From assembly GCF_904848165.1 (NCBI RefSeq), contig NZ_LR884459.1, forward strand, positions 1,984,001 through 2,048,000: a stretch of 64,000 nt of DNA. The letters run 5' to 3'. This document shows, in pieces, positions 1 through 64,000 of this stretch (positions within the stretch are counted from its first letter, which is position 1; each line of letters begins with the position of its first letter). This DNA is from Psychrobacter arenosus (GTDB lineage Bacteria > Pseudomonadota > Gammaproteobacteria > Pseudomonadales > Moraxellaceae). Under the pieces are notes generated by a model, which saw only the letters and a list, made by a program, of their open reading frames with translations, did no database searches and was not told where the DNA came from. The translations under genes and the position numbers were made by a program.

Positions 1-11
1 CTTAATCACCA

Positions 12-1193
12 TCACTCAAACTTAACCGTCGCCCCCTCTTCAATAGTGCCATATAACCCTAAGACATCCCAGTTGGTTAGGCGCACACACCCTGACGATT
101 TTTGCTGGCTGATTTTCTCTGGGTTGGGCGAGCCATGAATCCCAAAACTGGGCTTGTTAATGCCTATCCAAACCCGTCCTACTGGATTATTCGGACCGGG
201 CGGTAACATGGTCTCCTTATTGCTGAAGTCCTTATTATATGTGGGATTTATAATCCGACTTGTGACCTTGTACTCGCCCTCCGGCGAAGGGCGATAGTTA
301 CTGCCCATGGTGGTGGGATAGCTGGCGACCAGTTGCTCGTCTTTGTCATAAGCTAGCAGTAGGTTTTTCTCTTTATTGGCCACCACATGCGCCACAGGGG
401 TCATATTCGGTCGATAAGGGTTATAAACCAGGATTTTATTGCCTGCTTCAAGCGGCGTGTCCGGATTCAGCCGAGTTAATAACCCTTGGCTCATGTGAAA
501 CTTCTCGGCGACAGCCTCTGTAACACTCTCATACTGCTGACCTTTGGGTTGATAAGGAATTGTCACATCATCTTTGGTCAACTGGTAATTCACCAATACC
601 GGCTGGCTATGGAGATCATAATCCGCGGTCAGCGCCTCCCAAGTTTGGCTGTCCATCACCCCGGTAGGCTCCAAGCCCTGTTTTTCTTGAAAAACTTGCA
701 TTGCCTTGGCTACGTTTCGACCCAAACTGCCATCTACTGCACCCACGCTGTGATGGTGGTAATTTAATAATGCTTGGATTTTAATCGCCAGCGCTGCGTC
801 GACCGGCTCGCCTGCTAACCACACTGCATTATTGGCAGCAGCAGCAATCTCTGGCAACTCATCCACCTCGTAGGCCACTTCCGGCAAGGCATAAGCCAAC
901 CTAGTCTCTGGGGTAGATTCTTTTTGAGTCTCCTCGCTATTATCATCCAGATCAACGCTATCGTTTACGAGCTCATGACTGTCATCGGTATCTAAAGTAC
1001 CTACTGAGAAGCTATCTGCTGAGTCCGATGCTGCCATCTCTTCCGCCCCCTGCTCTACAGTCGTTGTGTCTGCATACGCCGAAGACTGATCATTAGATTG
1101 CGAGCAGCCACTCGTCAGTAGCAGGCTTAATAGGCCACAGCCAAGGAGTGTTTTTAGGGAAGTCTGCGGATAGTATGAGAGCGAATATTGCAT
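12..1193 (-). CDS. L,D-transpeptidase lipoprotein with peptidoglycan-binding domain
   Basis: Predicted envelope enzyme of the YkuD family, which forms L,D-crosslinks in peptidoglycan or attaches proteins to it. The N-terminus is a lipoprotein signal with lipobox LTSGC (Cys30 from the ATG at 1193; a GTG at 1205 is an alternative start). An acidic, Ser/Thr-rich linker follows. Next come a PG_binding_1-like segment near residues 140-190 (VGAVDGSLGRN, TGVMDSQTWEAL), a LysM-like stretch near 215-255, and the YkuD domain to the C-terminus. The catalytic signature is present as HGSPNP, then SSGCVRL with the nucleophilic Cys. The family and the lipoprotein nature are clear; the exact substrate is not. 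It appears monocistronic. Confidence 0.9.
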   Translation of the reverse strand: MQYSLSYYPQTSLKTLLGCGLLSLLLTSGCSQSNDQSSAYADTTTVEQGAEEMAASDSADSFSVGTLDTDDSHELVNDSVDLDDNSEETQKESTPETRLAYALPEVAYEVDELPEIAAAANNAVWLAGEPVDAALAIKIQALLNYHHHSVGAVDGSLGRNVAKAMQVFQEKQGLEPTGVMDSQTWEALTADYDLHSQPVLVNYQLTKDDVTIPYQPKGQQYESVTEAVAEKFHMSQGLLTRLNPDTPLEAGNKILVYNPYRPNMTPVAHVVANKEKNLLLAYDKDEQLVASYPTTMGSNYRPSPEGEYKVTSRIINPTYNKDFSNKETMLPPGPNNPVGRVWIGINKPSFGIHGSPNPEKISQQKSSGCVRLTNWDVLGLYGTIEEGATVKFE

Positions 1194-1205
1194 AGATATA
1201 GACAC

Positions 1206-1672
1206 TGCCGGTTACCTACTTAGGGGAGCGCTGCCAGCCTGATGCTGCAGTATGCTAAGAATAAAGAAAGGGTCAGGGTTAGCTGAGTTAAATAAGCTAC
1301 TTTTCAAAGTTTTACAGGTATTATTTAATCCATAGCTCAAAAATAAATGGGTATAAAAGTCATTAAAAATATGAATAAAAATTGCACAAAAGAAGAGTTT
1401 TTTACCTCTGTAAATATATAGTCTTTTTCATTATTTCTCTACCCATATTCAGCACTTAGGACAATATTGTGCGCTATACGCAAGCACAAAACGACCCTAC
1501 CTATTACACACTGGCCTATATCCCCAGAAAACCAGACCATAAAAAAACCAGCTAACATTCAAAAATGCAGCTGGTTCTTTAAATTTTCAATCGACTTTTA
1601 TTAGGCTTAGCGCAAGAGCTCTAAGCTAAACAAGGCTCTCAACTTAGCTAAAATCACCTAACCGTCACTGTT
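1206..1672. other. intergenic region, no gene seen
   Basis: About 470 bases, AT-rich towards the middle, between the start of the L,D-transpeptidase gene and the end of the symporter gene. Both neighbours are on the minus strand. It should hold the transpeptidase promoter. The only structure I can support is the terminator hairpin near 1541-1580. Confidence 0.6.
1541..1580 (-). terminator. intrinsic terminator of the symporter gene
   Basis: AACCAGCT (1546-1553) pairs with AGCTGGTT (1569-1576). Read on the minus strand, the stem is followed by a run of seven T, as expected for termination of the symporter gene that ends at 1673. Confidence 0.75.
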
Positions 1673-3055
1673 TTAAGCTCTATAAGCCGCAGCACCAACG
1701 CTACTATCACTATCGATCAAGTCGTCCGCGCCAATGGAACTGCCTAAAATACGGTTGCCCACGACACCGGAAGTGATAGAGCCGCTGACATTCACTAACG
1801 TGCGCATCATGTCGATTAAGGGCTCGATAGAGATTAATAAGCCCGCCAATTCTAAAGGCATACCCAAAGTTGATAATACAATGATAGCAGCAAACGTCGC
1901 GCCCCCACCCACACCGGCAACCCCAAACGAAGCAATCATAGAGATGCCTACGACTGAGGCGAGGAAACTGACTGACCAAGGATCAATGCCCATCGTTGGC
2001 GCAATCATAATGGCAAGCATCGCAGGATAAACCCCAGCACAACCATTCTGACCGATAGTGGCGCCAAACGAGGCTGAGAAGTTAGCGATAGGTTTCGCCA
2101 CGCCCAGCTCATTAATCTGCGCATCAATATTCAACGGAATAGAGGCGGCAGAGCTGCGTGAAGTAAAGGCGAAGGTTAATACAGGCGCTATTTTCTTAAA
2201 GTGGGCAATCGGCGAGCGACCGGTCAACATAATGATAAAGGCATGCACCAATAGCATAATAAATAACGCAACGTAAGACGCTAGTAGGAACTTAGCCAAT
2301 TGCCAAATCGCATCCGCATCGGTAGTGACGATGACTTTAATCATCAACGCCAAAATACCATAAGGCGTCAAACGGATAATAAAGCGCACCAATGCCATAA
2401 TCCAACTTTGTAAGACGTCGATACCGCGAATAATCAATGCGCCTTTTTCGGGCTCAGCCTTATTGACGGTCAACGCCGCCATGCCCATTAAGCTGGCAAT
2501 CACTACTGCGGCGATCATAGAAGTGCTCTCTAAGCCCGCAAAAGTGCCACCGATACTGGTAGGAATAAAGCTCAGAATCAGCCCAGGAATTGATAAGTCA
2601 GACACTTCTGCACTGCTCTCGACCATGCTTTGACCACGCGCGATTTCGCTCTGGCCTTGTACGATAGAGCTGGCATCGAGATGGAATAAGTTGGCAATAA
2701 TAGCGCCATCTAAAGCCGCAATACCGGTGGTGATGAGCAGCGTACTGATAATCCAAAAGCTCATTGAGCCGATCATCGACGCTTTTTCTAAACGTGCGAT
2801 AGCCGCCAAAATTGAGATAAAGACTAGCGGCATGGCAATCATTTTCAGCAAATTGACATAGCCCGTACCAACGATATTAATCCAAGGTAGAAACTCGCTG
2901 GTATCAATATTTAGGGCAGAAAGGATCAACCCGTAGGCAACCCCTAAAAACAACCCTAGAAACACGCTACGGCTGAGCGAATCACTTTGACGATGATAGC
3001 GCCACAAACCATAGAGCAGCGCTATAAATACAGCAACCAATAATAATAACACCAT
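1673..3055 (-). CDS. tcyP: Dicarboxylate/amino acid:cation symporter, TcyP-like (L-cystine)
   Basis: Inner-membrane secondary transporter of the DAACS family. The 460-residue length and the N-terminal layout (a single helix, a short RYHRQSD loop, then VFLGLFLGVAYGLIL) match the YdjN/TcyP cystine:cation symporters better than the roughly 430-residue GltP/DctA type. Family signatures seen are MIAMPLVFISILAAIARLE, the serine-rich hairpin FTSRSSAASIPLN, and SASFGATIGQNGCAGVYPAML. Cystine specificity is inferred from family resemblance only. It is transcribed alone, with a downstream terminator. Confidence 0.8.
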   Translation of the reverse strand: MVLLLLVAVFIALLYGLWRYHRQSDSLSRSVFLGLFLGVAYGLILSALNIDTSEFLPWINIVGTGYVNLLKMIAMPLVFISILAAIARLEKASMIGSMSFWIISTLLITTGIAALDGAIIANLFHLDASSIVQGQSEIARGQSMVESSAEVSDLSIPGLILSFIPTSIGGTFAGLESTSMIAAVVIASLMGMAALTVNKAEPEKGALIIRGIDVLQSWIMALVRFIIRLTPYGILALMIKVIVTTDADAIWQLAKFLLASYVALFIMLLVHAFIIMLTGRSPIAHFKKIAPVLTFAFTSRSSAASIPLNIDAQINELGVAKPIANFSASFGATIGQNGCAGVYPAMLAIMIAPTMGIDPWSVSFLASVVGISMIASFGVAGVGGGATFAAIIVLSTLGMPLELAGLLISIEPLIDMMRTLVNVSGSITSGVVGNRILGSSIGADDLIDSDSSVGAAAYRA

Positions 3056-3085
3056 ATAAACACCCTAAATGCCTAAAAAATATAA

Positions 3086-3112
3086 AGAAAAACCCAGAAA
3101 ATATTCTGGGTC
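3086..3112 (-). terminator. intrinsic terminator of the HPP-family gene
   Basis: ACCCAG and CTGGGT flank an AT loop (3092-3111). Read on the minus strand, the stem runs into TTTTTCTTTA. It lies downstream of the HPP gene and just upstream of the symporter start. Confidence 0.65.
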
Positions 3113-3246
3113 ATTATCCTGATTTAGACTATAAGAGCTAGTATTAAGTCATTATTAGTATATTCCATTATGTAATAAGCATTAAACTATTAAGTCATGA
3201 ATACCTTGTACAGTGAGTATTTTATTGGCATACCTCTGCATTGTTA

Positions 3247-3762
3247 TTACCAATAAGTCGGATACTGCCTACCAATCCCGACGTTGTTATACACCAAAGC
3301 GACCATGACCAACGCTACGGAACCCGTTAAAGTGGGGGTAAATAGAAACGACCACTTGGCGCCTGCCAGCATGACAATTAAGGGGTTAGACGCTGCAGGT
3401 GGATGAGGGACTCGCAATAGCAGCATTAATGCAATCGCAGTACTGGCAGCCGTCGCCATACTCCACCAATGCAGACCAAATACATAGAGAAAAATTAGTC
3501 CTGTCATTGTGGCAATACAGTGACCACCGACGATATTACGTGGTTGGGCAAAAGGACTGGTAGGATAAGCAAATATCAATAGACAACTGGCGCCAAAAGA
3601 GCCCACAATCATCACCACATCTTGCCAGTCTTCTATTAATGCCAATGCCGCCGTGGCTATCGTACCACCAATCCAAGCAATGGCTATCATCCACAATGGC
3701 AAACGCTGCGGACACTTTTCCACCTGACCTCTTAGTTTTTTGAGACTAAATACTTGCGTCAT
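3247..3762 (-). CDS. HPP family integral membrane protein
   Basis: A 171-residue protein with about four transmembrane segments and the family-defining His-Pro-Pro in RVPHPPAASNPL (about residues 116-127). HPP proteins are small four-helix membrane proteins; in cyanobacteria and plants some members take part in nitrite transport, and the role in proteobacteria is not settled. The start is the ATG at 3762. A Gly/Pro motif typical of the family (YPTSPFAQPRNIVGGH) is present at about residues 66-81. It is convergent with nothing and is followed by its own terminator. Confidence 0.85.
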   Translation of the reverse strand: MTQVFSLKKLRGQVEKCPQRLPLWMIAIAWIGGTIATAALALIEDWQDVVMIVGSFGASCLLIFAYPTSPFAQPRNIVGGHCIATMTGLIFLYVFGLHWWSMATAASTAIALMLLLRVPHPPAASNPLIVMLAGAKWSFLFTPTLTGSVALVMVALVYNNVGIGRQYPTYW

Positions 3763-4057
3763 TTTGCTACCCTTTAGACTTAAAACGCCCCAATTAATAG
3801 ACCACTATTAGGTCTGTAATTAAGGGCGCACTATATTCATAACTGTTTGTATAGTATAGCGTTATCAATATAGTCGTCCTAGTTTGCTTTTATGCCAATC
3901 AGGAATAGGAAAATAACATTCCGCCACAAGATGAGGCGAAATCCTATAAGGTGGTAGCAGTATCCGGCTAAGGTTTAGGCCATATTTTGATGACTTAAGG
4001 TGCTTAGCAACCAGGATAAAACTTATTTCTAGCGGCTAACCCTGCGGAGAAACCATT

Positions 4058-4624
4058 ATGATGCCAGCCCTTTTTAGCCAGCTAGCGCTTTATAACAAGC
4101 GCATGAATCAGCAGATTTGCCAAAGTATCGCCGCCCTTCCCCATGGGGAACTGTGGGCAGATAAAAAGGCGGAGTTTGTGTCGATACTCGGAACACTCAA
4201 CCATATCATGGTCATAGACTTGATGCTGCTAGCGCGATTAAACCAGCATCCTTTGCACCCCGATGGTTTTGCCCCCTTAAAACGATTGGTGGACTATCCT
4301 GCGACCAAAGGCATTCGCCAAACGCTTTATCGTGAGCTTGCAGAATTTACGAAAGCGCGCCAATCACTGGATCAGCTGATTAGTGATTTCGTAGCGGACA
4401 CTAGCGAGGCAGATTATGAGGTGTCGCTAAGCTATCAAGAAGTGGGCAGTAGCACTGACAGCAAAATCTTAAGCGAGCCGTTTTATTTATTAATGCAAGA
4501 TTTATTCAATCACCAAACCCATCATCGCGGTCAGTTGCTAACGTTATTGGATCAATTGGGTATCAAGCTTAAGACGACTGATTTTTTGGTGATTATTGCG
4601 GATGACTATTGCGAGGACAGTTAG
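4058..4624 (+). CDS. DinB family protein
   Basis: A 188-residue four-helix-bundle protein of the DinB/YfiT superfamily, usually metal-binding and often a thiol-dependent transferase; few members have a known reaction. Metal-ligand histidines typical of the fold are seen in LGTLNHIMVID (near residue 49) and LFNHQTHHRGQLL (near 147-158). A strong ribosome site (GGAGAAACC) precedes the ATG at 4058. It stands alone between divergent or convergent neighbours. The function is unassigned. Confidence 0.85.
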   Translation: MMPALFSQLALYNKRMNQQICQSIAALPHGELWADKKAEFVSILGTLNHIMVIDLMLLARLNQHPLHPDGFAPLKRLVDYPATKGIRQTLYRELAEFTKARQSLDQLISDFVADTSEADYEVSLSYQEVGSSTDSKILSEPFYLLMQDLFNHQTHHRGQLLTLLDQLGIKLKTTDFLVIIADDYCEDS

Positions 4625-4705
4625 AGATATTTACTGATAGTCATAATTATACGCTGAACAGCCATATTCATAGTGCCAACTAATCATGGTAAAAAACAGC
4701 TATAA

Positions 4706-4721
4706 CGTTTCACGTGAAACA
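4706..4721. other. parS-like centromere site 1
   Basis: CGTTTCACGTGAAACA matches the bacterial parS consensus TGTTTCACGTGAAACA at 15 of 16 positions and holds the perfect 14-bp palindrome. It is intergenic, about 31 kb from dnaA. ParB would bind here; no parAB genes are in the window. Confidence 0.85.
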
Positions 4722-4761
4722 ACTGCTCTATTTAATAATGGCAATCGCTTACCTCTAAACA

Positions 4762-4803
4762 ATAAAAAAGCCAATACCCTCAATTTAGGATATCGGCTTT
4801 GCT
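4762..4803 (-). terminator. intrinsic terminator of the lipoprotein gene
   Basis: AAAGCCAATA (from about 4767) pairs with TATCGGCTTT (4791-4800) with one mismatch. Read on the minus strand, the stem is followed by a T run (TTTTTTATTG). It lies just after the stop of the minus-strand lipoprotein gene. Confidence 0.65.
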
Positions 4804-4837
4804 GATTTTTCTAGGTTTAGATAATTAAACCATATGC

Positions 4838-5557
4838 TTATAGAGCATCTAATAGCTGAATGGGTAAAGTCACCACGTCAAAGGCTAAGGCAAACGGCAG
4901 TAACACTAGTTTCTGCGCAGCATTAGTACCACTACGTTGGGTCTGCGTGGTTTTGCTTTGGCCATAAATGGTCACCGCATAAGGCTTACTCAGCGCTTTA
5001 TAGTTGGACTGAATCATACTCAGATTGCTCACTTGCGGATAGATGGCCCCTTTAATAGGCACCTTAAAGCAGAATCTTTGCGCATTGATGCGGGTATCGC
5101 TAGCTGAGGTACAATCCGTACCGCCGTTTTGTAAAAAGAACTGATAGTCGCTGCGTTTAAACTCATCTTTGAGCTTGGCATAGGACATCTTCATCTCGCC
5201 CTGAAAATAGCCATCATTCGCAGAGTAGAAATTCATGTCATTATCGACTTGGATATTTTGCGGTGTCAGAGTAGTCAACAGTTTGACCATTTCGGTGCCA
5301 CCTTGGGTCAACACATAGCTGTGTTTTTCGCCAACGATAACGGCACTGTTAGACGGCATATTCGCCAAAGGTTGCGCAGGGCGGCCAAAGGCAACCAGTT
5401 GATCTTCTACTAAGACTTGCTTGGTAGTAGAAGTTGTACTGCTACGAGGACCATCGTCTAATAAAGAGGATGTGGCACACCCCGAGCCCGCCAAAATAGC
5501 CGCTGACGCTACAGCCATAGTCAAAATTTTCACTGACAATATTCCACTCTTATTCAT
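4838..5557 (-). CDS. hypothetical lipoprotein
   Basis: A 239-residue predicted lipoprotein: a positively charged start, a hydrophobic stretch and the lipobox LAGSGC (Cys27), then a Ser/Thr-rich linker. The middle (residues about 60-200) has no motif I recognise. The C-terminus ends in the hydrophobic segment VLLPFALAFDVVTLPIQLL, which recalls the tail of YceK-type lipoproteins but is not enough to assign that family. The ribosome site AAAGGAATTTACC precedes the ATG. It is divergent from the DUF2157 gene across 195 bases. Confidence 0.75.
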   Translation of the reverse strand: MNKSGILSVKILTMAVASAAILAGSGCATSSLLDDGPRSSTTSTTKQVLVEDQLVAFGRPAQPLANMPSNSAVIVGEKHSYVLTQGGTEMVKLLTTLTPQNIQVDNDMNFYSANDGYFQGEMKMSYAKLKDEFKRSDYQFFLQNGGTDCTSASDTRINAQRFCFKVPIKGAIYPQVSNLSMIQSNYKALSKPYAVTIYGQSKTTQTQRSGTNAAQKLVLLPFALAFDVVTLPIQLLDAL

Positions 5558-5752
5558 GGTAAATTCCTTTTATCTCTCAGTCTATTCAAGGTATGCTAGC
5601 ACTACTCGCATTCATTTAACAATCATTTAATGTTTGCTTTACGATTGCTTACGCGTACTATCTTCTTATATTAATCAGTTAGTTATTTAACTTATGCGGC
5701 ACGTACCCTTTAAAAAGCAATAATAAAACCATCCGCATTTATAGAGGCGACC

Positions 5753-6826
5753 ATGACCCAAGCCCGGCGTACCATCGATACCCTCATCGCCCAAGATTTG
5801 CTGCCACCCGAGCAAGCTGAGGCCGCAGCACATCATCTTGAAGTGTACCCTAGCGAACGCAGTTGGCTAGCCTTTTTTGATAAGGCGTTGCTGGTTATTG
5901 GATCGGTAGCCTTGGTATTGGCGCTAGTGTTTTTTATCGCTTATAACTGGCTCAATATGGGCAAGTTGGGCAAATTTGCTTTGGTTGAAGGAGCGCTGGT
6001 CATCACTATACTCGGCTATGCGGGGCTGGCTTATCAACGTAAATATAAGCTAGTACAACAGCTGCTATTGTTAGTCGCTAGCATTATTACCGGCAGCCTG
6101 TTAGCGCTATTTGGGCAGGTTTATCAGACGGGCGCCGACACTTGGCAGCTGTTTGCCAATTGGGCATTATTAATCATCCCTTGGGTATTCATTGCGCGCC
6201 TGCCCGCCCTTTGGCTGTTATGGCTAGGCTTAATCAACGCCAGTATCATGCTCTATACTGCGGTCACCACCTTTTTTGGCATCGATTATTTTTATCAAAG
6301 TTTCGTCTATTTAGCTGTGCTGTCTATCGTTAACTTTATAGCGCTGATTTTATGGTTAGGCTTTATGGGTCATAAAGCTAATGCCAGTTACGCATTGGCC
6401 AATAGAGCTTATACCTATCCAGGCTCAGGCACACCGTCTAGTACGTCAATCCAGCAACATTGGAGTACCTATCTCGTCGGTTTAGTCAGCGCCTTTTTTA
6501 TGACCCGTTTGGCCGTCCTCTATGCATCGCTCATGGATAATAGGACTATTTTGCTGATGAGTCTCGGGCTTTGGGCGCTCTGGGCCGCATTTATGTGGTG
6601 GCGGTTTTATAAGCGTCAGATTGACGTCTTAATGCTCACGTACCTGTGTGGCTCTGCCATTGTCGTGATAATGGTTTGGCTAAGCGAAACCCTCCTGACC
6701 GATTGGAATGCCGGTAGCCTACTCATTTTAGCATTACTACTATTAGGACTTAGCTCCGCAGCGGTGGTTTGGTTGCGCCGCGCTGCCCAATTAGCGAAAA
6801 CCACTACGCCGCGGAGAGCATTATGA
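5753..6826 (+). CDS. DUF2157 domain-containing membrane protein
   Basis: A 357-residue protein. The soluble N-terminus (residues 1-40, ending YPSERSWLAFFDKALL) is the DUF2157 signature, and about eight to nine transmembrane helices follow. The biochemical function of the family is unknown. It is the first gene of a tight three-gene module: its TGA overlaps the ATG of the DUF4401 gene (ATGA at 6823), and that gene in turn overlaps the GDYXXLXY gene. The ribosome site GAGGCGACC precedes the ATG. The recurring DUF2157/DUF4401/GDYXXLXY arrangement suggests one membrane complex. Confidence 0.88.
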   Translation: MTQARRTIDTLIAQDLLPPEQAEAAAHHLEVYPSERSWLAFFDKALLVIGSVALVLALVFFIAYNWLNMGKLGKFALVEGALVITILGYAGLAYQRKYKLVQQLLLLVASIITGSLLALFGQVYQTGADTWQLFANWALLIIPWVFIARLPALWLLWLGLINASIMLYTAVTTFFGIDYFYQSFVYLAVLSIVNFIALILWLGFMGHKANASYALANRAYTYPGSGTPSSTSIQQHWSTYLVGLVSAFFMTRLAVLYASLMDNRTILLMSLGLWALWAAFMWWRFYKRQIDVLMLTYLCGSAIVVIMVWLSETLLTDWNAGSLLILALLLLGLSSAAVVWLRRAAQLAKTTTPRRAL

Positions 6827-7980
6827 CTACCCCACCTACCGAAACGCTCCGCGAACTGCAGAAAATTGGGCTGATTCCGCAAACCTTGAGTGCAAATGAG
6901 TCTATAGCTAACCACCACGATGATACTCCTTGGTACCTACAGATATTCTTAGGCGTCAGTGGTTTGTTATCCGGCCTATTATTAATTGGCTTTTTCGTAC
7001 TGTTACTGTCCTCCGCGCTGCGCGATACACCCACTCAATTCATCGTTGGCACCCTATTAATAGCTGCGGGATTTGCCTTATTGCTCGCCAGTCGCCGCCG
7101 CGGCAATACCTTTTTGACCAGTCTCGCCTTTGCCAGCAGTATCGCTGGGCAAGGATTTTTCGTAGCTGCCTTATTGGATTTAGAGCTAACAGAGCCTGCC
7201 ATCGTTGGCATGATCTTACTCATGCAGGCCGTTTTAACCCTGCTTATGCCAAATTTTTTACATCGATTGCTTAATAGTTTCGTGGCGTTGGGCTGCTTAG
7301 TATTTTTATTAACCTATTACCATGCGCCCGAAGTGACGGCAGGCTTATTGGCGCTACTTACTGCAGCATTGGGGCTACATCGTTATGCCATGCTCAGTGG
7401 TGTCTCTCGCAAGTGGCGACCCTTTATCACCGAGCTTAGCCGCGCCGTTACTTATGCCAGTGCGTTCATGCTACTAATCATCTCCGTGTATGTTATCGCG
7501 GCAGAATACGTCCCAGATATCATCGAGCGTGGGACGAGCTTTCGCTATCATTACTGGTTAGCGCAAGGGTTATTAGTCCTCGCCAGCCTATACGCCGCCT
7601 ACCTTATTCTAGCGCGCTATCGTATTAAACTGCAGTCACGAGCGGGGTTAATAGCTGCCTTTGCCATTATTGTCCTTGGCATTATTTCCGTCTACGTTTC
7701 CGGCCTACTCGCCGCAAGTTTGGTCATCGTCATTGCTATGGCAAACAGCCAACGCGTGCTGCTGGTATTGGGCATTATTGCTTTGGTCAGCTATATATTT
7801 TGGTACTACTATCAACTCGATACCAGTCTCTTGCTCAAGTCAGCCTCCATGCTCGCCGTCGCTATCGGTCTGCTATTGCTGCGTTGGTTACTCATCCATA
7901 AAGTCTTTGGCACCGTGAGCACACCCCGTCAGGCTGTGGCTAAAATGCCTACTCGACTCAACCTTGAGGAGCGCTCATGA
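6823..7980 (+). CDS. DUF4401 domain-containing membrane protein
   Basis: A 385-residue polytopic protein. The N-terminal soluble segment (ETLRELQKIGLIP, then DDTPWYLQIFLGVSGLLSGLLL) and about ten hydrophobic helices fit DUF4401. The ATG at 6823 is chosen because it overlaps the upstream stop as ATGA. The longer reading frame from 6769 would overlap DUF2157 by 58 bases. No catalytic motif is seen. It is translationally coupled to both neighbours. Confidence 0.87.
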   Translation: MTTPPTETLRELQKIGLIPQTLSANESIANHHDDTPWYLQIFLGVSGLLSGLLLIGFFVLLLSSALRDTPTQFIVGTLLIAAGFALLLASRRRGNTFLTSLAFASSIAGQGFFVAALLDLELTEPAIVGMILLMQAVLTLLMPNFLHRLLNSFVALGCLVFLLTYYHAPEVTAGLLALLTAALGLHRYAMLSGVSRKWRPFITELSRAVTYASAFMLLIISVYVIAAEYVPDIIERGTSFRYHYWLAQGLLVLASLYAAYLILARYRIKLQSRAGLIAAFAIIVLGIISVYVSGLLAASLVIVIAMANSQRVLLVLGIIALVSYIFWYYYQLDTSLLLKSASMLAVAIGLLLLRWLLIHKVFGTVSTPRQAVAKMPTRLNLEERS

Positions 7981-8618
7981 GTAACGATATTCAACCCGCC
8001 CATGTCAAACTCGACAGCCCTGTTGGCACGCGACCCCGAGTGATTAGAGCGCCTGGTGGCCACCCTGCCCCCATCCCTAAAACAGAAAATCGAAGATTAA
8101 AAATTGCCGTCGCACTATTGGGCTTAGCCCTGGTATTGGTCGCTATAACCTTTTCTATTTATAAAAATGAGCAGCACTTAGCTACTGGCGAGACGGTATT
8201 GTTAGAGTTAGCCCCCGTCGATCCGCGCGGCTTTATGCAAGGCGATTATATGGCGCTAAGCTTTGCCTTAGAAAATGACATCCGTGCTGCTTTAGGCACA
8301 CAATCTGACGACCTCTATTTGGATAACACTGAGGGTAAAGTCATCGTCGCCAAAGATGCGCATGGCGTAGGCCAGTTTGTCCGTTTGGCAGATAGTGCAG
8401 ATGCTCAACCTCTGGCTGCCAATGAAATAGCGCTGCATTACCGTGTTCGTAATGGCCAGATAAAATTTGCTACCAATGCGTTCTTCTTTCAAGAAGGCCA
8501 TGCTGAAGCCTATGAAGCGGCTGAATACGGGCTGTTTCGAGTGAATAATCAGGGTGATCCACTACTCACAGAGATGGTGAATAGTGATTATAAGGTGATT
8601 GCTCCGACGAACCCTTAA
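7977..8618 (+). CDS. GDYXXLXY domain-containing protein
   Basis: A 213-residue membrane-anchored protein with one N-terminal helix (about residues 42-61) and a periplasmic domain. It carries the family signature near residues 84-96, DPRGFMQGDYMALSF. The family is of unknown function and is commonly encoded with DUF4401/DUF2157 genes, as here. The start overlaps the preceding stop (ATGA at 7977). The sequence YRVRNGQIKFATNAFFFQEGHA towards the C-terminus is also typical of the family. Confidence 0.87.
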   Translation: MSNDIQPAHVKLDSPVGTRPRVIRAPGGHPAPIPKTENRRLKIAVALLGLALVLVAITFSIYKNEQHLATGETVLLELAPVDPRGFMQGDYMALSFALENDIRAALGTQSDDLYLDNTEGKVIVAKDAHGVGQFVRLADSADAQPLAANEIALHYRVRNGQIKFATNAFFFQEGHAEAYEAAEYGLFRVNNQGDPLLTEMVNSDYKVIAPTNP

Positions 8619-8753
8619 CTTAGGATTAGCCTTAAAACCGAGTGAAAACCTGCCGAAAATACGAAAGCGAAAGCTAAAAACACAAGTCATAACAGCGGGT
8701 AACTAAAGTCACGTTGCAGGCGCTAACAGCAAATTGTTATCTTGAATTGATAT

Positions 8754-8803
8754 TAAATAACTAACGCTAAATAACTCAAGTTAAATAACGAAAGCTAAAT
8801 AAC
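8754..8803 (+). repeat. four-copy 14-bp tandem repeat
   Basis: TAAATAAC occurs at 8754, 8768, 8782 and 8796, an exact 14-base period with variable six-base spacers (TAACGC, TCAAGT, GAAAGC, TATTAA). It ends 21 bases before the reductase start, so it lies in that gene's promoter or leader. Confidence 0.85.
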
Positions 8804-8824
8804 TATTAAACCAAGGAATGAATT

Positions 8825-9802
8825 ATGCGCAGCGCAACCTATGACCATTTTGGCAAACCTACTGAAGTCCTTAGCTTAGGCGACCGCCCTACTCCCGAAC
8901 CCAAAGCCAATGAAGTCCGCATTAAAACTATCTTAGCCTCTATCCATAACCACGACTTACTAACCGTAGCCGGGAAATACGGCTTTAAGCCAGAAATGCC
9001 AGCGATAGGCGGTAGTGAAGCCGTAGGGACCATCGATGCGGTAGGCGATAAGGTCAAAGATTTGAAAGTGGGTCAACGGGTAGTCTGCGCCAGTGTGCAA
9101 GGCACTTGGGCAGAATATTTTACCGCTGCCGCCAGCATGGTATTTCCAGTACCCGATAGCTTGGAAGATGAAATGGCCGCGCAATTAGTTGCCATGCCAC
9201 TCAGTGCTTTGATGTTAATTGAATTCCTAGATTTACAGCCTGGTCAATGGGTCATCCATAATGCGGCCAATGGTGCAGTGGGTAAATCGCTATCGATGTT
9301 AGCGACAGCGCGCGGTATCAAAACTATCAATCTAGTCCGCAGTGCCGCGTCGCTAAAAGAGCTCACCGACTTAGACCTCAAAAATAATATCAATACTTCG
9401 GATGATAACTGGAAGGATAAAGTACGCGAAATGGTCGGTGATGAGATAATCAGTGCAGCAGTGGATTCTGTCGGTGGCGAGTCAAGTGGTGATTTATTAT
9501 CACTGCTGGGTCATGGCGGTACCTTTGCTACGTTTGGCGCTATGTCTGGCAAACCAATGCAGCTTAATCCTACCGATATGATCTTCAAACAAGCGGTATT
9601 AAAAGGATTTTGGGGCAGTAAAATCAGCCAAGAAATGCCTGTCGCTAATAAACAGCGTTTAGTTAATGAGTTGATTGACAGAGCCGTTGCTGGAAAATTA
9701 AAACTGCCTGTTGAGGCGATTTTTGATTTAGCGGATATCGTTAAAGCGGTGGATGGTAAGGTGCAGTCTGGTAAGCAGGGTAAGGTTCTTTTAAAGCCTT
9801 AA
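8825..9802 (+). CDS. Zinc-binding-dehydrogenase-type medium-chain oxidoreductase (quinone/enoyl reductase-like)
   Basis: A 325-residue member of the medium-chain dehydrogenase/reductase superfamily. The N-terminal GroES-like domain includes GDRPTPEPKANEVRIK and GGSEAVGTIDAVGDKVKDLKVG. The Rossmann domain follows, with WVIHNAANGAVGKSLSMLA near residues 139-157. The structural and catalytic zinc cysteines of alcohol dehydrogenases are not evident, so it resembles quinone reductase or 2-enoyl-thioester reductase (MECR-like) members. The substrate is unknown. The ribosome site AAGGAATGA precedes the ATG. A tandem repeat lies directly upstream and a terminator downstream. Confidence 0.85.
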   Translation: MRSATYDHFGKPTEVLSLGDRPTPEPKANEVRIKTILASIHNHDLLTVAGKYGFKPEMPAIGGSEAVGTIDAVGDKVKDLKVGQRVVCASVQGTWAEYFTAAASMVFPVPDSLEDEMAAQLVAMPLSALMLIEFLDLQPGQWVIHNAANGAVGKSLSMLATARGIKTINLVRSAASLKELTDLDLKNNINTSDDNWKDKVREMVGDEIISAAVDSVGGESSGDLLSLLGHGGTFATFGAMSGKPMQLNPTDMIFKQAVLKGFWGSKISQEMPVANKQRLVNELIDRAVAGKLKLPVEAIFDLADIVKAVDGKVQSGKQGKVLLKP

Positions 9803-9825
9803 TAGACTAGAACTCAGTATTTTCC

Positions 9826-9861
9826 ACAAAAAAGGCACTCTTCTTGGGTGCCTTTTTTATT
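9826..9861 (+). terminator. intrinsic terminator after the reductase
   Basis: AAAAGGCACTC, loop TTCTTG, GGTGCCTTTTTT: a stem with a T tail. The stem sequence resembles the terminator at 11813-11848 on the far side of the DUF262 gene. Confidence 0.85.
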
Positions 9862-10018
9862 AGTCGATTATAATTATTTTACTATTTATATAGCTTCCTA
9901 CTGACCACAACCATACGTAGATTATATAGTTTTTAGAAGTCACTGAGTAATTTAGTGAATTATCGGTATACTCTATAAATATTGAAGTTAAAAACAACCA
10001 CAAATCAGGAAAACAGCA

Positions 10019-11773
10019 ATGGATAATGGTGAAAAAAAACTCTCTAGTTTATTTGATGGACGCACTATTTTTAATATCCCGGAGTATCAAAGAGCATACG
10101 CGTGGTCTGAGGTGCAATTACGCGAGTTCTTAGACGATTTGAATAACCAAAAGCTTAACCGTAGCTATTTTCTAGGTACAGTACTATTTGAGGAAAAAGG
10201 GCTCGAAGGCAACTATGAGATAATTGATATTGTAGATGGACAACAAAGGCTAACTACGATAATAATTTTTATGTCGCACCTTATTACTCGTTTACGTGAA
10301 CTTAGCTCGACTGATGAAGAGGAAGAGAACTTAGATCTTTTGTATGAAACATATGTAAAACATCGTAAACAATATAAATTACGAGCTTTAGAAGAGGATA
10401 ATGATTTTTTCCATAGCTACATTTTAGAGAGCAAAGATGGTGAATCATTCATTAGAACACCCTCACAGCGAAGACTTTATGAAGCTAAGGCATTTTTCTC
10501 AAAAAATCTAGAAAATTTATCAAAGGATCAACTCAATGTTTTGAAATCGAAAGTTGATGAGTTTTCACGTGTATTAGTATATTCAGTTAAGGATACAGCT
10601 GAAGCTACATTAATTTTTGAAACAACAAATGACCGCGGTAAGGGTCTAACAAACTTAGAAAAAATTAAAAGCTTTTTAATGTATAAAAGTTATATAGCTT
10701 CAGATGAGTCACCTGAAAGACTATTGAAAACGATAAGAACTAGGTTTAGTGATATTTATAAGGAATATGAACAATTTAATGGGAAAATAGAAGAGGACTC
10801 CATTTTACAATATCATTTTATTTGTCATGAGCGTTGGTCCAGTAAGGAGTATCAGCAACATGTCCAAGAGACTAAGAACTATGTTAATAATCTAATAACT
10901 ACAGGAAATAATACTGAAGCATTAAAATATATAGGTGAATATACACACCAATTAAAAGAAACTTTCTACACTGTGCATGAGATATTCCAATCCAACTCAC
11001 GGTATGTCAGAGAGTTATTCATCCTAAACAGATTAGGTAACTTTTGGCCATTACTAATTAAATCTTATAAATTAGATCAAACAGAGGGTAAAGTTAATTT
11101 TGAGAAGATAGCAAAACTTTTGAGTATCTATAGCTTTCGAGTTTATGCAATTAAACAGAGCCGTGGAAATACTGGACAGTCAAAACTACTGAACCTAGCT
11201 AATGATTTTAATGGAAACTTTGATGATTTATTTTTCACATTAGAATCATTAATAAAAGAATACTGTAATGAAAAATCTTTTAAAGAAAACTTATTACATC
11301 CAGATTTATATAATTGGATTAATAAAAAAGATCTTAATTACTTTTTCTGGAAATATGAAAATTATTTAAGAAAAAACATTCAACCAAAGACTTCTTCCAT
11401 GTCAGAAGCAGAGTTAACAAACAATAATTCAAAACTGAAACTCTCTATCGAGCATATAGCATGTCAGAATCCCAGAAAATTAATAGTTAATCAAACTGAT
11501 ATACTTCCGGAGATAGATGAAGAATTCAAGGAAAAATATCTGCATAGTTTAGGAAACTTAACTATTGATCCTATTAGTGCTAACTCTAGTAAAAACAACC
11601 TAGATTTCGAAAGCAAAAATAATGGATACTTTTTAAAAGCTCCTTTCAAGACTCAAAATGAACTAGAGGACTACTTAGATAATAATAAATGGACAGCTAA
11701 CTCTATTATTGATAGACAAGTAAAACTAATTAACTTTGCTTTAGAGGAATGGGCATTAGAATCATCCAAGTAG
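10019..11773 (+). CDS. DUF262/DUF1524 (GmrSD-like) protein
   Basis: A 584-residue soluble protein. The DUF262 (ParB/sulfiredoxin-like NTPase) signatures are FNIPEYQRAYAWSE (about residues 18-31) and DIVDGQQRLTTI (about 75-86), then FETTNDRGKGLTNLEKIKS near 201. The C-terminal DUF1524 His-Asn-His nuclease signatures are SIEHIACQNP (about 478) and LHSLGNLTI with an SANSSKNN segment (about 517-537). Fused DUF262-DUF1524 proteins include the modification-dependent GmrSD enzymes and other phage-defence genes, so defence is plausible but inferred. The gene is strikingly AT-rich (10 G/C in the 60 bases 11281-11340), with codon use unlike its neighbours, which suggests transfer. Start: the ATG with AGGAAAACAGCA upstream. 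It stands alone. Confidence 0.87.
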   Translation: MDNGEKKLSSLFDGRTIFNIPEYQRAYAWSEVQLREFLDDLNNQKLNRSYFLGTVLFEEKGLEGNYEIIDIVDGQQRLTTIIIFMSHLITRLRELSSTDEEEENLDLLYETYVKHRKQYKLRALEEDNDFFHSYILESKDGESFIRTPSQRRLYEAKAFFSKNLENLSKDQLNVLKSKVDEFSRVLVYSVKDTAEATLIFETTNDRGKGLTNLEKIKSFLMYKSYIASDESPERLLKTIRTRFSDIYKEYEQFNGKIEEDSILQYHFICHERWSSKEYQQHVQETKNYVNNLITTGNNTEALKYIGEYTHQLKETFYTVHEIFQSNSRYVRELFILNRLGNFWPLLIKSYKLDQTEGKVNFEKIAKLLSIYSFRVYAIKQSRGNTGQSKLLNLANDFNGNFDDLFFTLESLIKEYCNEKSFKENLLHPDLYNWINKKDLNYFFWKYENYLRKNIQPKTSSMSEAELTNNNSKLKLSIEHIACQNPRKLIVNQTDILPEIDEEFKEKYLHSLGNLTIDPISANSSKNNLDFESKNNGYFLKAPFKTQNELEDYLDNNKWTANSIIDRQVKLINFALEEWALESSK

Positions 11774-11812
11774 TCTATGTCATATAATTACTTCCAATAA
11801 AAATCAATAAAT

Positions 11813-11848
11813 AAAAGGCACCCCAAAACAGGAGTGCCTTTTTTATTA
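11813..11848. terminator. terminator between DUF262 gene and guaA
   Basis: AAAAGGCACCCC, loop AAAACA, GGAGTGCCTTTTTT. It is a near copy of the stem at 9826-9861. It can terminate the plus-strand DUF262 gene and possibly also guaA. Confidence 0.82.
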
Positions 11849-11875
11849 ACTATATCTAAGATTTAAGCTAAGAAT

Positions 11876-13483
11876 TTATTCCCACTCAATAGTAGCCGGC
11901 GGCTTGCTCGACACATCATAAGTCACACGCGATACTTCAGCGATTTCGTTCATGATGCGGTTCGATACCGTCTCAATCAAATCAAACGGCAGATGCGCAA
12001 AGCGAGCAGTCATAAAGTCTACCGTCTCAACCGCACGTAGCGCGATAACCCAAGCATAACGACGGCCATCACCCACTACGCCGACCGACTTAATCGGTTG
12101 GAATACGGCAAAGGCTTGCGCCGTTTTCTCATACCAACCCGAACGCTCTAACTCTTGCATAAAGATAGCATCGGCTTGACGTAGGATATCCGCATATTCT
12201 TTTTTCACTTCGCCCAAGATACGCACACCAAGACCTGGCCCAGGGAACGGATGACGGTTGATCATCTTCGCAGGTAACCCTAAAGTGATGCCCAATTTAC
12301 GCACTTCATCTTTGAACAAGTCACGTAGCGGCTCGACCAAAGCAAACGCCAAATCATCTGGCAAACCGCCAACGTTATGGTGGCTCTTAATCACGTGGGC
12401 TTTACCTTGGTGCGATTTAGCTGACTCGATGACGTCAGGATAAATCGTACCTTGCGCCAAGAATTCTACTGGCTTGCCATCGCTACCTGCGCTCACATCA
12501 CGGGCCGCATCAGCGAAGACGTCAATGAAAGTTTTACCGATGATTTTACGTTTCTTCTCTGGGTCAGACTCGCCAGCTAGGGCTGTTAAGAAGCGCTCTT
12601 CAGCATCTACACGCACCACTTTTACGCCCATATTTTCGGCAAATACTTGCATCACTTGGTCGCCTTCGTGCAGTCGCAACAAGCCATTATCTACGAATAC
12701 GCAGGTCAACTGATCGCCAATTGCTTTATGCAAAATAGCCGCCACGACCGAGCTATCAACACCGCCGGATAGGCCTAGCAATACTTGCTTGTCGCCGATT
12801 TGCTCTTTTAGTTGAGCAACACGCATATCGATGATGTTGTCTGGCGTCCAATCGCCACTACAGCCACACACTTGATGGACAAAGCGCGATAGCAACACTT
12901 GACCTTGTAAGGTATGCGTTACCTCTGGATGGAACTGTAGGCCGTAGTATTTTTTATCTTCATTGACCATAACGGCAATAGGACAGCTTGGCGTGCTCGC
13001 GACGACTTCAAAGCCTGCTGGCGCTTCGATGACTTTATCACCGTGGCTCATCCAGACGTTTAGACGGCTGTTACCATCTTTGCTATCTTCAACCCCATCC
13101 AATAATTGGCAGCTGCCCGTCACTTCGATAGTGGCGGCGCCAAATTCATGCACATCACTGGCGTGCACTTTGCCACCGAAATGATCCGCCATCGCTTGCA
13201 TGCCGTAGCAGATACCCAGGATAGGGACTTCTAAATCAAACAAGGCTTGGTTAATTTTTGGACCATTTTCATCATGCACACTTTCAGGGCCACCCGATAA
13301 GATGACACCTTTCGCGCCAAACGCTTCAATACGCGCAGTATCGATATCGTAAGGATACATTTCGCAGAACACGCCGGCTTCACGCACACGGCGCGCGATC
13401 AATTGGCTGTATTGCGAGCCATAATCGATGATAAGGATGCGGTCTTGCTTGATTTCTGGGGTAGCGTTTGCAGCGGTAGTCAT
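11876..13483 (-). CDS. guaA: GMP synthase (glutamine-hydrolysing)
   Basis: Cytosolic purine enzyme: XMP + ATP + glutamine gives GMP. The 535 residues comprise the class-I amidotransferase domain ([10 protein letters not shown]; nucleophile Cys92 in [19 protein letters not shown]), the ATP-pyrophosphatase domain with P-loop [12 protein letters not shown], and the C-terminal dimerisation domain ([15 protein letters not shown], ending PPATIEWE). The ATG at 13483 is preferred over the longer frame from 13561 because the extra 26 residues are not family sequence. The length is close to the usual 525. No guaB is adjacent. Assignment is secure. Confidence 0.97.
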
Positions 13484-14002
13484 GGCGTCAATTCCATCAA
13501 AAAAGGTCAGTAATAAGAAGCGTTTTAGAGAAGAGGCAAAGTTAGGAGGGTATTTTAACAAGTTTCTACGTGTTGATGGAGATTGTGTTTTATTGAGCGG
13601 GTAATAATTTAAATTAACGAATGAATGCTAGCGATTTGCTCTTATTAATTTGGCCGATATAAAAAACAGTTTTCTATATTGCACTAAGTTAAAACAAATA
13701 GTATTGTATATTAGATAGTTAGCCTCTATCTTGTCTGGTAGGACTGTCTATTTAGACCACTAAAAATGCCACCATTGATACAGCGCTAAGCAGTAGTTTA
13801 ACAAGCTATTATGGACAATAAGTAAGCCGCCGGACTGCTTATCCCCAACGCTATATTGTTGGGGTTATATGCGCTATATTGGTTATAACGTCTGCTGATT
13901 AAAGGCCTCATTGCCAATAGCCTTATTAGTCAGACTGGCAATCTGGACATGGCTCTCTCTTTATCCCAATCATACTTATAATAATTCAACAGGTTAGCCC
14001 CT
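13484..14002. other. divergent promoter region guaA / FAD oxidoreductase
   Basis: About 520 bases without a convincing gene. It holds the perfect hairpin CCCCAAC / GTTGGGG (13843-13864, loop of eight) without a T tail. The long antisense frame overlapping this gap and the next gene has no recognisable protein features. Confidence 0.55.
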
Positions 14003-15760
14003 ATGAGCAAAGTTAACTCTCTTCTTCGTAAAAACTCTAAGACTGCTTCTGCTACCACAGCGGTTAACCCTACTGGCAATGGCAATATAGAGGCTAGTAT
14101 AGATGCCGGTATAAACACGACTGCCACCAGCAATACACCGATAGAGCAGACCCGCTGGAATGGTTGGGGCAATGTGAGCATCAATAAGAAAGTATCCAAG
14201 CACGGTGCGAAATTGATCAAAGCCCATATCGGCAAAACTAAAAAACTGCCGTCGGTAAGCTTAGAGAAGGTGCTAAAAACCGTCCCGAAATCACGCTTGC
14301 CTGCTGCAATCACTGAGCTTGATATGGTCTCTATCGATAATGAAACCAGACTCAGACACGCGCGTGGACAAAGCTTTGCGGATTGGATAGCCATGCACAG
14401 TGGCGACTTTGGCGTGTTCCCAGATGGGGTCGCCATGCCAGAGAACACTAGCGATGTAGAGACTCTGCTGCAATTGGCGAGCGAGCATGACCTTATCGTT
14501 ATCCCTTACGGTGGGGGTACCTCTGTAGCTGGGCATATTAATCCCCCTGAGACCTCGCGCCCTGTATTAACGGTAGCGATGAGCAAGATGGACCAACTTA
14601 TCGATTTGGATATTGAGAGCCAGCTTGCTACTTTTGGTGCTGGCTCGCAAGGCCCCGCTGTCGAAGGACAACTGGCGAAGCACGGCTATCGATTAGGCCA
14701 TTATCCGCAGTCTTGGGAGCTGTCAACGCTGGGCGGTTGGATTGCAGCGCGCTCTAGTGGTCAGCAGTCTTTGGGGTACGGGCGTATCGAGCAGCTGTTT
14801 GCGGGCGGTACTTTGGTCACGCCGCAAGGGGTGATGACTATCGCCGATATCCCGGCCTCCTCAGCGGGGCCGGATCTGCGTGAGATGATGATGGGTACGG
14901 AAGGTCGCGCCGGTATTTTCACCGAAGTCAAAATGCGCGTGCAGCCACAACCGGAAGAAGAAATCTTTAAAGTGGTTTTTTTACCCAATTGGGCAGCGGG
15001 CAAAGCGGTCTTGCAACAAGCCGTGCAAAAAAATATTCACCTGTCTATGTTGCGATTAAGCAATGCTGATGAAACGGATGCTCATCTCCATTTGGGCACT
15101 AGCCCCAGTAAATTTTTAGCCATTAGCACCTATCTTAAAGCACGTGGTCTGGACTCACAAAAAGTCATGCTGACTTATGGGGTATCAGGCGATAAGGCAC
15201 AGAATAAATTAGCGCTAACTCAGTTCAAGCAGTTATTAAAACAGCATGGCGGTGTCAGCGGCAAGCTCGCAGATTTAATGGGGAAAATATGGGCGCATGG
15301 TCGTTTTAAATTCCCTTATCTACGCGGCACGTTATGGGAAAAAGGCATCATGGTCGATACCTTTGAGACCGCGACCAATTGGACGCATATCGATGAGCAG
15401 ATGCAGCAGATGCAAGAGGCAGTACGCACTTCGCTAGTCGATGAGGGCGAAGAGGTCATGGCGTTTACTCATATCTCGCATGTCTATAAACAAGGCGCCA
15501 GTCTCTATACCACTTACTTCTTTAGAGCCGGCAAAGACCATGCTAATACCCTCGCCCGTTGGCAGAAAATCAAGCATGCCGCCAGTTTAAGTGTCGCCAA
15601 TGGTACCGCCACGATTTCACATCAACATGGCGTGGGTCGTGATCATGCCCCTTACCTTGGGGCAGAAAAAGGTGAGTTGGGTCTGCAAGTGACTAAAGAT
15701 ATGCTCAAGAGTTTAGACCCTGAGCAGCGCATGAACCCTGGAACCTTGCTGGCAGATTAA
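14003..15760 (+). CDS. FAD-binding oxidoreductase, alkyl-DHAP synthase-like
   Basis: A 585-residue flavoprotein of the vanillyl-alcohol-oxidase fold. The FAD_binding_4 domain shows GVAMPENTSDVETLL, the PP-loop PYGGGTSVAGH (about residues 173-183), WIAARSSGQQSLGYGRIE and MMGTEGRAGIFTEV. The C-terminal cap contains HQHGVGRDHAPYL, resembling the active-site His loop of alkyldihydroxyacetonephosphate synthase (AGPS). AGPS swaps an acyl for an alkyl chain on DHAP to make ether lipids; bacterial relatives of this type lack an assigned reaction. It is followed after 50 bases by a GlpD-like gene and then an FGGY kinase, so a glycerol- or alkylglycerol-phosphate pathway is inferred. A low-complexity Thr/Asn-rich N-terminus (residues 10-50) precedes the domain. 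Confidence 0.85.
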   Translation: MSKVNSLLRKNSKTASATTAVNPTGNGNIEASIDAGINTTATSNTPIEQTRWNGWGNVSINKKVSKHGAKLIKAHIGKTKKLPSVSLEKVLKTVPKSRLPAAITELDMVSIDNETRLRHARGQSFADWIAMHSGDFGVFPDGVAMPENTSDVETLLQLASEHDLIVIPYGGGTSVAGHINPPETSRPVLTVAMSKMDQLIDLDIESQLATFGAGSQGPAVEGQLAKHGYRLGHYPQSWELSTLGGWIAARSSGQQSLGYGRIEQLFAGGTLVTPQGVMTIADIPASSAGPDLREMMMGTEGRAGIFTEVKMRVQPQPEEEIFKVVFLPNWAAGKAVLQQAVQKNIHLSMLRLSNADETDAHLHLGTSPSKFLAISTYLKARGLDSQKVMLTYGVSGDKAQNKLALTQFKQLLKQHGGVSGKLADLMGKIWAHGRFKFPYLRGTLWEKGIMVDTFETATNWTHIDEQMQQMQEAVRTSLVDEGEEVMAFTHISHVYKQGASLYTTYFFRAGKDHANTLARWQKIKHAASLSVANGTATISHQHGVGRDHAPYLGAEKGELGLQVTKDMLKSLDPEQRMNPGTLLAD

Positions 15761-15810
15761 CTGTCACTACATCCCTACTACCGTTATGCTCGTTAGAGCA
15801 CCACCTTTAG

Positions 15811-17541
15811 GTGGCTGAAAATGAGTCGTTTATGAACCAGTCTAAACAACGTGAGCAAGCTTTAGCCCCCCTATCCCAAGATAAACTTTGGGATATGCTC
15901 ATTATAGGTGGCGGTATTACAGGGGCTGGGATTGCGCGTGAAGCCGTACGCCGTGGTCTAGAAGTCTTATTAATTGAGCAAAAAGACTTTGCTTGGGGCA
16001 CCTCTAGTCGCTCGAGCAAAATGGTGCATGGCGGCTTGCGTTACATAGCCTCAGGGGATGTAAAGACCACTTTAAACAGTGTGCGCGAGCGTGAACGCAT
16101 GCTGAATGAGGCGAGCGGTTTGGTCAATGAGATGCATTACATCATGCCGCATTATAAAGGCAAATTTCCGCCGCCTTGGATCTTCAATAATCTACTACGC
16201 GTCTATGATAAACTCGCTGGTAAACGCTATTTTAAATACTATAAAAAAGACGCTTTTTTAAATTTAGACCGTGGTATTAAGCAAGATAAATTTTTGGGAG
16301 CCAGTCAGTTTAGTGATGCGGTCACCGATGACTCGCGTTTAGTGATGCGGGTATTGGATGAGGCGGTGCATGAAGGGGCCTGCGCTATTAATTATCTTAA
16401 GGCAGCATCATTAGTTACCGATGAGCAGGGACTGGTTACAGGTGCCAACCTGACGGATACAAGCTCGGAAGCAGCCTTTAACGGTAGCCATGACTCTCAG
16501 CCTACCGCTAGCTATAAAGTTCACGCCAAAGTGGTGGTGAATGCTACAGGCGCTTGGGCAGATACCTTGCGGATGCAGGCTAGCCGGCAAACTGAGCAAA
16601 CCTTCGCTAAAAAAATCCGCCCTTCTCGCGGCAGTCATTTGGTGATTAGCCAAGAGCGGCTGCCTATTCAACAAGCTTATACGCTGTTGCACCCCGTCGA
16701 TAAAAGAGCCTTATTTGTGTTCCCGTGGGAGACGCGATCAGTCATTGGCACTACCGATTTGGACCATCCCCCTTTAGACGATAGCGAGGTTGGTATTACC
16801 AGCGCAGAGTTGGACTATCTATTGGTAGCGGCGAATGATTTGTTTGAAAATGTGGAGCTCACCCGCGACGATGTGATTAGCTCTTGGGCGGGCGTACGTC
16901 CACTGATATCAGAGGGCGGTGATGGCAAACGCGTCAATCCTAGTAAAGAGAAACGCGACCATAGCGTTTGGTTGGACAATAACTTAGTCACAGTCAGTGG
17001 CGGTAAACTCACTACTTTTCGGCTTATCGCTTTAGATGTACTAAAGATTTGCCAAAAGGTATTGGCGCTTAATCCTGACATTGCTGCCTCTAACATTCAT
17101 CACCCTAACGCTGATAAACCCAGCGTTAATGAGCCCTCTTCTGACCGAGTCTTTAGTAATCCGCCACCCACAAATCCAAAGTTTGCCCAACTGCCGCAGC
17201 CCTTACAGGAGCGCTTGCAAGGCTTTTATGGGCGGCAAATCGATACCTTACTAGAGCTTGCGCGTGATGAAGATTTAACTTATGTGGCAGATAGCAATAC
17301 TATCTGGGCAGAGATTCGCTTTGCTGTGCACTATGAGCAGGTTATCCATTTAGATGACTTGCTGTTGCGCCGCACTCGTTTAGGGCTAATTTTACCCAAT
17401 GGCGCGATGACCCCAGAGATTAGCGCTAGACTGCAACAAATCTGTCAGCAAGAACTCGGTTGGACAGAAAATAAGTGGCAACAGGAAGTAGAGCGCTATC
17501 AAGCCTTATGGCAGCAGTATTATCATTTACCGGCGGCTTAA
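15811..17541 (+). CDS. glpD: FAD-dependent glycerol-3-phosphate dehydrogenase/oxidase (GlpD-like)
   Basis: A 576-residue membrane-associated flavoenzyme expected to oxidise glycerol-3-phosphate (or a related ester) to the dihydroxyacetone phosphate form, feeding quinones. Visible are the dinucleotide fold MLIIGGGITGAGIAREAV near residues 29-46, TSSRSSKMVHGGLRYI (the GlpD signature), FPWETRSVIGTTDLDH, SWAGVRPLISEGG, and the VSGGKLTTFR segment. The C-terminal DAO_C domain has IWAEIRFAVHYEQVIHLDDLLLRRTRLGL. The annotated start is a GTG at 15811; an ATG at 15832 gives a protein seven residues shorter and is equally plausible. It lies in an apparent operon with the upstream AGPS-like gene and the downstream kinase. 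True GlpD versus a paralogue dedicated to this cluster cannot be decided here. Confidence 0.87.
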   Translation: MAENESFMNQSKQREQALAPLSQDKLWDMLIIGGGITGAGIAREAVRRGLEVLLIEQKDFAWGTSSRSSKMVHGGLRYIASGDVKTTLNSVRERERMLNEASGLVNEMHYIMPHYKGKFPPPWIFNNLLRVYDKLAGKRYFKYYKKDAFLNLDRGIKQDKFLGASQFSDAVTDDSRLVMRVLDEAVHEGACAINYLKAASLVTDEQGLVTGANLTDTSSEAAFNGSHDSQPTASYKVHAKVVVNATGAWADTLRMQASRQTEQTFAKKIRPSRGSHLVISQERLPIQQAYTLLHPVDKRALFVFPWETRSVIGTTDLDHPPLDDSEVGITSAELDYLLVAANDLFENVELTRDDVISSWAGVRPLISEGGDGKRVNPSKEKRDHSVWLDNNLVTVSGGKLTTFRLIALDVLKICQKVLALNPDIAASNIHHPNADKPSVNEPSSDRVFSNPPPTNPKFAQLPQPLQERLQGFYGRQIDTLLELARDEDLTYVADSNTIWAEIRFAVHYEQVIHLDDLLLRRTRLGLILPNGAMTPEISARLQQICQQELGWTENKWQQEVERYQALWQQYYHLPAA

Positions 17542-17693
17542 GGGTTGGCAAAATAAAAGCTAAAAATGACGGTTAAACTAACAACGCTGCCGGCTAAAAC
17601 TTAGCCTCAACGCTAGAGTGCGACTATAACGCTCAAAGGATTGAGTGCCTAACGGACTACGGGTTTACAGAATCAATAGGGTAAAGGACTGAT

Positions 17694-19277
17694 ATGACCA
17701 CAACTACTATAACGAATAATAATGCAGAGCCTATTTATCTGTTAGCGATTGATAATGGTACTCAAAGCGTCAGAGCGCTAATCTTTGACCAATTCGGTAC
17801 TGAGATTGCCAAAGCCCGCGTCCCTATCGAGCCCTACTTCTCTACGCAAGCTAGCTTTGCTGAGCAACATGCCGATTATTATTGGCAAAAGTTAGCCGAG
17901 GCCTGCCAGCAATTATGGCAAACCTGCGATATCACCCCTGCGCAAATTGCCGGCGTCAGTTTGGCGACCCAACGCTATACCATGATTTGTTTGGATAAAG
18001 ACAAACAGCCGCTGCGTCCCGCTATTGTCTGGATGGACTTGCGTCAAGGCGAGCTGAATGATTTAGGAGTGTTGGGGCCACTAGCGAAAGTGGCAGGTTT
18101 GGGCGAAGTAGTGCAAGAAGCCCAACGCAAATCCCGCTGTAACTGGCTCGCCCATCATGAGCCTGAGATTTGGGAAAAAACCGCTCATTATGTGAATCTA
18201 TCGGTCTATCTTACTTTAAAACTTACCGATCAATTGGTCGACTCTACGGGTCATGTGCTGGGCTATTTGCCTTATGACTATAAAGCACAGGATTGGTTTA
18301 AACCTAATAATATCAAATGGCGTTTATTCAGTTGCCGCCGCGAGCAGATGCCAAAAATTATCCCGCCAGGTCAGCAGCTCGGCAGCATTACTGCTGAAGC
18401 GGCCGCCGCTACCGGTATCCTTGCAGGCACCCCAATGATAGCCGCTGCTAGCGATAAGGCTTGCGAATCTTTGGGCGCAGCAGGTTTGGCAGACGACACT
18501 GCTTGCTTAAGCTTTGGCACCACCGCCACCATCAATACCACGTCAAAAGACTATATCGAAGTCCTGAAACACATGCCCTCTTATACCGCCGCCGCGCCGC
18601 AATACTACAATCATGAGTATATGATTTACCGGGGCTTTTGGATGGTCAGTTGGTTTAAAGAGCAGTTTGCTTATTACGAAGAGCAGCTAGCAAAGACCCA
18701 AGGTATCGATACTGAAAAGCTGCTCGATCAAGCCGTCAAAGATATTCCGGCAGGTTGTATGGGACTAATGATGCAACCTTATTGGTCACCGGGTGTCCGT
18801 CATCCAGGGCTTGAGGGCAAAGGCGCGCTTATCGGATTTGGCGATGTGCATACCCGGGCGCACGTCTACCGCGCTATCTTAGAGGGGCTCGCCTACGAGC
18901 TGAAACTGGGCTTTGATAAGATTGAAAAACGCACTCGCAAACCTATTAAACACTTGCGCGTCTCCGGTGGCGGCTCCCAAAGTGACTCAGCGATGCAGCT
19001 GACCGCTGATATTTTTGGCATGCCAGCTTATCGTCCGCATACTTTTGAGGCCGCAGGTTTAGGAGCGGCGATTAACTGCGCGGTCGGACTCGGCATCTAT
19101 CCCGACCATCTAACGGCTTCGCAAGCCATGACCCATTTGGGCGATGAGTTCTTACCTATTCCTGAGAATGTCCAACTCTACAAACGCCTATATAATGAGG
19201 TCTATCTTAAAATGTATGAGCGTTTGCAGCCCTTGTACCAGAGTATCCAAGACATCACCGGGTATCCAGCGCTTTAG
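17694..19277 (+). CDS. FGGY-family carbohydrate kinase
   Basis: A 527-residue cytosolic kinase of the actin-like ASKHA fold. The N-terminal phosphate-1 motif is LAIDNGTQSVRALIFD (about residues 17-32). Next are WMDLRQGEL and, in the C-terminal half, CLSFGTTATINTT and HLRVSGGGSQSDSAMQLTADIFG, the FGGY C signature. The substrate cannot be read from sequence: glycerol kinase, xylulokinase and related activities share these motifs. Being third in a cluster with an AGPS-like enzyme and a GlpD-like dehydrogenase points to phosphorylation of glycerol or an alkylglycerol. Ribosome site AAAGGACTGAT precedes the ATG. Confidence 0.87.
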   Translation: MTTTTITNNNAEPIYLLAIDNGTQSVRALIFDQFGTEIAKARVPIEPYFSTQASFAEQHADYYWQKLAEACQQLWQTCDITPAQIAGVSLATQRYTMICLDKDKQPLRPAIVWMDLRQGELNDLGVLGPLAKVAGLGEVVQEAQRKSRCNWLAHHEPEIWEKTAHYVNLSVYLTLKLTDQLVDSTGHVLGYLPYDYKAQDWFKPNNIKWRLFSCRREQMPKIIPPGQQLGSITAEAAAATGILAGTPMIAAASDKACESLGAAGLADDTACLSFGTTATINTTSKDYIEVLKHMPSYTAAAPQYYNHEYMIYRGFWMVSWFKEQFAYYEEQLAKTQGIDTEKLLDQAVKDIPAGCMGLMMQPYWSPGVRHPGLEGKGALIGFGDVHTRAHVYRAILEGLAYELKLGFDKIEKRTRKPIKHLRVSGGGSQSDSAMQLTADIFGMPAYRPHTFEAAGLGAAINCAVGLGIYPDHLTASQAMTHLGDEFLPIPENVQLYKRLYNEVYLKMYERLQPLYQSIQDITGYPAL

Positions 19278-19329
19278 CTAATAGTAAACCTGCCAGCTAC
19301 TTACTCCAAACTTATCTTAATTGCTTATT

Positions 19330-19361
19330 AACGTCTGCTGGTTTAGCCCTAAGCAGACGTT
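19330..19361. terminator. hairpin after the kinase gene
   Basis: AACGTCTGCT (19330-19339) and AGCAGACGTT (19352-19361) form a perfect 10-bp stem with a 12-base loop. It sits 53 bases after the kinase stop. No T run follows (GCCCCGTTT), so it may be a Rho-associated end or an RNA-stabilising hairpin rather than a classical terminator. Confidence 0.5.
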
Positions 19362-19704
19362 GCCCCGTTTATAGCACCCAGTTGTAAGCCAGCCTGCCTT
19401 TTCCCCTATCCTTAAAATCTTAGTAAAGAGTAATCAAATTACCTTAATATTTATATAAAAATTCTAAACAACCGCTAGTGTTATAATCTCTGAACTTTCC
19501 TATAGTTACACGTGCTTCTCTGCAGATAGCAGACGATAAGATAATATTTCGTGCCATAACCATAAGTACTGAGCCTTCGCCCCCTTTAGCAGACTAAAAA
19601 AATAAAAATATTAAGCGGATTACAGCTGGAAGCGACCGAGTGAGCGCTGCCTCTCAGTATAATTAACGGCTATGGCGTTTATATCCCTAATACAGGAGTA
19701 GCCA
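19362..19704. other. leader region of the BCCT transporter
   Basis: About 340 bases without a gene. AT-rich stretches around 19440-19490 include TATAAT near 19482, which could be a minus-10 element, but I see no convincing minus-35 at the right distance. The region ends in the ribosome site AGGAG before 19705. Confidence 0.45.
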
Positions 19705-21561
19705 ATGGGTGCCACCGGTAATCCTCAAAACCAACCTAAGCTAGGCGCTAAAATATTTTCTGAGCAAACGCATTCTGACTTTATAAAATCCCGCTCTATC
19801 CATCGCAAACCCCCACGTTTGGGCACTTTTAATGTAGATATGCAAATATCTCAACGCAAGCCCGATTACGAGCCCGATACCAGAATAGATAAATTTACTT
19901 TCGGTATGGTTTTAGCGATATTGCTCGCTATCGCCGTCCCTCTGATTCTTTTCCCCGAGAAAGGCAAAGCTTGGGTCGAAATCGCACGGGCTTTTGTTAC
20001 CGATAATTTTGGCTTTGCCTATCTAGCATTTGGGGTCGTCGCTGTCTTATTTGTGACTTATATCGTCTTCTCTGATATTGGAAAAATTAAATTGGGTCGT
20101 CCCGAAGAAACGGCTGAATTTGGCGACTCTTCTTGGGCTGCGATGCTATTTTGTGGTGGTATCGGTGCCAGTATCCTCTACTGGGGTCTTATTGAATGGG
20201 CATATTATTACCAAGGCCCCCCGTTTAATGTTGCGGCTGAATCGCCAGACGCTATCCGCTGGGCGACCACTTACGGTATCTTTCACTGGGGACCGGTCGC
20301 TTGGGCGATTTATTTAGTGCCCGCCGTCGCTATCGCTTATTTTTATTATGTCCGCCAAACCCCTGTGCTTAAAGTTAGCCAAACACTCATGCCTTTATTG
20401 GGTGAAAAACTGGCCAAAAGTAATTGGGCAAAAATGCTCGATGTCCTGTTTGTCTTCGGGATGGTGGGTGGTGGGGCGACCACTTTAGGACTGGCCTCCC
20501 CGCTGATTAACGAAGGTTTATACAACCTGTTTGGGCTACCGCGCAATATTACGATGCAAATTGTGGTGCTATTAATCACTACTGCCATCTTCGCCTATAG
20601 CGCCTACCAAGGGCTTAAAGGCGGCATCCAAAAGCTCTCGAATATTAACTTTTATTTGGCAATGTTTTTGCTGCTATTTATCCTAATAGTAGGCCCTACC
20701 GTCTTTATTTTAAATACGGGACTAGAAGCTCTAGGGCGCTCTATTACTGAAATGCCGCGTATGATGACCTATATCGAGCCGTTTAAAGACTTTCAAAACT
20801 TTGGCTTTAAGCACACTACTTTTCCGCAAGATTGGACCGTTTTCTATTGGGCTTGGTGGTTGGTCTTTGCCCCAACTATTGGCTTGTTTATTGCTAAGAT
20901 CTCTAGAGGCCGCACCATTCGTAATATGGTTATTGGCTCGATGTTTTATGGGTCGCTTGGCTGTGCTATGTTTATGATTATCTTAGGTAATTATGGACTT
21001 TATTTACAGTTAACCGGTGCGGTCGATGTGGTTAATATCTTAAATAATGAGTCGGCCACTGCCGCTATTTTTGCAATCTTAAATAACCTACCAATGGCCT
21101 ACGCTGTGGTTGCTATATTCACCTTTTTGGCGGTTATTTTTACTGCTACAACCTTTGACTCAATTTCTTATATTTTAGCTTCGGTGGTTCAGGTCGAGGT
21201 GGATGACGAACCGCACCGTTGGAACCGACTATTTTGGGCATTCACATTGTGTATTTTGCCCGCTATTTTGATGTTCTTAGGCGATTTACAGACCTTACAA
21301 ACCGCCTCAATTATTGCCGGTGCACCATTAATTATCATTCTCTCGCTCATGATGGTATCGGTGATTAAGGCGGCGCGTTATGACTTGTTTTATCAACCGG
21401 ACTATAATCTAAAAACTATTCATATCGAAGAGTTAGCAGAGACGGCGCCTTGGGAAAAAGGACAGACTTCAGAAGCGCCTGAAGGCTCTGTGCTCCAGCA
21501 GCATGAAGAATGGGAACAAATGCGCGAAGAGACTGAGATGGCTAAAGAAGAAGATCTCTAG
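19705..21561 (+). CDS. BCCT family betaine/carnitine/choline transporter
   Basis: A 618-residue inner-membrane transporter with twelve predicted helices, N- and C-terminal cytoplasmic extensions and a very acidic C-terminus (EEWEQMREETEMAKEEDL), typical of osmoregulated BCCT proteins. Family signatures are MLFCGGIGASILYWGLIEWAYYY (helix 3 region), GIFHWGPVAWAIY, and the long aromatic segment TVFYWAWWLVFAPTIGLFIAKISRGR. The Trp-rich box fits binding of trimethylammonium substrates. The precise substrate is not determined. The helix-3 motif reads GGIGAS, so ion coupling cannot be read off with confidence. Start: ATG with AGGAG at good spacing. The 64 residues before the first helix are longer than in many members. 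Confidence 0.92.
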   Translation: MGATGNPQNQPKLGAKIFSEQTHSDFIKSRSIHRKPPRLGTFNVDMQISQRKPDYEPDTRIDKFTFGMVLAILLAIAVPLILFPEKGKAWVEIARAFVTDNFGFAYLAFGVVAVLFVTYIVFSDIGKIKLGRPEETAEFGDSSWAAMLFCGGIGASILYWGLIEWAYYYQGPPFNVAAESPDAIRWATTYGIFHWGPVAWAIYLVPAVAIAYFYYVRQTPVLKVSQTLMPLLGEKLAKSNWAKMLDVLFVFGMVGGGATTLGLASPLINEGLYNLFGLPRNITMQIVVLLITTAIFAYSAYQGLKGGIQKLSNINFYLAMFLLLFILIVGPTVFILNTGLEALGRSITEMPRMMTYIEPFKDFQNFGFKHTTFPQDWTVFYWAWWLVFAPTIGLFIAKISRGRTIRNMVIGSMFYGSLGCAMFMIILGNYGLYLQLTGAVDVVNILNNESATAAIFAILNNLPMAYAVVAIFTFLAVIFTATTFDSISYILASVVQVEVDDEPHRWNRLFWAFTLCILPAILMFLGDLQTLQTASIIAGAPLIIILSLMMVSVIKAARYDLFYQPDYNLKTIHIEELAETAPWEKGQTSEAPEGSVLQQHEEWEQMREETEMAKEEDL

Positions 21562-21581
21562 ACCGTAGTTAATTGACTTGC

Positions 21582-21625
21582 ATAAAAATAGGCTAGGTAG
21601 CGTGTGCTATACCAGCCTATTTTTA
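21582..21625. terminator. bidirectional terminator BCCT / MalY-like gene
   Basis: ATAAAAATAGGCT (21582-21594) is the exact reverse complement of AGCCTATTTTTAT (21613-21625). It has A/T tails on both strands and lies between convergent genes. Confidence 0.9.
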
Positions 21626-21697
21626 TGTAAATATTCTAGGTTAAATTTGCTCTAAGCAGAATGAAATAGGATTCACTTAGTGTTGCAGCTTAAAATT

Positions 21698-22849
21698 TTA
21701 GTCTTGCAACGCCAACCGCATACGCTCTAACCCTGCAAGCAGTACCGCTCTAGGACACGCCACGTTCAAGCGCAGTTTAAGGTGTCCCTCTTCCCCATAT
21801 TGACTGCCCGCGCTCAGCTCGACTTTAGCGGCGCGAAGTTGCTTATAAAGCATCTGATCGTCCTGACCGTAGGCTGAACAATCGAGCCAAATTAGATACG
21901 AGGCCTCTGGTCGCATAACTTTAACATCGGGCAGGTGCTGCGCTAAAAAATCACAGGCGAAGTCGATATTCGCCTCGATGTAAGTTAACGCTTGCGCCAA
22001 CCATTCCCCGCCATCCTCATAAGCGCTACGCATTACCTCATAAGCAAATAAATTCAAATCATGCTCATCACTTAAGCGCTGCTCATGGCTCATTTGTTGA
22101 ATTAGTACATTGTCTTTAGCGAAGATCATCGAGCCTTTAACGCCTGCCACATTAAAGGTCTTGGTCATCGAGGTGATGCTCGCTACCTTATGTTCATAGC
22201 CCGTTGCTAGGCGTAAAAAGGGCACAAACTCGTGACCGCTTAGGGTCAAATCTTGATGAATCTCATCGCTAACTACCGCCACATCATATTTTTTGCACAG
22301 CTCTAACAAGGCCTTAAGCTCAGCCTCTGTCCAAACGCGCCCGCCGGGATTGTGCGGATTGCAGAACAAGAAAAGCTTTACATCGTGCTCTACTATCTTG
22401 GCTTCGATATCTGCCAAATCTAGCACATAGCGACCTGCTACTTCTTTTAATGGCGAGAGAATAAGCTGGCGACCATTATCTCGAACCTTGGTCATAAAAG
22501 GCGCATAGATAGGGTCATTGACCAGTACGGCGTCCCCTACTTCAGTGAATACCCTCAGCATTAGCGCTAGACTGGGGACTACCCCATGAGAAAAAAGGAT
22601 ATTTTCTTTCTCTAGTGCCAGACCATAACGACTGCCATGCCAATTAATAATCGCCTCATATAAAGCCGCAGTGGGTTTGGTGTAGCCCAATACGCCATGC
22701 TGCACGACTCGTTCAATCGTATTGACGATGGGCTGCGCCGCTCTAAAATCCATATCTGCTACCCAAAGCGCAATGGTGTCATCGGTGTAGTGCCATTTCA
22801 GCGATCCGGTATTACGACGGTCGATTACTTCATCAAAGTTGTACTGCAT
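21698..22849 (-). CDS. patB: MalY/PatB family PLP-dependent cystathionine beta-lyase/aminotransferase
   Basis: A 383-residue fold-type I PLP enzyme. MalY/PatB signatures: the N-terminal NFDEVIDRRNTGSLKW; WVADMDF; GVLGYTK; the substrate loop NDPIYAPF; FLFCNPHNPGGRVW; VVSDEIHQDL with the PLP-contacting Asp; and SMTKTFNVAG with the Schiff-base Lys. Members cleave C-S bonds (cystathionine to homocysteine, pyruvate and ammonia) and some act as regulators (E. coli MalY). A sulfur-metabolism role is likely. It is monocistronic on the minus strand. The symbol is by family only. Confidence 0.82.
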   Translation of the reverse strand: MQYNFDEVIDRRNTGSLKWHYTDDTIALWVADMDFRAAQPIVNTIERVVQHGVLGYTKPTAALYEAIINWHGSRYGLALEKENILFSHGVVPSLALMLRVFTEVGDAVLVNDPIYAPFMTKVRDNGRQLILSPLKEVAGRYVLDLADIEAKIVEHDVKLFLFCNPHNPGGRVWTEAELKALLELCKKYDVAVVSDEIHQDLTLSGHEFVPFLRLATGYEHKVASITSMTKTFNVAGVKGSMIFAKDNVLIQQMSHEQRLSDEHDLNLFAYEVMRSAYEDGGEWLAQALTYIEANIDFACDFLAQHLPDVKVMRPEASYLIWLDCSAYGQDDQMLYKQLRAAKVELSAGSQYGEEGHLKLRLNVACPRAVLLAGLERMRLALQD

Positions 22850-22919
22850 AGGTGGGCTCTTAAAAGTTGGTTTTGTCTTATTGGCAATGAGAGGTTTTGG
22901 CGGGTTATGGGATGTCTAG

Positions 22920-22977
22920 TAGGGTGGTGTTAGTTTTACCTGCACTCGTTAAGAGTGCAGGTAAAACGTAACCCACC
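22920..22977. repeat. palindromic repeat copy A (REP-like)
   Basis: Opens with TAGGGTGGTGTTAG and closes with CGTAACCCACC. The centre GTTTTACCTGCACTC / GAGTGCAGGTAAAAC is a perfect 15-bp stem around a five-base loop. It is related to copy B at 24191-24247 on the other side of the HepT/MntA pair. Confidence 0.85.
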
Positions 22978-23369
22978 GTTGTTAGTGAACCTAGTTATAA
23001 ATATCAGGTAGTTTGTTCTGTCGATAGCCCATCTTAAAATCAAAGTACAATTTCATAAATTTATGTCCCTTCCCCTGCTTTTAGGGGGAGGTTAGGAGGG
23101 GGTTCTTTGATAGAACGGAAAAGGTGCACTCCAGACACCATGGTAGGTTGCAGAGTTCAATATAGAGAAATAGCATGGATGTCACTCGTAGTTATAATTT
23201 TTAATAGATCCGTGGTTTACGCTTCGCTAACCACACGCTACAGTCGTTCTTTTTCTAAATTTTGTGGGCAGTAGATTTTCTACAATTTTTGGTGCGCGTG
23301 GCACACCCTACGAACCGTATGAATTTACCAACCGCATTTCCATACCAGGAGCTTTAGGCATTTGGCTCT
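22978..23369. repeat. repeat-rich noncoding stretch
   Basis: About 390 bases with no gene but several short palindromic pieces. These are a C-rich/G-rich pair at about 23067-23102 (CCCTTCCCCTGC, TTAGGGGGAGG); GTGGTTTACGCTTCGCTAACCAC at about 23212-23236; and GCGCGTGGCACACCCTACG at about 23293-23311. They look like unrelated decayed REP-type elements gathered in one spot. Confidence 0.6.
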
Positions 23370-23714
23370 CTAACTTAGCGACTTTAGCTTACTATAAAGA
23401 ATAGGAATTTCATCGACAGCAACGAGCCAAATGCGCTCAGTTAATATGTCACCATAATCATGCGCTAGTATATTCCTTAGCCCGACTATTTGCCGCCAAG
23501 GAATGTCCTCATGCTGAGATTTAAAATGTTGAGAGAGCTTTTTACTGGCTTCCCCAATTACTAGCAGCTGCCGCTCTACCGCAAACCGGCACATTTTGTC
23601 TTCTACAAAAATCTCTAATGTTTTGGCGTCAATGAATTGTAGGATATCTTCGCAGGCCGTCACGATATCCCAGACATATCCTTTATCAGTAATTGCAGTA
23701 TCACTGTCCATCAT
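23370..23714 (-). CDS. hepT: HepT-like toxin (DUF86, HEPN ribonuclease)
   Basis: A 114-residue all-helical HEPN protein. The R-x4-H catalytic signature with following Tyr is seen as RNILAHDYGD (about residues 84-93). ERQLLVIGEASKKLSQ is typical of DUF86. In characterised pairs HepT is an RNase toxin neutralised by tyrosine AMPylation in the RX4HXY motif by its partner MntA. Here it overlaps the MntA-like gene by 14 bases (23701-23714), the canonical order with the antitoxin first. The assignment is strong from motif plus context; activity is untested. Palindromic repeats flank the pair. Confidence 0.88.
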   Translation of the reverse strand: MMDSDTAITDKGYVWDIVTACEDILQFIDAKTLEIFVEDKMCRFAVERQLLVIGEASKKLSQHFKSQHEDIPWRQIVGLRNILAHDYGDILTERIWLVAVDEIPILYSKLKSLS

Positions 23715-24033
23715 AGATTTTCTTTGCCGTTCGTAAGATTTCAGCGCGGCGGTAGGGGTTTTTAATAGCTTGCTTCTCTACCAGGTCGACAGGACGCTGG
23801 AGTATTTTACTAAAATTTTCTTTAATCGCCATAAGGTCGAAGTAGGAAAGATGGGCATCAGGGCTTATTTCTATAAGCAAATCCATGTCACTATCAGCAT
23901 CAAAATCATCACGTAACGCTGACCCAAACACATACAGCGCTTCTACTGGATAGCCAAAAATTGCTGTGCGGATTTGTTCTGTGGTCAGCTCAAAGTGCTT
24001 ATTTAGTGGTAGCTCATGCAGGATTATCGTCAT
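23701..24033 (-). CDS. mntA: MntA-like antitoxin (minimal nucleotidyltransferase)
   Basis: A 110-residue MNT-fold nucleotidyltransferase. The catalytic motif is GSALRDDFDADSDMDLLIEI (about residues 37-56): GSx10DxD with both metal-binding aspartates. A later acidic residue lies in RPVDLVEK. Such proteins AMPylate the partner HepT toxin. It is upstream of and overlaps hepT, so the two are translationally linked. I favour it over a generic nucleotidyltransferase because of the adjacent DUF86 gene. Confidence 0.88.
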   Translation of the reverse strand: MTIILHELPLNKHFELTTEQIRTAIFGYPVEALYVFGSALRDDFDADSDMDLLIEISPDAHLSYFDLMAIKENFSKILQRPVDLVEKQAIKNPYRRAEILRTAKKIYDGQ

Positions 24034-24190
24034 GGCAGTATCCCGTTGGATTTACTAGTGTCAGCTTTCATCTTAGCAAAATTATGTTGTGAGTGGGAAT
24101 CAGGACAGCTGTCTTATCTAGCGTTAATCCTATCACCCACTATTATCTATTCACTTAGGTGGGACGATAATTACTGTTTAATTCGATTCG

Positions 24191-24247
24191 TAGGGTGGCG
24201 TTAGTTTTCAGGCACTCGTAAAGAGTGCAGGAAAAACGTAACCCACC
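24191..24247. repeat. palindromic repeat copy B (REP-like)
   Basis: Shares TAGGGTGG, TTAGTTTT, GCACTCG, AAGAGTGCAGG and AAACGTAACCCACC with copy A at 22920-22977. The stem is interrupted by two mismatches. With copy A it brackets a segment of about 1.2 kb holding hepT/mntA. Confidence 0.85.
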
Positions 24248-24292
24248 ATCAACAATAAACATAATGATGAATATTCGCTGATTTATTCCAAC

Positions 24293-25240
24293 CTAAAACC
24301 CAACCGTCATTTTCCAATAAATAAGCACCGCACTCATACTAAAAAACGAACCCACAGTCGAGACGATGACAATAGCCGACATACGATTCACCAAGCCATA
24401 ATGCTGACCGATAATGGCAATAGTAGAAAACACGGGCGCTGAGGCAAACAGCATAGCGACATATTTATCTTGCTCAGAGCCACCACCTATCAATGTAATC
24501 GCCAGCAATATCAGTAGCGGATGCAGTATCAGCTTGCCTAAGCCCACAGTAGTGATTTTTGGTAAATCGCCTTTTAACTCTAGCCCATATAGGCTCATAC
24601 CGATAACAAATAAGGCTAACGGGGCAGCTGCACCAGTGAGAATCTGCGTGGTTTGGGCGACTACTTGGGGTACAGGGATACTAAAGATAGAAAAAATCAC
24701 ACTGACCACGATGGCAATAATCAGCGGGTTACGGGTGAGGTTTTTGCCAATACCTAATAGCACGCTTGCTAAAGATTTGTTGGAGGAAGCAGTCATCTCA
24801 GCCATGACAAACAACATCGGCAAGATTAAAAGGCTTTCGATAATGACGTTCATGGATAAATAAGCAGCAGCCTTGCTCGACCCGATCACCATAGAGATGA
24901 CCGCATAGCCAATAAAGGCGCTGTTAGAGAACGATAACGCTGCAGAGTTTAAGGCGGCGGAGACATTATCTTGTCGCCAAATGACTTTTGTCAGCATGAC
25001 ACCGACTATAAAAGCCATGACCGACCCTAAAGCATAGGTGATCAGATAATGCGGCAGTACAACCTCGTCAAAAGGGGTACCAGCGATAGCGTTGAACATA
25101 AGCGCTGGCAGCGCAATATTCAAAACTAGACTGCCCATACCTTTAGCATGCTTAGGATCAATGGCTTTAAAGCGTACGCATAAGTAGCCAAGAGCAATAA
25201 TGATAAAAATAGGGGCAGTAATATTAATGATGTCTAACAC
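24293..25240 (-). CDS. AEC family transporter (auxin-efflux-carrier type)
   Basis: A 315-residue membrane protein with about ten helices in two repeats. N-terminal family features are IFIIIALGYLCVRF and GSLVLNIALPALMFNAIAGTPF. NSAFIGYAVISMVIG is in the middle and PVFSTIAIIGQHYG in the second half. AEC members export or import organic anions such as malate; the substrate here is unknown. The predicted start is a GTG at 25240 with AAGGGCAATCC upstream. It is followed downstream by repeat copy B. Confidence 0.88.
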   Translation of the reverse strand: MLDIINITAPIFIIIALGYLCVRFKAIDPKHAKGMGSLVLNIALPALMFNAIAGTPFDEVVLPHYLITYALGSVMAFIVGVMLTKVIWRQDNVSAALNSAALSFSNSAFIGYAVISMVIGSSKAAAYLSMNVIIESLLILPMLFVMAEMTASSNKSLASVLLGIGKNLTRNPLIIAIVVSVIFSIFSIPVPQVVAQTTQILTGAAAPLALFVIGMSLYGLELKGDLPKITTVGLGKLILHPLLILLAITLIGGGSEQDKYVAMLFASAPVFSTIAIIGQHYGLVNRMSAIVIVSTVGSFFSMSAVLIYWKMTVGF

Positions 25241-25320
25241 AGTAAGGATTGCCCTTTATAACAACAGATATAGTCGCTCTACTTTACGATAAATAGTGAC
25301 TAAAAACCTAACGTATTGCT

Positions 25321-26172
25321 TTAGCACCCTTTAAAATTAGCAGCGCGCCGCTCAACCATAGCCATAACCCCTTCTTTAGCATCTTCGGAGTGAAATAACG
25401 GCGGTAAGAAACTGTGAATATTTGCCATAGCCGCGGCTGCCCCATTACGACTCGCATCTTGTGCCGAAGACAATAGGGCTTGCACCCCTAATGGTGCCGC
25501 TTGGCTAATCTCTTGCGCCAACTCTAAAGCTCGATTAAATTGCTCGCCTTTTGCCACCACTTCACTCACTAGGTTTAACCTATCGGCAGTCGCGGCATCA
25601 AACGGCTTGCCTGTCAGCAGATATGGCATGGCTTTTTGCCACCCCGCAGCCGCCACAAACCTCACGGTTGCGCCATCAAATGGCATAATGCCACGCTGTA
25701 CTTCCATTTGCGCAAAATTACAGTCGTCACTGGCAATCACCACATCGCTGTTGAGCATCAGCTCAATCCCTGCGGTAAAGCAAGTCCCCTGCACCGCCAC
25801 GACGACAGGCTTGCTGCGCAGTTTGCCACTGATCCCCCACGGGTCGATTTGGTCATCAGCAAATTCAAAAACGCCTTTATCCAATTTATCTTGCAGCTCC
25901 ATTAGGTCGAGACCAGCAGTGAAATGATCGCCATGAGCAAAGATTAAAGCACAGCGTAGCTCGCTATCGTTATCATAACGGGTCAATACTTCGGACAATT
26001 GCGCAATCATATGGCTGTCAAAAGCATTGCGTTTATCCGCTCGATTGAGTCCGATAAGGCAAACATAGCCTTGAGTCTCATAAGTTAGTCGTGAGTAGTT
26101 AGCATTATTATTGGTAGGGTTATCAGCAGGAGAATGGCTAGCATTATCTGTAATGTTATTATCCGTATTCAT
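25321..26172 (-). CDS. Crotonase/enoyl-CoA hydratase family protein
   Basis: A 283-residue crotonase-fold enzyme. It starts with an unusual Asn-rich N-terminus (residues 1-26). The fold begins at YVCLIGLNRADKRNAFDSHM. The oxyanion-hole segments are LIFAHGDHFTAGLDL and VAVQGTCFTAGIELMLNSDVVIA. The acid pair of true enoyl-CoA hydratases is not obvious; the second site reads FAQMEVQRGIMPFDGATVRF, so hydratase, isomerase or another acyl-CoA reaction remains open. Ribosome site AAGGATGCTCTC precedes the ATG. It is divergent from rlmF. Confidence 0.85.
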   Translation of the reverse strand: MNTDNNITDNASHSPADNPTNNNANYSRLTYETQGYVCLIGLNRADKRNAFDSHMIAQLSEVLTRYDNDSELRCALIFAHGDHFTAGLDLMELQDKLDKGVFEFADDQIDPWGISGKLRSKPVVVAVQGTCFTAGIELMLNSDVVIASDDCNFAQMEVQRGIMPFDGATVRFVAAAGWQKAMPYLLTGKPFDAATADRLNLVSEVVAKGEQFNRALELAQEISQAAPLGVQALLSSAQDASRNGAAAAMANIHSFLPPLFHSEDAKEGVMAMVERRAANFKGC

Positions 26173-26283
26173 GAGAGCATCCTTGTTATTGATTTATAGA
26201 GGATCATTGCGTGTAACGGCTTTATCTTTATTCTTAATCGCGTAATTTTTATCTCCTTTCAATATAGTAGCCGCTATGCCTAA

Positions 26284-26314
26284 GTGCAAGCTTATCCTAT
26301 AAGTAGGCTTGCAC
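26284..26314. promoter_or_regulatory. inverted repeat in the crotonase/rlmF divergent promoter
   Basis: GTGCAAGC (26284-26291) and GCTTGCAC (26307-26314) form a perfect 8-bp inverted repeat with a 15-base spacer. It lies between the two divergent starts; it may be an operator or a hairpin. Confidence 0.4.
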
Positions 26315-26398
26315 AGATAAGCACAACTCCCTACGGTCGATGCGGTCGAAATCTGCTACACTGCTAGCATTATTTCCCCTATTGAAAGATATCCGCTC

Positions 26399-27586
26399 AT
26401 GACGACGACACCGCAAGATAAATCAAAGACCGCCTCTAGAACAGAGCATAAAAAACCTGCTGCAAAAAAAGCCTATAGCGATAAGCCAAACCGCTCAGGT
26501 GCGGCTAATAATCCAACAGGCAAGCCTACTACTAAACCCAATACTAAACCTAGTAATCAGGCGAGCAAAAAGCCACAATCGCGCGCTTATTCTGCAGAGG
26601 CGCATGCTGCTAAAGCTAAATCAGCAGGTAACGCTAAGCCACAACCGACTTCTAGCTTGCACCCGCGCAATCCGCATCAAGGCCGCTATGACTTTGAAGT
26701 CTTAACCAAAGCTTTTCCAGAGTTGGCGAAATATACTATTACTAACCCTAATGGTGAGCCTACGGTCAATTTCTCAGATGCCAAATCAGTAATGACGCTA
26801 AACAAAGCACTACTTGCGCATCATTATGGGGTCAAGCTTTGGGAGCTGCCTGAAGGGTATTTGTGCCCCCCTATCCCTGGTCGTGCCGACTATATCCATC
26901 AAGTTGCCGACTTACTGAAAGATCAGCCTGCCTTAAATAGTAATGACGTGCCGGCATCCGGTCAGCGTGTGCATGTCTTAGATATTGGCGTGGGCGCGAG
27001 TTGTATCTATCCTATTATCGGCTCACAAAGTTACGGCTGGCGCTTTACCGGCACCGATATTGATCCGGTCTCTGTGAATACGGCCAAAGCTATTTGCCAA
27101 GCCAACCCTAACCTTAAAAATCTAATTAAAATCAAACTGCAAGAAGACCCTAAAGCCATTTTCACCGGTATCATTGGTCCTGAAGATTACTTTGATCTTA
27201 CCGTTTGCAACCCCCCTTTCCACGCCTCTCTTGACGAAGCCATGGAAGCCAATGCGCTAAAAGAAACCAAACTGGCGAAAAACCGGTTGCGCCGTGGCCA
27301 AGCGGTAGCCCCTGCTCCTAAAAACAACTTGAACTTTGGCGGTCAGCAGTCAGAGCTGTGGACCAAAGGCGGCGAAGTGGCTTTTATTACTAAGATGATT
27401 AAAGAGAGTAAAAAGTATGCCGGTCAAGTTGGTTGGTTTACCACTCTTATCTCGAAGTCTGAAAACTTAAAGCCATTGATTGAACAAGCGGAAAGAATAG
27501 GGGCGCGTAAAGTGACTGTGTTGAATATGAAACATGGGCAAAAAATGACCCGTATTCTAGCGTGGCGTTTTGCGCTCAAGCAGTAG
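26399..27586 (+). CDS. rlmF: 23S rRNA (adenine(1618)-N6)-methyltransferase
   Basis: A 395-residue SAM-dependent rRNA methyltransferase of the RlmF/YbiN family. A basic, Lys/Asn/Pro-rich disordered extension covers residues 1-90 and is probably RNA-binding. The catalytic domain begins at [13 protein letters not shown], a family signature. The SAM loop is [13 protein letters not shown], and the N6-adenine motif IV is NPPFHAS (the NPPF type). [24 protein letters not shown] and the C-terminal [15 protein letters not shown] are also RlmF-like. The length exceeds the E. coli enzyme mainly through the N-terminal tail. Confidence 0.95.
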
Positions 27587-27655
27587 TGAGGTAACCTTAT
27601 AGCGATCTCTGCTTCGCTAGTCGCGTCACCAAAATAATGACGCTATACAGTGCCC

Positions 27656-27694
27656 ATAAAAAAGCCACCTACGTTCGCGCAGGTGGCTTTTGTA
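27656..27694 (+). terminator. terminator after rlmF
   Basis: AAAAAAGCCACCT, loop ACGTTCGCGC, AGGTGGCTTTTGT: a strong stem with A and T tails between convergent rlmF and mntP. It probably serves both. Confidence 0.85.
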
Positions 27695-27731
27695 CATTTA
27701 AAGACGCTTTATATTCTATGTGCTATCGTTG

Positions 27732-28319
27732 TTACAGCACCATTTTAATCCCAATAGCCATCAGCACGAGCCCACCCAATATCTCCGCTTTTTCTTCTAG
27801 CCAAGTCCCCGACTGGCGACCCAGATAAACCCCAAAAAAGCCAAACCCAGCCGTCACCACTGCGATAATTAGACACGCTAACCAAGCATTTACAGGGAGC
27901 AGATTTAAGGTAAAACCGGCAGCCATCGCATCGATACTGGTCGCAATCGCTAACGATAGCATGACTCGCTGGCTGACTATCTCTCTAGGGCTAGCGTTGT
28001 TCTCTTCAGCTGCATGGTCGATAAGCTTGTCGCGATCTTCCGGTTTTAGCGCTTCATAGAGCATTTTTGCGCCTAAACCTACGAGGATAATAGCGCCAAT
28101 CCACGGCGCTGCCGAAGCCAACCAACCGAGCATCACGGCGCCAAGTAGATAACCAATTAACGGCATCACACCCTGCGCAATCCCGAAATATAATGCCGCT
28201 AATACGGCCAACCTAAAGGTATAGCGAGTCTGTGTAGCCCCTAGTTTCGCCCCCAACCCTATCGATACCGCAAACGCATCCATCGCCAAAGCAATGGCTA
28301 AAAATATCACTTCTATCAT
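27732..28319 (-). CDS. mntP: Manganese efflux pump MntP
   Basis: A 195-residue inner-membrane exporter with six helices in two repeats. Signature motifs are [19 protein letters not shown] near the N-terminus and [19 protein letters not shown] in the second repeat, each carrying the conserved Asp in a helix. A charged cytoplasmic loop ([17 protein letters not shown]) separates the halves. No yybP-ykoY riboswitch is evident: the 5' region is only about 40 bases to the next element (a parS-like site). Assignment is firm by motif and length. Confidence 0.93.
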
Positions 28320-28359
28320 GCAACTATTGCTCGCTATCTGTTATAAAGATTATAAATAA

Positions 28360-28375
28360 AGTTTCACGTGAAACA
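28360..28375. other. parS-like centromere site 2
   Basis: AGTTTCACGTGAAACA, 15 of 16 matches to the parS consensus. It lies in the gap between mntP and gyrB and abuts the gyrB terminator. Confidence 0.88.
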
Positions 28376-28412
28376 AAAACACCGCCTTAATTTATAAGAC
28401 GGTGTTTTTAGG
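28375..28412 (-). terminator. terminator of gyrB
   Basis: AAAAACACCGCCTTA and TAAGACGGTGTTTTT form a stem with one mismatch, usable in both directions. It follows the gyrB stop at 28436 on the minus strand. Confidence 0.82.
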
Positions 28413-28435
28413 TATTAATATCATTGAAGCCACTG

Positions 28436-31693
<3,258 letters not shown>

Positions 31694-32959
31694 TTAAATG
31701 GGTGCGGATATCACCCCTTGTTTCACGTGAAACAATTTAAAGCCTGGCCAATACTGTTGCAGCAAAGGCAAGATATCTTCGGTTAAACTGGTAATAAAAA
31801 CTTGGCATTTTAAAGCCGCTAATGTTGATAATAAGATTTGAATCGCAGCCTCATCGAGCTCAGCGGTGACATCATCAAGCAAGACAATTGGGGTAAAACC
31901 GGTAATATCCGCTGTACTATCCGCTTCTATATCTTTGGCTGCTACTGTGCCCCCTACTTCGCTTTGCTCCATAGCAAAAGACCCAGTAGTCGATGCTAAC
32001 GGGTCCTTCTCTACTACCAACCCACTAGCGGCTGACAGTCCGTTATCCGCTAGCAATAGGGGTAATTGCGATAGTTTTAGCGCCGTAATCAATAATTTTT
32101 TTTCACCCCGCGAGAGGACATTTGCCGCCTGCTCTTTTAAGGTAGACGTTTCTTTAGTAGCGGTTTGTGAGCGCCAATGCACCTGAATATCGGCACGGTG
32201 GCTGCCTATACGGGTAAAACCCTGCTGTAAATCTTGCGTTAAACGTTCGGCCAATTGCTCATCTAAGGGAGTATCGGCATCGTAGCCTGCCATATAGCTT
32301 AGCGAAATCTTACCCGCATAACGCGGCAATAAAGCAGCAACGCAGCGCTCAAAGTAAGGCTGCCAGTCGTTAAAAACTTGCTGCCGATAATAATGGATAA
32401 GCGCCGCATGATTGGCCAAGCCCTTATCCCAAGCGCTGAGCTCTTGGCGTTGATTGTTAGACAACTGCCGACTTTGTTTCAACAGTTTATTGCGCTGTTT
32501 TAGCAGGCGTTGATAGGCTAACCATTGCGGATGAAAGCCAGGTTTCATATGAAACGCCAACCAATCTAGCAATTGTCGACGACTGGCACTGCCCTGCTCA
32601 AGCATATCCATCGATGAGGGATCAATCAATAGCGTTGGCAGCTGTTGGGTCAGCGGACTTTGCGTATAAACGGTGTTTTGATTGAGCCGTAGCATAGTAG
32701 TAGCGTCGAGCTGTTTTTGAATGGCTAGGGTGGTCGCATCAGTGAGAGCAGCATGAACCGTGACTGCGGCTTGATGGTGTTGAATATAGCGTTTGGGCTG
32801 ATGGTGGCGAAAGCTTTTACCGCGCGATAATAGAAATACAGCTTCGAGCAAAGAGGTTTTACCACTGCCGTTAGCGCCAATGAAAACGTTGCAGTCGGCC
32901 ACTTTTAAGTCAGCACGAGTGATATTGCGCAGATGGGTCACTTGCAGGCGGTCAATCAT
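31694..32959 (-). CDS. recF: DNA replication and repair protein RecF
   Basis: SMC-like ATPase that helps load RecA at single-strand gaps. Walker A is IGANGSGKTSLLEAV near residues 28-42. LLSRGKSFRHHQPKRYI follows. The ABC signature is in NVLSRGEKKLLITALKLSQLPLLL, and Walker B is PIVLLDDVTAELDE. The protein has 421 residues against a usual 360 or so. The excess is a Ser/Ala-rich insert of about 45 residues between the signature helix and Walker B (residues about 308-352). The C-terminus LFHVKQGVISAPI encodes a perfect parS site. It follows dnaN on the same strand after about 200 bases. Confidence 0.96.
   Translation of the reverse strand: MIDRLQVTHLRNITRADLKVADCNVFIGANGSGKTSLLEAVFLLSRGKSFRHHQPKRYIQHHQAAVTVHAALTDATTLAIQKQLDATTMLRLNQNTVYTQSPLTQQLPTLLIDPSSMDMLEQGSASRRQLLDWLAFHMKPGFHPQWLAYQRLLKQRNKLLKQSRQLSNNQRQELSAWDKGLANHAALIHYYRQQVFNDWQPYFERCVAALLPRYAGKISLSYMAGYDADTPLDEQLAERLTQDLQQGFTRIGSHRADIQVHWRSQTATKETSTLKEQAANVLSRGEKKLLITALKLSQLPLLLADNGLSAASGLVVEKDPLASTTGSFAMEQSEVGGTVAAKDIEADSTADITGFTPIVLLDDVTAELDEAAIQILLSTLAALKCQVFITSLTEDILPLLQQYWPGFKLFHVKQGVISAPI
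31719..31734. other. parS-like centromere site 3 (perfect)
   Basis: TGTTTCACGTGAAACA, 16 of 16. It lies inside the last codons of recF, where it is read as FHVKQ. Confidence 0.93.
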
Positions 32960-33162
32960 AGCAGCTCTCTATCCTACGGTTTTCATATGGTTTATAACTT
33001 TTAATGACGCTTAATGACTTTGTGTGGCGCTTTATAACATTTTATAAAAAGGACGCCCCTATAACCGATGTGCGGCTGTAGGAGCGTTACTTTTATTTAT
33101 TGCGGCTAGCAGCACTCTAGCACTGGCTCAATTCTTGTGACCGTTGCTACAAAGTCTACTGA

Positions 33163-34338
33163 CTAGATACGCATCGGCATAATGACGTATTGATGCAGCT
33201 CATCACCCAACTGATTAACCAATACCGAAGCGTTAGCTTGGCTCATATGCAACTGCACATCACCCTGCACGACATCCAACACATCTTGCAAATAGGCGGC
33301 GTTAAACGACAGTTCGATAGGGTCGCCATTATATTTTACTTGTAAGTTTTCTACCGCTTCATCTTGCTCCGCGTTATTAGCGCGTATTTCCACGTTACCA
33401 TCTGCCGCGAAGTTAAACACCACACTGCGCGACTTCTCATTGCTCAAAATTGAAACGCGGCGCAGCACTTCGGTCATTTTTTCTCGGTTAACGAGAGCTA
33501 GCTTATCGCTACTGTTAGGGATAACGCGGCGGTAATCGGGAAACTTACCATCGATCAAACGGGCAGTGAAAGTAATCACTAAGCTATCACTAATTTGTCC
33601 GGTACTGTCGACATCACCAAACGGCATACTGACTTGCAAAAACTCGCGACCAAAGCTTAGGGTCAGCATATTGTCTTGTTCGGACAGCATTTTAGCGAGC
33701 TCTGTAGACAGCCGCTCCAACTCGATGACCGCCTTACGAGGTAAAATCGCTTGCATATTCACTTCGTCACCGACGTTGACCGCAGCTCTAGCTAAAGCTA
33801 ATCGGTGACCATCGGTAGCGACAGTGGTCAATTGTCGCTGCCCTACTTCAAATAGCATGCCCGTCAGATAATAGCGTACATCTTGAATCGCCATGGCAAA
33901 CAAGGTCTTATGCATCAAATCTGAGAGTTTATGACGGCTTAGAGTCAGCGGAGTGATATGCTCAGGGTTGCCTAATGTGGGATAGTCTTTTGCCGGTAGC
34001 GTGCCCAAAGTAAAGCGACTTTTGCCACTGGTCAATAAACAACGGCCATTGTCTTGCGCTGCTAATTGAATTACGGATTGAGCAGGTAGTAATTTACAGA
34101 TATCTTTTAGCTTTATCGCTGGTAACGTGGTGCTGCCCGGCTCAATACAAGCACCGGCAGGTAGTTTTAACGTGGCCATTAACTCTACTTCTAAATCTGA
34201 AGCGGTCAACACCAACAGTTCCTGGCTCACTTCAAGACGAATATTACCCAATATCACCATGTTATGACGCTTATCAGCGGCTTTGGCAATCAGGTTAATG
34301 GCTTTTAGTAATAACTCACGATTAATCGTTAGCTGCAT
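33163..34338 (-). CDS. dnaN: DNA polymerase III beta sliding clamp
   Basis: Ring-shaped processivity clamp for the replicative polymerase; 391 residues in three similar domains. Typical features are the N-terminal MQLTINRELLLKAINLIAKA, TDGHRLALARA in the middle domain, and the C-terminal HQYVIMPMRI, which carries the family's closing PM(R/K) residues. It is slightly longer than the E. coli clamp (366) through extra loops in domain 2. It sits in the conserved dnaA-dnaN-recF order with a 494-base gap back to dnaA that contains DnaA boxes. Confidence 0.98.
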   Translation of the reverse strand: MQLTINRELLLKAINLIAKAADKRHNMVILGNIRLEVSQELLVLTASDLEVELMATLKLPAGACIEPGSTTLPAIKLKDICKLLPAQSVIQLAAQDNGRCLLTSGKSRFTLGTLPAKDYPTLGNPEHITPLTLSRHKLSDLMHKTLFAMAIQDVRYYLTGMLFEVGQRQLTTVATDGHRLALARAAVNVGDEVNMQAILPRKAVIELERLSTELAKMLSEQDNMLTLSFGREFLQVSMPFGDVDSTGQISDSLVITFTARLIDGKFPDYRRVIPNSSDKLALVNREKMTEVLRRVSILSNEKSRSVVFNFAADGNVEIRANNAEQDEAVENLQVKYNGDPIELSFNAAYLQDVLDVVQGDVQLHMSQANASVLVNQLGDELHQYVIMPMRI

Positions 34339-34832
34339 AGTAAATACTCTTGTCTCAAGTGTTTAAAAAGGGCGCTTTGTCGTTATGGCATTACATACAA
34401 TGTTTTAGGCAAGTTAAGCCAAGTCTATAGCCTAGCGAAAGGCACAAGCTTAAACCAATAATAGACTTAATTGCTTACTGTTTTATGAGTCTGGTCGCCT
34501 GCGTAAGCGTGTACACGGCCGTCTTATTATAAAATATAACGGGTAAAAAGTTACCCACAACCCCAACCAGTATAAACCATATCGATAACAGATAATATAC
34601 AGGCGGTAAAGCCTGTGGTTGTAAGGTTTTAGGTTAAACAAGGGTAGATGGTATCAAAGTTATCCACAACCTATTTTAACTTATCCCCAAGGAGTTAATC
34701 TCTTTATGCCGACCCCTGCTAAAAACCCTAGGGAAATGACCCAGAATTTTACCGAGTTGCCTGAGTTGCCTAAGCTGTAAGTCGACTAAGACCTTTGCTC
34801 CGAGCTTAGTTTTTTCACTAGGTCCGGTAGGT
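34339..34832. other. dnaA-dnaN intergenic region with DnaA boxes
   Basis: No gene. It carries a perfect DnaA box TTATCCACA at 34660-34668 and TTATCCCCA at 34681-34689. Degenerate copies lie near 34551 (GTTACCCACAAC). With the cluster upstream of dnaA this resembles a bipartite origin with boxes on both sides of dnaA. The dnaN promoter must also lie here. Confidence 0.65.
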
Positions 34833-36297
34833 TTACCCGGCCTGTAGCATCATCGCCAGCGATTTATAGTCTTTATCCAAGATTGGATCCTCTGTTCTTA
34901 GTTGAGCAATCTTATCGCAAGCATGCATCACGGTCGTATGATCGCGACCACCAAACGATTGACCAATATCAGGAAAACTATCGCCTGTAAGCTCTCGAGC
35001 CAACGACATAGCGATTTGGCGCGGTCTGGCAATACTGCGGGTGCGTTTTTTGCCCATCAAATCTTTGACCGACACATCATAGAACTCAGCGACCACCTTG
35101 CGGATATTGTCCATGTTGACGGCTTGCACCCGCATCGCCACGATGTCTTTTAACGCGTATTGCACCATCTCTAGCGTAATAGGCGCTCCGGTCAAGTTGG
35201 CATTAGCGACGACTTGATTTAGTGCCCCTTCCAATCGCCGCACGTTTGAGACCACATTTTGCGCAATGAATAACGCGCACTCTTTAGGCAAATCGATCCC
35301 CAATAAGGTCGCCTTCTTTTGCAAGATTTGCATGCGGGTATCAATTTCTGGCGGCTCAATAGGAACGGATAAGCCCCAAGAGAAACGCGAGCGAAAGCGC
35401 TCATCAAACTCAGTTAATTGTGACGGATGACGATCAGATGCCAAAATGATTTGTTTATCGCCAGTAGTAAAATCTGCAAATAAAGATAAAAATTCATTAC
35501 TGCTTTTTACTTTACCTGCTAATACATGAATATCATCAACAATTAATAAATCTACTTTTTTAATTTTTTTCTTAAATTCTTCTATTTTATTATTTCTTAA
35601 AGAATAAAACTAATTGATTAATAAAATTTTTCAGAAGTGAAATAATAAAACTTCTATTTTGTTTTAAATATCTATGCGCCACAGAATGCATTAAATGAGT
35701 TTTACCCAAACCCGATGGGCCATAAATAAACAAAGGGTTATGACGGTTTTGCGATTGACGCTTGGTTAATTCATAACAGGCTTTGTAAGCTAAGTTATTG
35801 GTTTTACCCGTAACGAAAGTATCAAAGGTGAAATCGGCATTCAGATAACTAAGGGACTTAGCATCTGCTGACGATATCTGACCACTGGCGGTAGGGTCTA
35901 CCCCAGCCGCCATAGTGCTGGTCGGCGATGTTGAGCTAGCGTAGGTGCTAGTAGGCGCACTGGTGTGCATCTCATTGGCAAAGGTGTTATTGGTAGTATC
36001 AGCAAACGGAGAATCTGCTTGCGCTTCTGACTCTGCGCTGGCCGAGCTCACATTGTCTACTCGTACAATGACCTGTTTTATTTGCTCAGCACTGTGCTTG
36101 ATGACCAACTGCTCGATAGCTTGCAAATGATTTTTTTGCACATAATCGACAAAATAATTATTGGGCGCGCGGATGATAAAAGTCTCCCCATCAACTTGCG
36201 CAGATAAGGGCCTTAACCACATCGTGAACACAGTGGGCTTGACTTGATATTTTAAATCATCAAGACACTTGTCCCATAGCAACGCTGCTTCCATCAT
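34833..36297 (-). pseudogene. dnaA: Chromosomal replication initiator DnaA, frameshifted as given
   Basis: Two frames make up one dnaA. The N-terminal part (to 35590) has domain I (EAALLWDKCLDDLKYQVKPT), a Ser/Thr-rich linker, and the AAA+ Walker A (FIYGPSGLGKTHLMHSVAHRYL). The C-terminal part has Walker B (VDLLIVDDIHVLAG, readable upstream of 35444), ASDRHPSQL, and the domain IV box-binding helix (SFGGRDHTTVMHACDKI). Between 35590 and 35690 the frame is lost. Reading all frames, YFTSEKF, INQLV and YSLRNNKIEEF appear in turn, implying about three single-base indels in A/T runs; the net shift is +1. The defect lies in a very AT-rich patch (about 35465-35675). DnaA is essential, so sequence error or an unusual rescue is likelier than true loss. 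Start: ATG 36297 (GTG 36306 or ATG 36294 possible). Confidence 0.9.
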
Positions 36298-36598
36298 GCC
36301 ACTCACTCTACCCTATAATTTTATTGGTTAATCAATTTAGATGCGCTGACACGCTAGCGCGTTTTAGCAAGTTTTGGACCGTCAGCCTGGTGCTTATCTA
36401 CCGCAGGACAATGCCAGTAAAATATTCTTACTACTCAGTAAAGTCCCTACCCTGTTAGGCCACTTTGCTGTGCACAAATGACAGCGCATAGCGACGTCTA
36501 AGGGTTACCGCGAAGGTGTATTGGCGGTCCTAAATTTGCACACTGCTAGGAGAGGGGGCAATGTAACACATTTTGCCTGTGGATAAAAACCTTATTTT

Positions 36599-36634
36599 TT
36601 GGGGATAACTTTGGGGATAACTTTGGGGATAACT
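36599..36634. repeat. three 12-bp tandem repeats in oriC
   Basis: TTGGGGATAACT repeated exactly three times. Each contains the reverse complement of TTATCCCCA, a DnaA-box variant, giving boxes on one face of the helix at 12-base spacing. Confidence 0.9.
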
Positions 36635-37335
36635 TTAAAACTCGACTTATCCCTATATTACCCACAGGCTATCCACAGAGTTATCCATAGCGCAAATCAC
36701 TGTTAAATAAAGGTAATATTGACTTATCCCCAGATTATTAACTCCCTAACAATAACAAGAAATACTATTAATTAGTTATTATAGGGTCAGTACTCTTCTG
36801 TGGATAACTCTAGAAATTTAATCAATATTTCTTCGATTACGATTAAGGTTTTAGCTGATAAAACGGTTAGACAACAGGAGCTTGTAACCTTACCTCACTA
36901 CTCATCCTTAGATTAATAACAGAGATAATACTTATACTACTCAGCACAGCTAGGTTTATAAGAATCCATGTAATTGGTTAGCAAAGGAACGCAGTTTGGA
37001 CTTCGCTGCTATAGCTATGATCCACTCTAAAACGCAGCTCTAAAGTCTATACTTGTAAATATAGATTACTAGTAATCACATCATTAACAGCAGCATGAAT
37101 AACGTTAGGCGTCTCTTGGTCACTTATTTATCAAACAGAGATATCTTTAAAAATATAGTCGCACTTAGCAAAAATTTATCGCAGTTATAGCTCTCCCCTC
37201 CCCTAGCGCCATAACAAAAAAATAAGCTCACAAGGGCGCTATTTTAGAGTTAGCAAACGCTATTAACGGCATTGAAAAAGTATATAATTCACACCCTAAC
37301 CCTACAGTTGACTTGGGTTAATAGTTAATAATTTA

Positions 37336-37364
37336 TTGACCGAAGAAAAACACGGTGTTATAAT
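37336..37364 (+). promoter_or_regulatory. sigma-70 promoter of rpmH
   Basis: TTGACC (37336-37341), 17 bases, TATAAT (37359-37364), 46 bases before the rpmH start. Near-consensus elements, as expected for a ribosomal-protein gene. Confidence 0.85.
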
Positions 37365-37410
37365 TTCGCGTTATTACAATTTTTCAGTTAACTGTTCACA
37401 TAGGTGAGTT

Positions 37411-37545
37411 ATGAAACGTACTTTCCAACCCAGCGTTATCAAGCGCAAACGCACACATGGTTTCCGTGCTCGCATGGCTACTAAAAAAGGCCGTCAAGTA
37501 CTAGCTCGTCGCCGCGCCAAAGGTCGTCATCGCCTAACGGTATAG
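37411..37545 (+). CDS. rpmH: 50S ribosomal protein L34
   Basis: A 44-residue, very basic ribosomal protein. The sequence starts [19 protein letters not shown] and ends [12 protein letters not shown], the textbook L34 pattern. It is too short to appear among longer reading frames. Ribosome site TAGGTGAGTT precedes the ATG, with a strong promoter upstream and a terminator-like hairpin downstream. It is the first gene of the rpmH-rnpA-yidD-yidC block to the right of oriC. Confidence 0.98.
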
Positions 37546-37585
37546 CCCGAGTCTAATGCAGTGCAGCTCAATGGTTGCCTCATTA

Positions 37586-37614
37586 TTGAAACGCCTTTCG
37601 GGGCGTTTTTTTAT
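37586..37614 (+). terminator. terminator/attenuator after rpmH
   Basis: AAACGCC, loop TTTCG, GGCGTTTTTTTA. A typical stem plus T run between rpmH and rnpA, allowing unequal expression of the two. Confidence 0.85.
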
Positions 37615-37768
37615 GGCTGTTATTTGTATATTTGAGCGGTTTTTTCGCTCGTCATGCTCCGCAGCCGCAGTGAATTATGTTAATTTATAGTGGCTCATAC
37701 GTAGTTGCTCGCCCCTCCTCTCCCCTGTTTGTTTCCCTTTTTTCCTATTATTGATAAAGATACTGCCA

Positions 37769-38152
37769 ATGACCTTGATCTCCGTGCCCGCTGATATGTC
37801 TACCACCCCGACTACAATAGGAGCAGTTTCGCTGCCAGAATTAGCGGCTTATAAATTTACTAAAGCGCAGCGCTTGCTGACACCAACGGCCTATCGTCTA
37901 GTATTTGATGGGACAGAACGCAAGTTGCATCAAGCCCATTTAATGGCTTTTATTCGTAGTAATGAGGAATCCCAAGCTCGTATTGGCATGGCTATTACCA
38001 AAAAGAAAGTGCCTACAGCGGTAGAAAGAAATAGAGTTAAGCGACATATTAGAGAGCAATTTCGTCATTGTGCTGCGCAATTGAAATCTTATGATATCGT
38101 TTTCATTGTTAAAAAACCGATTAATGATTTAGATAATAAAGAAATTAATTAA
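37769..38152 (+). CDS. rnpA: Ribonuclease P protein component
   Basis: Protein subunit of RNase P, which matures tRNA 5' ends. From the ATG at 37769 it has 127 residues (a TTG at 37751 is possible). Family features are FTKAQRLLTPTAYRLVFDG, RIGMAITKKKVPTAVERNRVKRHIREQFR (the RNR motif) and YDIVFIVKKPI. The 3' end falls in an AT-rich patch. The stop follows GAAATTAATTAATGAG, which looks like a four-base TAAT duplication. Without it the frame would continue NEIMLSLKNK, so the C-terminus may be artificially shortened. It is seven bases from yidD. Confidence 0.92.
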   Translation: MTLISVPADMSTTPTTIGAVSLPELAAYKFTKAQRLLTPTAYRLVFDGTERKLHQAHLMAFIRSNEESQARIGMAITKKKVPTAVERNRVKRHIREQFRHCAAQLKSYDIVFIVKKPINDLDNKEIN

Positions 38153-38159
38153 TGAGATA

Positions 38160-38574
38160 ATGCTATCTTTAAAAAATAAAAAAATAATAAATGAAATATT
38201 TAAAATACATTTAATAAATTTTCTATTTATTTTGATAGGTATTTCAGGCTATCAGTTATTTATAAGCCCTATTACCTGCCCGCTGTCGTTATTATCCGAC
38301 CTGCTCAGAATATGGCCGACAAGCCTTAGCTTGGCATGGTCCTTGGCAGGGCGGTCGGCTGACCTTTGCTAGAATTTGCAGCTGCCATCCTTGGGGCGGA
38401 CATGGTATTGATTTTGTCCCCGTTCCGTTATATCGCTATACCTTTATTGCTATCACTAATGCCAGCCAGTTGCCACTAGCCTATCAGCGCTATATTTTTA
38501 TAGACCACACTAGCTACCCTGCATTTTTAAATTATTTACTTGGGGGCAAGGATAAGGTCACACCTGCTGCCTAG
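38160..38574 (+). pseudogene. yidD: Membrane protein insertion efficiency factor YidD, frameshifted as given
   Basis: The N-terminal frame reads to GYQLFISPIT. The rest of the family sequence continues in another frame: PARCRYYPTCSEYGRQAL, then RICSCHPWGGHGIDFVP, and on to KDKVTPAA with TAG at 38572. The expected ATTACCCCTGCC is ATTACCTGCC here (near 38270-38280), consistent with two C bases missing from a run of four. The conserved YidD cysteines and the CHPWGGHG box are intact in the restored reading. YidD helps insert membrane proteins and is conserved between rnpA and yidC. It is usually dispensable, so a real mutation is possible, but a neighbouring cluster of similar defects suggests sequence error. 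Confidence 0.85.
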
Positions 38575-39139
38575 CGCTAACCTGGGCAAGTTATGCTTAT
38601 GCTTATCCCTACCTCCTTCCTTATCGATTGTTCTTACTGCATCCATTGTCCTTACTGCTCGCTTTTTAGAGAAACAGTTGACTTCGCCGCAACACTTAAG
38701 GGCTTTAAAAGCTAATTTGTTAGTAAGTATGTGTTCAGCTTACAAGGTGGTAGTGATGGCTACGCTATGTCCTAGCTATCCTCTGTAAGCTATAAACGCT
38801 TACAGGCTAGGGTTTGCCACCTTTTCTTAAGACCGTTCTCTACCGTATCAACCTTACCCGTAAAGGTAAAACCTATAGCTAACATATTGCTCACGTTGAC
38901 AGTCAGTATCAATTCTGTCGTTTTTTTAGTAAAATAAGCACCATTTTATGTGAATGCACGTGATTTGCCCCTTTTTTATACTTGAGCGGGTAGCACTGGT
39001 ATTAGCCTTGTTGACTTCGCTAAAGCCTTTGCTGTGGTTTAGCCCTTTAGCGTGCCACTGACAAGCAACCACGAAAGTAAGCAATAAAGGGTGAGCTGCG
39101 ACTCGTATTACATGCCCTATTTAACTCTAGGAATGCTCT
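38575..39139. other. yidD-yidC gap with strong RNA-like fold
   Basis: About 565 bases; yidD and yidC are usually close together, so the gap is long. No credible protein is seen in it. It contains the nested hairpin at 38744-38826 and ends with the yidC ribosome site CTAGGAATG. Confidence 0.55.
38744..38826 (+). ncRNA. candidate structured RNA or nested terminator-like hairpin
   Basis: Three nested perfect pairings: AAGGTGG (38744-38750) with CCACCTT (38817-38823); CCTAGC (38771-38776) with GCTAGG (38806-38811); CTGTAAGC (38783-38790) with GCTTACAG (38798-38805) around a seven-base loop. A small GTAG/CTAC hairpin fits on the left arm. It ends in TTTTC. I do not recognise a known RNA family. 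Confidence 0.4.
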
Positions 39140-40843
39140 ATGCAAAAGATATTTCGAGTGATGATCATCAGTGCGATGTTGATCACAGCTTATCTGCTGA
39201 TTTTGGCTTGGCGAGATGATTATGCCAATGCGCCAGTAACTCAGGCGGCCACCGAAAATGCAGTGACAGTTGGCTCAGATATTCCATCGACAGCTGCTGC
39301 TGGTACCGGTACGCCTACTGGAGATTTACCCGCCCAGACTACCGCAACGGGCACTGTCGCAGGAACAGATGCGATAGCGAAACCTAAGGCTGATGCTGGT
39401 CTTATTAAGGTCACCACCGATCGCTACGATATTCATATCAACCCGCAAGGCGGCGATATTGTCTATGCGGCGCTCAAACAATACGATGCTACTTTAGACA
39501 GCGAAGAGCCGTTTGTGCTGCTAGAGAATGACAGCAACCGCGTTTATGTCGCGCAGTCAGGCTTGATTGGTAAAGATGGTATCGACACTGCAGAAGGCCG
39601 TGCTAATTATCAGCATAGTGCCTCTACTTATGTCATGGGCAAAGGTCAGCAGACTTTAGCCGTGCCGCTAACCTATGAAAAAGATGGCGTGACCATTACT
39701 AAGACCTTTACCTTTACCCACGACAAGTACCCTATTGATGTGAGCTATACCATCAAAAATACTTCGAGTGCGCCTTAGGAAGGTCAATTGTTTGCGCAGC
39801 TAAAACGTGATGACAGTAAAGATCCTGGTATGTCTGATAAAGGGGCGCTTAGCATGGCGACTTATTTAGGCGGTGCTTGGGGAACTCCTGATGATCCGTA
39901 CAACAAGCTAAAATTTGGCAAGTTTAATGATGACAAGGTTAGCGTATCTAGCGATAAAGGCTGGGTGGGTATTGTGCAGCATTATTTCGTGTCTGCTTGG
40001 ACTCCGCAGAACTTCACGGGTCAATTCTTTAGCCGTGAGACTGGCGGGGATTACTTTATCGGGTTTGGTAAGCCGTTAGTGGTTGCTCCCAACAAACAAG
40101 CGATTTTAACCGCCACTTTATATACTGGTCCTAAAGTACAGTCAGAGCTTAAAGACGTCGCGGTTGGCCTTAATAAAACGGTAGATTATGGTTTACTCTG
40201 GCCGATCTCGAAGGTCTTGTTTGCGCTGCTAGAAGGTATTCATAAGGTACTGGGTAACTGGGGTTGGTCAATTATTGTATTGACGATTTTAGTGAAGATT
40301 GCGCTGATGTGGTTCTCGAATAAGAGCTACTATTCTATGGCGAAGATGCGAGCTATCGCGCCAAGACTACAAGCCTTAAAAGAAGAACACGGCGCTGACC
40401 GTATGAAAATGTCGCAAGAAATGATGGCGATTTATAAAGAAGAGAAAGTTAATCCAATGGCTGGGTGTTTGCCCATCTTGCTACAGATGCCTATTTTCTT
40501 AGCCTTGTACTGGGTACTCGTAGAGAGTATTGAGCTGCGTCATGCTCCTTGGATCCTGTGGATTCATGACTTATCGGCGATGGATCCTTGGTTCATCCTG
40601 CCGTTATTGATGGGCGCTTCAATGTTCGTGCAGCAGCAATTTAACCCGCAGCCAACCGATCCAATGCAAGCTAAGGTAATGAAGTTCTTACCGATTATCT
40701 TTACTGCCTTTATGTTGTTCTTCCCTGCAGGCCTAGTGCTTTACTGGACAGTCAACAACCTATTTAGTATGACGCAGCAATATATCGTCAATAAAAAGGT
40801 CGAAGAAGAGCAGAAACGTAAAACGGTTAAAGTAGTAAGCTAA
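39140..40843 (+). pseudogene. yidC: Membrane protein insertase YidC, interrupted by one in-frame TAG
   Basis: A 567-codon insertase frame. Residues 1-212 hold the N-terminal helix (VMIISAMLITAYLLILAW), a Thr/Ala-rich linker and the start of the periplasmic domain. Codon 213 (39776-39778) is TAG. The same frame then continues without shift: EGQLFAQLKRDD, VGIVQHYFVSAWTPQ, and the five-helix 60KD_IMP core (NWGWSIIVLTILVKIALMWF, INPMAGCLPILLQMPIFLALYW-like segment, GLVLYWTVNNLFSMTQQY). The wild-type codon was probably TGG or CAG, one transition away. YidC is essential, so error, suppression or very recent mutation must be considered. The downstream part alone could begin at a TTG (39788) but would lack the N-terminal anchor. 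Confidence 0.9.
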
Positions 40844-40890
40844 GCTTGTTGTTTTAGCGTGCTGAGATTGTTCAGCAGCAATAATTAAGA

Positions 40891-40920
40891 AAGCCATCGC
40901 GATTGCGGTGGCTTTTTTTA
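40891..40920 (+). terminator. terminator after yidC
   Basis: AAGCCATCGC, loop GATT, GCGGTGGCTTTTTTTA. Strong stem and T run between yidC and mnmE. Confidence 0.88.
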
Positions 40921-41050
40921 TGGTATCGAGCCACTGGCTGCTATTACTTTAAGGCTATATTGATGTACCGCCTTGAGCAAAAGTGAGGAATACTTGAGTT
41001 TACTTTGTCAGGACGCGAGCAGCTGTTTATAATGGCTCATTTGCTTGCTG

Positions 41051-42484
41051 ATGAGAGTGCTTGTGACTGCTATTTTAAACGACGCTGCTACTGATTCTAC
41101 CCTAGAGTCTGTATCGTCCTTACCGACCATTGCTGCGATAGCGACCCCGCTAGGGCGTGGCGGTGTGGGTATTATTCGGCTATCAGGTACTAAAGCGTAT
41201 GCTATCGCTTGTTCATTGACTAAAAAGACCGAGTTTACCCCGCGGTTGGCCAGTTTTTGCCGCTTTTATGGGGCAAATGGGGAAGTGCTGGATGAAGGGT
41301 TAGTCCTGTATTTTAAAGGGCCAAACTCTTTTACGGGTGAGGATGTCATCGAGTTGCAAGGCCACGGTGGGATGATTCTGCAGAGCCAATTGTTAGCGCG
41401 TACCTTTGAGTTGGGCGCAAAACAGGCGGGGGCTGGGGAGTTTTCTTACCGAGCGTTTGAGAATGATAAGTTGGATTTGCTGCAAGCGGAAGCTATTGCC
41501 GATGCTATCGATGCCACCAGTGCCGCTGCTGCTAGCAGTGCTATTCGCTCATTAACAGGCGAATTTTCAGCGCAGATTAATGAGTTGCTTGAGCAGTTAA
41601 TACACGTGCGTTTGCATGTTGAAGCAGCCATAGACTTCCCAGAAGAAGAGGACGTGGACTTCTTATCAGACGGCGTCATCGAGGGCAAAGTCCAAGCCGT
41701 GCAAGCGCAAATCCAGCAGGTCTTAGCGACTGCGGAACAAGGTCAGTTATTACGCGATGGGATTCACGTGGTGTTAGCGGGCCGTCCGAATGCCGGCAAA
41801 TCTAGCCTGCTTAATCGCTTAGCGGGACAAGAACGGGCTATCGTTACAGACGTTGCTGGTACCACGCGCGATACGTTGCAAGAAACGGTAGTGCTTAAAG
41901 GGCTAACGCTACACTTAACCGATACGGCAGGGCTACGCGACACTACGGATACGGTAGAGCGCATTGGTATTGAGCGGGCGCGCAAGGCTATCGAGCAAGC
42001 TGATTTGCTGCTATTGGTCTATGATGTGACTCAAGATGCGGACCCGCTGGTCTTAGCACAGCAGCTGTTTGGTGAGTTACCGGCAGAAAAACGCTTACTC
42101 ATTATTGGTAATAAATCGGATTTACTCCCTACTCAAACCGCGAGTGTACAAACTGGTGTGGTTATGCACGAGGCTTATCAACAGGTCAATGTTTCATGTG
42201 AAACTGCGGCAGGTATCGAGACTCTAATCGACACCCTATGTGATAAGGTAGGTTTCCATCCGCCGGAAAACAGTATGATTGCGCGTACTCGCCATATCGA
42301 TGCGTTAAACCGTACAGCCACGCATTTAGCAGATGCTCACGAGCAATTGACGGTCTATGCCGCAGGTGAGCTGGTCGCAGAAAGTCTCCGCCAAGCCCAA
42401 CTTAGCCTAGGCGAAATCACTGGCCAGTTTAGTGCTGATGACCTGCTAGGTAAAATATTTGGTAGCTTTTGTATTGGCAAATAA
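41051..42484 (+). CDS. mnmE: tRNA uridine-5-carboxymethylaminomethyl(34) synthesis GTPase MnmE
   Basis: GTPase that, with MnmG, installs the cmnm5 group on U34 of tRNAs. The N-terminal formyl-THF-binding domain starts IAAIATPLGRGGVGIIRLSG, and the helical domain contains AEAIADAIDATS. The inserted G domain has G1 GRPNAGKSSLLNRLAG, G2/G3 VAGTTRDT and DTAGLRDT, and G4 NKSD. The C-terminus LLGKIFGSFCIGK carries the essential CxGK Cys. About 477 residues against 454 in E. coli. The start is uncertain (ATG 41051; a TTG at 41045 and a GTG at 41063 are also in frame). A parS-like sequence lies inside the G-domain region. Confidence 0.96.
   Translation: MRVLVTAILNDAATDSTLESVSSLPTIAAIATPLGRGGVGIIRLSGTKAYAIACSLTKKTEFTPRLASFCRFYGANGEVLDEGLVLYFKGPNSFTGEDVIELQGHGGMILQSQLLARTFELGAKQAGAGEFSYRAFENDKLDLLQAEAIADAIDATSAAAASSAIRSLTGEFSAQINELLEQLIHVRLHVEAAIDFPEEEDVDFLSDGVIEGKVQAVQAQIQQVLATAEQGQLLRDGIHVVLAGRPNAGKSSLLNRLAGQERAIVTDVAGTTRDTLQETVVLKGLTLHLTDTAGLRDTTDTVERIGIERARKAIEQADLLLLVYDVTQDADPLVLAQQLFGELPAEKRLLIIGNKSDLLPTQTASVQTGVVMHEAYQQVNVSCETAAGIETLIDTLCDKVGFHPPENSMIARTRHIDALNRTATHLADAHEQLTVYAAGELVAESLRQAQLSLGEITGQFSADDLLGKIFGSFCIGK
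42190..42205. other. parS-like site 4 (degenerate)
   Basis: TGTTTCATGTGAAACT, 14 of 16, within mnmE, where it is read as VSCET. Weaker than the perfect-core sites. Confidence 0.55.
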
Positions 42485-42578
42485 CTTGGTCTAAATTGCC
42501 CTAATTTTCCCTATTATTAGCCTTCCCCTCATTGTTGTAAGCCTGTCGTTTGACAGTAGCGAACTTATAGGAATCGCC

Positions 42579-43040
42579 ATGCATTGCCCTTATTGCAACG
42601 CTTCAGAAACCAAGGTTATTGATTCAAGACTGGCCGCAGAAGGGGCGCAAGTTCGCCGTCGCCGTCAGTGTACCCAGTGCCAAGACCGCTTTACCACTTT
42701 TGAGATGGTCGAGGTAGTGATGCCGCGTATTATCAAGTCTAGCGGCAAGATAGAGCCGTATGATAATGAAAAGCTGCGCCGCTCTATTTATTTACCGCTA
42801 CAGAAGCGCCCGGTCACTATCGATGAGCAAGAAGGCATGATTAGCCGAATTGAGAAACGGGTTCGGCAAATGGGCGAGCGCGAAATTAGCAGCAAAGTAC
42901 TGGGTGAAATCGTCATGAGTGAGTTAAAGGACTTGGACGATGTGGCTTACGTGCGTTTTGCTAGTGTCTATCGGGACTTTCAAGATATTGATGCCTTTCG
43001 TCAAGAGTTGGCCAATATTCGACCCGATGAGGCGTCATAA
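42579..43040 (+). CDS. nrdR: Transcriptional repressor NrdR
   Basis: A 153-residue nucleotide-sensing repressor of ribonucleotide reductase genes. The zinc ribbon is [17 protein letters not shown] with [16 protein letters not shown], giving the four Cys ligands. The ATP-cone domain follows (VIKSSG-type: [29 protein letters not shown]) and [19 protein letters not shown] ends it. Length and motifs match the family exactly. The site TTATAGGAATC precedes the ATG. It precedes ribD, the usual nrdR-ribD order in gammaproteobacteria. Confidence 0.97.
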
Positions 43041-43126
43041 CGCTAGCTTAGTCTAGAGCTTGCATCCGAAATAACCTGTGCCACTCTTTGCTTAATTTTA
43101 TTCCCCTTCTATTCCTGAGAGCTTTC

Positions 43127-44209
43127 ATGTTAGCCGATACTCCCCCTACTCTCCCTACCATGCCCTCTATCAATGGAGCGACATGTCCTGAAGATGCTTA
43201 TTACATGGCGCTGGCTATAGAGTCGGCGGGTCAAGGGCTGTTTACTACCCGACCCAACCCAGCAGTAGGCTGCGTCATCGTTAAAGACGGTGAGATTATC
43301 GGGCGAGGTTTTCACCCTAAAGCCGGTCAACCCCATGCTGAGGTCTTTGCCTTACGTGAAGCAGGTGAGCAAGCTATTGGTGCTTGTGCATACGTCACTT
43401 TAGAGCCTTGCAGTCATACGGGTCGGACGCCGCCTTGTGCTGCTGCGTTGATTGCAGCAAAGGTCGCACGCGTGGTAGTCGCCGGGCTCGATCCCAACCC
43501 TAGCGTGGCCGGTCGCGGAATCGCTATGCTGCAAGCTGCGGGTATCGAAGTGGTCACAGGGGTGATGCAAGCACAGGCAGAAGCGCTCAATACGGGCTTT
43601 CTCAAAGCTATGCGTAGTGGACTGCCCTATGTGCGCTTAAAGATAGCCACCAGCTTAGATGGTCGTACCGCTATGGCGTCAGGTGAGTCTAAATGGATTA
43701 CTGGTAGTGCCGCCCGTACGGATGTGCAGCGACTAAGAGCGCGCAGCGCTGCTATTATTACCGGCAGTGAAACCGTCATTGCGGACAACCCAAGCCTGAA
43801 CGTCCGCTCAGATCAACTGGGTGTCGCTGTAGAGCAAATCCCGCCCCCTAAAATCGTCGTGTTAGACCGTCGCAACCGCTTAAATGCCGCTATGGAGTAT
43901 ACGGTTTGTCATAATCCCGATACCCTATTTTGGCGAGAAGATAACCTGTTGGCTTTACTGAAGACGCTAGTCAGCGAGCATCAGTGTTATGACGTACTGG
44001 TTGAGGCAGGTGCCAAAGTCGCAGGTAGCTTTATTGCGGCAGGCATGGTCGATGAGCTCGTGGTGTATCAAGCCCCTTGTATCCTAGGCAGTACAGCAAG
44101 GCCCATGGTAGATTTATCGTTGACGAAGCTAGCCACACAACGGCGTTATCATTGCCAGTCTCATGAAACCATAGGCAATGACTTAAAGTTGGTTTTCACC
44201 CCTTTATAG
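43127..44209 (+). CDS. ribD: Bifunctional riboflavin biosynthesis deaminase/reductase RibD
   Basis: Catalyses the second and third steps from GTP towards riboflavin. The N-terminal deaminase has TRPNPAVGCVIVKDG, the zinc motif HAEVFALREAG and PCSHTGRTPPCAAALI (His and two Cys ligands). The C-terminal reductase has VRLKIATSLDGRTAMASGESKWITG and the nucleotide-binding DVLVEAGAKVAGSFI. The ATG at 43127 gives 360 residues; the longer TTG frame from 43088 adds 13 residues of non-family sequence. It is followed by an 841-base gap before riboflavin synthase. Confidence 0.95.
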   Translation: MLADTPPTLPTMPSINGATCPEDAYYMALAIESAGQGLFTTRPNPAVGCVIVKDGEIIGRGFHPKAGQPHAEVFALREAGEQAIGACAYVTLEPCSHTGRTPPCAAALIAAKVARVVVAGLDPNPSVAGRGIAMLQAAGIEVVTGVMQAQAEALNTGFLKAMRSGLPYVRLKIATSLDGRTAMASGESKWITGSAARTDVQRLRARSAAIITGSETVIADNPSLNVRSDQLGVAVEQIPPPKIVVLDRRNRLNAAMEYTVCHNPDTLFWREDNLLALLKTLVSEHQCYDVLVEAGAKVAGSFIAAGMVDELVVYQAPCILGSTARPMVDLSLTKLATQRRYHCQSHETIGNDLKLVFTPL

Positions 44210-44480
44210 GCTAATTAACCTCTCATCTTTTAGCAACTTATCCAAAAAATTCTAATCGATTATTCTGCGAAATATAGTGGCATCTTGTTATTCAAATCAC
44301 TCGATGCTTAGCTGCTGTTGCTCTTCTATTCCTCTGCCATAGTCATTTTAATATTTATTGTCACCCTCTACGTTATTGCTGCTGTTCAAGGTATAGCAAT
44401 AGCATCATTGTGCCTGTGAACAACTTAGAAAAACTATCCACAGGGCAGCTATTTATACCTTCATAGATGCTACAAAATTA

Positions 44481-44496
44481 GGTTTCACGTGAAACT
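44481..44496. other. parS-like site 5
   Basis: GGTTTCACGTGAAACT, perfect 14-bp core, 14 of 16. Its last T is the first base of a perfect DnaA box (44496-44504). Confidence 0.8.
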
Positions 44497-44507
44497 GTGG
44501 ATAACTA

Positions 44508-44523
44508 TGTTTCATGTGGAACC
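44508..44523. other. parS-like site 6 (degenerate)
   Basis: TGTTTCATGTGGAACC, 13 of 16, 11 bases after site 5. Confidence 0.4.
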
Positions 44524-44646
44524 TTGAAAACAGGCTTTTTAGCCTTATAATTATCCGCCAAGCTTTGATTTATATAGAGTGTATTAGTACAAATAGAGTC
44601 ATGGTAATTGTATGGTTAAACACTTAACTAGCTGTGGATAAGTTTA

Positions 44647-44662
44647 AGTTTCACGTGAAAAC
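44647..44662. other. parS-like site 7 (degenerate)
   Basis: AGTTTCACGTGAAAAC, 13 of 16 with an intact TTTCACGTGAAA core. It lies six bases after a perfect DnaA box. Confidence 0.55.
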
Positions 44663-45050
44663 GTAACTAATTTGATGGTTTTCTAGAAAGTTATCCACAA
44701 GCCATCACTCGTTTTATAGCCTAGCTAGAGCCAATTTATAGTCAAGCATTGGCAAAATATAAAGGTAACTCATGAGCTATTCCTCTCTTTAGTGTGCAGT
44801 TGTACTATAAATAAATGCGTTCATTTTAAGGTTGTGTGCTGGCCTTAATCTGTTATCTTAATAAGTCAGGCAGTTTGTTAATAGCTAGCCTTATTAGCAA
44901 AGGAGATGGCTTAGTCAGGGGCGCAATCGAACCCTTTTATACCGTCACACCCTATTAGCATATTAGCCTGCCAAAAAGTCAGTCAGCCTCAAGGTATTAG
45001 TCCTATAATAGAGCTTAATCTTCTATTTTAGCGTGTCATAAAGGATAGCT

Positions 45051-45734
45051 ATGTTTACTGGTATTATTGAAAGTGTAGGTGTTATCAAGTCCTTATCTCC
45101 AGTAGGAGGCGATATTCGCCTGACAGTTACTGCAGCCGATTTGGACTTTGCTGATGTGAAGTTGGGGGACTCTATCGCCTCCAATGGTATTTGCTTAACC
45201 GTCGTGGACTTAGGAGATAAAAGCTATAGCGTGGACGTCTCACGTGAAACTTTAGCTAAGACCGCGATGCATGAGTGGAAAACAGGTCATGCGGTCAACC
45301 TAGAAAAAGCCATGCTGCCGACGACTCGTTTTGGCGGTCATATTGTCTCAGGTCACGTGGATGGCGTAGGTATTGTACGAGTGCGCCGTCAGGATGCGCG
45401 CTCTATCTATTTTGAGATTGAATTGCCGCATAACCTTGCCCATTACACCGCGACCAAAGGCTCAGTGACAGTAGACGGTATTAGCCTGACCACCAATTTG
45501 GTCAAAGATAATGTGGTGTGTTTGAATATTATTCCGCATACAGCGCAAGTGACCAATATAGATAAACACTGGCAAATCGGTAGCAAAGTGAATATTGAAG
45601 TGGATGTGGTTGCCCGTTATCTCGAGCGTTTATTGTTAAAAAAAGAGCCAACAGCTAGCGACAGTAGTACTCATGGTAATGGCTCAGGATTGACAGAAGC
45701 TTTCTTGGCGGAAAATGGCTTTATGAAGCCGTAA
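45051..45734 (+). CDS. ribE: Riboflavin synthase alpha chain
   Basis: Trimeric enzyme that dismutates two lumazines to riboflavin. 227 residues in two lumazine-binding repeats: MFTGIIESVGVIKSL at the start, SIASNGICLTVV, GHIVSGHVDGVGIV, then KGSVTVDGISLTTN in the second repeat. The C-terminus is extended past the usual end by a short Ser/Gly-rich tail (about residues 203-220). Site AAAGGATAGCT precedes the ATG. A parS-like sequence is read as VSRET near residue 65. The E. coli orthologue is called ribC. Confidence 0.95.
   Translation: MFTGIIESVGVIKSLSPVGGDIRLTVTAADLDFADVKLGDSIASNGICLTVVDLGDKSYSVDVSRETLAKTAMHEWKTGHAVNLEKAMLPTTRFGGHIVSGHVDGVGIVRVRRQDARSIYFEIELPHNLAHYTATKGSVTVDGISLTTNLVKDNVVCLNIIPHTAQVTNIDKHWQIGSKVNIEVDVVARYLERLLLKKEPTASDSSTHGNGSGLTEAFLAENGFMKP
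45236..45251. other. parS-like site 8 (degenerate)
   Basis: CGTCTCACGTGAAACT, 13 of 16, inside ribE (DVSRET). It could be chance. Confidence 0.35.
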
Positions 45735-45836
45735 GCTAGCCACTGGCTTGGTAAACGATAGCTTATGGGTAGTGTATGTGAGGGATCACATGGCAGTCTC
45801 TACTAGACCGCCTTTCATTTTTATAGGAATTCTCTT

Positions 45837-46982
45837 ATGACATCGTCAATACCGCTACTAAAGCTGTCGCTTACTCGAGCTCTCACAATCGCTATAGTTA
45901 GTGGTCTGTTAATAGGGTGTGGGGGCTCTGATGGGGGTAGTGCTACCCAGCCTACCGTTAATACCCCTAAAGGCGAAGCTATTAAAGACAATCAAGTTTC
46001 GACTTCTCCTGATGCTCCCTCTAGCCCAGTACAAGTCAGTCAGAGTGAACAGGCCGTGATAGAGCGTCTTAATCAACGCCGCGATACTTGCGGTTTTGGG
46101 GCGGTCACAGTAGAGCCACGACTTACCCAAGCTGCTGATAACCATGCCAACTATTTATTGCATATGGCGCAATATAGTAGAAATGACTTTCAAGGGCATT
46201 TTGAATATGCCGTAGATGGGGTTAGTGGCAGCAGCAATCCCTATTATTCAGGGATGGAAGTGACCGATCGAGTCGCGACCAATACTTTAGGCAGCCAAGC
46301 TAAAGCCGTTAAGTATGCTTATCGCGCTGTGACTGAAGACTTGTCTTTTTTCCGCTTTAATAATGCCTATTTGGCAAAATATGGGGACGAAAAAATCGCG
46401 CTTAGCAGTTTAAACAGTCTGCTAGCCGCCCCTTATCACATGGCCAGTTTGCTTAGCCCAGAATTGACGGAAATTGGGGTCAGTTATGGTCGTGCTCTTC
46501 TAAAGAACCCCTTGCCCTTAGCAGATGGCTCAACCTCACCTGGACAAGGCAGTGTGTTGGAGTTTGTTTTGGCCAGTCCGGCAAACCAAGCTACCCCTGC
46601 TACATCACAAATACTGAATTATCCTTGTGATGGCACAGTAGGGACGCAGTATGAGCTCACCCATGAGTCGCCCAATCCTTTCGGTAATAATGGCCGTGAC
46701 TTAGCGCGTGAGCCTATCGGCCAACCTATCTATATTTTGGGCAATGGCAAACTTACAGTGACTAATTACAAGATGACCGATGCCGCCAACCGTGAGATTG
46801 CGCTTAAAGATCTGACCAGTGCTAATGATTTGCATAAGTTGCTCACTCCCAATCAAGTCATTCTTATGCCTATGACCGCCTTGGCGCCGAATCAGAGCTA
46901 TCGCGTAACTTATTCAGCGATGATTGATGGTCTCAACTTACAGAATAGAACGGTGACTTTTACGACGAAAGCGGCTTCTTAG
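45837..46982 (+). CDS. CAP (SCP/PR1) domain lipoprotein
   Basis: A 381-residue predicted lipoprotein. The signal ends in LLIGCGGSDGG (lipobox Cys27 or nearby), and a Thr/Pro/Ser linker follows. The CAP-like domain begins at VIERLNQRRDTCGFGAVTVEPRLTQAADNHANYL, a standard bacterial CAP opening, with GHFEYA supplying the His of the CAP cavity. The second half (from about 250, with ESPNPFGNNGRDLAREPIGQP and a beta-rich NQSYRVTYSAMIDGLNLQNRTVTFTT end) resembles an Ig-like or cadherin-type module. Extracytoplasmic; function unknown. Site TAGGAATTC precedes the ATG. Confidence 0.82.
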   Translation: MTSSIPLLKLSLTRALTIAIVSGLLIGCGGSDGGSATQPTVNTPKGEAIKDNQVSTSPDAPSSPVQVSQSEQAVIERLNQRRDTCGFGAVTVEPRLTQAADNHANYLLHMAQYSRNDFQGHFEYAVDGVSGSSNPYYSGMEVTDRVATNTLGSQAKAVKYAYRAVTEDLSFFRFNNAYLAKYGDEKIALSSLNSLLAAPYHMASLLSPELTEIGVSYGRALLKNPLPLADGSTSPGQGSVLEFVLASPANQATPATSQILNYPCDGTVGTQYELTHESPNPFGNNGRDLAREPIGQPIYILGNGKLTVTNYKMTDAANREIALKDLTSANDLHKLLTPNQVILMPMTALAPNQSYRVTYSAMIDGLNLQNRTVTFTTKAAS

Positions 46983-47095
46983 TTAGCAGTACTCTATTGC
47001 GTAGCAAAGAACGGTTAAATCACAAAACTGGTTTAAGCCTAGCGCTGTTTAAAACGTAGTGTAGTTTCGACCTAAAGCTGTACGCACGCCATAGT

Positions 47096-47133
47096 TAAGC
47101 CCAGGGGTAACCTCTACTCAGGGGCTTTTTTAG
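47096..47133 (+). terminator. terminator after the CAP gene
   Basis: AAGCCC (47097-47102) pairs with GGGGCTT (47121-47127), with GTA/TAC pairing inside, followed by TTTTT. It lies before the convergent histidine kinase stop at 47146. Confidence 0.75.
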
Positions 47134-47145
47134 AAGCTAAAAGTA

Positions 47146-50100
47146 TTAATAAGAAGGCAAAAATGTCGCTAGCATAGTAGAGAGCTTGTCTTTTTTGAGC
47201 GGTTTGGCTAAGAAACCATCCATGCCGGCCTGCATACACGCCAACTGATCTTCTTCTGAGTCATTAGCCGTCAAAGCGATAATGGGAATAGCATCTTGGC
47301 CACTACGAATATGTTTGGTAGCACTAATACCGTCGAGGATAGGCATCCGGCAATCCATTAAAATCAGTTGAATTTCAGAGCGATGTTGCTCAAGCAGTTC
47401 GATTGCCTCTTCCCCATTATTCGCTACCAAAGAGCGATACCCGAGTTTTTCTAGCATCTTGCAAGCTACCTTTTGATTCATAGGCTGGTCTTCAGCGACT
47501 AAAATCAACGGGCCAGTTTTAGAGTCCCGCTTAGGCTCGGTACTCGCTTTAATGTCAGAAGCAGCGCCCGAAATAGGGTCAGAAGTAGAGTCTGGAGCAG
47601 GGTTCAAAACCGAGACTAAATCTGGCTTTGGTGTATTGGATTTTGCAGTTGCTACAGGCGTTGAGGGCTGGTCTTTTAACCGGTCTAATAAGTGATTTGC
47701 ATCGGTTGGTTGGTTTGATGAGTAGTGATAAAATAGCGGTTTATTAGCGCGCTGCGACAGACGCGTTATTTCAGAAACCAGATAGTTAATGTCTAAAGGT
47801 TTGGCCAAAAAGCCATCAAACTGAGCAATGATTTGTGAGGCAATACCGCGCTCTGGCATCATGCTTAATAGGATTTTAGGGCTAGACTCGTAAGGCTGCA
47901 ACTGAGCCAATGTGCTTAGGTCACTTTTTTGATGCAGCTCATAATCGATGAGTATAATTGGACGCAGTCCAGCTGCTGCGACTCGAGTCAGCTGCTGATT
48001 GATATTAGCGACACTGGGGTCATCTATGCTAGTACGTATTAAGGCTGGCAGCAGTAGATGGTTGCAGAGTTGGGATAGATAACGCGCGCTAATCTCATCA
48101 TTTACGAAGGCAATCAGGCAGTTCTGTGACAAATCCCTATTGAACAGATAGACCGGCTGAAAAGACGGGCTATGGCGGGGCAAGCAGATACTAAAAGTAC
48201 TGCCTACTTTAGGCGTGCTGTCTAAATGGATAAACCCACCCAGTAATTGCGCAAAACTGTTTGAGATAGCCAGCCCCAATCCGGACCCACCAAATTGCCG
48301 ACTGATGGAGTCATTGGCTTGATTAAAAAATGAGAACAGTTTGGTACGTTCTTTTTCTTCAATACCAATCCCCGTATCTTTGACACTAAAGCACAGCCAT
48401 AGATGCTCATCCGCTAGCGTCAATTTTTGCTCGTCAGTAGGCTCTGAGGTGGTTGCAGTGGTTTCAGTAGTCTCTACTACGTCGGTTTTATAAGACTCAG
48501 ATAAGGTCGTAGCGCGGGCATTAATAGTATTACTAGCATCATTGATATCGAAACGATTGCCTAGTTTTTGACTGGATTTATCATTAGAGAATTTATGGGC
48601 TCGGCTCGGCGGCACGTAGCGGGAGTCATGCGTGGTCATGGGCTCTATAATTAAAGCCACATACCCCGTTTTAGTAAACTTAATAGCATTGCTGATTAGG
48701 TTCATGAGGATTTGTTGCAAGCGCCCCATATCAGTGACCAAATAGCGAGGGCATTGTGGGTCAAAAAAGTAATGCAGCTCAATACCTTGCCGGCGTGCAT
48801 TACCCACCATAAGCTCACAAATTTGCTGGCATAGCGCCAAAATATCTACCGGCTCTAGCTCTACCTTGAGCTTGCCCGCATCAATTTTAGCCAGATCTAA
48901 CATGCCGTTTAGTAGCGATAGCATAGATTGGCTGGCGCGCTTTAGGGTGGTCACGGTCTCCGTTTGCGAAGGGTTTAAAGTCTCCAAACGCAGCAAATCT
49001 AACATACCAATCATACCGCTTAGGGGCGTTCTTAACTCGTGCCCCATGACCGACCATAACTTATCAAAATCCGCCAAACGGGCTTGCTGCTGCTGCCGTT
49101 GTTGCTCAGACTCGGTCAGTTGCTCAGTGAGCGCATTGATATTATTAAGGATACCCGTAAACCCATAAATCTGACCGTGCTCGCCAAACCAAGGCATAAT
49201 GTGCAACTGATAGCGCTGTCCATCCTCTAAGCTATCAATCAATAAGGTGCGAGTGACCCGTTGCGTGGCCAGCTTGGTTAGGGTTTGGTGCGTGACCTTA
49301 TCTATACCCGTAAAGAAATCGGTCAGCGTATACATCACATTGCGCTGAAAAGTCGTGGCAAATACTTGCTCAAATCGCTGATTAGCAAAACTTATTTGTC
49401 CATTACGCTTAATGGTGAGCATTGGTAATGGCGCATGGTCGATCAAACGCTCTAAGCGATGATTTAATAATTGTGAGCGGCGATAGGTCTTGTGCAATTG
49501 ATAGTTAATGCGACTGAGCGCATGGCCCATTCGTAAAAATTCTGTGGCCACCTTTTGCTCGATAAAAGGTGGAGCCGCGTAGCTTTCTTTTGAATATAGA
49601 GACAGGCTTTCGGTATAGTCAATGAGCCGCTCCCACTCATTGCGTCTTTTTAAGACAAACCCTAGCCCCACCATGAGCAGTAGAACAAATACTGAAACAG
49701 GCATCCAATAACGGTAGGCCATCCAATTAAGACTGATAGGTTGATGGTACAGATTGACATAGACCTGATAGCCGTCATCCAAATCTATCCACCCCGAAAG
49801 CTTGCTATTGTCTAAGCTATAAAGGTTGGTGGTATGACGGGGTATCATATTGGGTAAAGTTACCGTTTTAAGGTGCGCGTCATCGCTGCGATAATAGTCA
49901 TGAATATAGGTCTGACCGGAGGGAGATATGAGAATAAGCTGATAGCTAGTATTCTTTATAAAAGGTTTTTTTAATAGCGGTTTGAGGTCAGTTTGGTTAT
50001 TGGCTCTATGCTCTTCTAATTCATGTGACAGCCGTGAGAATGTCTCTTGGCTACGAATCTTTTGTTCACCTACCTCGGCGTCATACGCTAATAAATAATA

Positions 50101-50172
50101 CATCCCTAGCATGATCAGCAAAGCTAGAGAGTAAAAAGTAAATAAGCGTTGTGGAGCCGAGGTTCTTTTCAT
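47146..50172 (-). CDS. Hybrid sensor histidine kinase/response regulator
   Basis: A 1008-residue inner-membrane sensor. TM1 is near residues 11-29, a periplasmic domain of about 115 residues follows, and TM2 is near 148-168. A PAS domain (LIDHAPLPMLTIKRNGQISFANQRFEQVF) is near 243-340. A coiled-coil Gln-rich stretch precedes HisKA with the phospho-His in MGHELRTPLSGM near 377. HATPase_c has LMNLISNAIKFT, the G1 box DTGIGIEE and GSGLGLAIS near 630. A degenerate receiver-like domain follows (IILIDYELH). Last is a complete receiver with Asp near 939 in ILMDCRMPILDG and the Lys in FLAKPLKK. The layout resembles BarA/GacS-type hybrid kinases, but no HPt domain is present. A long Thr/Ser/Glu insertion splits the ATPase domain. 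The signal is unknown. Confidence 0.92.
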   Translation of the reverse strand: MKRTSAPQRLFTFYSLALLIMLGMYYLLAYDAEVGEQKIRSQETFSRLSHELEEHRANNQTDLKPLLKKPFIKNTSYQLILISPSGQTYIHDYYRSDDAHLKTVTLPNMIPRHTTNLYSLDNSKLSGWIDLDDGYQVYVNLYHQPISLNWMAYRYWMPVSVFVLLLMVGLGFVLKRRNEWERLIDYTESLSLYSKESYAAPPFIEQKVATEFLRMGHALSRINYQLHKTYRRSQLLNHRLERLIDHAPLPMLTIKRNGQISFANQRFEQVFATTFQRNVMYTLTDFFTGIDKVTHQTLTKLATQRVTRTLLIDSLEDGQRYQLHIMPWFGEHGQIYGFTGILNNINALTEQLTESEQQRQQQQARLADFDKLWSVMGHELRTPLSGMIGMLDLLRLETLNPSQTETVTTLKRASQSMLSLLNGMLDLAKIDAGKLKVELEPVDILALCQQICELMVGNARRQGIELHYFFDPQCPRYLVTDMGRLQQILMNLISNAIKFTKTGYVALIIEPMTTHDSRYVPPSRAHKFSNDKSSQKLGNRFDINDASNTINARATTLSESYKTDVVETTETTATTSEPTDEQKLTLADEHLWLCFSVKDTGIGIEEKERTKLFSFFNQANDSISRQFGGSGLGLAISNSFAQLLGGFIHLDSTPKVGSTFSICLPRHSPSFQPVYLFNRDLSQNCLIAFVNDEISARYLSQLCNHLLLPALIRTSIDDPSVANINQQLTRVAAAGLRPIILIDYELHQKSDLSTLAQLQPYESSPKILLSMMPERGIASQIIAQFDGFLAKPLDINYLVSEITRLSQRANKPLFYHYSSNQPTDANHLLDRLKDQPSTPVATAKSNTPKPDLVSVLNPAPDSTSDPISGAASDIKASTEPKRDSKTGPLILVAEDQPMNQKVACKMLEKLGYRSLVANNGEEAIELLEQHRSEIQLILMDCRMPILDGISATKHIRSGQDAIPIIALTANDSEEDQLACMQAGMDGFLAKPLKKDKLSTMLATFLPSY

Positions 50173-50433
50173 GAGAGTACTGAGTAAACCACGCTGCTAT
50201 AGCGTTTTAAGAGTATAAACTTAGTATAGCATTGTCTATACCACATCCCTACTAACACCTAAGCCTTAAATTATTGAAGTTAAAGCGCTATATAACTAAG
50301 GTCGACTATAAGTGCTGCCTATATAAGCTGAGCCATTCAAACATAGCAGTCCCTAGCGAACTGCCCTATAATGCTAAGCAACTCTTACGCTATTCCATCT
50401 CTTGCAAAATGTAATAAGGTTAATGAACTAACT

Positions 50434-51456
50434 ATGTCAAAGCGCCGCTTAATATTCGCCGGAACGCCTGAATTTGCTGCCAGCAGTTTGCAGGCTCTGC
50501 TCGCCCAACAATCTGCGCTCAATATTGAGATTGTCGCTGTCTATACTCAGCCGGATCGTAAGGCAGGCCGTGGGCAAAAGTTAACGGCATCGCCGGTCAA
50601 GGAAGTGGCCCTAGCGCATGATATCCCAGTAGAGCAACCGCTAACCTTTAAAAAGTCTAGCGCCGAGGGCATGGTTTCACGTGAAACATTAGCCAATTAT
50701 CAGCCGGACATTATGGTGGTGGCCGCTTACGGACTTATCTTACCTTTGGGCGTGTTAAAGACACCGACTTTCGGCTGCTTAAACATCCATGCCTCGTTGC
50801 TACCACGCTGGCGCGGCGCCGCCCCCATTCACCGTGCCCTATTGGCCGGAGATAGCGAAACCGGTATTACCATTATGCAAATGGATTTGGGTTTAGATAC
50901 GGGCGATATGCTCTATAAAGTCGCCTGCCCTATCACTGAAGACGATACTTCAGAGAGCTTGCACGATAAATTAGCCGTGCTCGGTACAGATGCCATTACT
51001 ACCGTGTTAGCAGACCTGCCCACTTACCAAGCTAAGGCAGAGCGTCAGGACAGCAGTCAGGCGAATTACGCGGAAAAGTTAAGCAAAGCAGAAGGGGAAA
51101 TCGACTGGTCGCAATCAGCGGCAACGATTGAGAGACAGATTCGCGGTATGCATCCTTACCCGAGCACCTATACTTTTTTAGCGGATGGCGAGCAGTTTAA
51201 ACGGGTGAAAGTACTCTCAGCACTCCCCGTGAATACTAGCCAGAGCACAGATAAAGCGCCTGGCACGGTCATTAGCATAGGTAAGAATGCTATTTTAGTC
51301 GCCTGTGGTAAAGCCCACCCTGAAGATGAGCAGGCCACCACCTTACGCCTCACGGGGCTACAATTCGCGGGCAGTAAACCCCTCAGTGCCGAACAAGTTT
51401 GTCAGGGCAATCAGCTAGACGATGGTGATCGTTTTATCTCACAAGGTAATCAATAA
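50434..51456 (+). CDS. fmt: Methionyl-tRNA formyltransferase
   Basis: Formylates initiator Met-tRNA using 10-formyl-THF. From the ATG at 50434 it has 340 residues. N-terminal: RLIFAGTPEFAASSL; the catalytic stretch LNIHASLLPRWRGAAPIHRALLAGD (Asn, His and downstream Asp); then TGITIMQMDLGLDTGDML. The C-terminal OB-like domain has RQIRGMHPYPSTYTF. The longer frame from 50371 adds non-family residues. Its TAA shares one base with the rsmB start (TAATG), so the two are co-translated. A parS-like site near codons 80-85 is read as VSRET. Confidence 0.96.
   Translation: MSKRRLIFAGTPEFAASSLQALLAQQSALNIEIVAVYTQPDRKAGRGQKLTASPVKEVALAHDIPVEQPLTFKKSSAEGMVSRETLANYQPDIMVVAAYGLILPLGVLKTPTFGCLNIHASLLPRWRGAAPIHRALLAGDSETGITIMQMDLGLDTGDMLYKVACPITEDDTSESLHDKLAVLGTDAITTVLADLPTYQAKAERQDSSQANYAEKLSKAEGEIDWSQSAATIERQIRGMHPYPSTYTFLADGEQFKRVKVLSALPVNTSQSTDKAPGTVISIGKNAILVACGKAHPEDEQATTLRLTGLQFAGSKPLSAEQVCQGNQLDDGDRFISQGNQ
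50673..50688. other. parS-like centromere site 9
   Basis: GGTTTCACGTGAAACA, perfect 14-bp core, 15 of 16. It lies inside fmt, read as VSRET. Confidence 0.85.
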
Positions 51457-53153
51457 TGCAAAAGCACAACCAAAAGTCTAAAGCTAATGAGCAACGCAAT
51501 AGCCCTACTGTCCATACCGATGTGCGCGTCGCCGTCATTAATACCTTATTGGCTATCCAACAAGGGCAATCGTTAAGCCACTTACTAGACCCGCTATTAA
51601 ACAGTTTAAAAGGCGAAGATAAAGGCTTTGCTCATGCGCTATTGCTCACTACCCTGCGTCATTGGTATGCAACGGGGCGTCTATTAGACTCATTAGCGGA
51701 TAACCCTGTGGAAGAAGTGGCGGTACGTACCACCATACAAGTGGGCATGACGCAGCTGCTGTATTTAAATGTAGCTGACCACGCCGCTATCCATGAAACA
51801 GTAGAAGCGGTCAAAAAGATAGACCTTGCCCGTGCCTCTGGATTGATTAACGCTATCTTGCGCAAAGTCGCTAAAAATCCGAATAAATTCCGTAAAAAAT
51901 GCAATAAAAACCACAGTCTACCGAATTGGTTGGCGCAGCAGCTTAAGAGCGATTGGCGCGAGCACTATGAAGCGCTAACCAAAGGCTTACGCACACCAGC
52001 TCCGATGTTTTTACGCGTGAATACTCTAGAGTCCGATGCCCAGGCTTATCTGGAGCTATTGACGACAACAGAGGCTGCAGCAGACCTTAGCGATGAGGCG
52101 GTGGCTAAGCTTATGACGCTGACGACTGTGCTTAAGCTATCGCAAGATAGCATAGCGGCTGACCAGATTGATGGCGAAGCTAGTCAAACTATTGAGCAAG
52201 ACGTTATTTGCTTAACCGACAGTATGGCCGTCAGTCAATTGCCTGATTTTGCTGAAGGAGCTGCCAGTGTACAGGACGCCCATGCGCAATTAGCCGCGCC
52301 TATTATTCACCAGGTTAGTCAGCAATTAGCCGCTACTATCGCCGCCAGCGAAACACCGCGTCCATTACGCTTATTAGATGCTTGTGCTGCCCCCGGTGGT
52401 AAACTCGCGCATTGGTTAGAAATGATAGACACTGATCTTAGTAGTAGCCATGACAGTGGTCAAAATGATGATGAAAAGGGTGAGGATAAAGCAACATTTC
52501 ACGTGAAACAGGGCACAACTTTAACGGCTATTGATAATGACCCGAAGCGCATCACCCGTATTTTTGAGAATTTAGAACGTTTGCAATTGCCTAGAACTAT
52601 GTCTAAGCATGAGCTCGATTTAGAAGTTGTCTGCGCCGATGCCACGACTTGGCCGGTCAAAGATGCGCTTGGTTTCGATGCCATCCTTCTAGATGCGCCC
52701 TGTACCGCAACGGGTGTAATTCGTCGTCATCCTGATATTAGCTTGTTACGTACCGAAGAAGATGTCGAGCAAACGGTCGAGCTACAAGCACAGATTCTAG
52801 AGAACTTATGGCGCCAGTTAAATCCAGGCGGTTACTTGCTGTATATCACCTGCTCTATCCTTAAAGCGGAAAACGTCGAGCAGATGCAGACCTTCTTAAA
52901 GCATAACGGTGATGCCATTGCGGTACCTTTCGCTGATGCGGGTTGTAATTGGGGAATCGAGCAAGCGGTGGGTCGCCAGTGTTTGCCGCTTTATCCTAAT
53001 GCTGTGGCACCAGAAGCTGCTGATTCGGAGTCTATAGATTCAGAAGCGGTTGACGCAGGTAAAAGTGACAGTAGTTTTGAAGAGAGCAATGACCAAGCTA
53101 ATATTATAAGCGGTGATGGCTTTTATTATGCGCTACTACACAAGGTAAAATAA
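51456..53153 (+). CDS. rsmB: 16S rRNA (cytosine(967)-C5)-methyltransferase
   Basis: A 565-residue m5C methyltransferase (Sun/Fmu). The NusB-like N-terminal domain has RVAVINTLLAIQQGQSLSHLLDPLL and KGFAHALLLTTLRHW. The Rossmann catalytic domain has ACAAPGGKLAHWLEM (SAM motif I), LDAPCTATGVIRRHPDI (motif IV PC) and YITCSILKAENVEQM (motif VI catalytic TC). It is about 130 residues longer than E. coli RsmB through low-complexity inserts near 205-260, 325-350 (Ser/Asp/Glu-rich) and the Ser/Asp-rich C-terminal segment. The second insert carries a parS-like site read as FHVKQ. It overlaps fmt by one base. Confidence 0.95.
   Translation: MQKHNQKSKANEQRNSPTVHTDVRVAVINTLLAIQQGQSLSHLLDPLLNSLKGEDKGFAHALLLTTLRHWYATGRLLDSLADNPVEEVAVRTTIQVGMTQLLYLNVADHAAIHETVEAVKKIDLARASGLINAILRKVAKNPNKFRKKCNKNHSLPNWLAQQLKSDWREHYEALTKGLRTPAPMFLRVNTLESDAQAYLELLTTTEAAADLSDEAVAKLMTLTTVLKLSQDSIAADQIDGEASQTIEQDVICLTDSMAVSQLPDFAEGAASVQDAHAQLAAPIIHQVSQQLAATIAASETPRPLRLLDACAAPGGKLAHWLEMIDTDLSSSHDSGQNDDEKGEDKATFHVKQGTTLTAIDNDPKRITRIFENLERLQLPRTMSKHELDLEVVCADATTWPVKDALGFDAILLDAPCTATGVIRRHPDISLLRTEEDVEQTVELQAQILENLWRQLNPGGYLLYITCSILKAENVEQMQTFLKHNGDAIAVPFADAGCNWGIEQAVGRQCLPLYPNAVAPEAADSESIDSEAVDAGKSDSSFEESNDQANIISGDGFYYALLHKVK
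52495..52510. other. parS-like site 10
   Basis: CATTTCACGTGAAACA, 14 of 16, inside an rsmB insert, read as FHVKQ, the same peptide as the perfect site in recF. Confidence 0.7.
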
Positions 53154-53551
53154 GCTTATAAATAAGCTCGCCGCTATCTAGCACCAACGCAAAAGAAGAC
53201 TGGAAAAGGCTAGTAGACAGTGGGTATTAGGCTTTAAGGGCAGACTTGCTAAGCAGCGGTGCGCCCTGTGAACTGCGGCATAACTCATCAGTAATAGAGC
53301 GAACTTGTGCACTATCCACAAATAAAAGTAAGCTTAAGGTAGATTGGTTATTTACTTCGTAGCCTCTCCTCCTTTTTGTTTGCCCAAAGTTAGTCATTAA
53401 TCTAAATTAGCAGTTGCTTAAAATGACAGCTAAACCCGTACAACTGACAAAGGCAGTTAGCTTGTACAGACAGCTAGCTAGCCCCTACAGACAATTAACC
53501 CATATAATCAGTCATGCAGCCCGATAACTAGTAACCTTATAGGACGATTCG
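53154..53551. other. rsmB-thrC gap, no gene seen
   Basis: About 400 bases. I see no convincing reading frame or terminator; a few short repeats such as GACAGCTAGCTAGC near 53469 stand out. It should hold the thrC promoter and leader. I did not find a threonine-rich leader peptide. Confidence 0.5.
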
Positions 53552-54982
53552 ATGAAATATATCAGTACCCGTGGTCAGACAGCTCCAATGGACTTTAGCG
53601 ATGTGCTTTTGATGGGTCTTGCGCCAGATGGCGGCTTGATGTTGCCTGAGTCCTATCCACAGATTGATAGCGCGACTTTAGCCGCTTGGCGTAAGCTAAG
53701 TTACCCTGAATTGGCCTTTGTGATTATGCGTCTGTTCGCCACTGATATTGCCGAAGCTGATTTAAAAGATATCATCGAGCGGACTTATACCGAAGCTGTA
53801 TTTGGCAGCAGCGACATTACTCCTGTGCGTAAACTGGATGATAACTTGTACATCTTAGGGTTATCAAATGGTCCAACGTTGGCGTTTAAAGACGTAGCGA
53901 TGCAGTTTTTAGGCAATGCCTTTGAATACGTGCTAAAAAAGAAAGGCGAGCGCATCACTATCATTGGCGCTACCAGTGGCGATACCGGTAGTGCCGCTGA
54001 ATATGCGCTGCGGGGCAAAGACAATATCGAAGTCTTTATGCTGTCACCGCATGGCAAAATGAGTGCTTTTCAACGCGCGCAAATGTACAGCTTAACCGAT
54101 GCGAATATCCATAACATCGCCATTAAAGGGATGTTTGATGATTGCCAAGATATTGTCAAAGCCTTGCAGCAAGATGCTGATTTTAAAGCGAAATATAACT
54201 TAGGTACGGTCAACTCTATCAACTGGGGTCGTATCCTAGCGCAGATCGTTTATTACTTTAAAGCGTATTTTGCAGTAACCGATGCAGAAAACAGTAGTAC
54301 GGATACTAAGGTCAGCTTTAGCGTGCCATCGGGTAACTTCGGCAATATCTGTGCCGGTCACATTGCGCGTGAAATGGGCTTGCCGGTAGACCGCCTCATC
54401 GTGGCTACCAATGAAAACGACGTGCTCAACGACTTTTTTAATCAAGGTGCTTACCACCCTCGCCCTGCTGAAAAGACTTATGTCACTTCTAGCCCCTCGA
54501 TGGATATCTCTAAAGCGTCAAACTTTGAGCGCTTCGTTTATCTGCTATTAGAGAAGAATACGGACCGCGTTCATGAGTTATTTGATGGGGTTAAATCCGG
54601 CAATGGTTTTGATTTGGCCGATGTGATGGAAGCGGTGAATAGCCGTTATGGCTTCGCTGCGGGCAAGTCTACCCATGCTGACCGTCTGGCTACTATCAAA
54701 GATTTACATGAAAACTTCAATGATTTAATCGATCCACATACGGCAGATGGCATCAAAGTCGCCCGCGAATTACAGCGTGAAGGCGAAATCATCATCTGTG
54801 CTGAGACAGCGTTGCCTGTAAAGTTTGCAGAAACTATTATTGAAGCAGTCGGCGCTATCGACATTGAACGTCCGGCGCATACGCAAGGGTTAGAAGACTT
54901 AGCGCAGCATGTCACGGTATTAGATAATGATGCTGAGCTAGTCGCACAAGAAATCCGCAATGGGGTGACTGCAAACGCTTAG
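53552..54982 (+). CDS. thrC: Threonine synthase
   Basis: PLP enzyme converting O-phosphohomoserine to threonine. 476 residues, matching the longer (class with ThrC of gammaproteobacteria and yeast) form. The N-terminus MKYISTRGQ is typical. The Schiff-base Lys is in LSNGPTLAFKDVAMQF near residue 112. The PLP phosphate loop is GATSGDTGSAAEYAL. FSVPSGNFGNICAGHIA is another conserved segment. Site TATAGGACGATTC precedes the ATG. No hom or thrB is adjacent in this window. Confidence 0.96.
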   Translation: MKYISTRGQTAPMDFSDVLLMGLAPDGGLMLPESYPQIDSATLAAWRKLSYPELAFVIMRLFATDIAEADLKDIIERTYTEAVFGSSDITPVRKLDDNLYILGLSNGPTLAFKDVAMQFLGNAFEYVLKKKGERITIIGATSGDTGSAAEYALRGKDNIEVFMLSPHGKMSAFQRAQMYSLTDANIHNIAIKGMFDDCQDIVKALQQDADFKAKYNLGTVNSINWGRILAQIVYYFKAYFAVTDAENSSTDTKVSFSVPSGNFGNICAGHIAREMGLPVDRLIVATNENDVLNDFFNQGAYHPRPAEKTYVTSSPSMDISKASNFERFVYLLLEKNTDRVHELFDGVKSGNGFDLADVMEAVNSRYGFAAGKSTHADRLATIKDLHENFNDLIDPHTADGIKVARELQREGEIIICAETALPVKFAETIIEAVGAIDIERPAHTQGLEDLAQHVTVLDNDAELVAQEIRNGVTANA

Positions 54983-55305
54983 TCATTATAGATACAAGCG
55001 TCGACACAGAAGCAGCGCTAACGGTTTATAAAGCCTCGTATCCCTACAGGGCAATACCGTTAGTGTATTTGCTGAAATTACAGCAATTTATGGCGAAATA
55101 TTGCAGTCTCTGTCTGTCATTGTGCTATTGTGTTTAAGATTGTAAACTTGATATCAGATTGGCGCAGGTTGATCGGTATTTTAGGATGGGAAAGTTAATA
55201 GATCTGTGGTCGTAAGCGGTGCCCTTAGTGATAAAGCCAAGACTATAAAAGGGTTGGCTTTGGGCAGTGGCGCTAGTGATGTGCAAGCAGGTCACGGTTT
55301 ACTTT
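54983..55305. other. thrC-LysM gap, no gene seen
   Basis: About 320 bases between two plus-strand genes. Nothing firm beyond AT-rich promoter-like stretches near 55100-55150. Confidence 0.45.
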
Positions 55306-56442
55306 ATGGACATAATAATGAGCATGACTAAAAATAAGAGCACTACGAAGTTTCGCGCCTCAATGGTAAAACAGCTAGTGGCCTCTAGTGTGATAGCGGC
55401 CTTACTGAGTACCGCCCCTGCCCACGCCAACAATCCGCCACCGACTATTAAAGCGGATGCCCCTAACCGTTATATCGTCAAAAAAGGCGATACCTTATGG
55501 GATATATCTGGGCGTTATTTAAATAGCCCATGGCGCTGGAAAGACATCTGGGCGACCAATAAACAAATCAAAAACCCGCATTTAATCTACCCTGGTGACA
55601 TTATCATCATGTGTATTATTCAAGGTAAAACCTTGATTGGTGTCGACACAGGTGAAGGCTGTGCCGGGATTGAAAAGCAGATGGGTGAAGCGCCAGCGGG
55701 TCAAACAGTGACGATCACGTCTACTGCCGGTAGTATCCCTCCTATCCCGCTATCCGCCATCCAACACTGGTTAGATAAGACTTTAATCGTTAATCCAGCA
55801 GACTTTAACACCACACCTTATGTACTAGCGTCTAAAAATCGCAATTTAATCACCAGCGAAGGCGATAAAATCTATGCGAAAGGGGTGCCGCTTATTGTTG
55901 GGCAAAAATATGGCGTTTACCATGAAGGTGACCCGTACGTAGACCCAAAAACGCAGCAAATCATTGGCTTGGAAGTTACGCAAGTGGCCACAGGTTTAGT
56001 GACTTCCGTAGCAGCTAACGGTGTCTCTAGCCTACAGTTGACAGATACCTATGGTAAAGAAGTCCGTGAAGGCGACCGTGTCTTTGTTGAATTGGGCAAT
56101 ACGGTACCGCCCGTCTTTTATCCTACCCCAGCTAAGGTCGATCGTGGCGGTCTGATTGTACGGGTTATGGGCTCGATTGGCTCAGCGGCGAAAGGCAGTG
56201 TCGTGGCTATTAACCTAGGCAGCAGCAATGGCGCAAAACCAGGCGACGTCTTAACGGTCTATCGTAAAGGACCTAAAGTTCGTGATATTAAGGATAATGA
56301 TACGCCTGTACAGCTGCCGAGCGAACCTGCGGGTATGGTGATGGTATTTAAGACTTTTGGTAATATCAGCTATGCTTACGTGCTCAGCTCTGAGCTGCCA
56401 TTGAGTCCTGGCGACCAGTTGCTCCCACCACCTTATTTATAA
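55306..56442 (+). CDS. LysM peptidoglycan-binding domain protein
   Basis: A secreted or periplasmic protein of about 378 residues. The signal peptide is MVKQLVASSVIAALLSTAPAHA with a probable cut after AHA. The LysM domain is immediately after, YIVKKGDTLWDISGRYLNSPWRWKDIW then IKNPHLIYPGDIIIM, with the WRW insertion typical of proteins found next to dprA in many gammaproteobacteria. The rest is beta-rich. No enzymatic motif is seen. The start is uncertain among ATGs at 55306, 55318 and 55324. It probably binds peptidoglycan; its role is unknown. It is upstream of dprA and tsaC, a commonly conserved trio. Confidence 0.88.
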   Translation: MDIIMSMTKNKSTTKFRASMVKQLVASSVIAALLSTAPAHANNPPPTIKADAPNRYIVKKGDTLWDISGRYLNSPWRWKDIWATNKQIKNPHLIYPGDIIIMCIIQGKTLIGVDTGEGCAGIEKQMGEAPAGQTVTITSTAGSIPPIPLSAIQHWLDKTLIVNPADFNTTPYVLASKNRNLITSEGDKIYAKGVPLIVGQKYGVYHEGDPYVDPKTQQIIGLEVTQVATGLVTSVAANGVSSLQLTDTYGKEVREGDRVFVELGNTVPPVFYPTPAKVDRGGLIVRVMGSIGSAAKGSVVAINLGSSNGAKPGDVLTVYRKGPKVRDIKDNDTPVQLPSEPAGMVMVFKTFGNISYAYVLSSELPLSPGDQLLPPPYL

Positions 56443-56488
56443 GACCGGTTTAGCTGAGTTTCTCATTAAACCTGAATTAGCTAGCATA

Positions 56489-56519
56489 ACCCCTAGCGTC
56501 TTAATTAGGCGCTAGGTTA
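56489..56519 (+). terminator. hairpin between LysM gene and dprA
   Basis: CCTAGCG / CGCTAGG, perfect 7-bp stem with an AT loop. There is no clear T tail, so it may be only a weak terminator. Confidence 0.4.
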
Positions 56520-56596
56520 ATCAAAAACTCTAATAAAGCCATAACAATAGAAGCTTACCTAAAAAGACTACCTAAAAAATAGCCAGCGGATAAGAC

Positions 56597-57952
56597 GTGA
56601 CATGGCAGCAGAGGTCTTCTGCAAGCAGCGCTGATAACTTAACCTTATTAGAAGCGATGCTAATGAAGCAAACTCTGACGACTGCTCAGCGCGATATTGT
56701 GACCCTCTGGTATCAAGTGAATGCCTCCCTCTCTGCTTATCGCAAACTCCTTACCAACTATGGCTCAGCCAGCGCTGCCTTAGCAAAATCGTCTAGCGAT
56801 TGGCAAGCTTTAGGCGTGCATCAAGCTCATCTAACTCGGTTTGCCGACCCTGCCAAAGCCGAACAAGCGCTAGAGGCTATTGAGCAGGCACTAAAACAAG
56901 AACATTACGGCATACTTTTTCAAGAAGATAGCGCTTATCCTAAGCAGCTCCTGCAAATTTTTGACCCGCCGCCCCTGCTGTTTTATCGCGGCAACCAGTC
57001 ACGGCTGCTCGAAGCGCAGATTGCTATTGTGGGGACGCGAAAACCCACCGCGCAAGCGCAAAAAATCACTTTTGATATCGCGCAATATCTAGCCGAAGCA
57101 GGTTACGTTATTACTAGCGGTTTAGCCGTTGGGGTCGATAGATACGCGCATTTAGGAGCTTTAGCCGCCGCGAATACTAGCGAAAACCAAGCTGCACACA
57201 GTAATGGGCAAGCGTGCATGGGGCGTACAGTCGGGGTTATGGGCACAGGCATTGAGGTCTGTTATCCCAAACATCACGAACGTTTATTTGCGCAGATTAT
57301 TAACCAAGGAGGCTGTCTTATCTCAGAGTTGCTGCCGGGTACCCAAGCCAATAAACATACCTTTCCCCGGCGCAATCGTCTGGTTGCAGGTCTTAGTCTC
57401 GCCACTATCGTTAGCGAAGCCGCGGTAAAAAGTGGCTCGCTGATTACCGCGCGTTTGACCGCAGAGCAAGGTAAACAAGTCTTTGCTATTCCCAGTTATA
57501 TTGACAATATTAATGCGGAAGGCTGCCATCACTTAATCCGTGAAGGCGCGACTTTAATTTATCACCCTGACCAAGTTATCGAAGATGTGCAGCTACAAAA
57601 TCCGTCTACCTTTAACGGCCGTATGTCCCAAAATAATGCGGCTATGAATAGAAATAACAGCCCATTTTCTTCTGCTAATAGAGCCCACCATAATCTAAGT
57701 TGTAGCACAGCAAATAACCCTGCCGTTAACCGGCCTGTAGAGACCGTAGCGGCGCAGAAGCAAGGCGTGGAGATAAAGGATATCGCAGACCATTTACACC
57801 CCGTATATGAGCAATTAGACTGGTCTGGACAGGACTTAGATGCGCTTAAAAGAGTAACTCAACTTGAAACCGCGGCATTACTAGGCAAATTGATGGAACT
57901 TGAATTACTCGGTCTCATTGTGCAGCAAGGCGGTCGTTATCTTAGGGTATAA
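56597..57952 (+). CDS. dprA: DNA-processing protein DprA
   Basis: Loads RecA on incoming single-stranded DNA during natural transformation. About 451 residues. The SAM-like N-terminal helices are followed by the Rossmann (smf) domain with YPKQLLQIFDPPPLLFYRG, IAIVGTRKPTAQAQ, ITSGLAVGVDRYAHLGAL, GVMGTGIEVCYPKHH, SELLPGTQANKHTFPRRNRLVAGLS and AAVKSGSLITARLTAEQGKQVFAIP. A long Asn-rich linker (about 335-390) leads to a C-terminal winged-helix DprA/DML1 domain. The frame opens with a GTG at 56597; in-frame ATGs at 56657 or 56663 are alternatives. It indicates transformation ability in this lineage, fitting Psychrobacter. Confidence 0.95.
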   Translation: MTWQQRSSASSADNLTLLEAMLMKQTLTTAQRDIVTLWYQVNASLSAYRKLLTNYGSASAALAKSSSDWQALGVHQAHLTRFADPAKAEQALEAIEQALKQEHYGILFQEDSAYPKQLLQIFDPPPLLFYRGNQSRLLEAQIAIVGTRKPTAQAQKITFDIAQYLAEAGYVITSGLAVGVDRYAHLGALAAANTSENQAAHSNGQACMGRTVGVMGTGIEVCYPKHHERLFAQIINQGGCLISELLPGTQANKHTFPRRNRLVAGLSLATIVSEAAVKSGSLITARLTAEQGKQVFAIPSYIDNINAEGCHHLIREGATLIYHPDQVIEDVQLQNPSTFNGRMSQNNAAMNRNNSPFSSANRAHHNLSCSTANNPAVNRPVETVAAQKQGVEIKDIADHLHPVYEQLDWSGQDLDALKRVTQLETAALLGKLMELELLGLIVQQGGRYLRV

Positions 57953-58003
57953 TTTAATCTTCAGAATTCTGTTTTAATCTTCATTATTAGTTAGTAAATT
58001 TTT

Positions 58004-58678
58004 ATGACAAATATCAGCGCTATGACTACCAACGATATGCTGTCTAGTACTCAGGCTCATACAGCGGCTTCTGCAAAAGTCACCGAGTCAATAGCACAAG
58101 CGGCGCAATGGCTACAGCAAGGCAGCTTGCTGGCTTATCCTACCGAAAGTGTCTGGGGTATAGGCTGTGATGCTTATAACCAACAGGCAGTCCAACAGAT
58201 ATTAGCGATTAAACAGCGTCCAGCTGCCAAAGGGATGATTGTCATTACCGACAGTAGCGAGCGCCTTACGCCCTTTTTGACCATGCTTACCGCTGAGCAA
58301 CGCGAGCTCATAATCCCCAGTTGGCAAGATGAGCAAACGATCTCGGAAGCCCAAGCTCATACCTGGTTGCTGCCCATCCCAGCATCTTTAAATCCGCCGC
58401 TGCCGCACTGGATTACCGGTGAGCATCAGAGTATCGCTGTACGGGTTATTGCGCATCCGCTAATACGCCAACTCTGTGAACAAATGGTAAGCGAGGATAA
58501 CCCTTTTGGCTTCATCGTCTCGACCAGTTGTAACCCTTCAGGGCAAGACCCCGCGACCACATTAGCGCAAGCCTATGCGCATTTTGGTGAGCAAATAGGC
58601 TACCTAGCAGCACCTACGCTTGGCTATAAGCAACCTAGTCAAATAAGAGACGCACTGACGGGTCAGATTATTCGCTAA
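58004..58678 (+). CDS. tsaC: L-threonylcarbamoyladenylate synthase TsaC
   Basis: Makes threonylcarbamoyl-AMP for the t6A37 tRNA modification. 224 residues of the YrdC/Sua5 fold: AAQWLQQGSLLAYPTESVWGIGCDAYNQQAV at the front, KQRPAAKGMIVI (the conserved KxR), IAVRVIAHPLIRQLC and FIVSTSCNPSGQDPATT. It is the short TsaC type, without a Sua5 C-terminal domain. An N-terminal extension of about 25 residues makes the start uncertain (58004 or the ATG at 58022). It is 51 bases after dprA, likely one transcript. Confidence 0.95.
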   Translation: MTNISAMTTNDMLSSTQAHTAASAKVTESIAQAAQWLQQGSLLAYPTESVWGIGCDAYNQQAVQQILAIKQRPAAKGMIVITDSSERLTPFLTMLTAEQRELIIPSWQDEQTISEAQAHTWLLPIPASLNPPLPHWITGEHQSIAVRVIAHPLIRQLCEQMVSEDNPFGFIVSTSCNPSGQDPATTLAQAYAHFGEQIGYLAAPTLGYKQPSQIRDALTGQIIR

Positions 58679-58739
58679 TAATTAGCCTAAAAAAGTTTAC
58701 CCAGTTAATTTAAAGCACCGCAACAAGTCTTACATTTTA

Positions 58740-58759
58740 ATTTCACTCTTGACAGAAAT
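58740..58759. promoter_or_regulatory. shared 20-bp element, copy 1 (upstream of the GbsR-type gene)
   Basis: ATTTCACTCTTGACAGAAAT: ATTTC and GAAAT arms with a 10-base spacer, 138 bases before the regulator start. The same pattern occurs at 59479 and 61540. The spacer contains TTGACA, so overlap with a promoter minus-35 is possible. Confidence 0.6.
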
Positions 58760-58897
58760 ATATGAATAGCTCATGATAAGTCATTGGTTTAGACTTTATC
58801 TTGAAATATTCTCTATAAAAGATAGGTAATATAAGCAAAGATAAAGGGTGAGCCGTTGTCTAAGTACTACCTAAATAATATGAAAGTAGAGTGAGTT

Positions 58898-59416
58898 ATG
58901 AGATTAAATCCAGCGACCGAAAAGTTTATCTTGCATTGGGGTGAGATGGGGACGCAATGGGGAGTCAATCGCACCATGTCGCAGATTCATGCGCTGCTTT
59001 ATATTATTGGCAAGCCTTTAAATGCAGAAGAAATCACCGAAACGCTTGGGGTAGCCCGTTCTAACGTCTCGACCAGCATTAAAGAATTACAAAACTGGGG
59101 CTTGGTACAAAAGGTCTCCATACTAGGCGATCGCCGCGATCATTTCACCACTAATACGGATGTCTGGGAATTGGCACGAGTCATCGTAGTAGAAAGACAA
59201 AAGCGTGAATTAGACCCTACGGTACAGTTTTTACAAGAGCTGATGGACAGCCCCGAGTTTGAGAATGAGAACAGTAGTGTTAAAGCCCGTATTAAAGAGA
59301 CCCATGAGTTTATTGAGACGGTCACGACCTGGTCTACGGAAATGTTAAAGCTGCCAACCAGTTCTTTAAAGAAGATACTTAAACTGGGCGCTAGTATTAA
59401 GAAGTTTTTACGCTAA
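58898..59416 (+). CDS. GbsR/MarR-type winged-helix transcriptional regulator
   Basis: A 172-residue DNA-binding protein of the GbsR group. LHWGEMGTQWGVNRTMSQIHALLYIIGKPLNAEEITETLGVARSNVSTSIKELQNWGLV is the winged helix-turn-helix with its preceding dimer helix, and GDRRDHFT is the typical wing. The C-terminal helices (residues about 90-172) probably dimerise. In Bacillus GbsR represses choline/betaine genes; the effector here is unknown. Genes to the right (a membrane protein, epimerase, desaturase) share an upstream element with it, suggesting local autoregulation. Confidence 0.88.
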   Translation: MRLNPATEKFILHWGEMGTQWGVNRTMSQIHALLYIIGKPLNAEEITETLGVARSNVSTSIKELQNWGLVQKVSILGDRRDHFTTNTDVWELARVIVVERQKRELDPTVQFLQELMDSPEFENENSSVKARIKETHEFIETVTTWSTEMLKLPTSSLKKILKLGASIKKFLR

Positions 59417-59478
59417 TGAGGTGATCTGTTTGCTTATTACCTCATAAATTATTTTTAAATTAAAAAATTTAACATTGT

Positions 59479-59498
59479 ATTTCAGTTATGACAGAAAT
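59479..59498. promoter_or_regulatory. shared 20-bp element, copy 2 (upstream of small membrane protein)
   Basis: ATTTCAGTTATGACAGAAAT, 115 bases before the gene start. Arms identical to copies 1 and 3; the spacer differs from copy 1 at three of ten positions. Confidence 0.6.
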
Positions 59499-59612
59499 TA
59501 ATAAAAAATTAAATTGGATAATTTGATAGTAAAAAGATAGATAGTGACATGATAGGTAGTATAGAAATAGAGAGTAAAACAGCTTTAATTGCAAAAGTCA
59601 TGGAGCGTCAGA

Positions 59613-60161
59613 ATGATTATTCACAATGAAAATATCTATAGTAAAACGGATAGCAAAACAGACGCTGTAGTGACGCTAAATAAGCAAGTCGATAGCGAGA
59701 AGAGCACAGCTATTTCGCTAGAACCATCACCAACAACTGACGATGGCGAGCAAAACAGATATCCCACCAGTAGGGTTATTGCCCTTTATCTATTTTTTGG
59801 TGGGCCAATCGGAGGGGGTTTAATAGGGTTGTTATTATTACTCATCACTGGAGAGTTTGGGGCCGTACTATTTATCCCAGTGGGCATGGTATTGGGTTTA
59901 GGCCTAGGTTTAATTCCTGCGACACTTACGGGCATATTTGCCGCATATTTTGAATTAGTACGGGAACCAAAAGACTTAGTTGTGGTCACGATAGTAGGGG
60001 CGTTCATCACCGTTATCTACACGCTAATAGCGCTAGTCACAATGAGTGAAAATATAGAAGTCATTGGTGTATCAGTAATGGCTGCTCTGTTAGGAGGACT
60101 TAGTGCCTTGGTTACAGGCCTGCTGTTTTTACACAAACCTACAAGCCTGCGAACAGGGTAA
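59613..60161 (+). CDS. hypothetical four-helix membrane protein
   Basis: From the ATG at 59613 (GGAG seven bases upstream) it has 182 residues: a soluble Thr/Ser/Glu-rich N-terminus of about 50, then four Gly-rich transmembrane helices. It resembles the protein at 62490-63011 in layout: GLIPATLTGIFAAYF against GFIPAFLTVGWLII after helix 2, and LLGGLSALVTGLLFLHKP against FIGGLSTVITTGYILKKP at the end. I infer that they are paralogues. The family is not recognised and no catalytic motif is seen. Confidence 0.75.
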   Translation: MIIHNENIYSKTDSKTDAVVTLNKQVDSEKSTAISLEPSPTTDDGEQNRYPTSRVIALYLFFGGPIGGGLIGLLLLLITGEFGAVLFIPVGMVLGLGLGLIPATLTGIFAAYFELVREPKDLVVVTIVGAFITVIYTLIALVTMSENIEVIGVSVMAALLGGLSALVTGLLFLHKPTSLRTG

Positions 60162-60341
60162 AGGGCTGATAATTCAAGCAGGTAATAGAGATTTTCTCTC
60201 TAACCAACTGCATTTATAGCCTAGTTTATGTTTCTTAAATCCTCCAAAACCTACTTTGACAAAGACTAGGAAATAGCACACGATATCTTAAAAGGAATCG
60301 ACTTAATTTAATAAATATAACCATTTAAAAGGGACCATAAT

Positions 60342-61262
60342 ATGAATATTTTAATCAGTGGCGGTAGCGGATTTATAGGCAGTGCTTTTAGTGACTGGCT
60401 ACAAAATCATACTGATACTCCTGTACAAATCACTTGGCTAACGCGTGATGCCAGCCAAGTCCATCCTCAGTATGTCACTATGATGACTTACGACGAGCTA
60501 CAAACTTCGCCATTAAGTTTTGATGTGATTATTAACCTAGCAGGGACGGGTATTGCCGACGCTCGCTGGAGCGACGAGCGTAAAAAACTCTTATTAGACA
60601 GTCGCTTAAAACCTACCCAAGCACTCTTAGATTATATGGCTCGTATAGAGGTAAAACCGCAACTGTTAGTCAGTGGTTCCGCAATTGGTTGGTATGGGGC
60701 GCAAGGCAATAAACCATTGAATGAAAGCAGTAGTTTTGAGCAGGATTTCGCTCATGATCTCTGTGAAACTTGGGAGCAATTAGCATTGAAAGCGACTGAA
60801 TACGGCGTTCCCGTTGCTCTAGTGCGTACCGGTATTGTGATTCACCCAACAGGCGGTATGGTCGGTAAATTATTGACGCCTTTTAAGATGTGTGTAGGAG
60901 GTCAGTTGGGTGATGGTGAGCAGATTATGAGTTGGATCAGTCGCACCGATTGGATTAGAGCGGCTTGGTTTATCATTGAAAAAGAATTATCGGCGGCTTC
61001 CAATAACCAAGCTCAGGCAGACAGTAAAATTTATAACTTAACCGCACCAAACCCTATTACTAACGCTACTTTTACTAAAGCGATGGGCAATTGGCTCCAC
61101 CGGCCTACGCTATTTACTTTACCTGCGCCCTTATTAAAATTGATGTTTGGGGAGATGTCGACCTTGCTAGTAGATGGACAGAAAGTATTGCCCACAGCAT
61201 TGTTAGAGGCTGGTTTCGCCTTTGAGCACACTACTATTCAACAAGCTTTAGAGCAGCAATAA
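60342..61262 (+). CDS. TIGR01777 family SDR epimerase
   Basis: A 306-residue extended short-chain dehydrogenase. NAD(P) motif ILISGGSGFIGSAFSDWL; INLAGTGIADARWSDERKKLLLDSRLKPTQAL is a TIGR01777 signature; SGSAIGWYGAQG supplies the active-site Tyr region; VRTGIVIHPTGGMVGKLLTPFK and GDGEQIMSWI are typical of the family. C-terminal DUF1731 segment: LPAPLLKLMFGEMSTLLVDGQKVLP. The family (E. coli YfcH) has no proven substrate. It lies between the two paralogous membrane proteins. Confidence 0.92.
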   Translation: MNILISGGSGFIGSAFSDWLQNHTDTPVQITWLTRDASQVHPQYVTMMTYDELQTSPLSFDVIINLAGTGIADARWSDERKKLLLDSRLKPTQALLDYMARIEVKPQLLVSGSAIGWYGAQGNKPLNESSSFEQDFAHDLCETWEQLALKATEYGVPVALVRTGIVIHPTGGMVGKLLTPFKMCVGGQLGDGEQIMSWISRTDWIRAAWFIIEKELSAASNNQAQADSKIYNLTAPNPITNATFTKAMGNWLHRPTLFTLPAPLLKLMFGEMSTLLVDGQKVLPTALLEAGFAFEHTTIQQALEQQ

Positions 61263-61306
61263 GCATTAGGGTAAATCTTATGAATTAACCCTATGCTGAT
61301 GGCTTA

Positions 61307-61322
61307 TGTTTCACGTGAAACT
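61307..61322. other. parS-like centromere site 11
   Basis: TGTTTCACGTGAAACT, perfect 14-bp core, 15 of 16. Intergenic, about 25 kb from oriC. Confidence 0.87.
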
Positions 61323-61346
61323 ACAATATTAATTACAATACTCAGA

Positions 61347-61362
61347 TGTTCCACGTGAAACT
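61347..61362. other. parS-like site 12
   Basis: TGTTCCACGTGAAACT, 14 of 16, forming a pair with site 11. Confidence 0.65.
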
Positions 61363-61539
61363 TTTATTTAACCTATGAGTTGCTTAGATTGTATTGTAAG
61401 GATAAAGCTAATAGTTTGTAGCTAAAAAAGCTTCTATAGTTTACTGAGAATTTTACTAGCAATAATCACCATAAAAAGTTTTGACGCAGGAGTAGGAAGA
61501 GTATTGGTCGTAAAATTAAGATAAAAAATTTATCGTTAT

Positions 61540-61559
61540 ATTTCATTTATAACAGAAAT
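61540..61559. promoter_or_regulatory. shared 20-bp element, copy 3 (upstream of desaturase)
   Basis: ATTTCATTTATAACAGAAAT, 100 bases before the desaturase start, with arms identical to copies 1 and 2. Confidence 0.6.
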
Positions 61560-61659
61560 TATAGAAATTAATATTTGTTCTGTTAATGAATCAAGTCATT
61601 AAGTAGCTGCAGTAAATCGATAAAGGCTATCATTGTAAATAGCCATTAAGGAGCAAGCC

Positions 61660-62469
61660 ATGCGCCATCCTGCGTTAGCTAATATCGAGTGGCAAGACCT
61701 ACGAGAGCTTCGGTCCGTCGAAGTCGTCTATAACGTGGTATTGTCCCTGCCCTTTTTATTATTATCGTGGTATTCCGTGCTGCAGGGTTGGTGGTGGCTA
61801 GCCCTTAGCGCCTCGTTTTTCTTTTTTATGGCGGCGTTAAGACAAGCCCATGACTGCTATCATCGCACGCTCGGCGTGGGAAAAATGGGCACTGAGCTGA
61901 TATTATTTGCCTTGAGTATGACCATGTTATGCAGTACCCACGCTATTCGACATACTCACCTTAATCACCACCGCGATCCATTAGGTAAGAGTGACGTTGA
62001 GGGCAATTGGGCACGCCTACCTTGGTATCAAGCTATTTTTGGCGGTGGTCTATTTTCTATCGCCATTCAATGGTTTGGCCTAACGCATGGCAGTCGGCGC
62101 CACCGTATATTGGTCATAGTAGATATGCTCTTAATTGGCTCGGTAATCGCAGCTGCAATCATTACTATGCATCCTATTTTGGTCTATCAAGTATTGGTGA
62201 TGCTCTTAGCTAATATGTTGGTGGGATTCTTTGCGGTTTGGAGTGTGCATCATGGCTGCGATGAAACCGTTTATGCTCGCAGCGAGCGGCAACCTTTGGT
62301 GAATTTATTGACCTTCAACTTGCTCTATCATATTGAACATCATCTGTTTCCCGCCGTTCCTACCCATCATTTGCCACAACTGGCCGAGCGCTTAGACCGC
62401 GCTACGCCGCAATGGACGGGACAGCCTGTCATTCCTAAGGTAAGTCGGCATAAAGTTACCATAAACTAG
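61660..62469 (+). CDS. Membrane fatty acid desaturase
   Basis: A 269-residue integral-membrane di-iron desaturase or hydroxylase-type protein. The three His boxes are HDCYH (about residues 64-68), HTHLNHH (about 98-104) and HIEHH (about 226-230), with another VHHGCDE pair before the last. About four transmembrane helices. Such enzymes introduce double bases into acyl chains, often for membrane fluidity in the cold; acyl specificity is not readable. It is shorter than the delta-9 desaturases. Site AAGGAGCAAGCC precedes the ATG. Followed after 20 bases by the small membrane protein, likely one operon. Confidence 0.9.
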   Translation: MRHPALANIEWQDLRELRSVEVVYNVVLSLPFLLLSWYSVLQGWWWLALSASFFFFMAALRQAHDCYHRTLGVGKMGTELILFALSMTMLCSTHAIRHTHLNHHRDPLGKSDVEGNWARLPWYQAIFGGGLFSIAIQWFGLTHGSRRHRILVIVDMLLIGSVIAAAIITMHPILVYQVLVMLLANMLVGFFAVWSVHHGCDETVYARSERQPLVNLLTFNLLYHIEHHLFPAVPTHHLPQLAERLDRATPQWTGQPVIPKVSRHKVTIN

Positions 62470-62489
62470 TAAGAAATAAGGCATTACCA

Positions 62490-63011
62490 ATGAAACAGAA
62501 CGCCGATAAATCAGTAGAACAGGAATTCGTAGTCCCAGAACCGTTCAACGAGGCGCTACTACCGCAAAAGCCGTTAGCTCAAGAAAATGACTGGGGTATG
62601 CTATTGGTCAAATTTAGCGCAATATCCGCCATAATCAGTGGCGGTCTATTCGTGATTATAACTATGCTATACACCGGTATTACAGGAGGTGTGGCGTCTT
62701 TTAATCCATTTTTAGGCGTGATGGTGGCAGTATTTAGTGGGCCAATGTATGGCTTTATCCCAGCCTTCCTAACCGTTGGATGGCTCATCATTCGTAGATT
62801 GAAAGTGGCAAATGCTCGCACTTTATTAGAGATGTTCATTGCGGCTGGTTTGCTAACCACTGGCTATAGCTACCTTATTCTACAAGGATCGATGGAGACG
62901 GCTATCCAGTTTTTAGGATTTGGTTTTATAGGGGGGCTGAGTACGGTCATAACGACTGGGTACATACTAAAAAAGCCTCAGAAAAAGGTAACTGTGCCAC
63001 CTTTACAATAA
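62490..63011 (+). CDS. hypothetical four-helix membrane protein (paralogue of 59613 gene)
   Basis: A 173-residue protein with a soluble acidic N-terminus of about 35 residues and four transmembrane helices. Similar in plan and in short motifs to the 59613-60161 protein (GFIPAFLTV after helix 2; FIGGLSTVITTGYILKKP at the end). Co-transcribed with the desaturase by spacing (20 bases, AATAAGGCATTACC before the ATG). Function unknown; the context suggests membrane-lipid physiology. Confidence 0.75.
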   Translation: MKQNADKSVEQEFVVPEPFNEALLPQKPLAQENDWGMLLVKFSAISAIISGGLFVIITMLYTGITGGVASFNPFLGVMVAVFSGPMYGFIPAFLTVGWLIIRRLKVANARTLLEMFIAAGLLTTGYSYLILQGSMETAIQFLGFGFIGGLSTVITTGYILKKPQKKVTVPPLQ

Positions 63012-63171
63012 TAAATTTTATTAAAAAAGACCTAAGCATTAACGCTTAAAAAGTATCGTTTTATCATTAAGCATTTATTATGAAAGTTCAGTGAAACTAG
63101 CGGTGCTGTGTGGTGGTCAGCGTAAAGCTGCTTTAAGATGATGACTTTCTGTCATTAAAGATTACGCCTCC

Positions 63172-64000
63172 ATGTGGCTTTTCATCCTCCTTACCCAAGC
63201 TTTAGCCCTAGCAACGACGCTAATTTTAGGCTGGTTTTTTCGACCTAAAAAAATCTTTAGCAAAGTCATTTTAACCCTAGTTATCTTTGCCCTGAGTAAC
63301 GTCATTTTATTTTATGGGCTTAGTGAGATTTGGCGTGAGCGTTTCCGCATTTATTTAATTTTCAGTATCTTACAAGGGTTTATGGTCTATGCTGCCTTGA
63401 TCACAGTCGGTTTAGGAGGGCTGTATTGTCGAGTACTCAAGCGTAAACCACGACCTAAGCTCGCACGCTTACTAGCAATAGCGACTTATATAGGTATTGT
63501 CGGGTTGGCAGTCTTTAATAGCTATTCTCCGGTAGTAAAACGCCTTACGGTGACCATTGATAAACCCTTAGAAACTCCTATGACCTTAGCTTTAGTGTCC
63601 GATACCCATTGGGGCAAATGGTTTGGCAATCGGCAGATTGATAAGTTGGTCAGTATGATTGATGGCGAACAGGTCGATGCGGTGGTCTTGGCGGGCGATA
63701 TCATGGACGATACTACAATCTATTACGATAAAACCAACATGGCGGCGCACTTTAGCCAACTGCATGCGCCGCTTGGCGTATATGCTGTATTGGGCAATCA
63801 TGATTATCTCGGCTATGAAGAGCGCATAGCGCAAGCGGTGACTAATGCCGGTATTACGGTATTGGATAATGAGTCGGTATTATTAGACGACAAGGTATGG
63901 CTAGTCGGTCGTTCGGATGATTTAGACCGCACCCGCTTAACGGCTGCAGACCTTTTAAAGCCTTTGGACACTGTTAAACCCACGCTATTTTTAGAGCATC
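63172..64000 (+). CDS. Metallophosphoesterase, truncated by window end
   Basis: The open frame from the ATG at 63172 runs off the window (276 codons seen). The N-terminal part has four hydrophobic helices (residues 1-120). The calcineurin-type domain follows: SDTHWG (D and H ligands, about residue 143), AGDIMDD (about 177), GNHDY (about 211) and a later Glu-His at the edge. The combination of an N-terminal membrane region and this domain matches YkuE/YaeI-type membrane-linked phosphoesterases, some of which act on lipids such as UDP-diacylglucosamine. The substrate is undetermined. A TGACAGAAAG half-match of the 20-bp element lies upstream on the opposite strand (about 63147-63156). Confidence 0.88.
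   Translation, partial: MWLFILLTQALALATTLILGWFFRPKKIFSKVILTLVIFALSNVILFYGLSEIWRERFRIYLIFSILQGFMVYAALITVGLGGLYCRVLKRKPRPKLARLLAIATYIGIVGLAVFNSYSPVVKRLTVTIDKPLETPMTLALVSDTHWGKWFGNRQIDKLVSMIDGEQVDAVVLAGDIMDDTTIYYDKTNMAAHFSQLHAPLGVYAVLGNHDYLGYEERIAQAVTNAGITVLDNESVLLDDKVWLVGRSDDLDRTRLTAADLLKPLDTVKPTLFLEH

What the first reader, a model, noticed from the sequence alone, without database searches (positions are those of the whole stretch)
35465..35690. dnaA is split by several small indels in a very AT-rich patch
Seen in sequence: the N-terminal dnaA frame ends at 35590 after NFINQLVLFFKK, while Walker B (VDLLIVDDIHVLAG) is open only in another frame. Reading frames in turn gives YFTSEKF, INQLV, YSLRNNKIEEFKKK, which together look like an intact DnaA core. 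That needs about three single-base indels in A/T runs within about 60 bases; the net shift is +1. DnaA is essential (established), so either the sequence is wrong here, the cell has another copy, or a slippage mechanism on A/T runs restores the frame (inference).
Basis: partly seen in the sequence, partly recalled or inferred. Interest (0 to 1): 0.85.

Follow-up and report, generated by a model that had tools for sequence, protein, structure and literature searches.

The report
Broken dnaA is a sequencing error
The gene for the protein that starts chromosome copying looks broken in this Psychrobacter genome, but the break is almost certainly a sequencing mistake in a very A/T-rich stretch, and that stretch is itself unusually conserved across most of the genus.

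Summary
In this sequence dnaA (- strand, 36306-34833) changes frame at 35594-35650: a 238-codon frame with Walker A, then a 258-codon frame with Walker B and domain IV; three single-base run-length differences, net +1; no second dnaA in the genome. The cause is almost certainly a consensus error. (1) A public DnaA (P0005, 487 aa, on contigs of at most 217,250 bp, so not this 3.70-Mb chromosome) is intact; it matches 257/257 C-terminal residues and differs in the N-terminal half only inside the disturbed stretch. (2) Two of this assembly's four 23S rRNA copies carry 8 and 10 single-base homopolymer shortenings and no substitution against a third copy. (3) dnaA gives one near-full-length match in 99 of 105 Psychrobacter genomes. 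(4) Of 133 genes matched to P. pygoscelis only dnaA changes frame. Slippage is unlikely: the runs are short. Unexplained: neighbouring yidC has an in-frame TAG. Side finding: the A/T-rich patch is real, shared by main-clade Psychrobacter, and its synonymous sites evolve at about 0.37 of the flank rate, suggesting an overlapping nucleotide-level element of unknown role.

The parts
35590..36306 (-). dnaA N-terminal frame (238 codons, with Walker A GPSGLGKTH)
   Evidence: identical to P0005 up to the disturbed stretch
34833..35609 (-). dnaA C-terminal frame (258 codons, Walker B and domain IV); first ATG/GTG/TTG only at 35444, past Walker B
   Evidence: 257/257 identical to P0005
35594..35650 (-). 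cluster of three one-base run-length differences that breaks the frame
   Evidence: against P. pygoscelis; 0 gaps here among 77 relatives
35465..35709 (-). A/T-rich patch inside dnaA, shared by main-clade Psychrobacter and synonymously constrained
38071..38280 (+). second A/T-rich coding island, at the end of rnpA and start of yidD
38160..38574 (+). yidD, frame change near 38270
39140..40843 (+). yidC with an in-frame TAG at 39776-39778 where the compared relatives have Trp
36578..36807 (.). two exact DnaA boxes (TTATCCACA) upstream of dnaA; a third lies at 34660, and three more at 44496-44699
   Evidence: 6 in the window, 0.60 expected

Best explanation
The cell has an ordinary intact dnaA. 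The consensus sequence is wrong at three short T runs within about 45 bases of an extremely A/T-rich patch, probably because long-read run-length errors were left uncorrected where short-read support was poor. Shown: the frame break; an intact and otherwise identical protein on other contigs; homopolymer-type errors in rRNA copies of the same assembly. Inferred: the sequencing platform, the loss of short-read support, and that P0005 comes from the same or a very near strain.
For: P0005 is intact, with 257/257 C-terminal identity and all 7 of 230 N-terminal mismatches inside the frame-shifted segment. Two of four 23S copies lack 8 and 10 bases at 12 positions, every one in a run of 3-6 equal bases, with 0 substitutions against the 2,405,332 copy. 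99 of 105 Psychrobacter genomes give one near-full-length dnaA match; the two other frame-split ones are 85% and 86% complete, and one of them (WY6) changes frame in 5 of 14 genes of a 20-kb stretch. 1 of 133 matched genes changes frame. Outside the patch DnaA shows no sign of decay. PMC12007338 (passages) reports that long-read assembly indel errors sit largely at homopolymers and that insertions often follow A or T.
Against: No reads were available. The 23S errors are all shortenings at the 5' 860 columns, mostly in G or C runs, whereas dnaA has one shortened and two lengthened T runs. The yidC TAG and a lost yidC codon are not run-length errors. The source of P0005 is not shown, so it could be a conspecific strain rather than this one. 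The genome is rated 99.98% complete. The 12 scattered stretches of this genome could not be checked for frame errors (0 genes matched).
Confidence: 0.93

Rival explanations
1. dnaA is truly and recently inactivated in this isolate and replication starts by another route, such as an integrated plasmid origin or a suppressor.
For: yidD and yidC beside it are also broken; there is no second dnaA or YidC in the assembly. A post-hoc estimate gives 0.0075 for three of four broken genes within five consecutive of 134.
Against: An intact and otherwise identical protein exists; DnaA boxes are kept (6 exact, 0.60 expected); yidC is essential in E. coli (recalled), so a true loss of both is hard to credit; three indels within 45 bases with no other decay of DnaA.
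Confidence: 0.03
2. The indels are real and polymerase or ribosome slippage on A/T runs restores the frame.
For: The patch is very A/T-rich. PMC1088944 (abstract and passages) reports that slippage can restore disrupted frames, and says shorter runs than nine may slip in some bacteria.
Against: Longest runs are 7 and 6 bases, against about nine where selection is evident in many genomes. Three corrections of different sign would be needed within 45 bases. No aligned relative has the break.
Confidence: 0.02
3. The strain holds two copies of this locus, one intact and one decaying, and the assembly kept the decaying copy.
For: An intact protein and a broken gene with otherwise identical protein sequence both exist; yidC has 6 private changes against ten relatives.
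Against: The assembly is one contig with one dnaA and one YidC. A decaying copy should differ elsewhere in DnaA and does not. Private changes in yidC are 2, 1 and 11 in three control proteins, so 6 is not extreme.
Confidence: 0.02

Closest known systems
Psychrobacter pygoscelis I-STPP5b dnaA (L034)
   Same: Same gene place, same A/T-rich patch, 96% identity over the C-terminal 203 residues
   Different: One continuous frame of 489 codons
Gene-fragmenting indel errors of long-read bacterial assemblies (PMC12007338, passages only)
   Same: One-base run-length errors that split genes; seen in this assembly's 23S copies
   Different: Here three errors are packed into about 45 bases of one essential gene; platform and reads unknown
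Transcriptional slippage that restores disrupted frames (PMC1088944, passages only; Thermus dnaX is its example)
   Same: A/T runs within a coding region of a replication gene
   Different: That uses one run of about nine; here are three short runs needing different corrections, and the break is not conserved

Membership tests
DnaA (chromosomal replication initiator) | AAA+ core with Walker A and Walker B | tested here: met
   PF00308 matches in two pieces, 76.7 and 91.3 bits, both over the cut-off; the motifs lie in different frames
DnaA (chromosomal replication initiator) | One continuous reading frame | tested here: not met
   Broken at 35594-35650 in this assembly; intact in P0005
DnaA (chromosomal replication initiator) | Place beside dnaN and DnaA boxes | tested here: met
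   Frames downstream and upstream (dnaN named by recall and position); boxes
Long-read consensus error | One-base changes at homopolymers | tested here: met
   Three T runs
Long-read consensus error | Intact gene in an independent sequence of the same organism | tested here: met
   P0005; same species by identity, strain not shown
Long-read consensus error | Same kind of error elsewhere in the assembly | tested here: met
   23S copies; but only shortenings there
Long-read consensus error | Raw reads disagree with the consensus | not testable with these tools
   No reads available
Slippage-corrected gene | A run of about nine A or T at the frame change | tested here: not met
   Longest runs 7 and 6
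Slippage-corrected gene | Break conserved in relatives | tested here: not met
   0 gaps in 77 aligned genes; WY6 is split at other places, in a noisy assembly

The most novel reading that the evidence does not exclude
The break is an error, but the A/T-rich patch that attracted it is a conserved nucleotide-level element written over dnaA codons of about 200-265 in main-clade Psychrobacter. It may be an unwinding site, a protein-binding site, or an unstructured mRNA segment. It is paired with a second A/T-rich island at rnpA/yidD on the other side of the DnaA-box region; where both were measured, the two are present or absent together.
Probability: 0.45. Interest if true: 0.5.

Novelty: not a real feature. 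Interest (0 to 1): 0.17.

Why it matters
A one-contig genome rated 99.98% complete can still lose an essential gene on paper, so an apparent loss of dnaA should be checked against rRNA copies and other assemblies before biology is invoked. The patch beneath the error is the more interesting thing: strong synonymous constraint inside an initiator gene near the origin suggests an unrecognised cis element.

Tried and rejected
Second dnaA: not found, only a 272-aa Hda-like frame. Split but working DnaA: rejected, since the C-terminal frame has no ATG, GTG or TTG before 35444 and would lack Walker B. Rare-codon pause as the reason for the patch: not supported, codon adaptiveness is at its highest there. 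Conserved RNA structure of the patch: not supported, consensus energy -5.36 kcal/mol over 221 columns of 16 sequences. Recent spread of the patch between species: not favoured, patch and flank third-position distances correlate (Spearman 0.63, 2,415 pairs of 70 genes). No Rfam family at gathering score and no tRNA in the window. A nucleotide gap count (115 genes, 223 events) was mostly alignment noise and was used only to place the dnaA sites. The 12 scattered 20-kb stretches matched 0 genes of the P. pygoscelis stretches held and served only for composition. A first 23S alignment had one copy in the wrong orientation and was redone; my note says 5 shared sites, but one search shows 6. The yidD count (60 of 64) includes the window itself and does not discriminate; one search replaces it. 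Paper searches did not identify the record.

Full report
What is there. The window lies at 1,984,001-2,048,000 of a single-contig genome of 3,696,886 bp, rated 99.98% complete. Its closest named relatives are Psychrobacter, first P. pygoscelis I-STPP5b with 96% identity over the C-terminal 203 residues of DnaA (80 of 262 confirmed loci were kept). dnaA is on the - strand. Its N-terminal frame runs 238 codons and stops at 35592-35590; a second frame of 258 codons starts at 35609 and carries Walker B and domain IV. Against P. pygoscelis three short T runs differ by one base each, at about 35646, 35623 and 35606, one shorter and two longer.

Is it real in the cell? First, the protein database holds P0005, a 487-aa DnaA on two contigs, the longest 217,250 bp, so neither is this chromosome. 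It is identical to the window over all 257 aligned C-terminal residues. In the N-terminal half 223 of 230 residues agree, and all 7 mismatches lie in the frame-shifted segment. P0003, P0004 and P0006 differ at a few residues and are intact too. Other Psychrobacter DnaAs differ greatly in the linker, so P0005 is the same species and probably the same or a very near strain (inference; its source is not shown).

Second, the assembly shows homopolymer errors of its own. It has four 23S rRNA matches. The copies at 1,197,233 and 2,405,332 are both 2,856 nt and differ by 2 substitutions. Those at 2,136,541 and 2,128,553 have 0 substitutions against the 2,405,332 copy but lack 8 and 10 bases, at 12 columns that all lie in runs of 3-6 equal bases; 6 columns are shared by both. 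Such a set is expected of uncorrected long-read consensus, here in two rRNA operons 8 kb apart, and not of working 23S genes (inference). Unlike dnaA, these are all shortenings, mostly of G or C runs.

Third, broken dnaA is rare and goes with poor assemblies. Of 105 Psychrobacter genomes (this one included), 99 give a single near-full-length match with an open frame of at least 465 codons; 5 of these 99 list a stop inside the matched stretch. The other six are this genome; G097 (coordinates as in WY6; 85% complete) and G077 (86%), both frame-split; and G108, G109 and G114 (92, 86 and 89% complete), with partial matches. WY6 changes frame in 5 of 14 genes of a 20-kb stretch.

Fourth, the surroundings are otherwise clean. 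P. pygoscelis ORFs from a 340-kb stretch matched 133 genes (130,848 coding bases) in 264 kb of this genome; 1 changes frame (dnaA) and 7 contain an in-frame stop. Two of the seven stops are mid-gene: yidC, 212 codons in, and a 114-aa gene, 43 codons in; five lie within 15 codons of a match end or near the 3' end. In reverse, 137 genes matched, 0 change frame and 6 contain a stop, one of them mid-gene (P. pygoscelis 788,383). So mid-gene stops occur in the control as well.

What does not fit neatly. In yidD the conserved core has only 3 open codons and no start upstream of it in the window, while 57 of 64 rows have a start at least 15 codons upstream; L111, L076, L038, L097 and WY6 (two rows) also lack one, so this break is not peculiar to the window. 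yidC has a TAG where all ten compared relatives have Trp, and five further private changes including a lost codon; control proteins have 2, 1 and 11 private changes. There is one PF02096 match in the genome. No near-identical 212-aa truncated YidC is among the database proteins of suitable length, the best of 8 hits being 70% identical, which weakly suggests that the TAG is peculiar to this assembly. A post-hoc estimate for three of four broken genes within five consecutive is 0.0075. I take the locus to be locally poor around two 12%-GC coding patches, but the yidC change is not explained by run-length error.

Why not slippage. The longest runs in the patch are 7 and 6 bases. Selection against slippage is evident at about nine in many genomes, though shorter runs may slip in some bacteria (PMC1088944, abstract and passages). 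Three corrections of different sign would be needed, and none of 77 aligned relatives has a gap there.

The patch itself. It is not an accident of this genome. In 56 of 64 rows (the window and a second WY6 row included) the lowest 120-bp GC is 0.12-0.16 in the dnaA patch and 0.03-0.17 at rnpA/yidD. The other 8 (L047, L101, L103, L105, L107-L109, L113) have neither, at 0.24-0.42 and 0.23-0.34. A further 17 loci lack the rnpA/yidD part and were not counted; of them 12 have the dnaA patch, and L056, L057, L065 and L100 do not (L045 holds only part of the gene). Because the two islands differ together between clades, a single ancestral change could explain the pairing. In dnaA, GC3 of 20-codon blocks falls to 0.11-0.24 from 0.35 outside, with about 98% amino-acid conservation. 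In P. pygoscelis this is the deepest within-gene GC3 dip of 200 ORFs (z -4.93, next -3.07); in this genome the split N-terminal frame ranks fifth of 283 (-2.91), and the first 50 codons of the C-terminal frame have GC3 0.06 against 0.52 in the rest. Over 70 main-clade genes (7 sister-clade genes set apart from 77) pairwise codon identity is 0.83 in the patch against 0.56 and 0.52 on either side. With 52 loci the best 50-codon windows are 0.86 in dnaA, 0.62 in dnaN, 0.63 in recF and 0.71 in rnpA; the 44-codon rpmH averages 0.85. Correcting for local codon composition leaves an excess of 0.44 against at most 0.25 in 41 overlapping control windows of the same gene. Third-position divergence is 0.37 of the flank's and correlates with it. 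This is what a slowly evolving overlapping nucleotide element would give. I found no RNA structure and no rare-codon cluster. The minimum of cumulative GC skew lies at window 38,980 here and at 797,770 in P. pygoscelis, near the rnpA/yidD island in both. No function is shown. Paper searches (5 of 5 listed, 1 of 1, 20 of 878) listed no title or abstract start that names such a patch; I did not read those papers.

Verdict. The split dnaA is a consensus error (0.93). The element under it deserves a look of its own.

Noticed in passing
window 35465-35709 and 38071-38280: Two extremely A/T-rich coding islands on either side of the dnaA/rpmH DnaA-box region, shared by main-clade Psychrobacter; the dnaA one is synonymously constrained.
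   Followed up: partly
window 39776-39778 (yidC 39140-40843): In-frame TAG in the only YidC gene found, plus five other private changes including a lost codon.
   Followed up: partly
window 38160-38574 (yidD): Frame change near 38270; several other Psychrobacter loci also lack a continuous yidD start in this A/T-rich place.
   Followed up: partly
L194 and L193 (this genome, 2128553-2131398 and 2136541-2139388): Two 23S rRNA copies 8 kb apart with 10 and 8 single-base homopolymer shortenings, within the first 860 alignment columns.
   Followed up: yes
window 44485-44700: Three exact DnaA boxes with GTTTCACGTGAAAC, a parS-like palindrome (name recalled), in an 840-bp gap between frames; a second candidate origin-region element.
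   Followed up: no
L063 and L157 (Psychrobacter sp. WY6, NZ_CP049902): dnaA split by two frame changes, and 5 of 14 matched genes change frame: a noisy complete genome.
   Followed up: partly
L142, this genome 1940964-1941305: A 114-aa gene, CbpM-like by recall, has an in-frame stop 43 codons in.
   Followed up: partly
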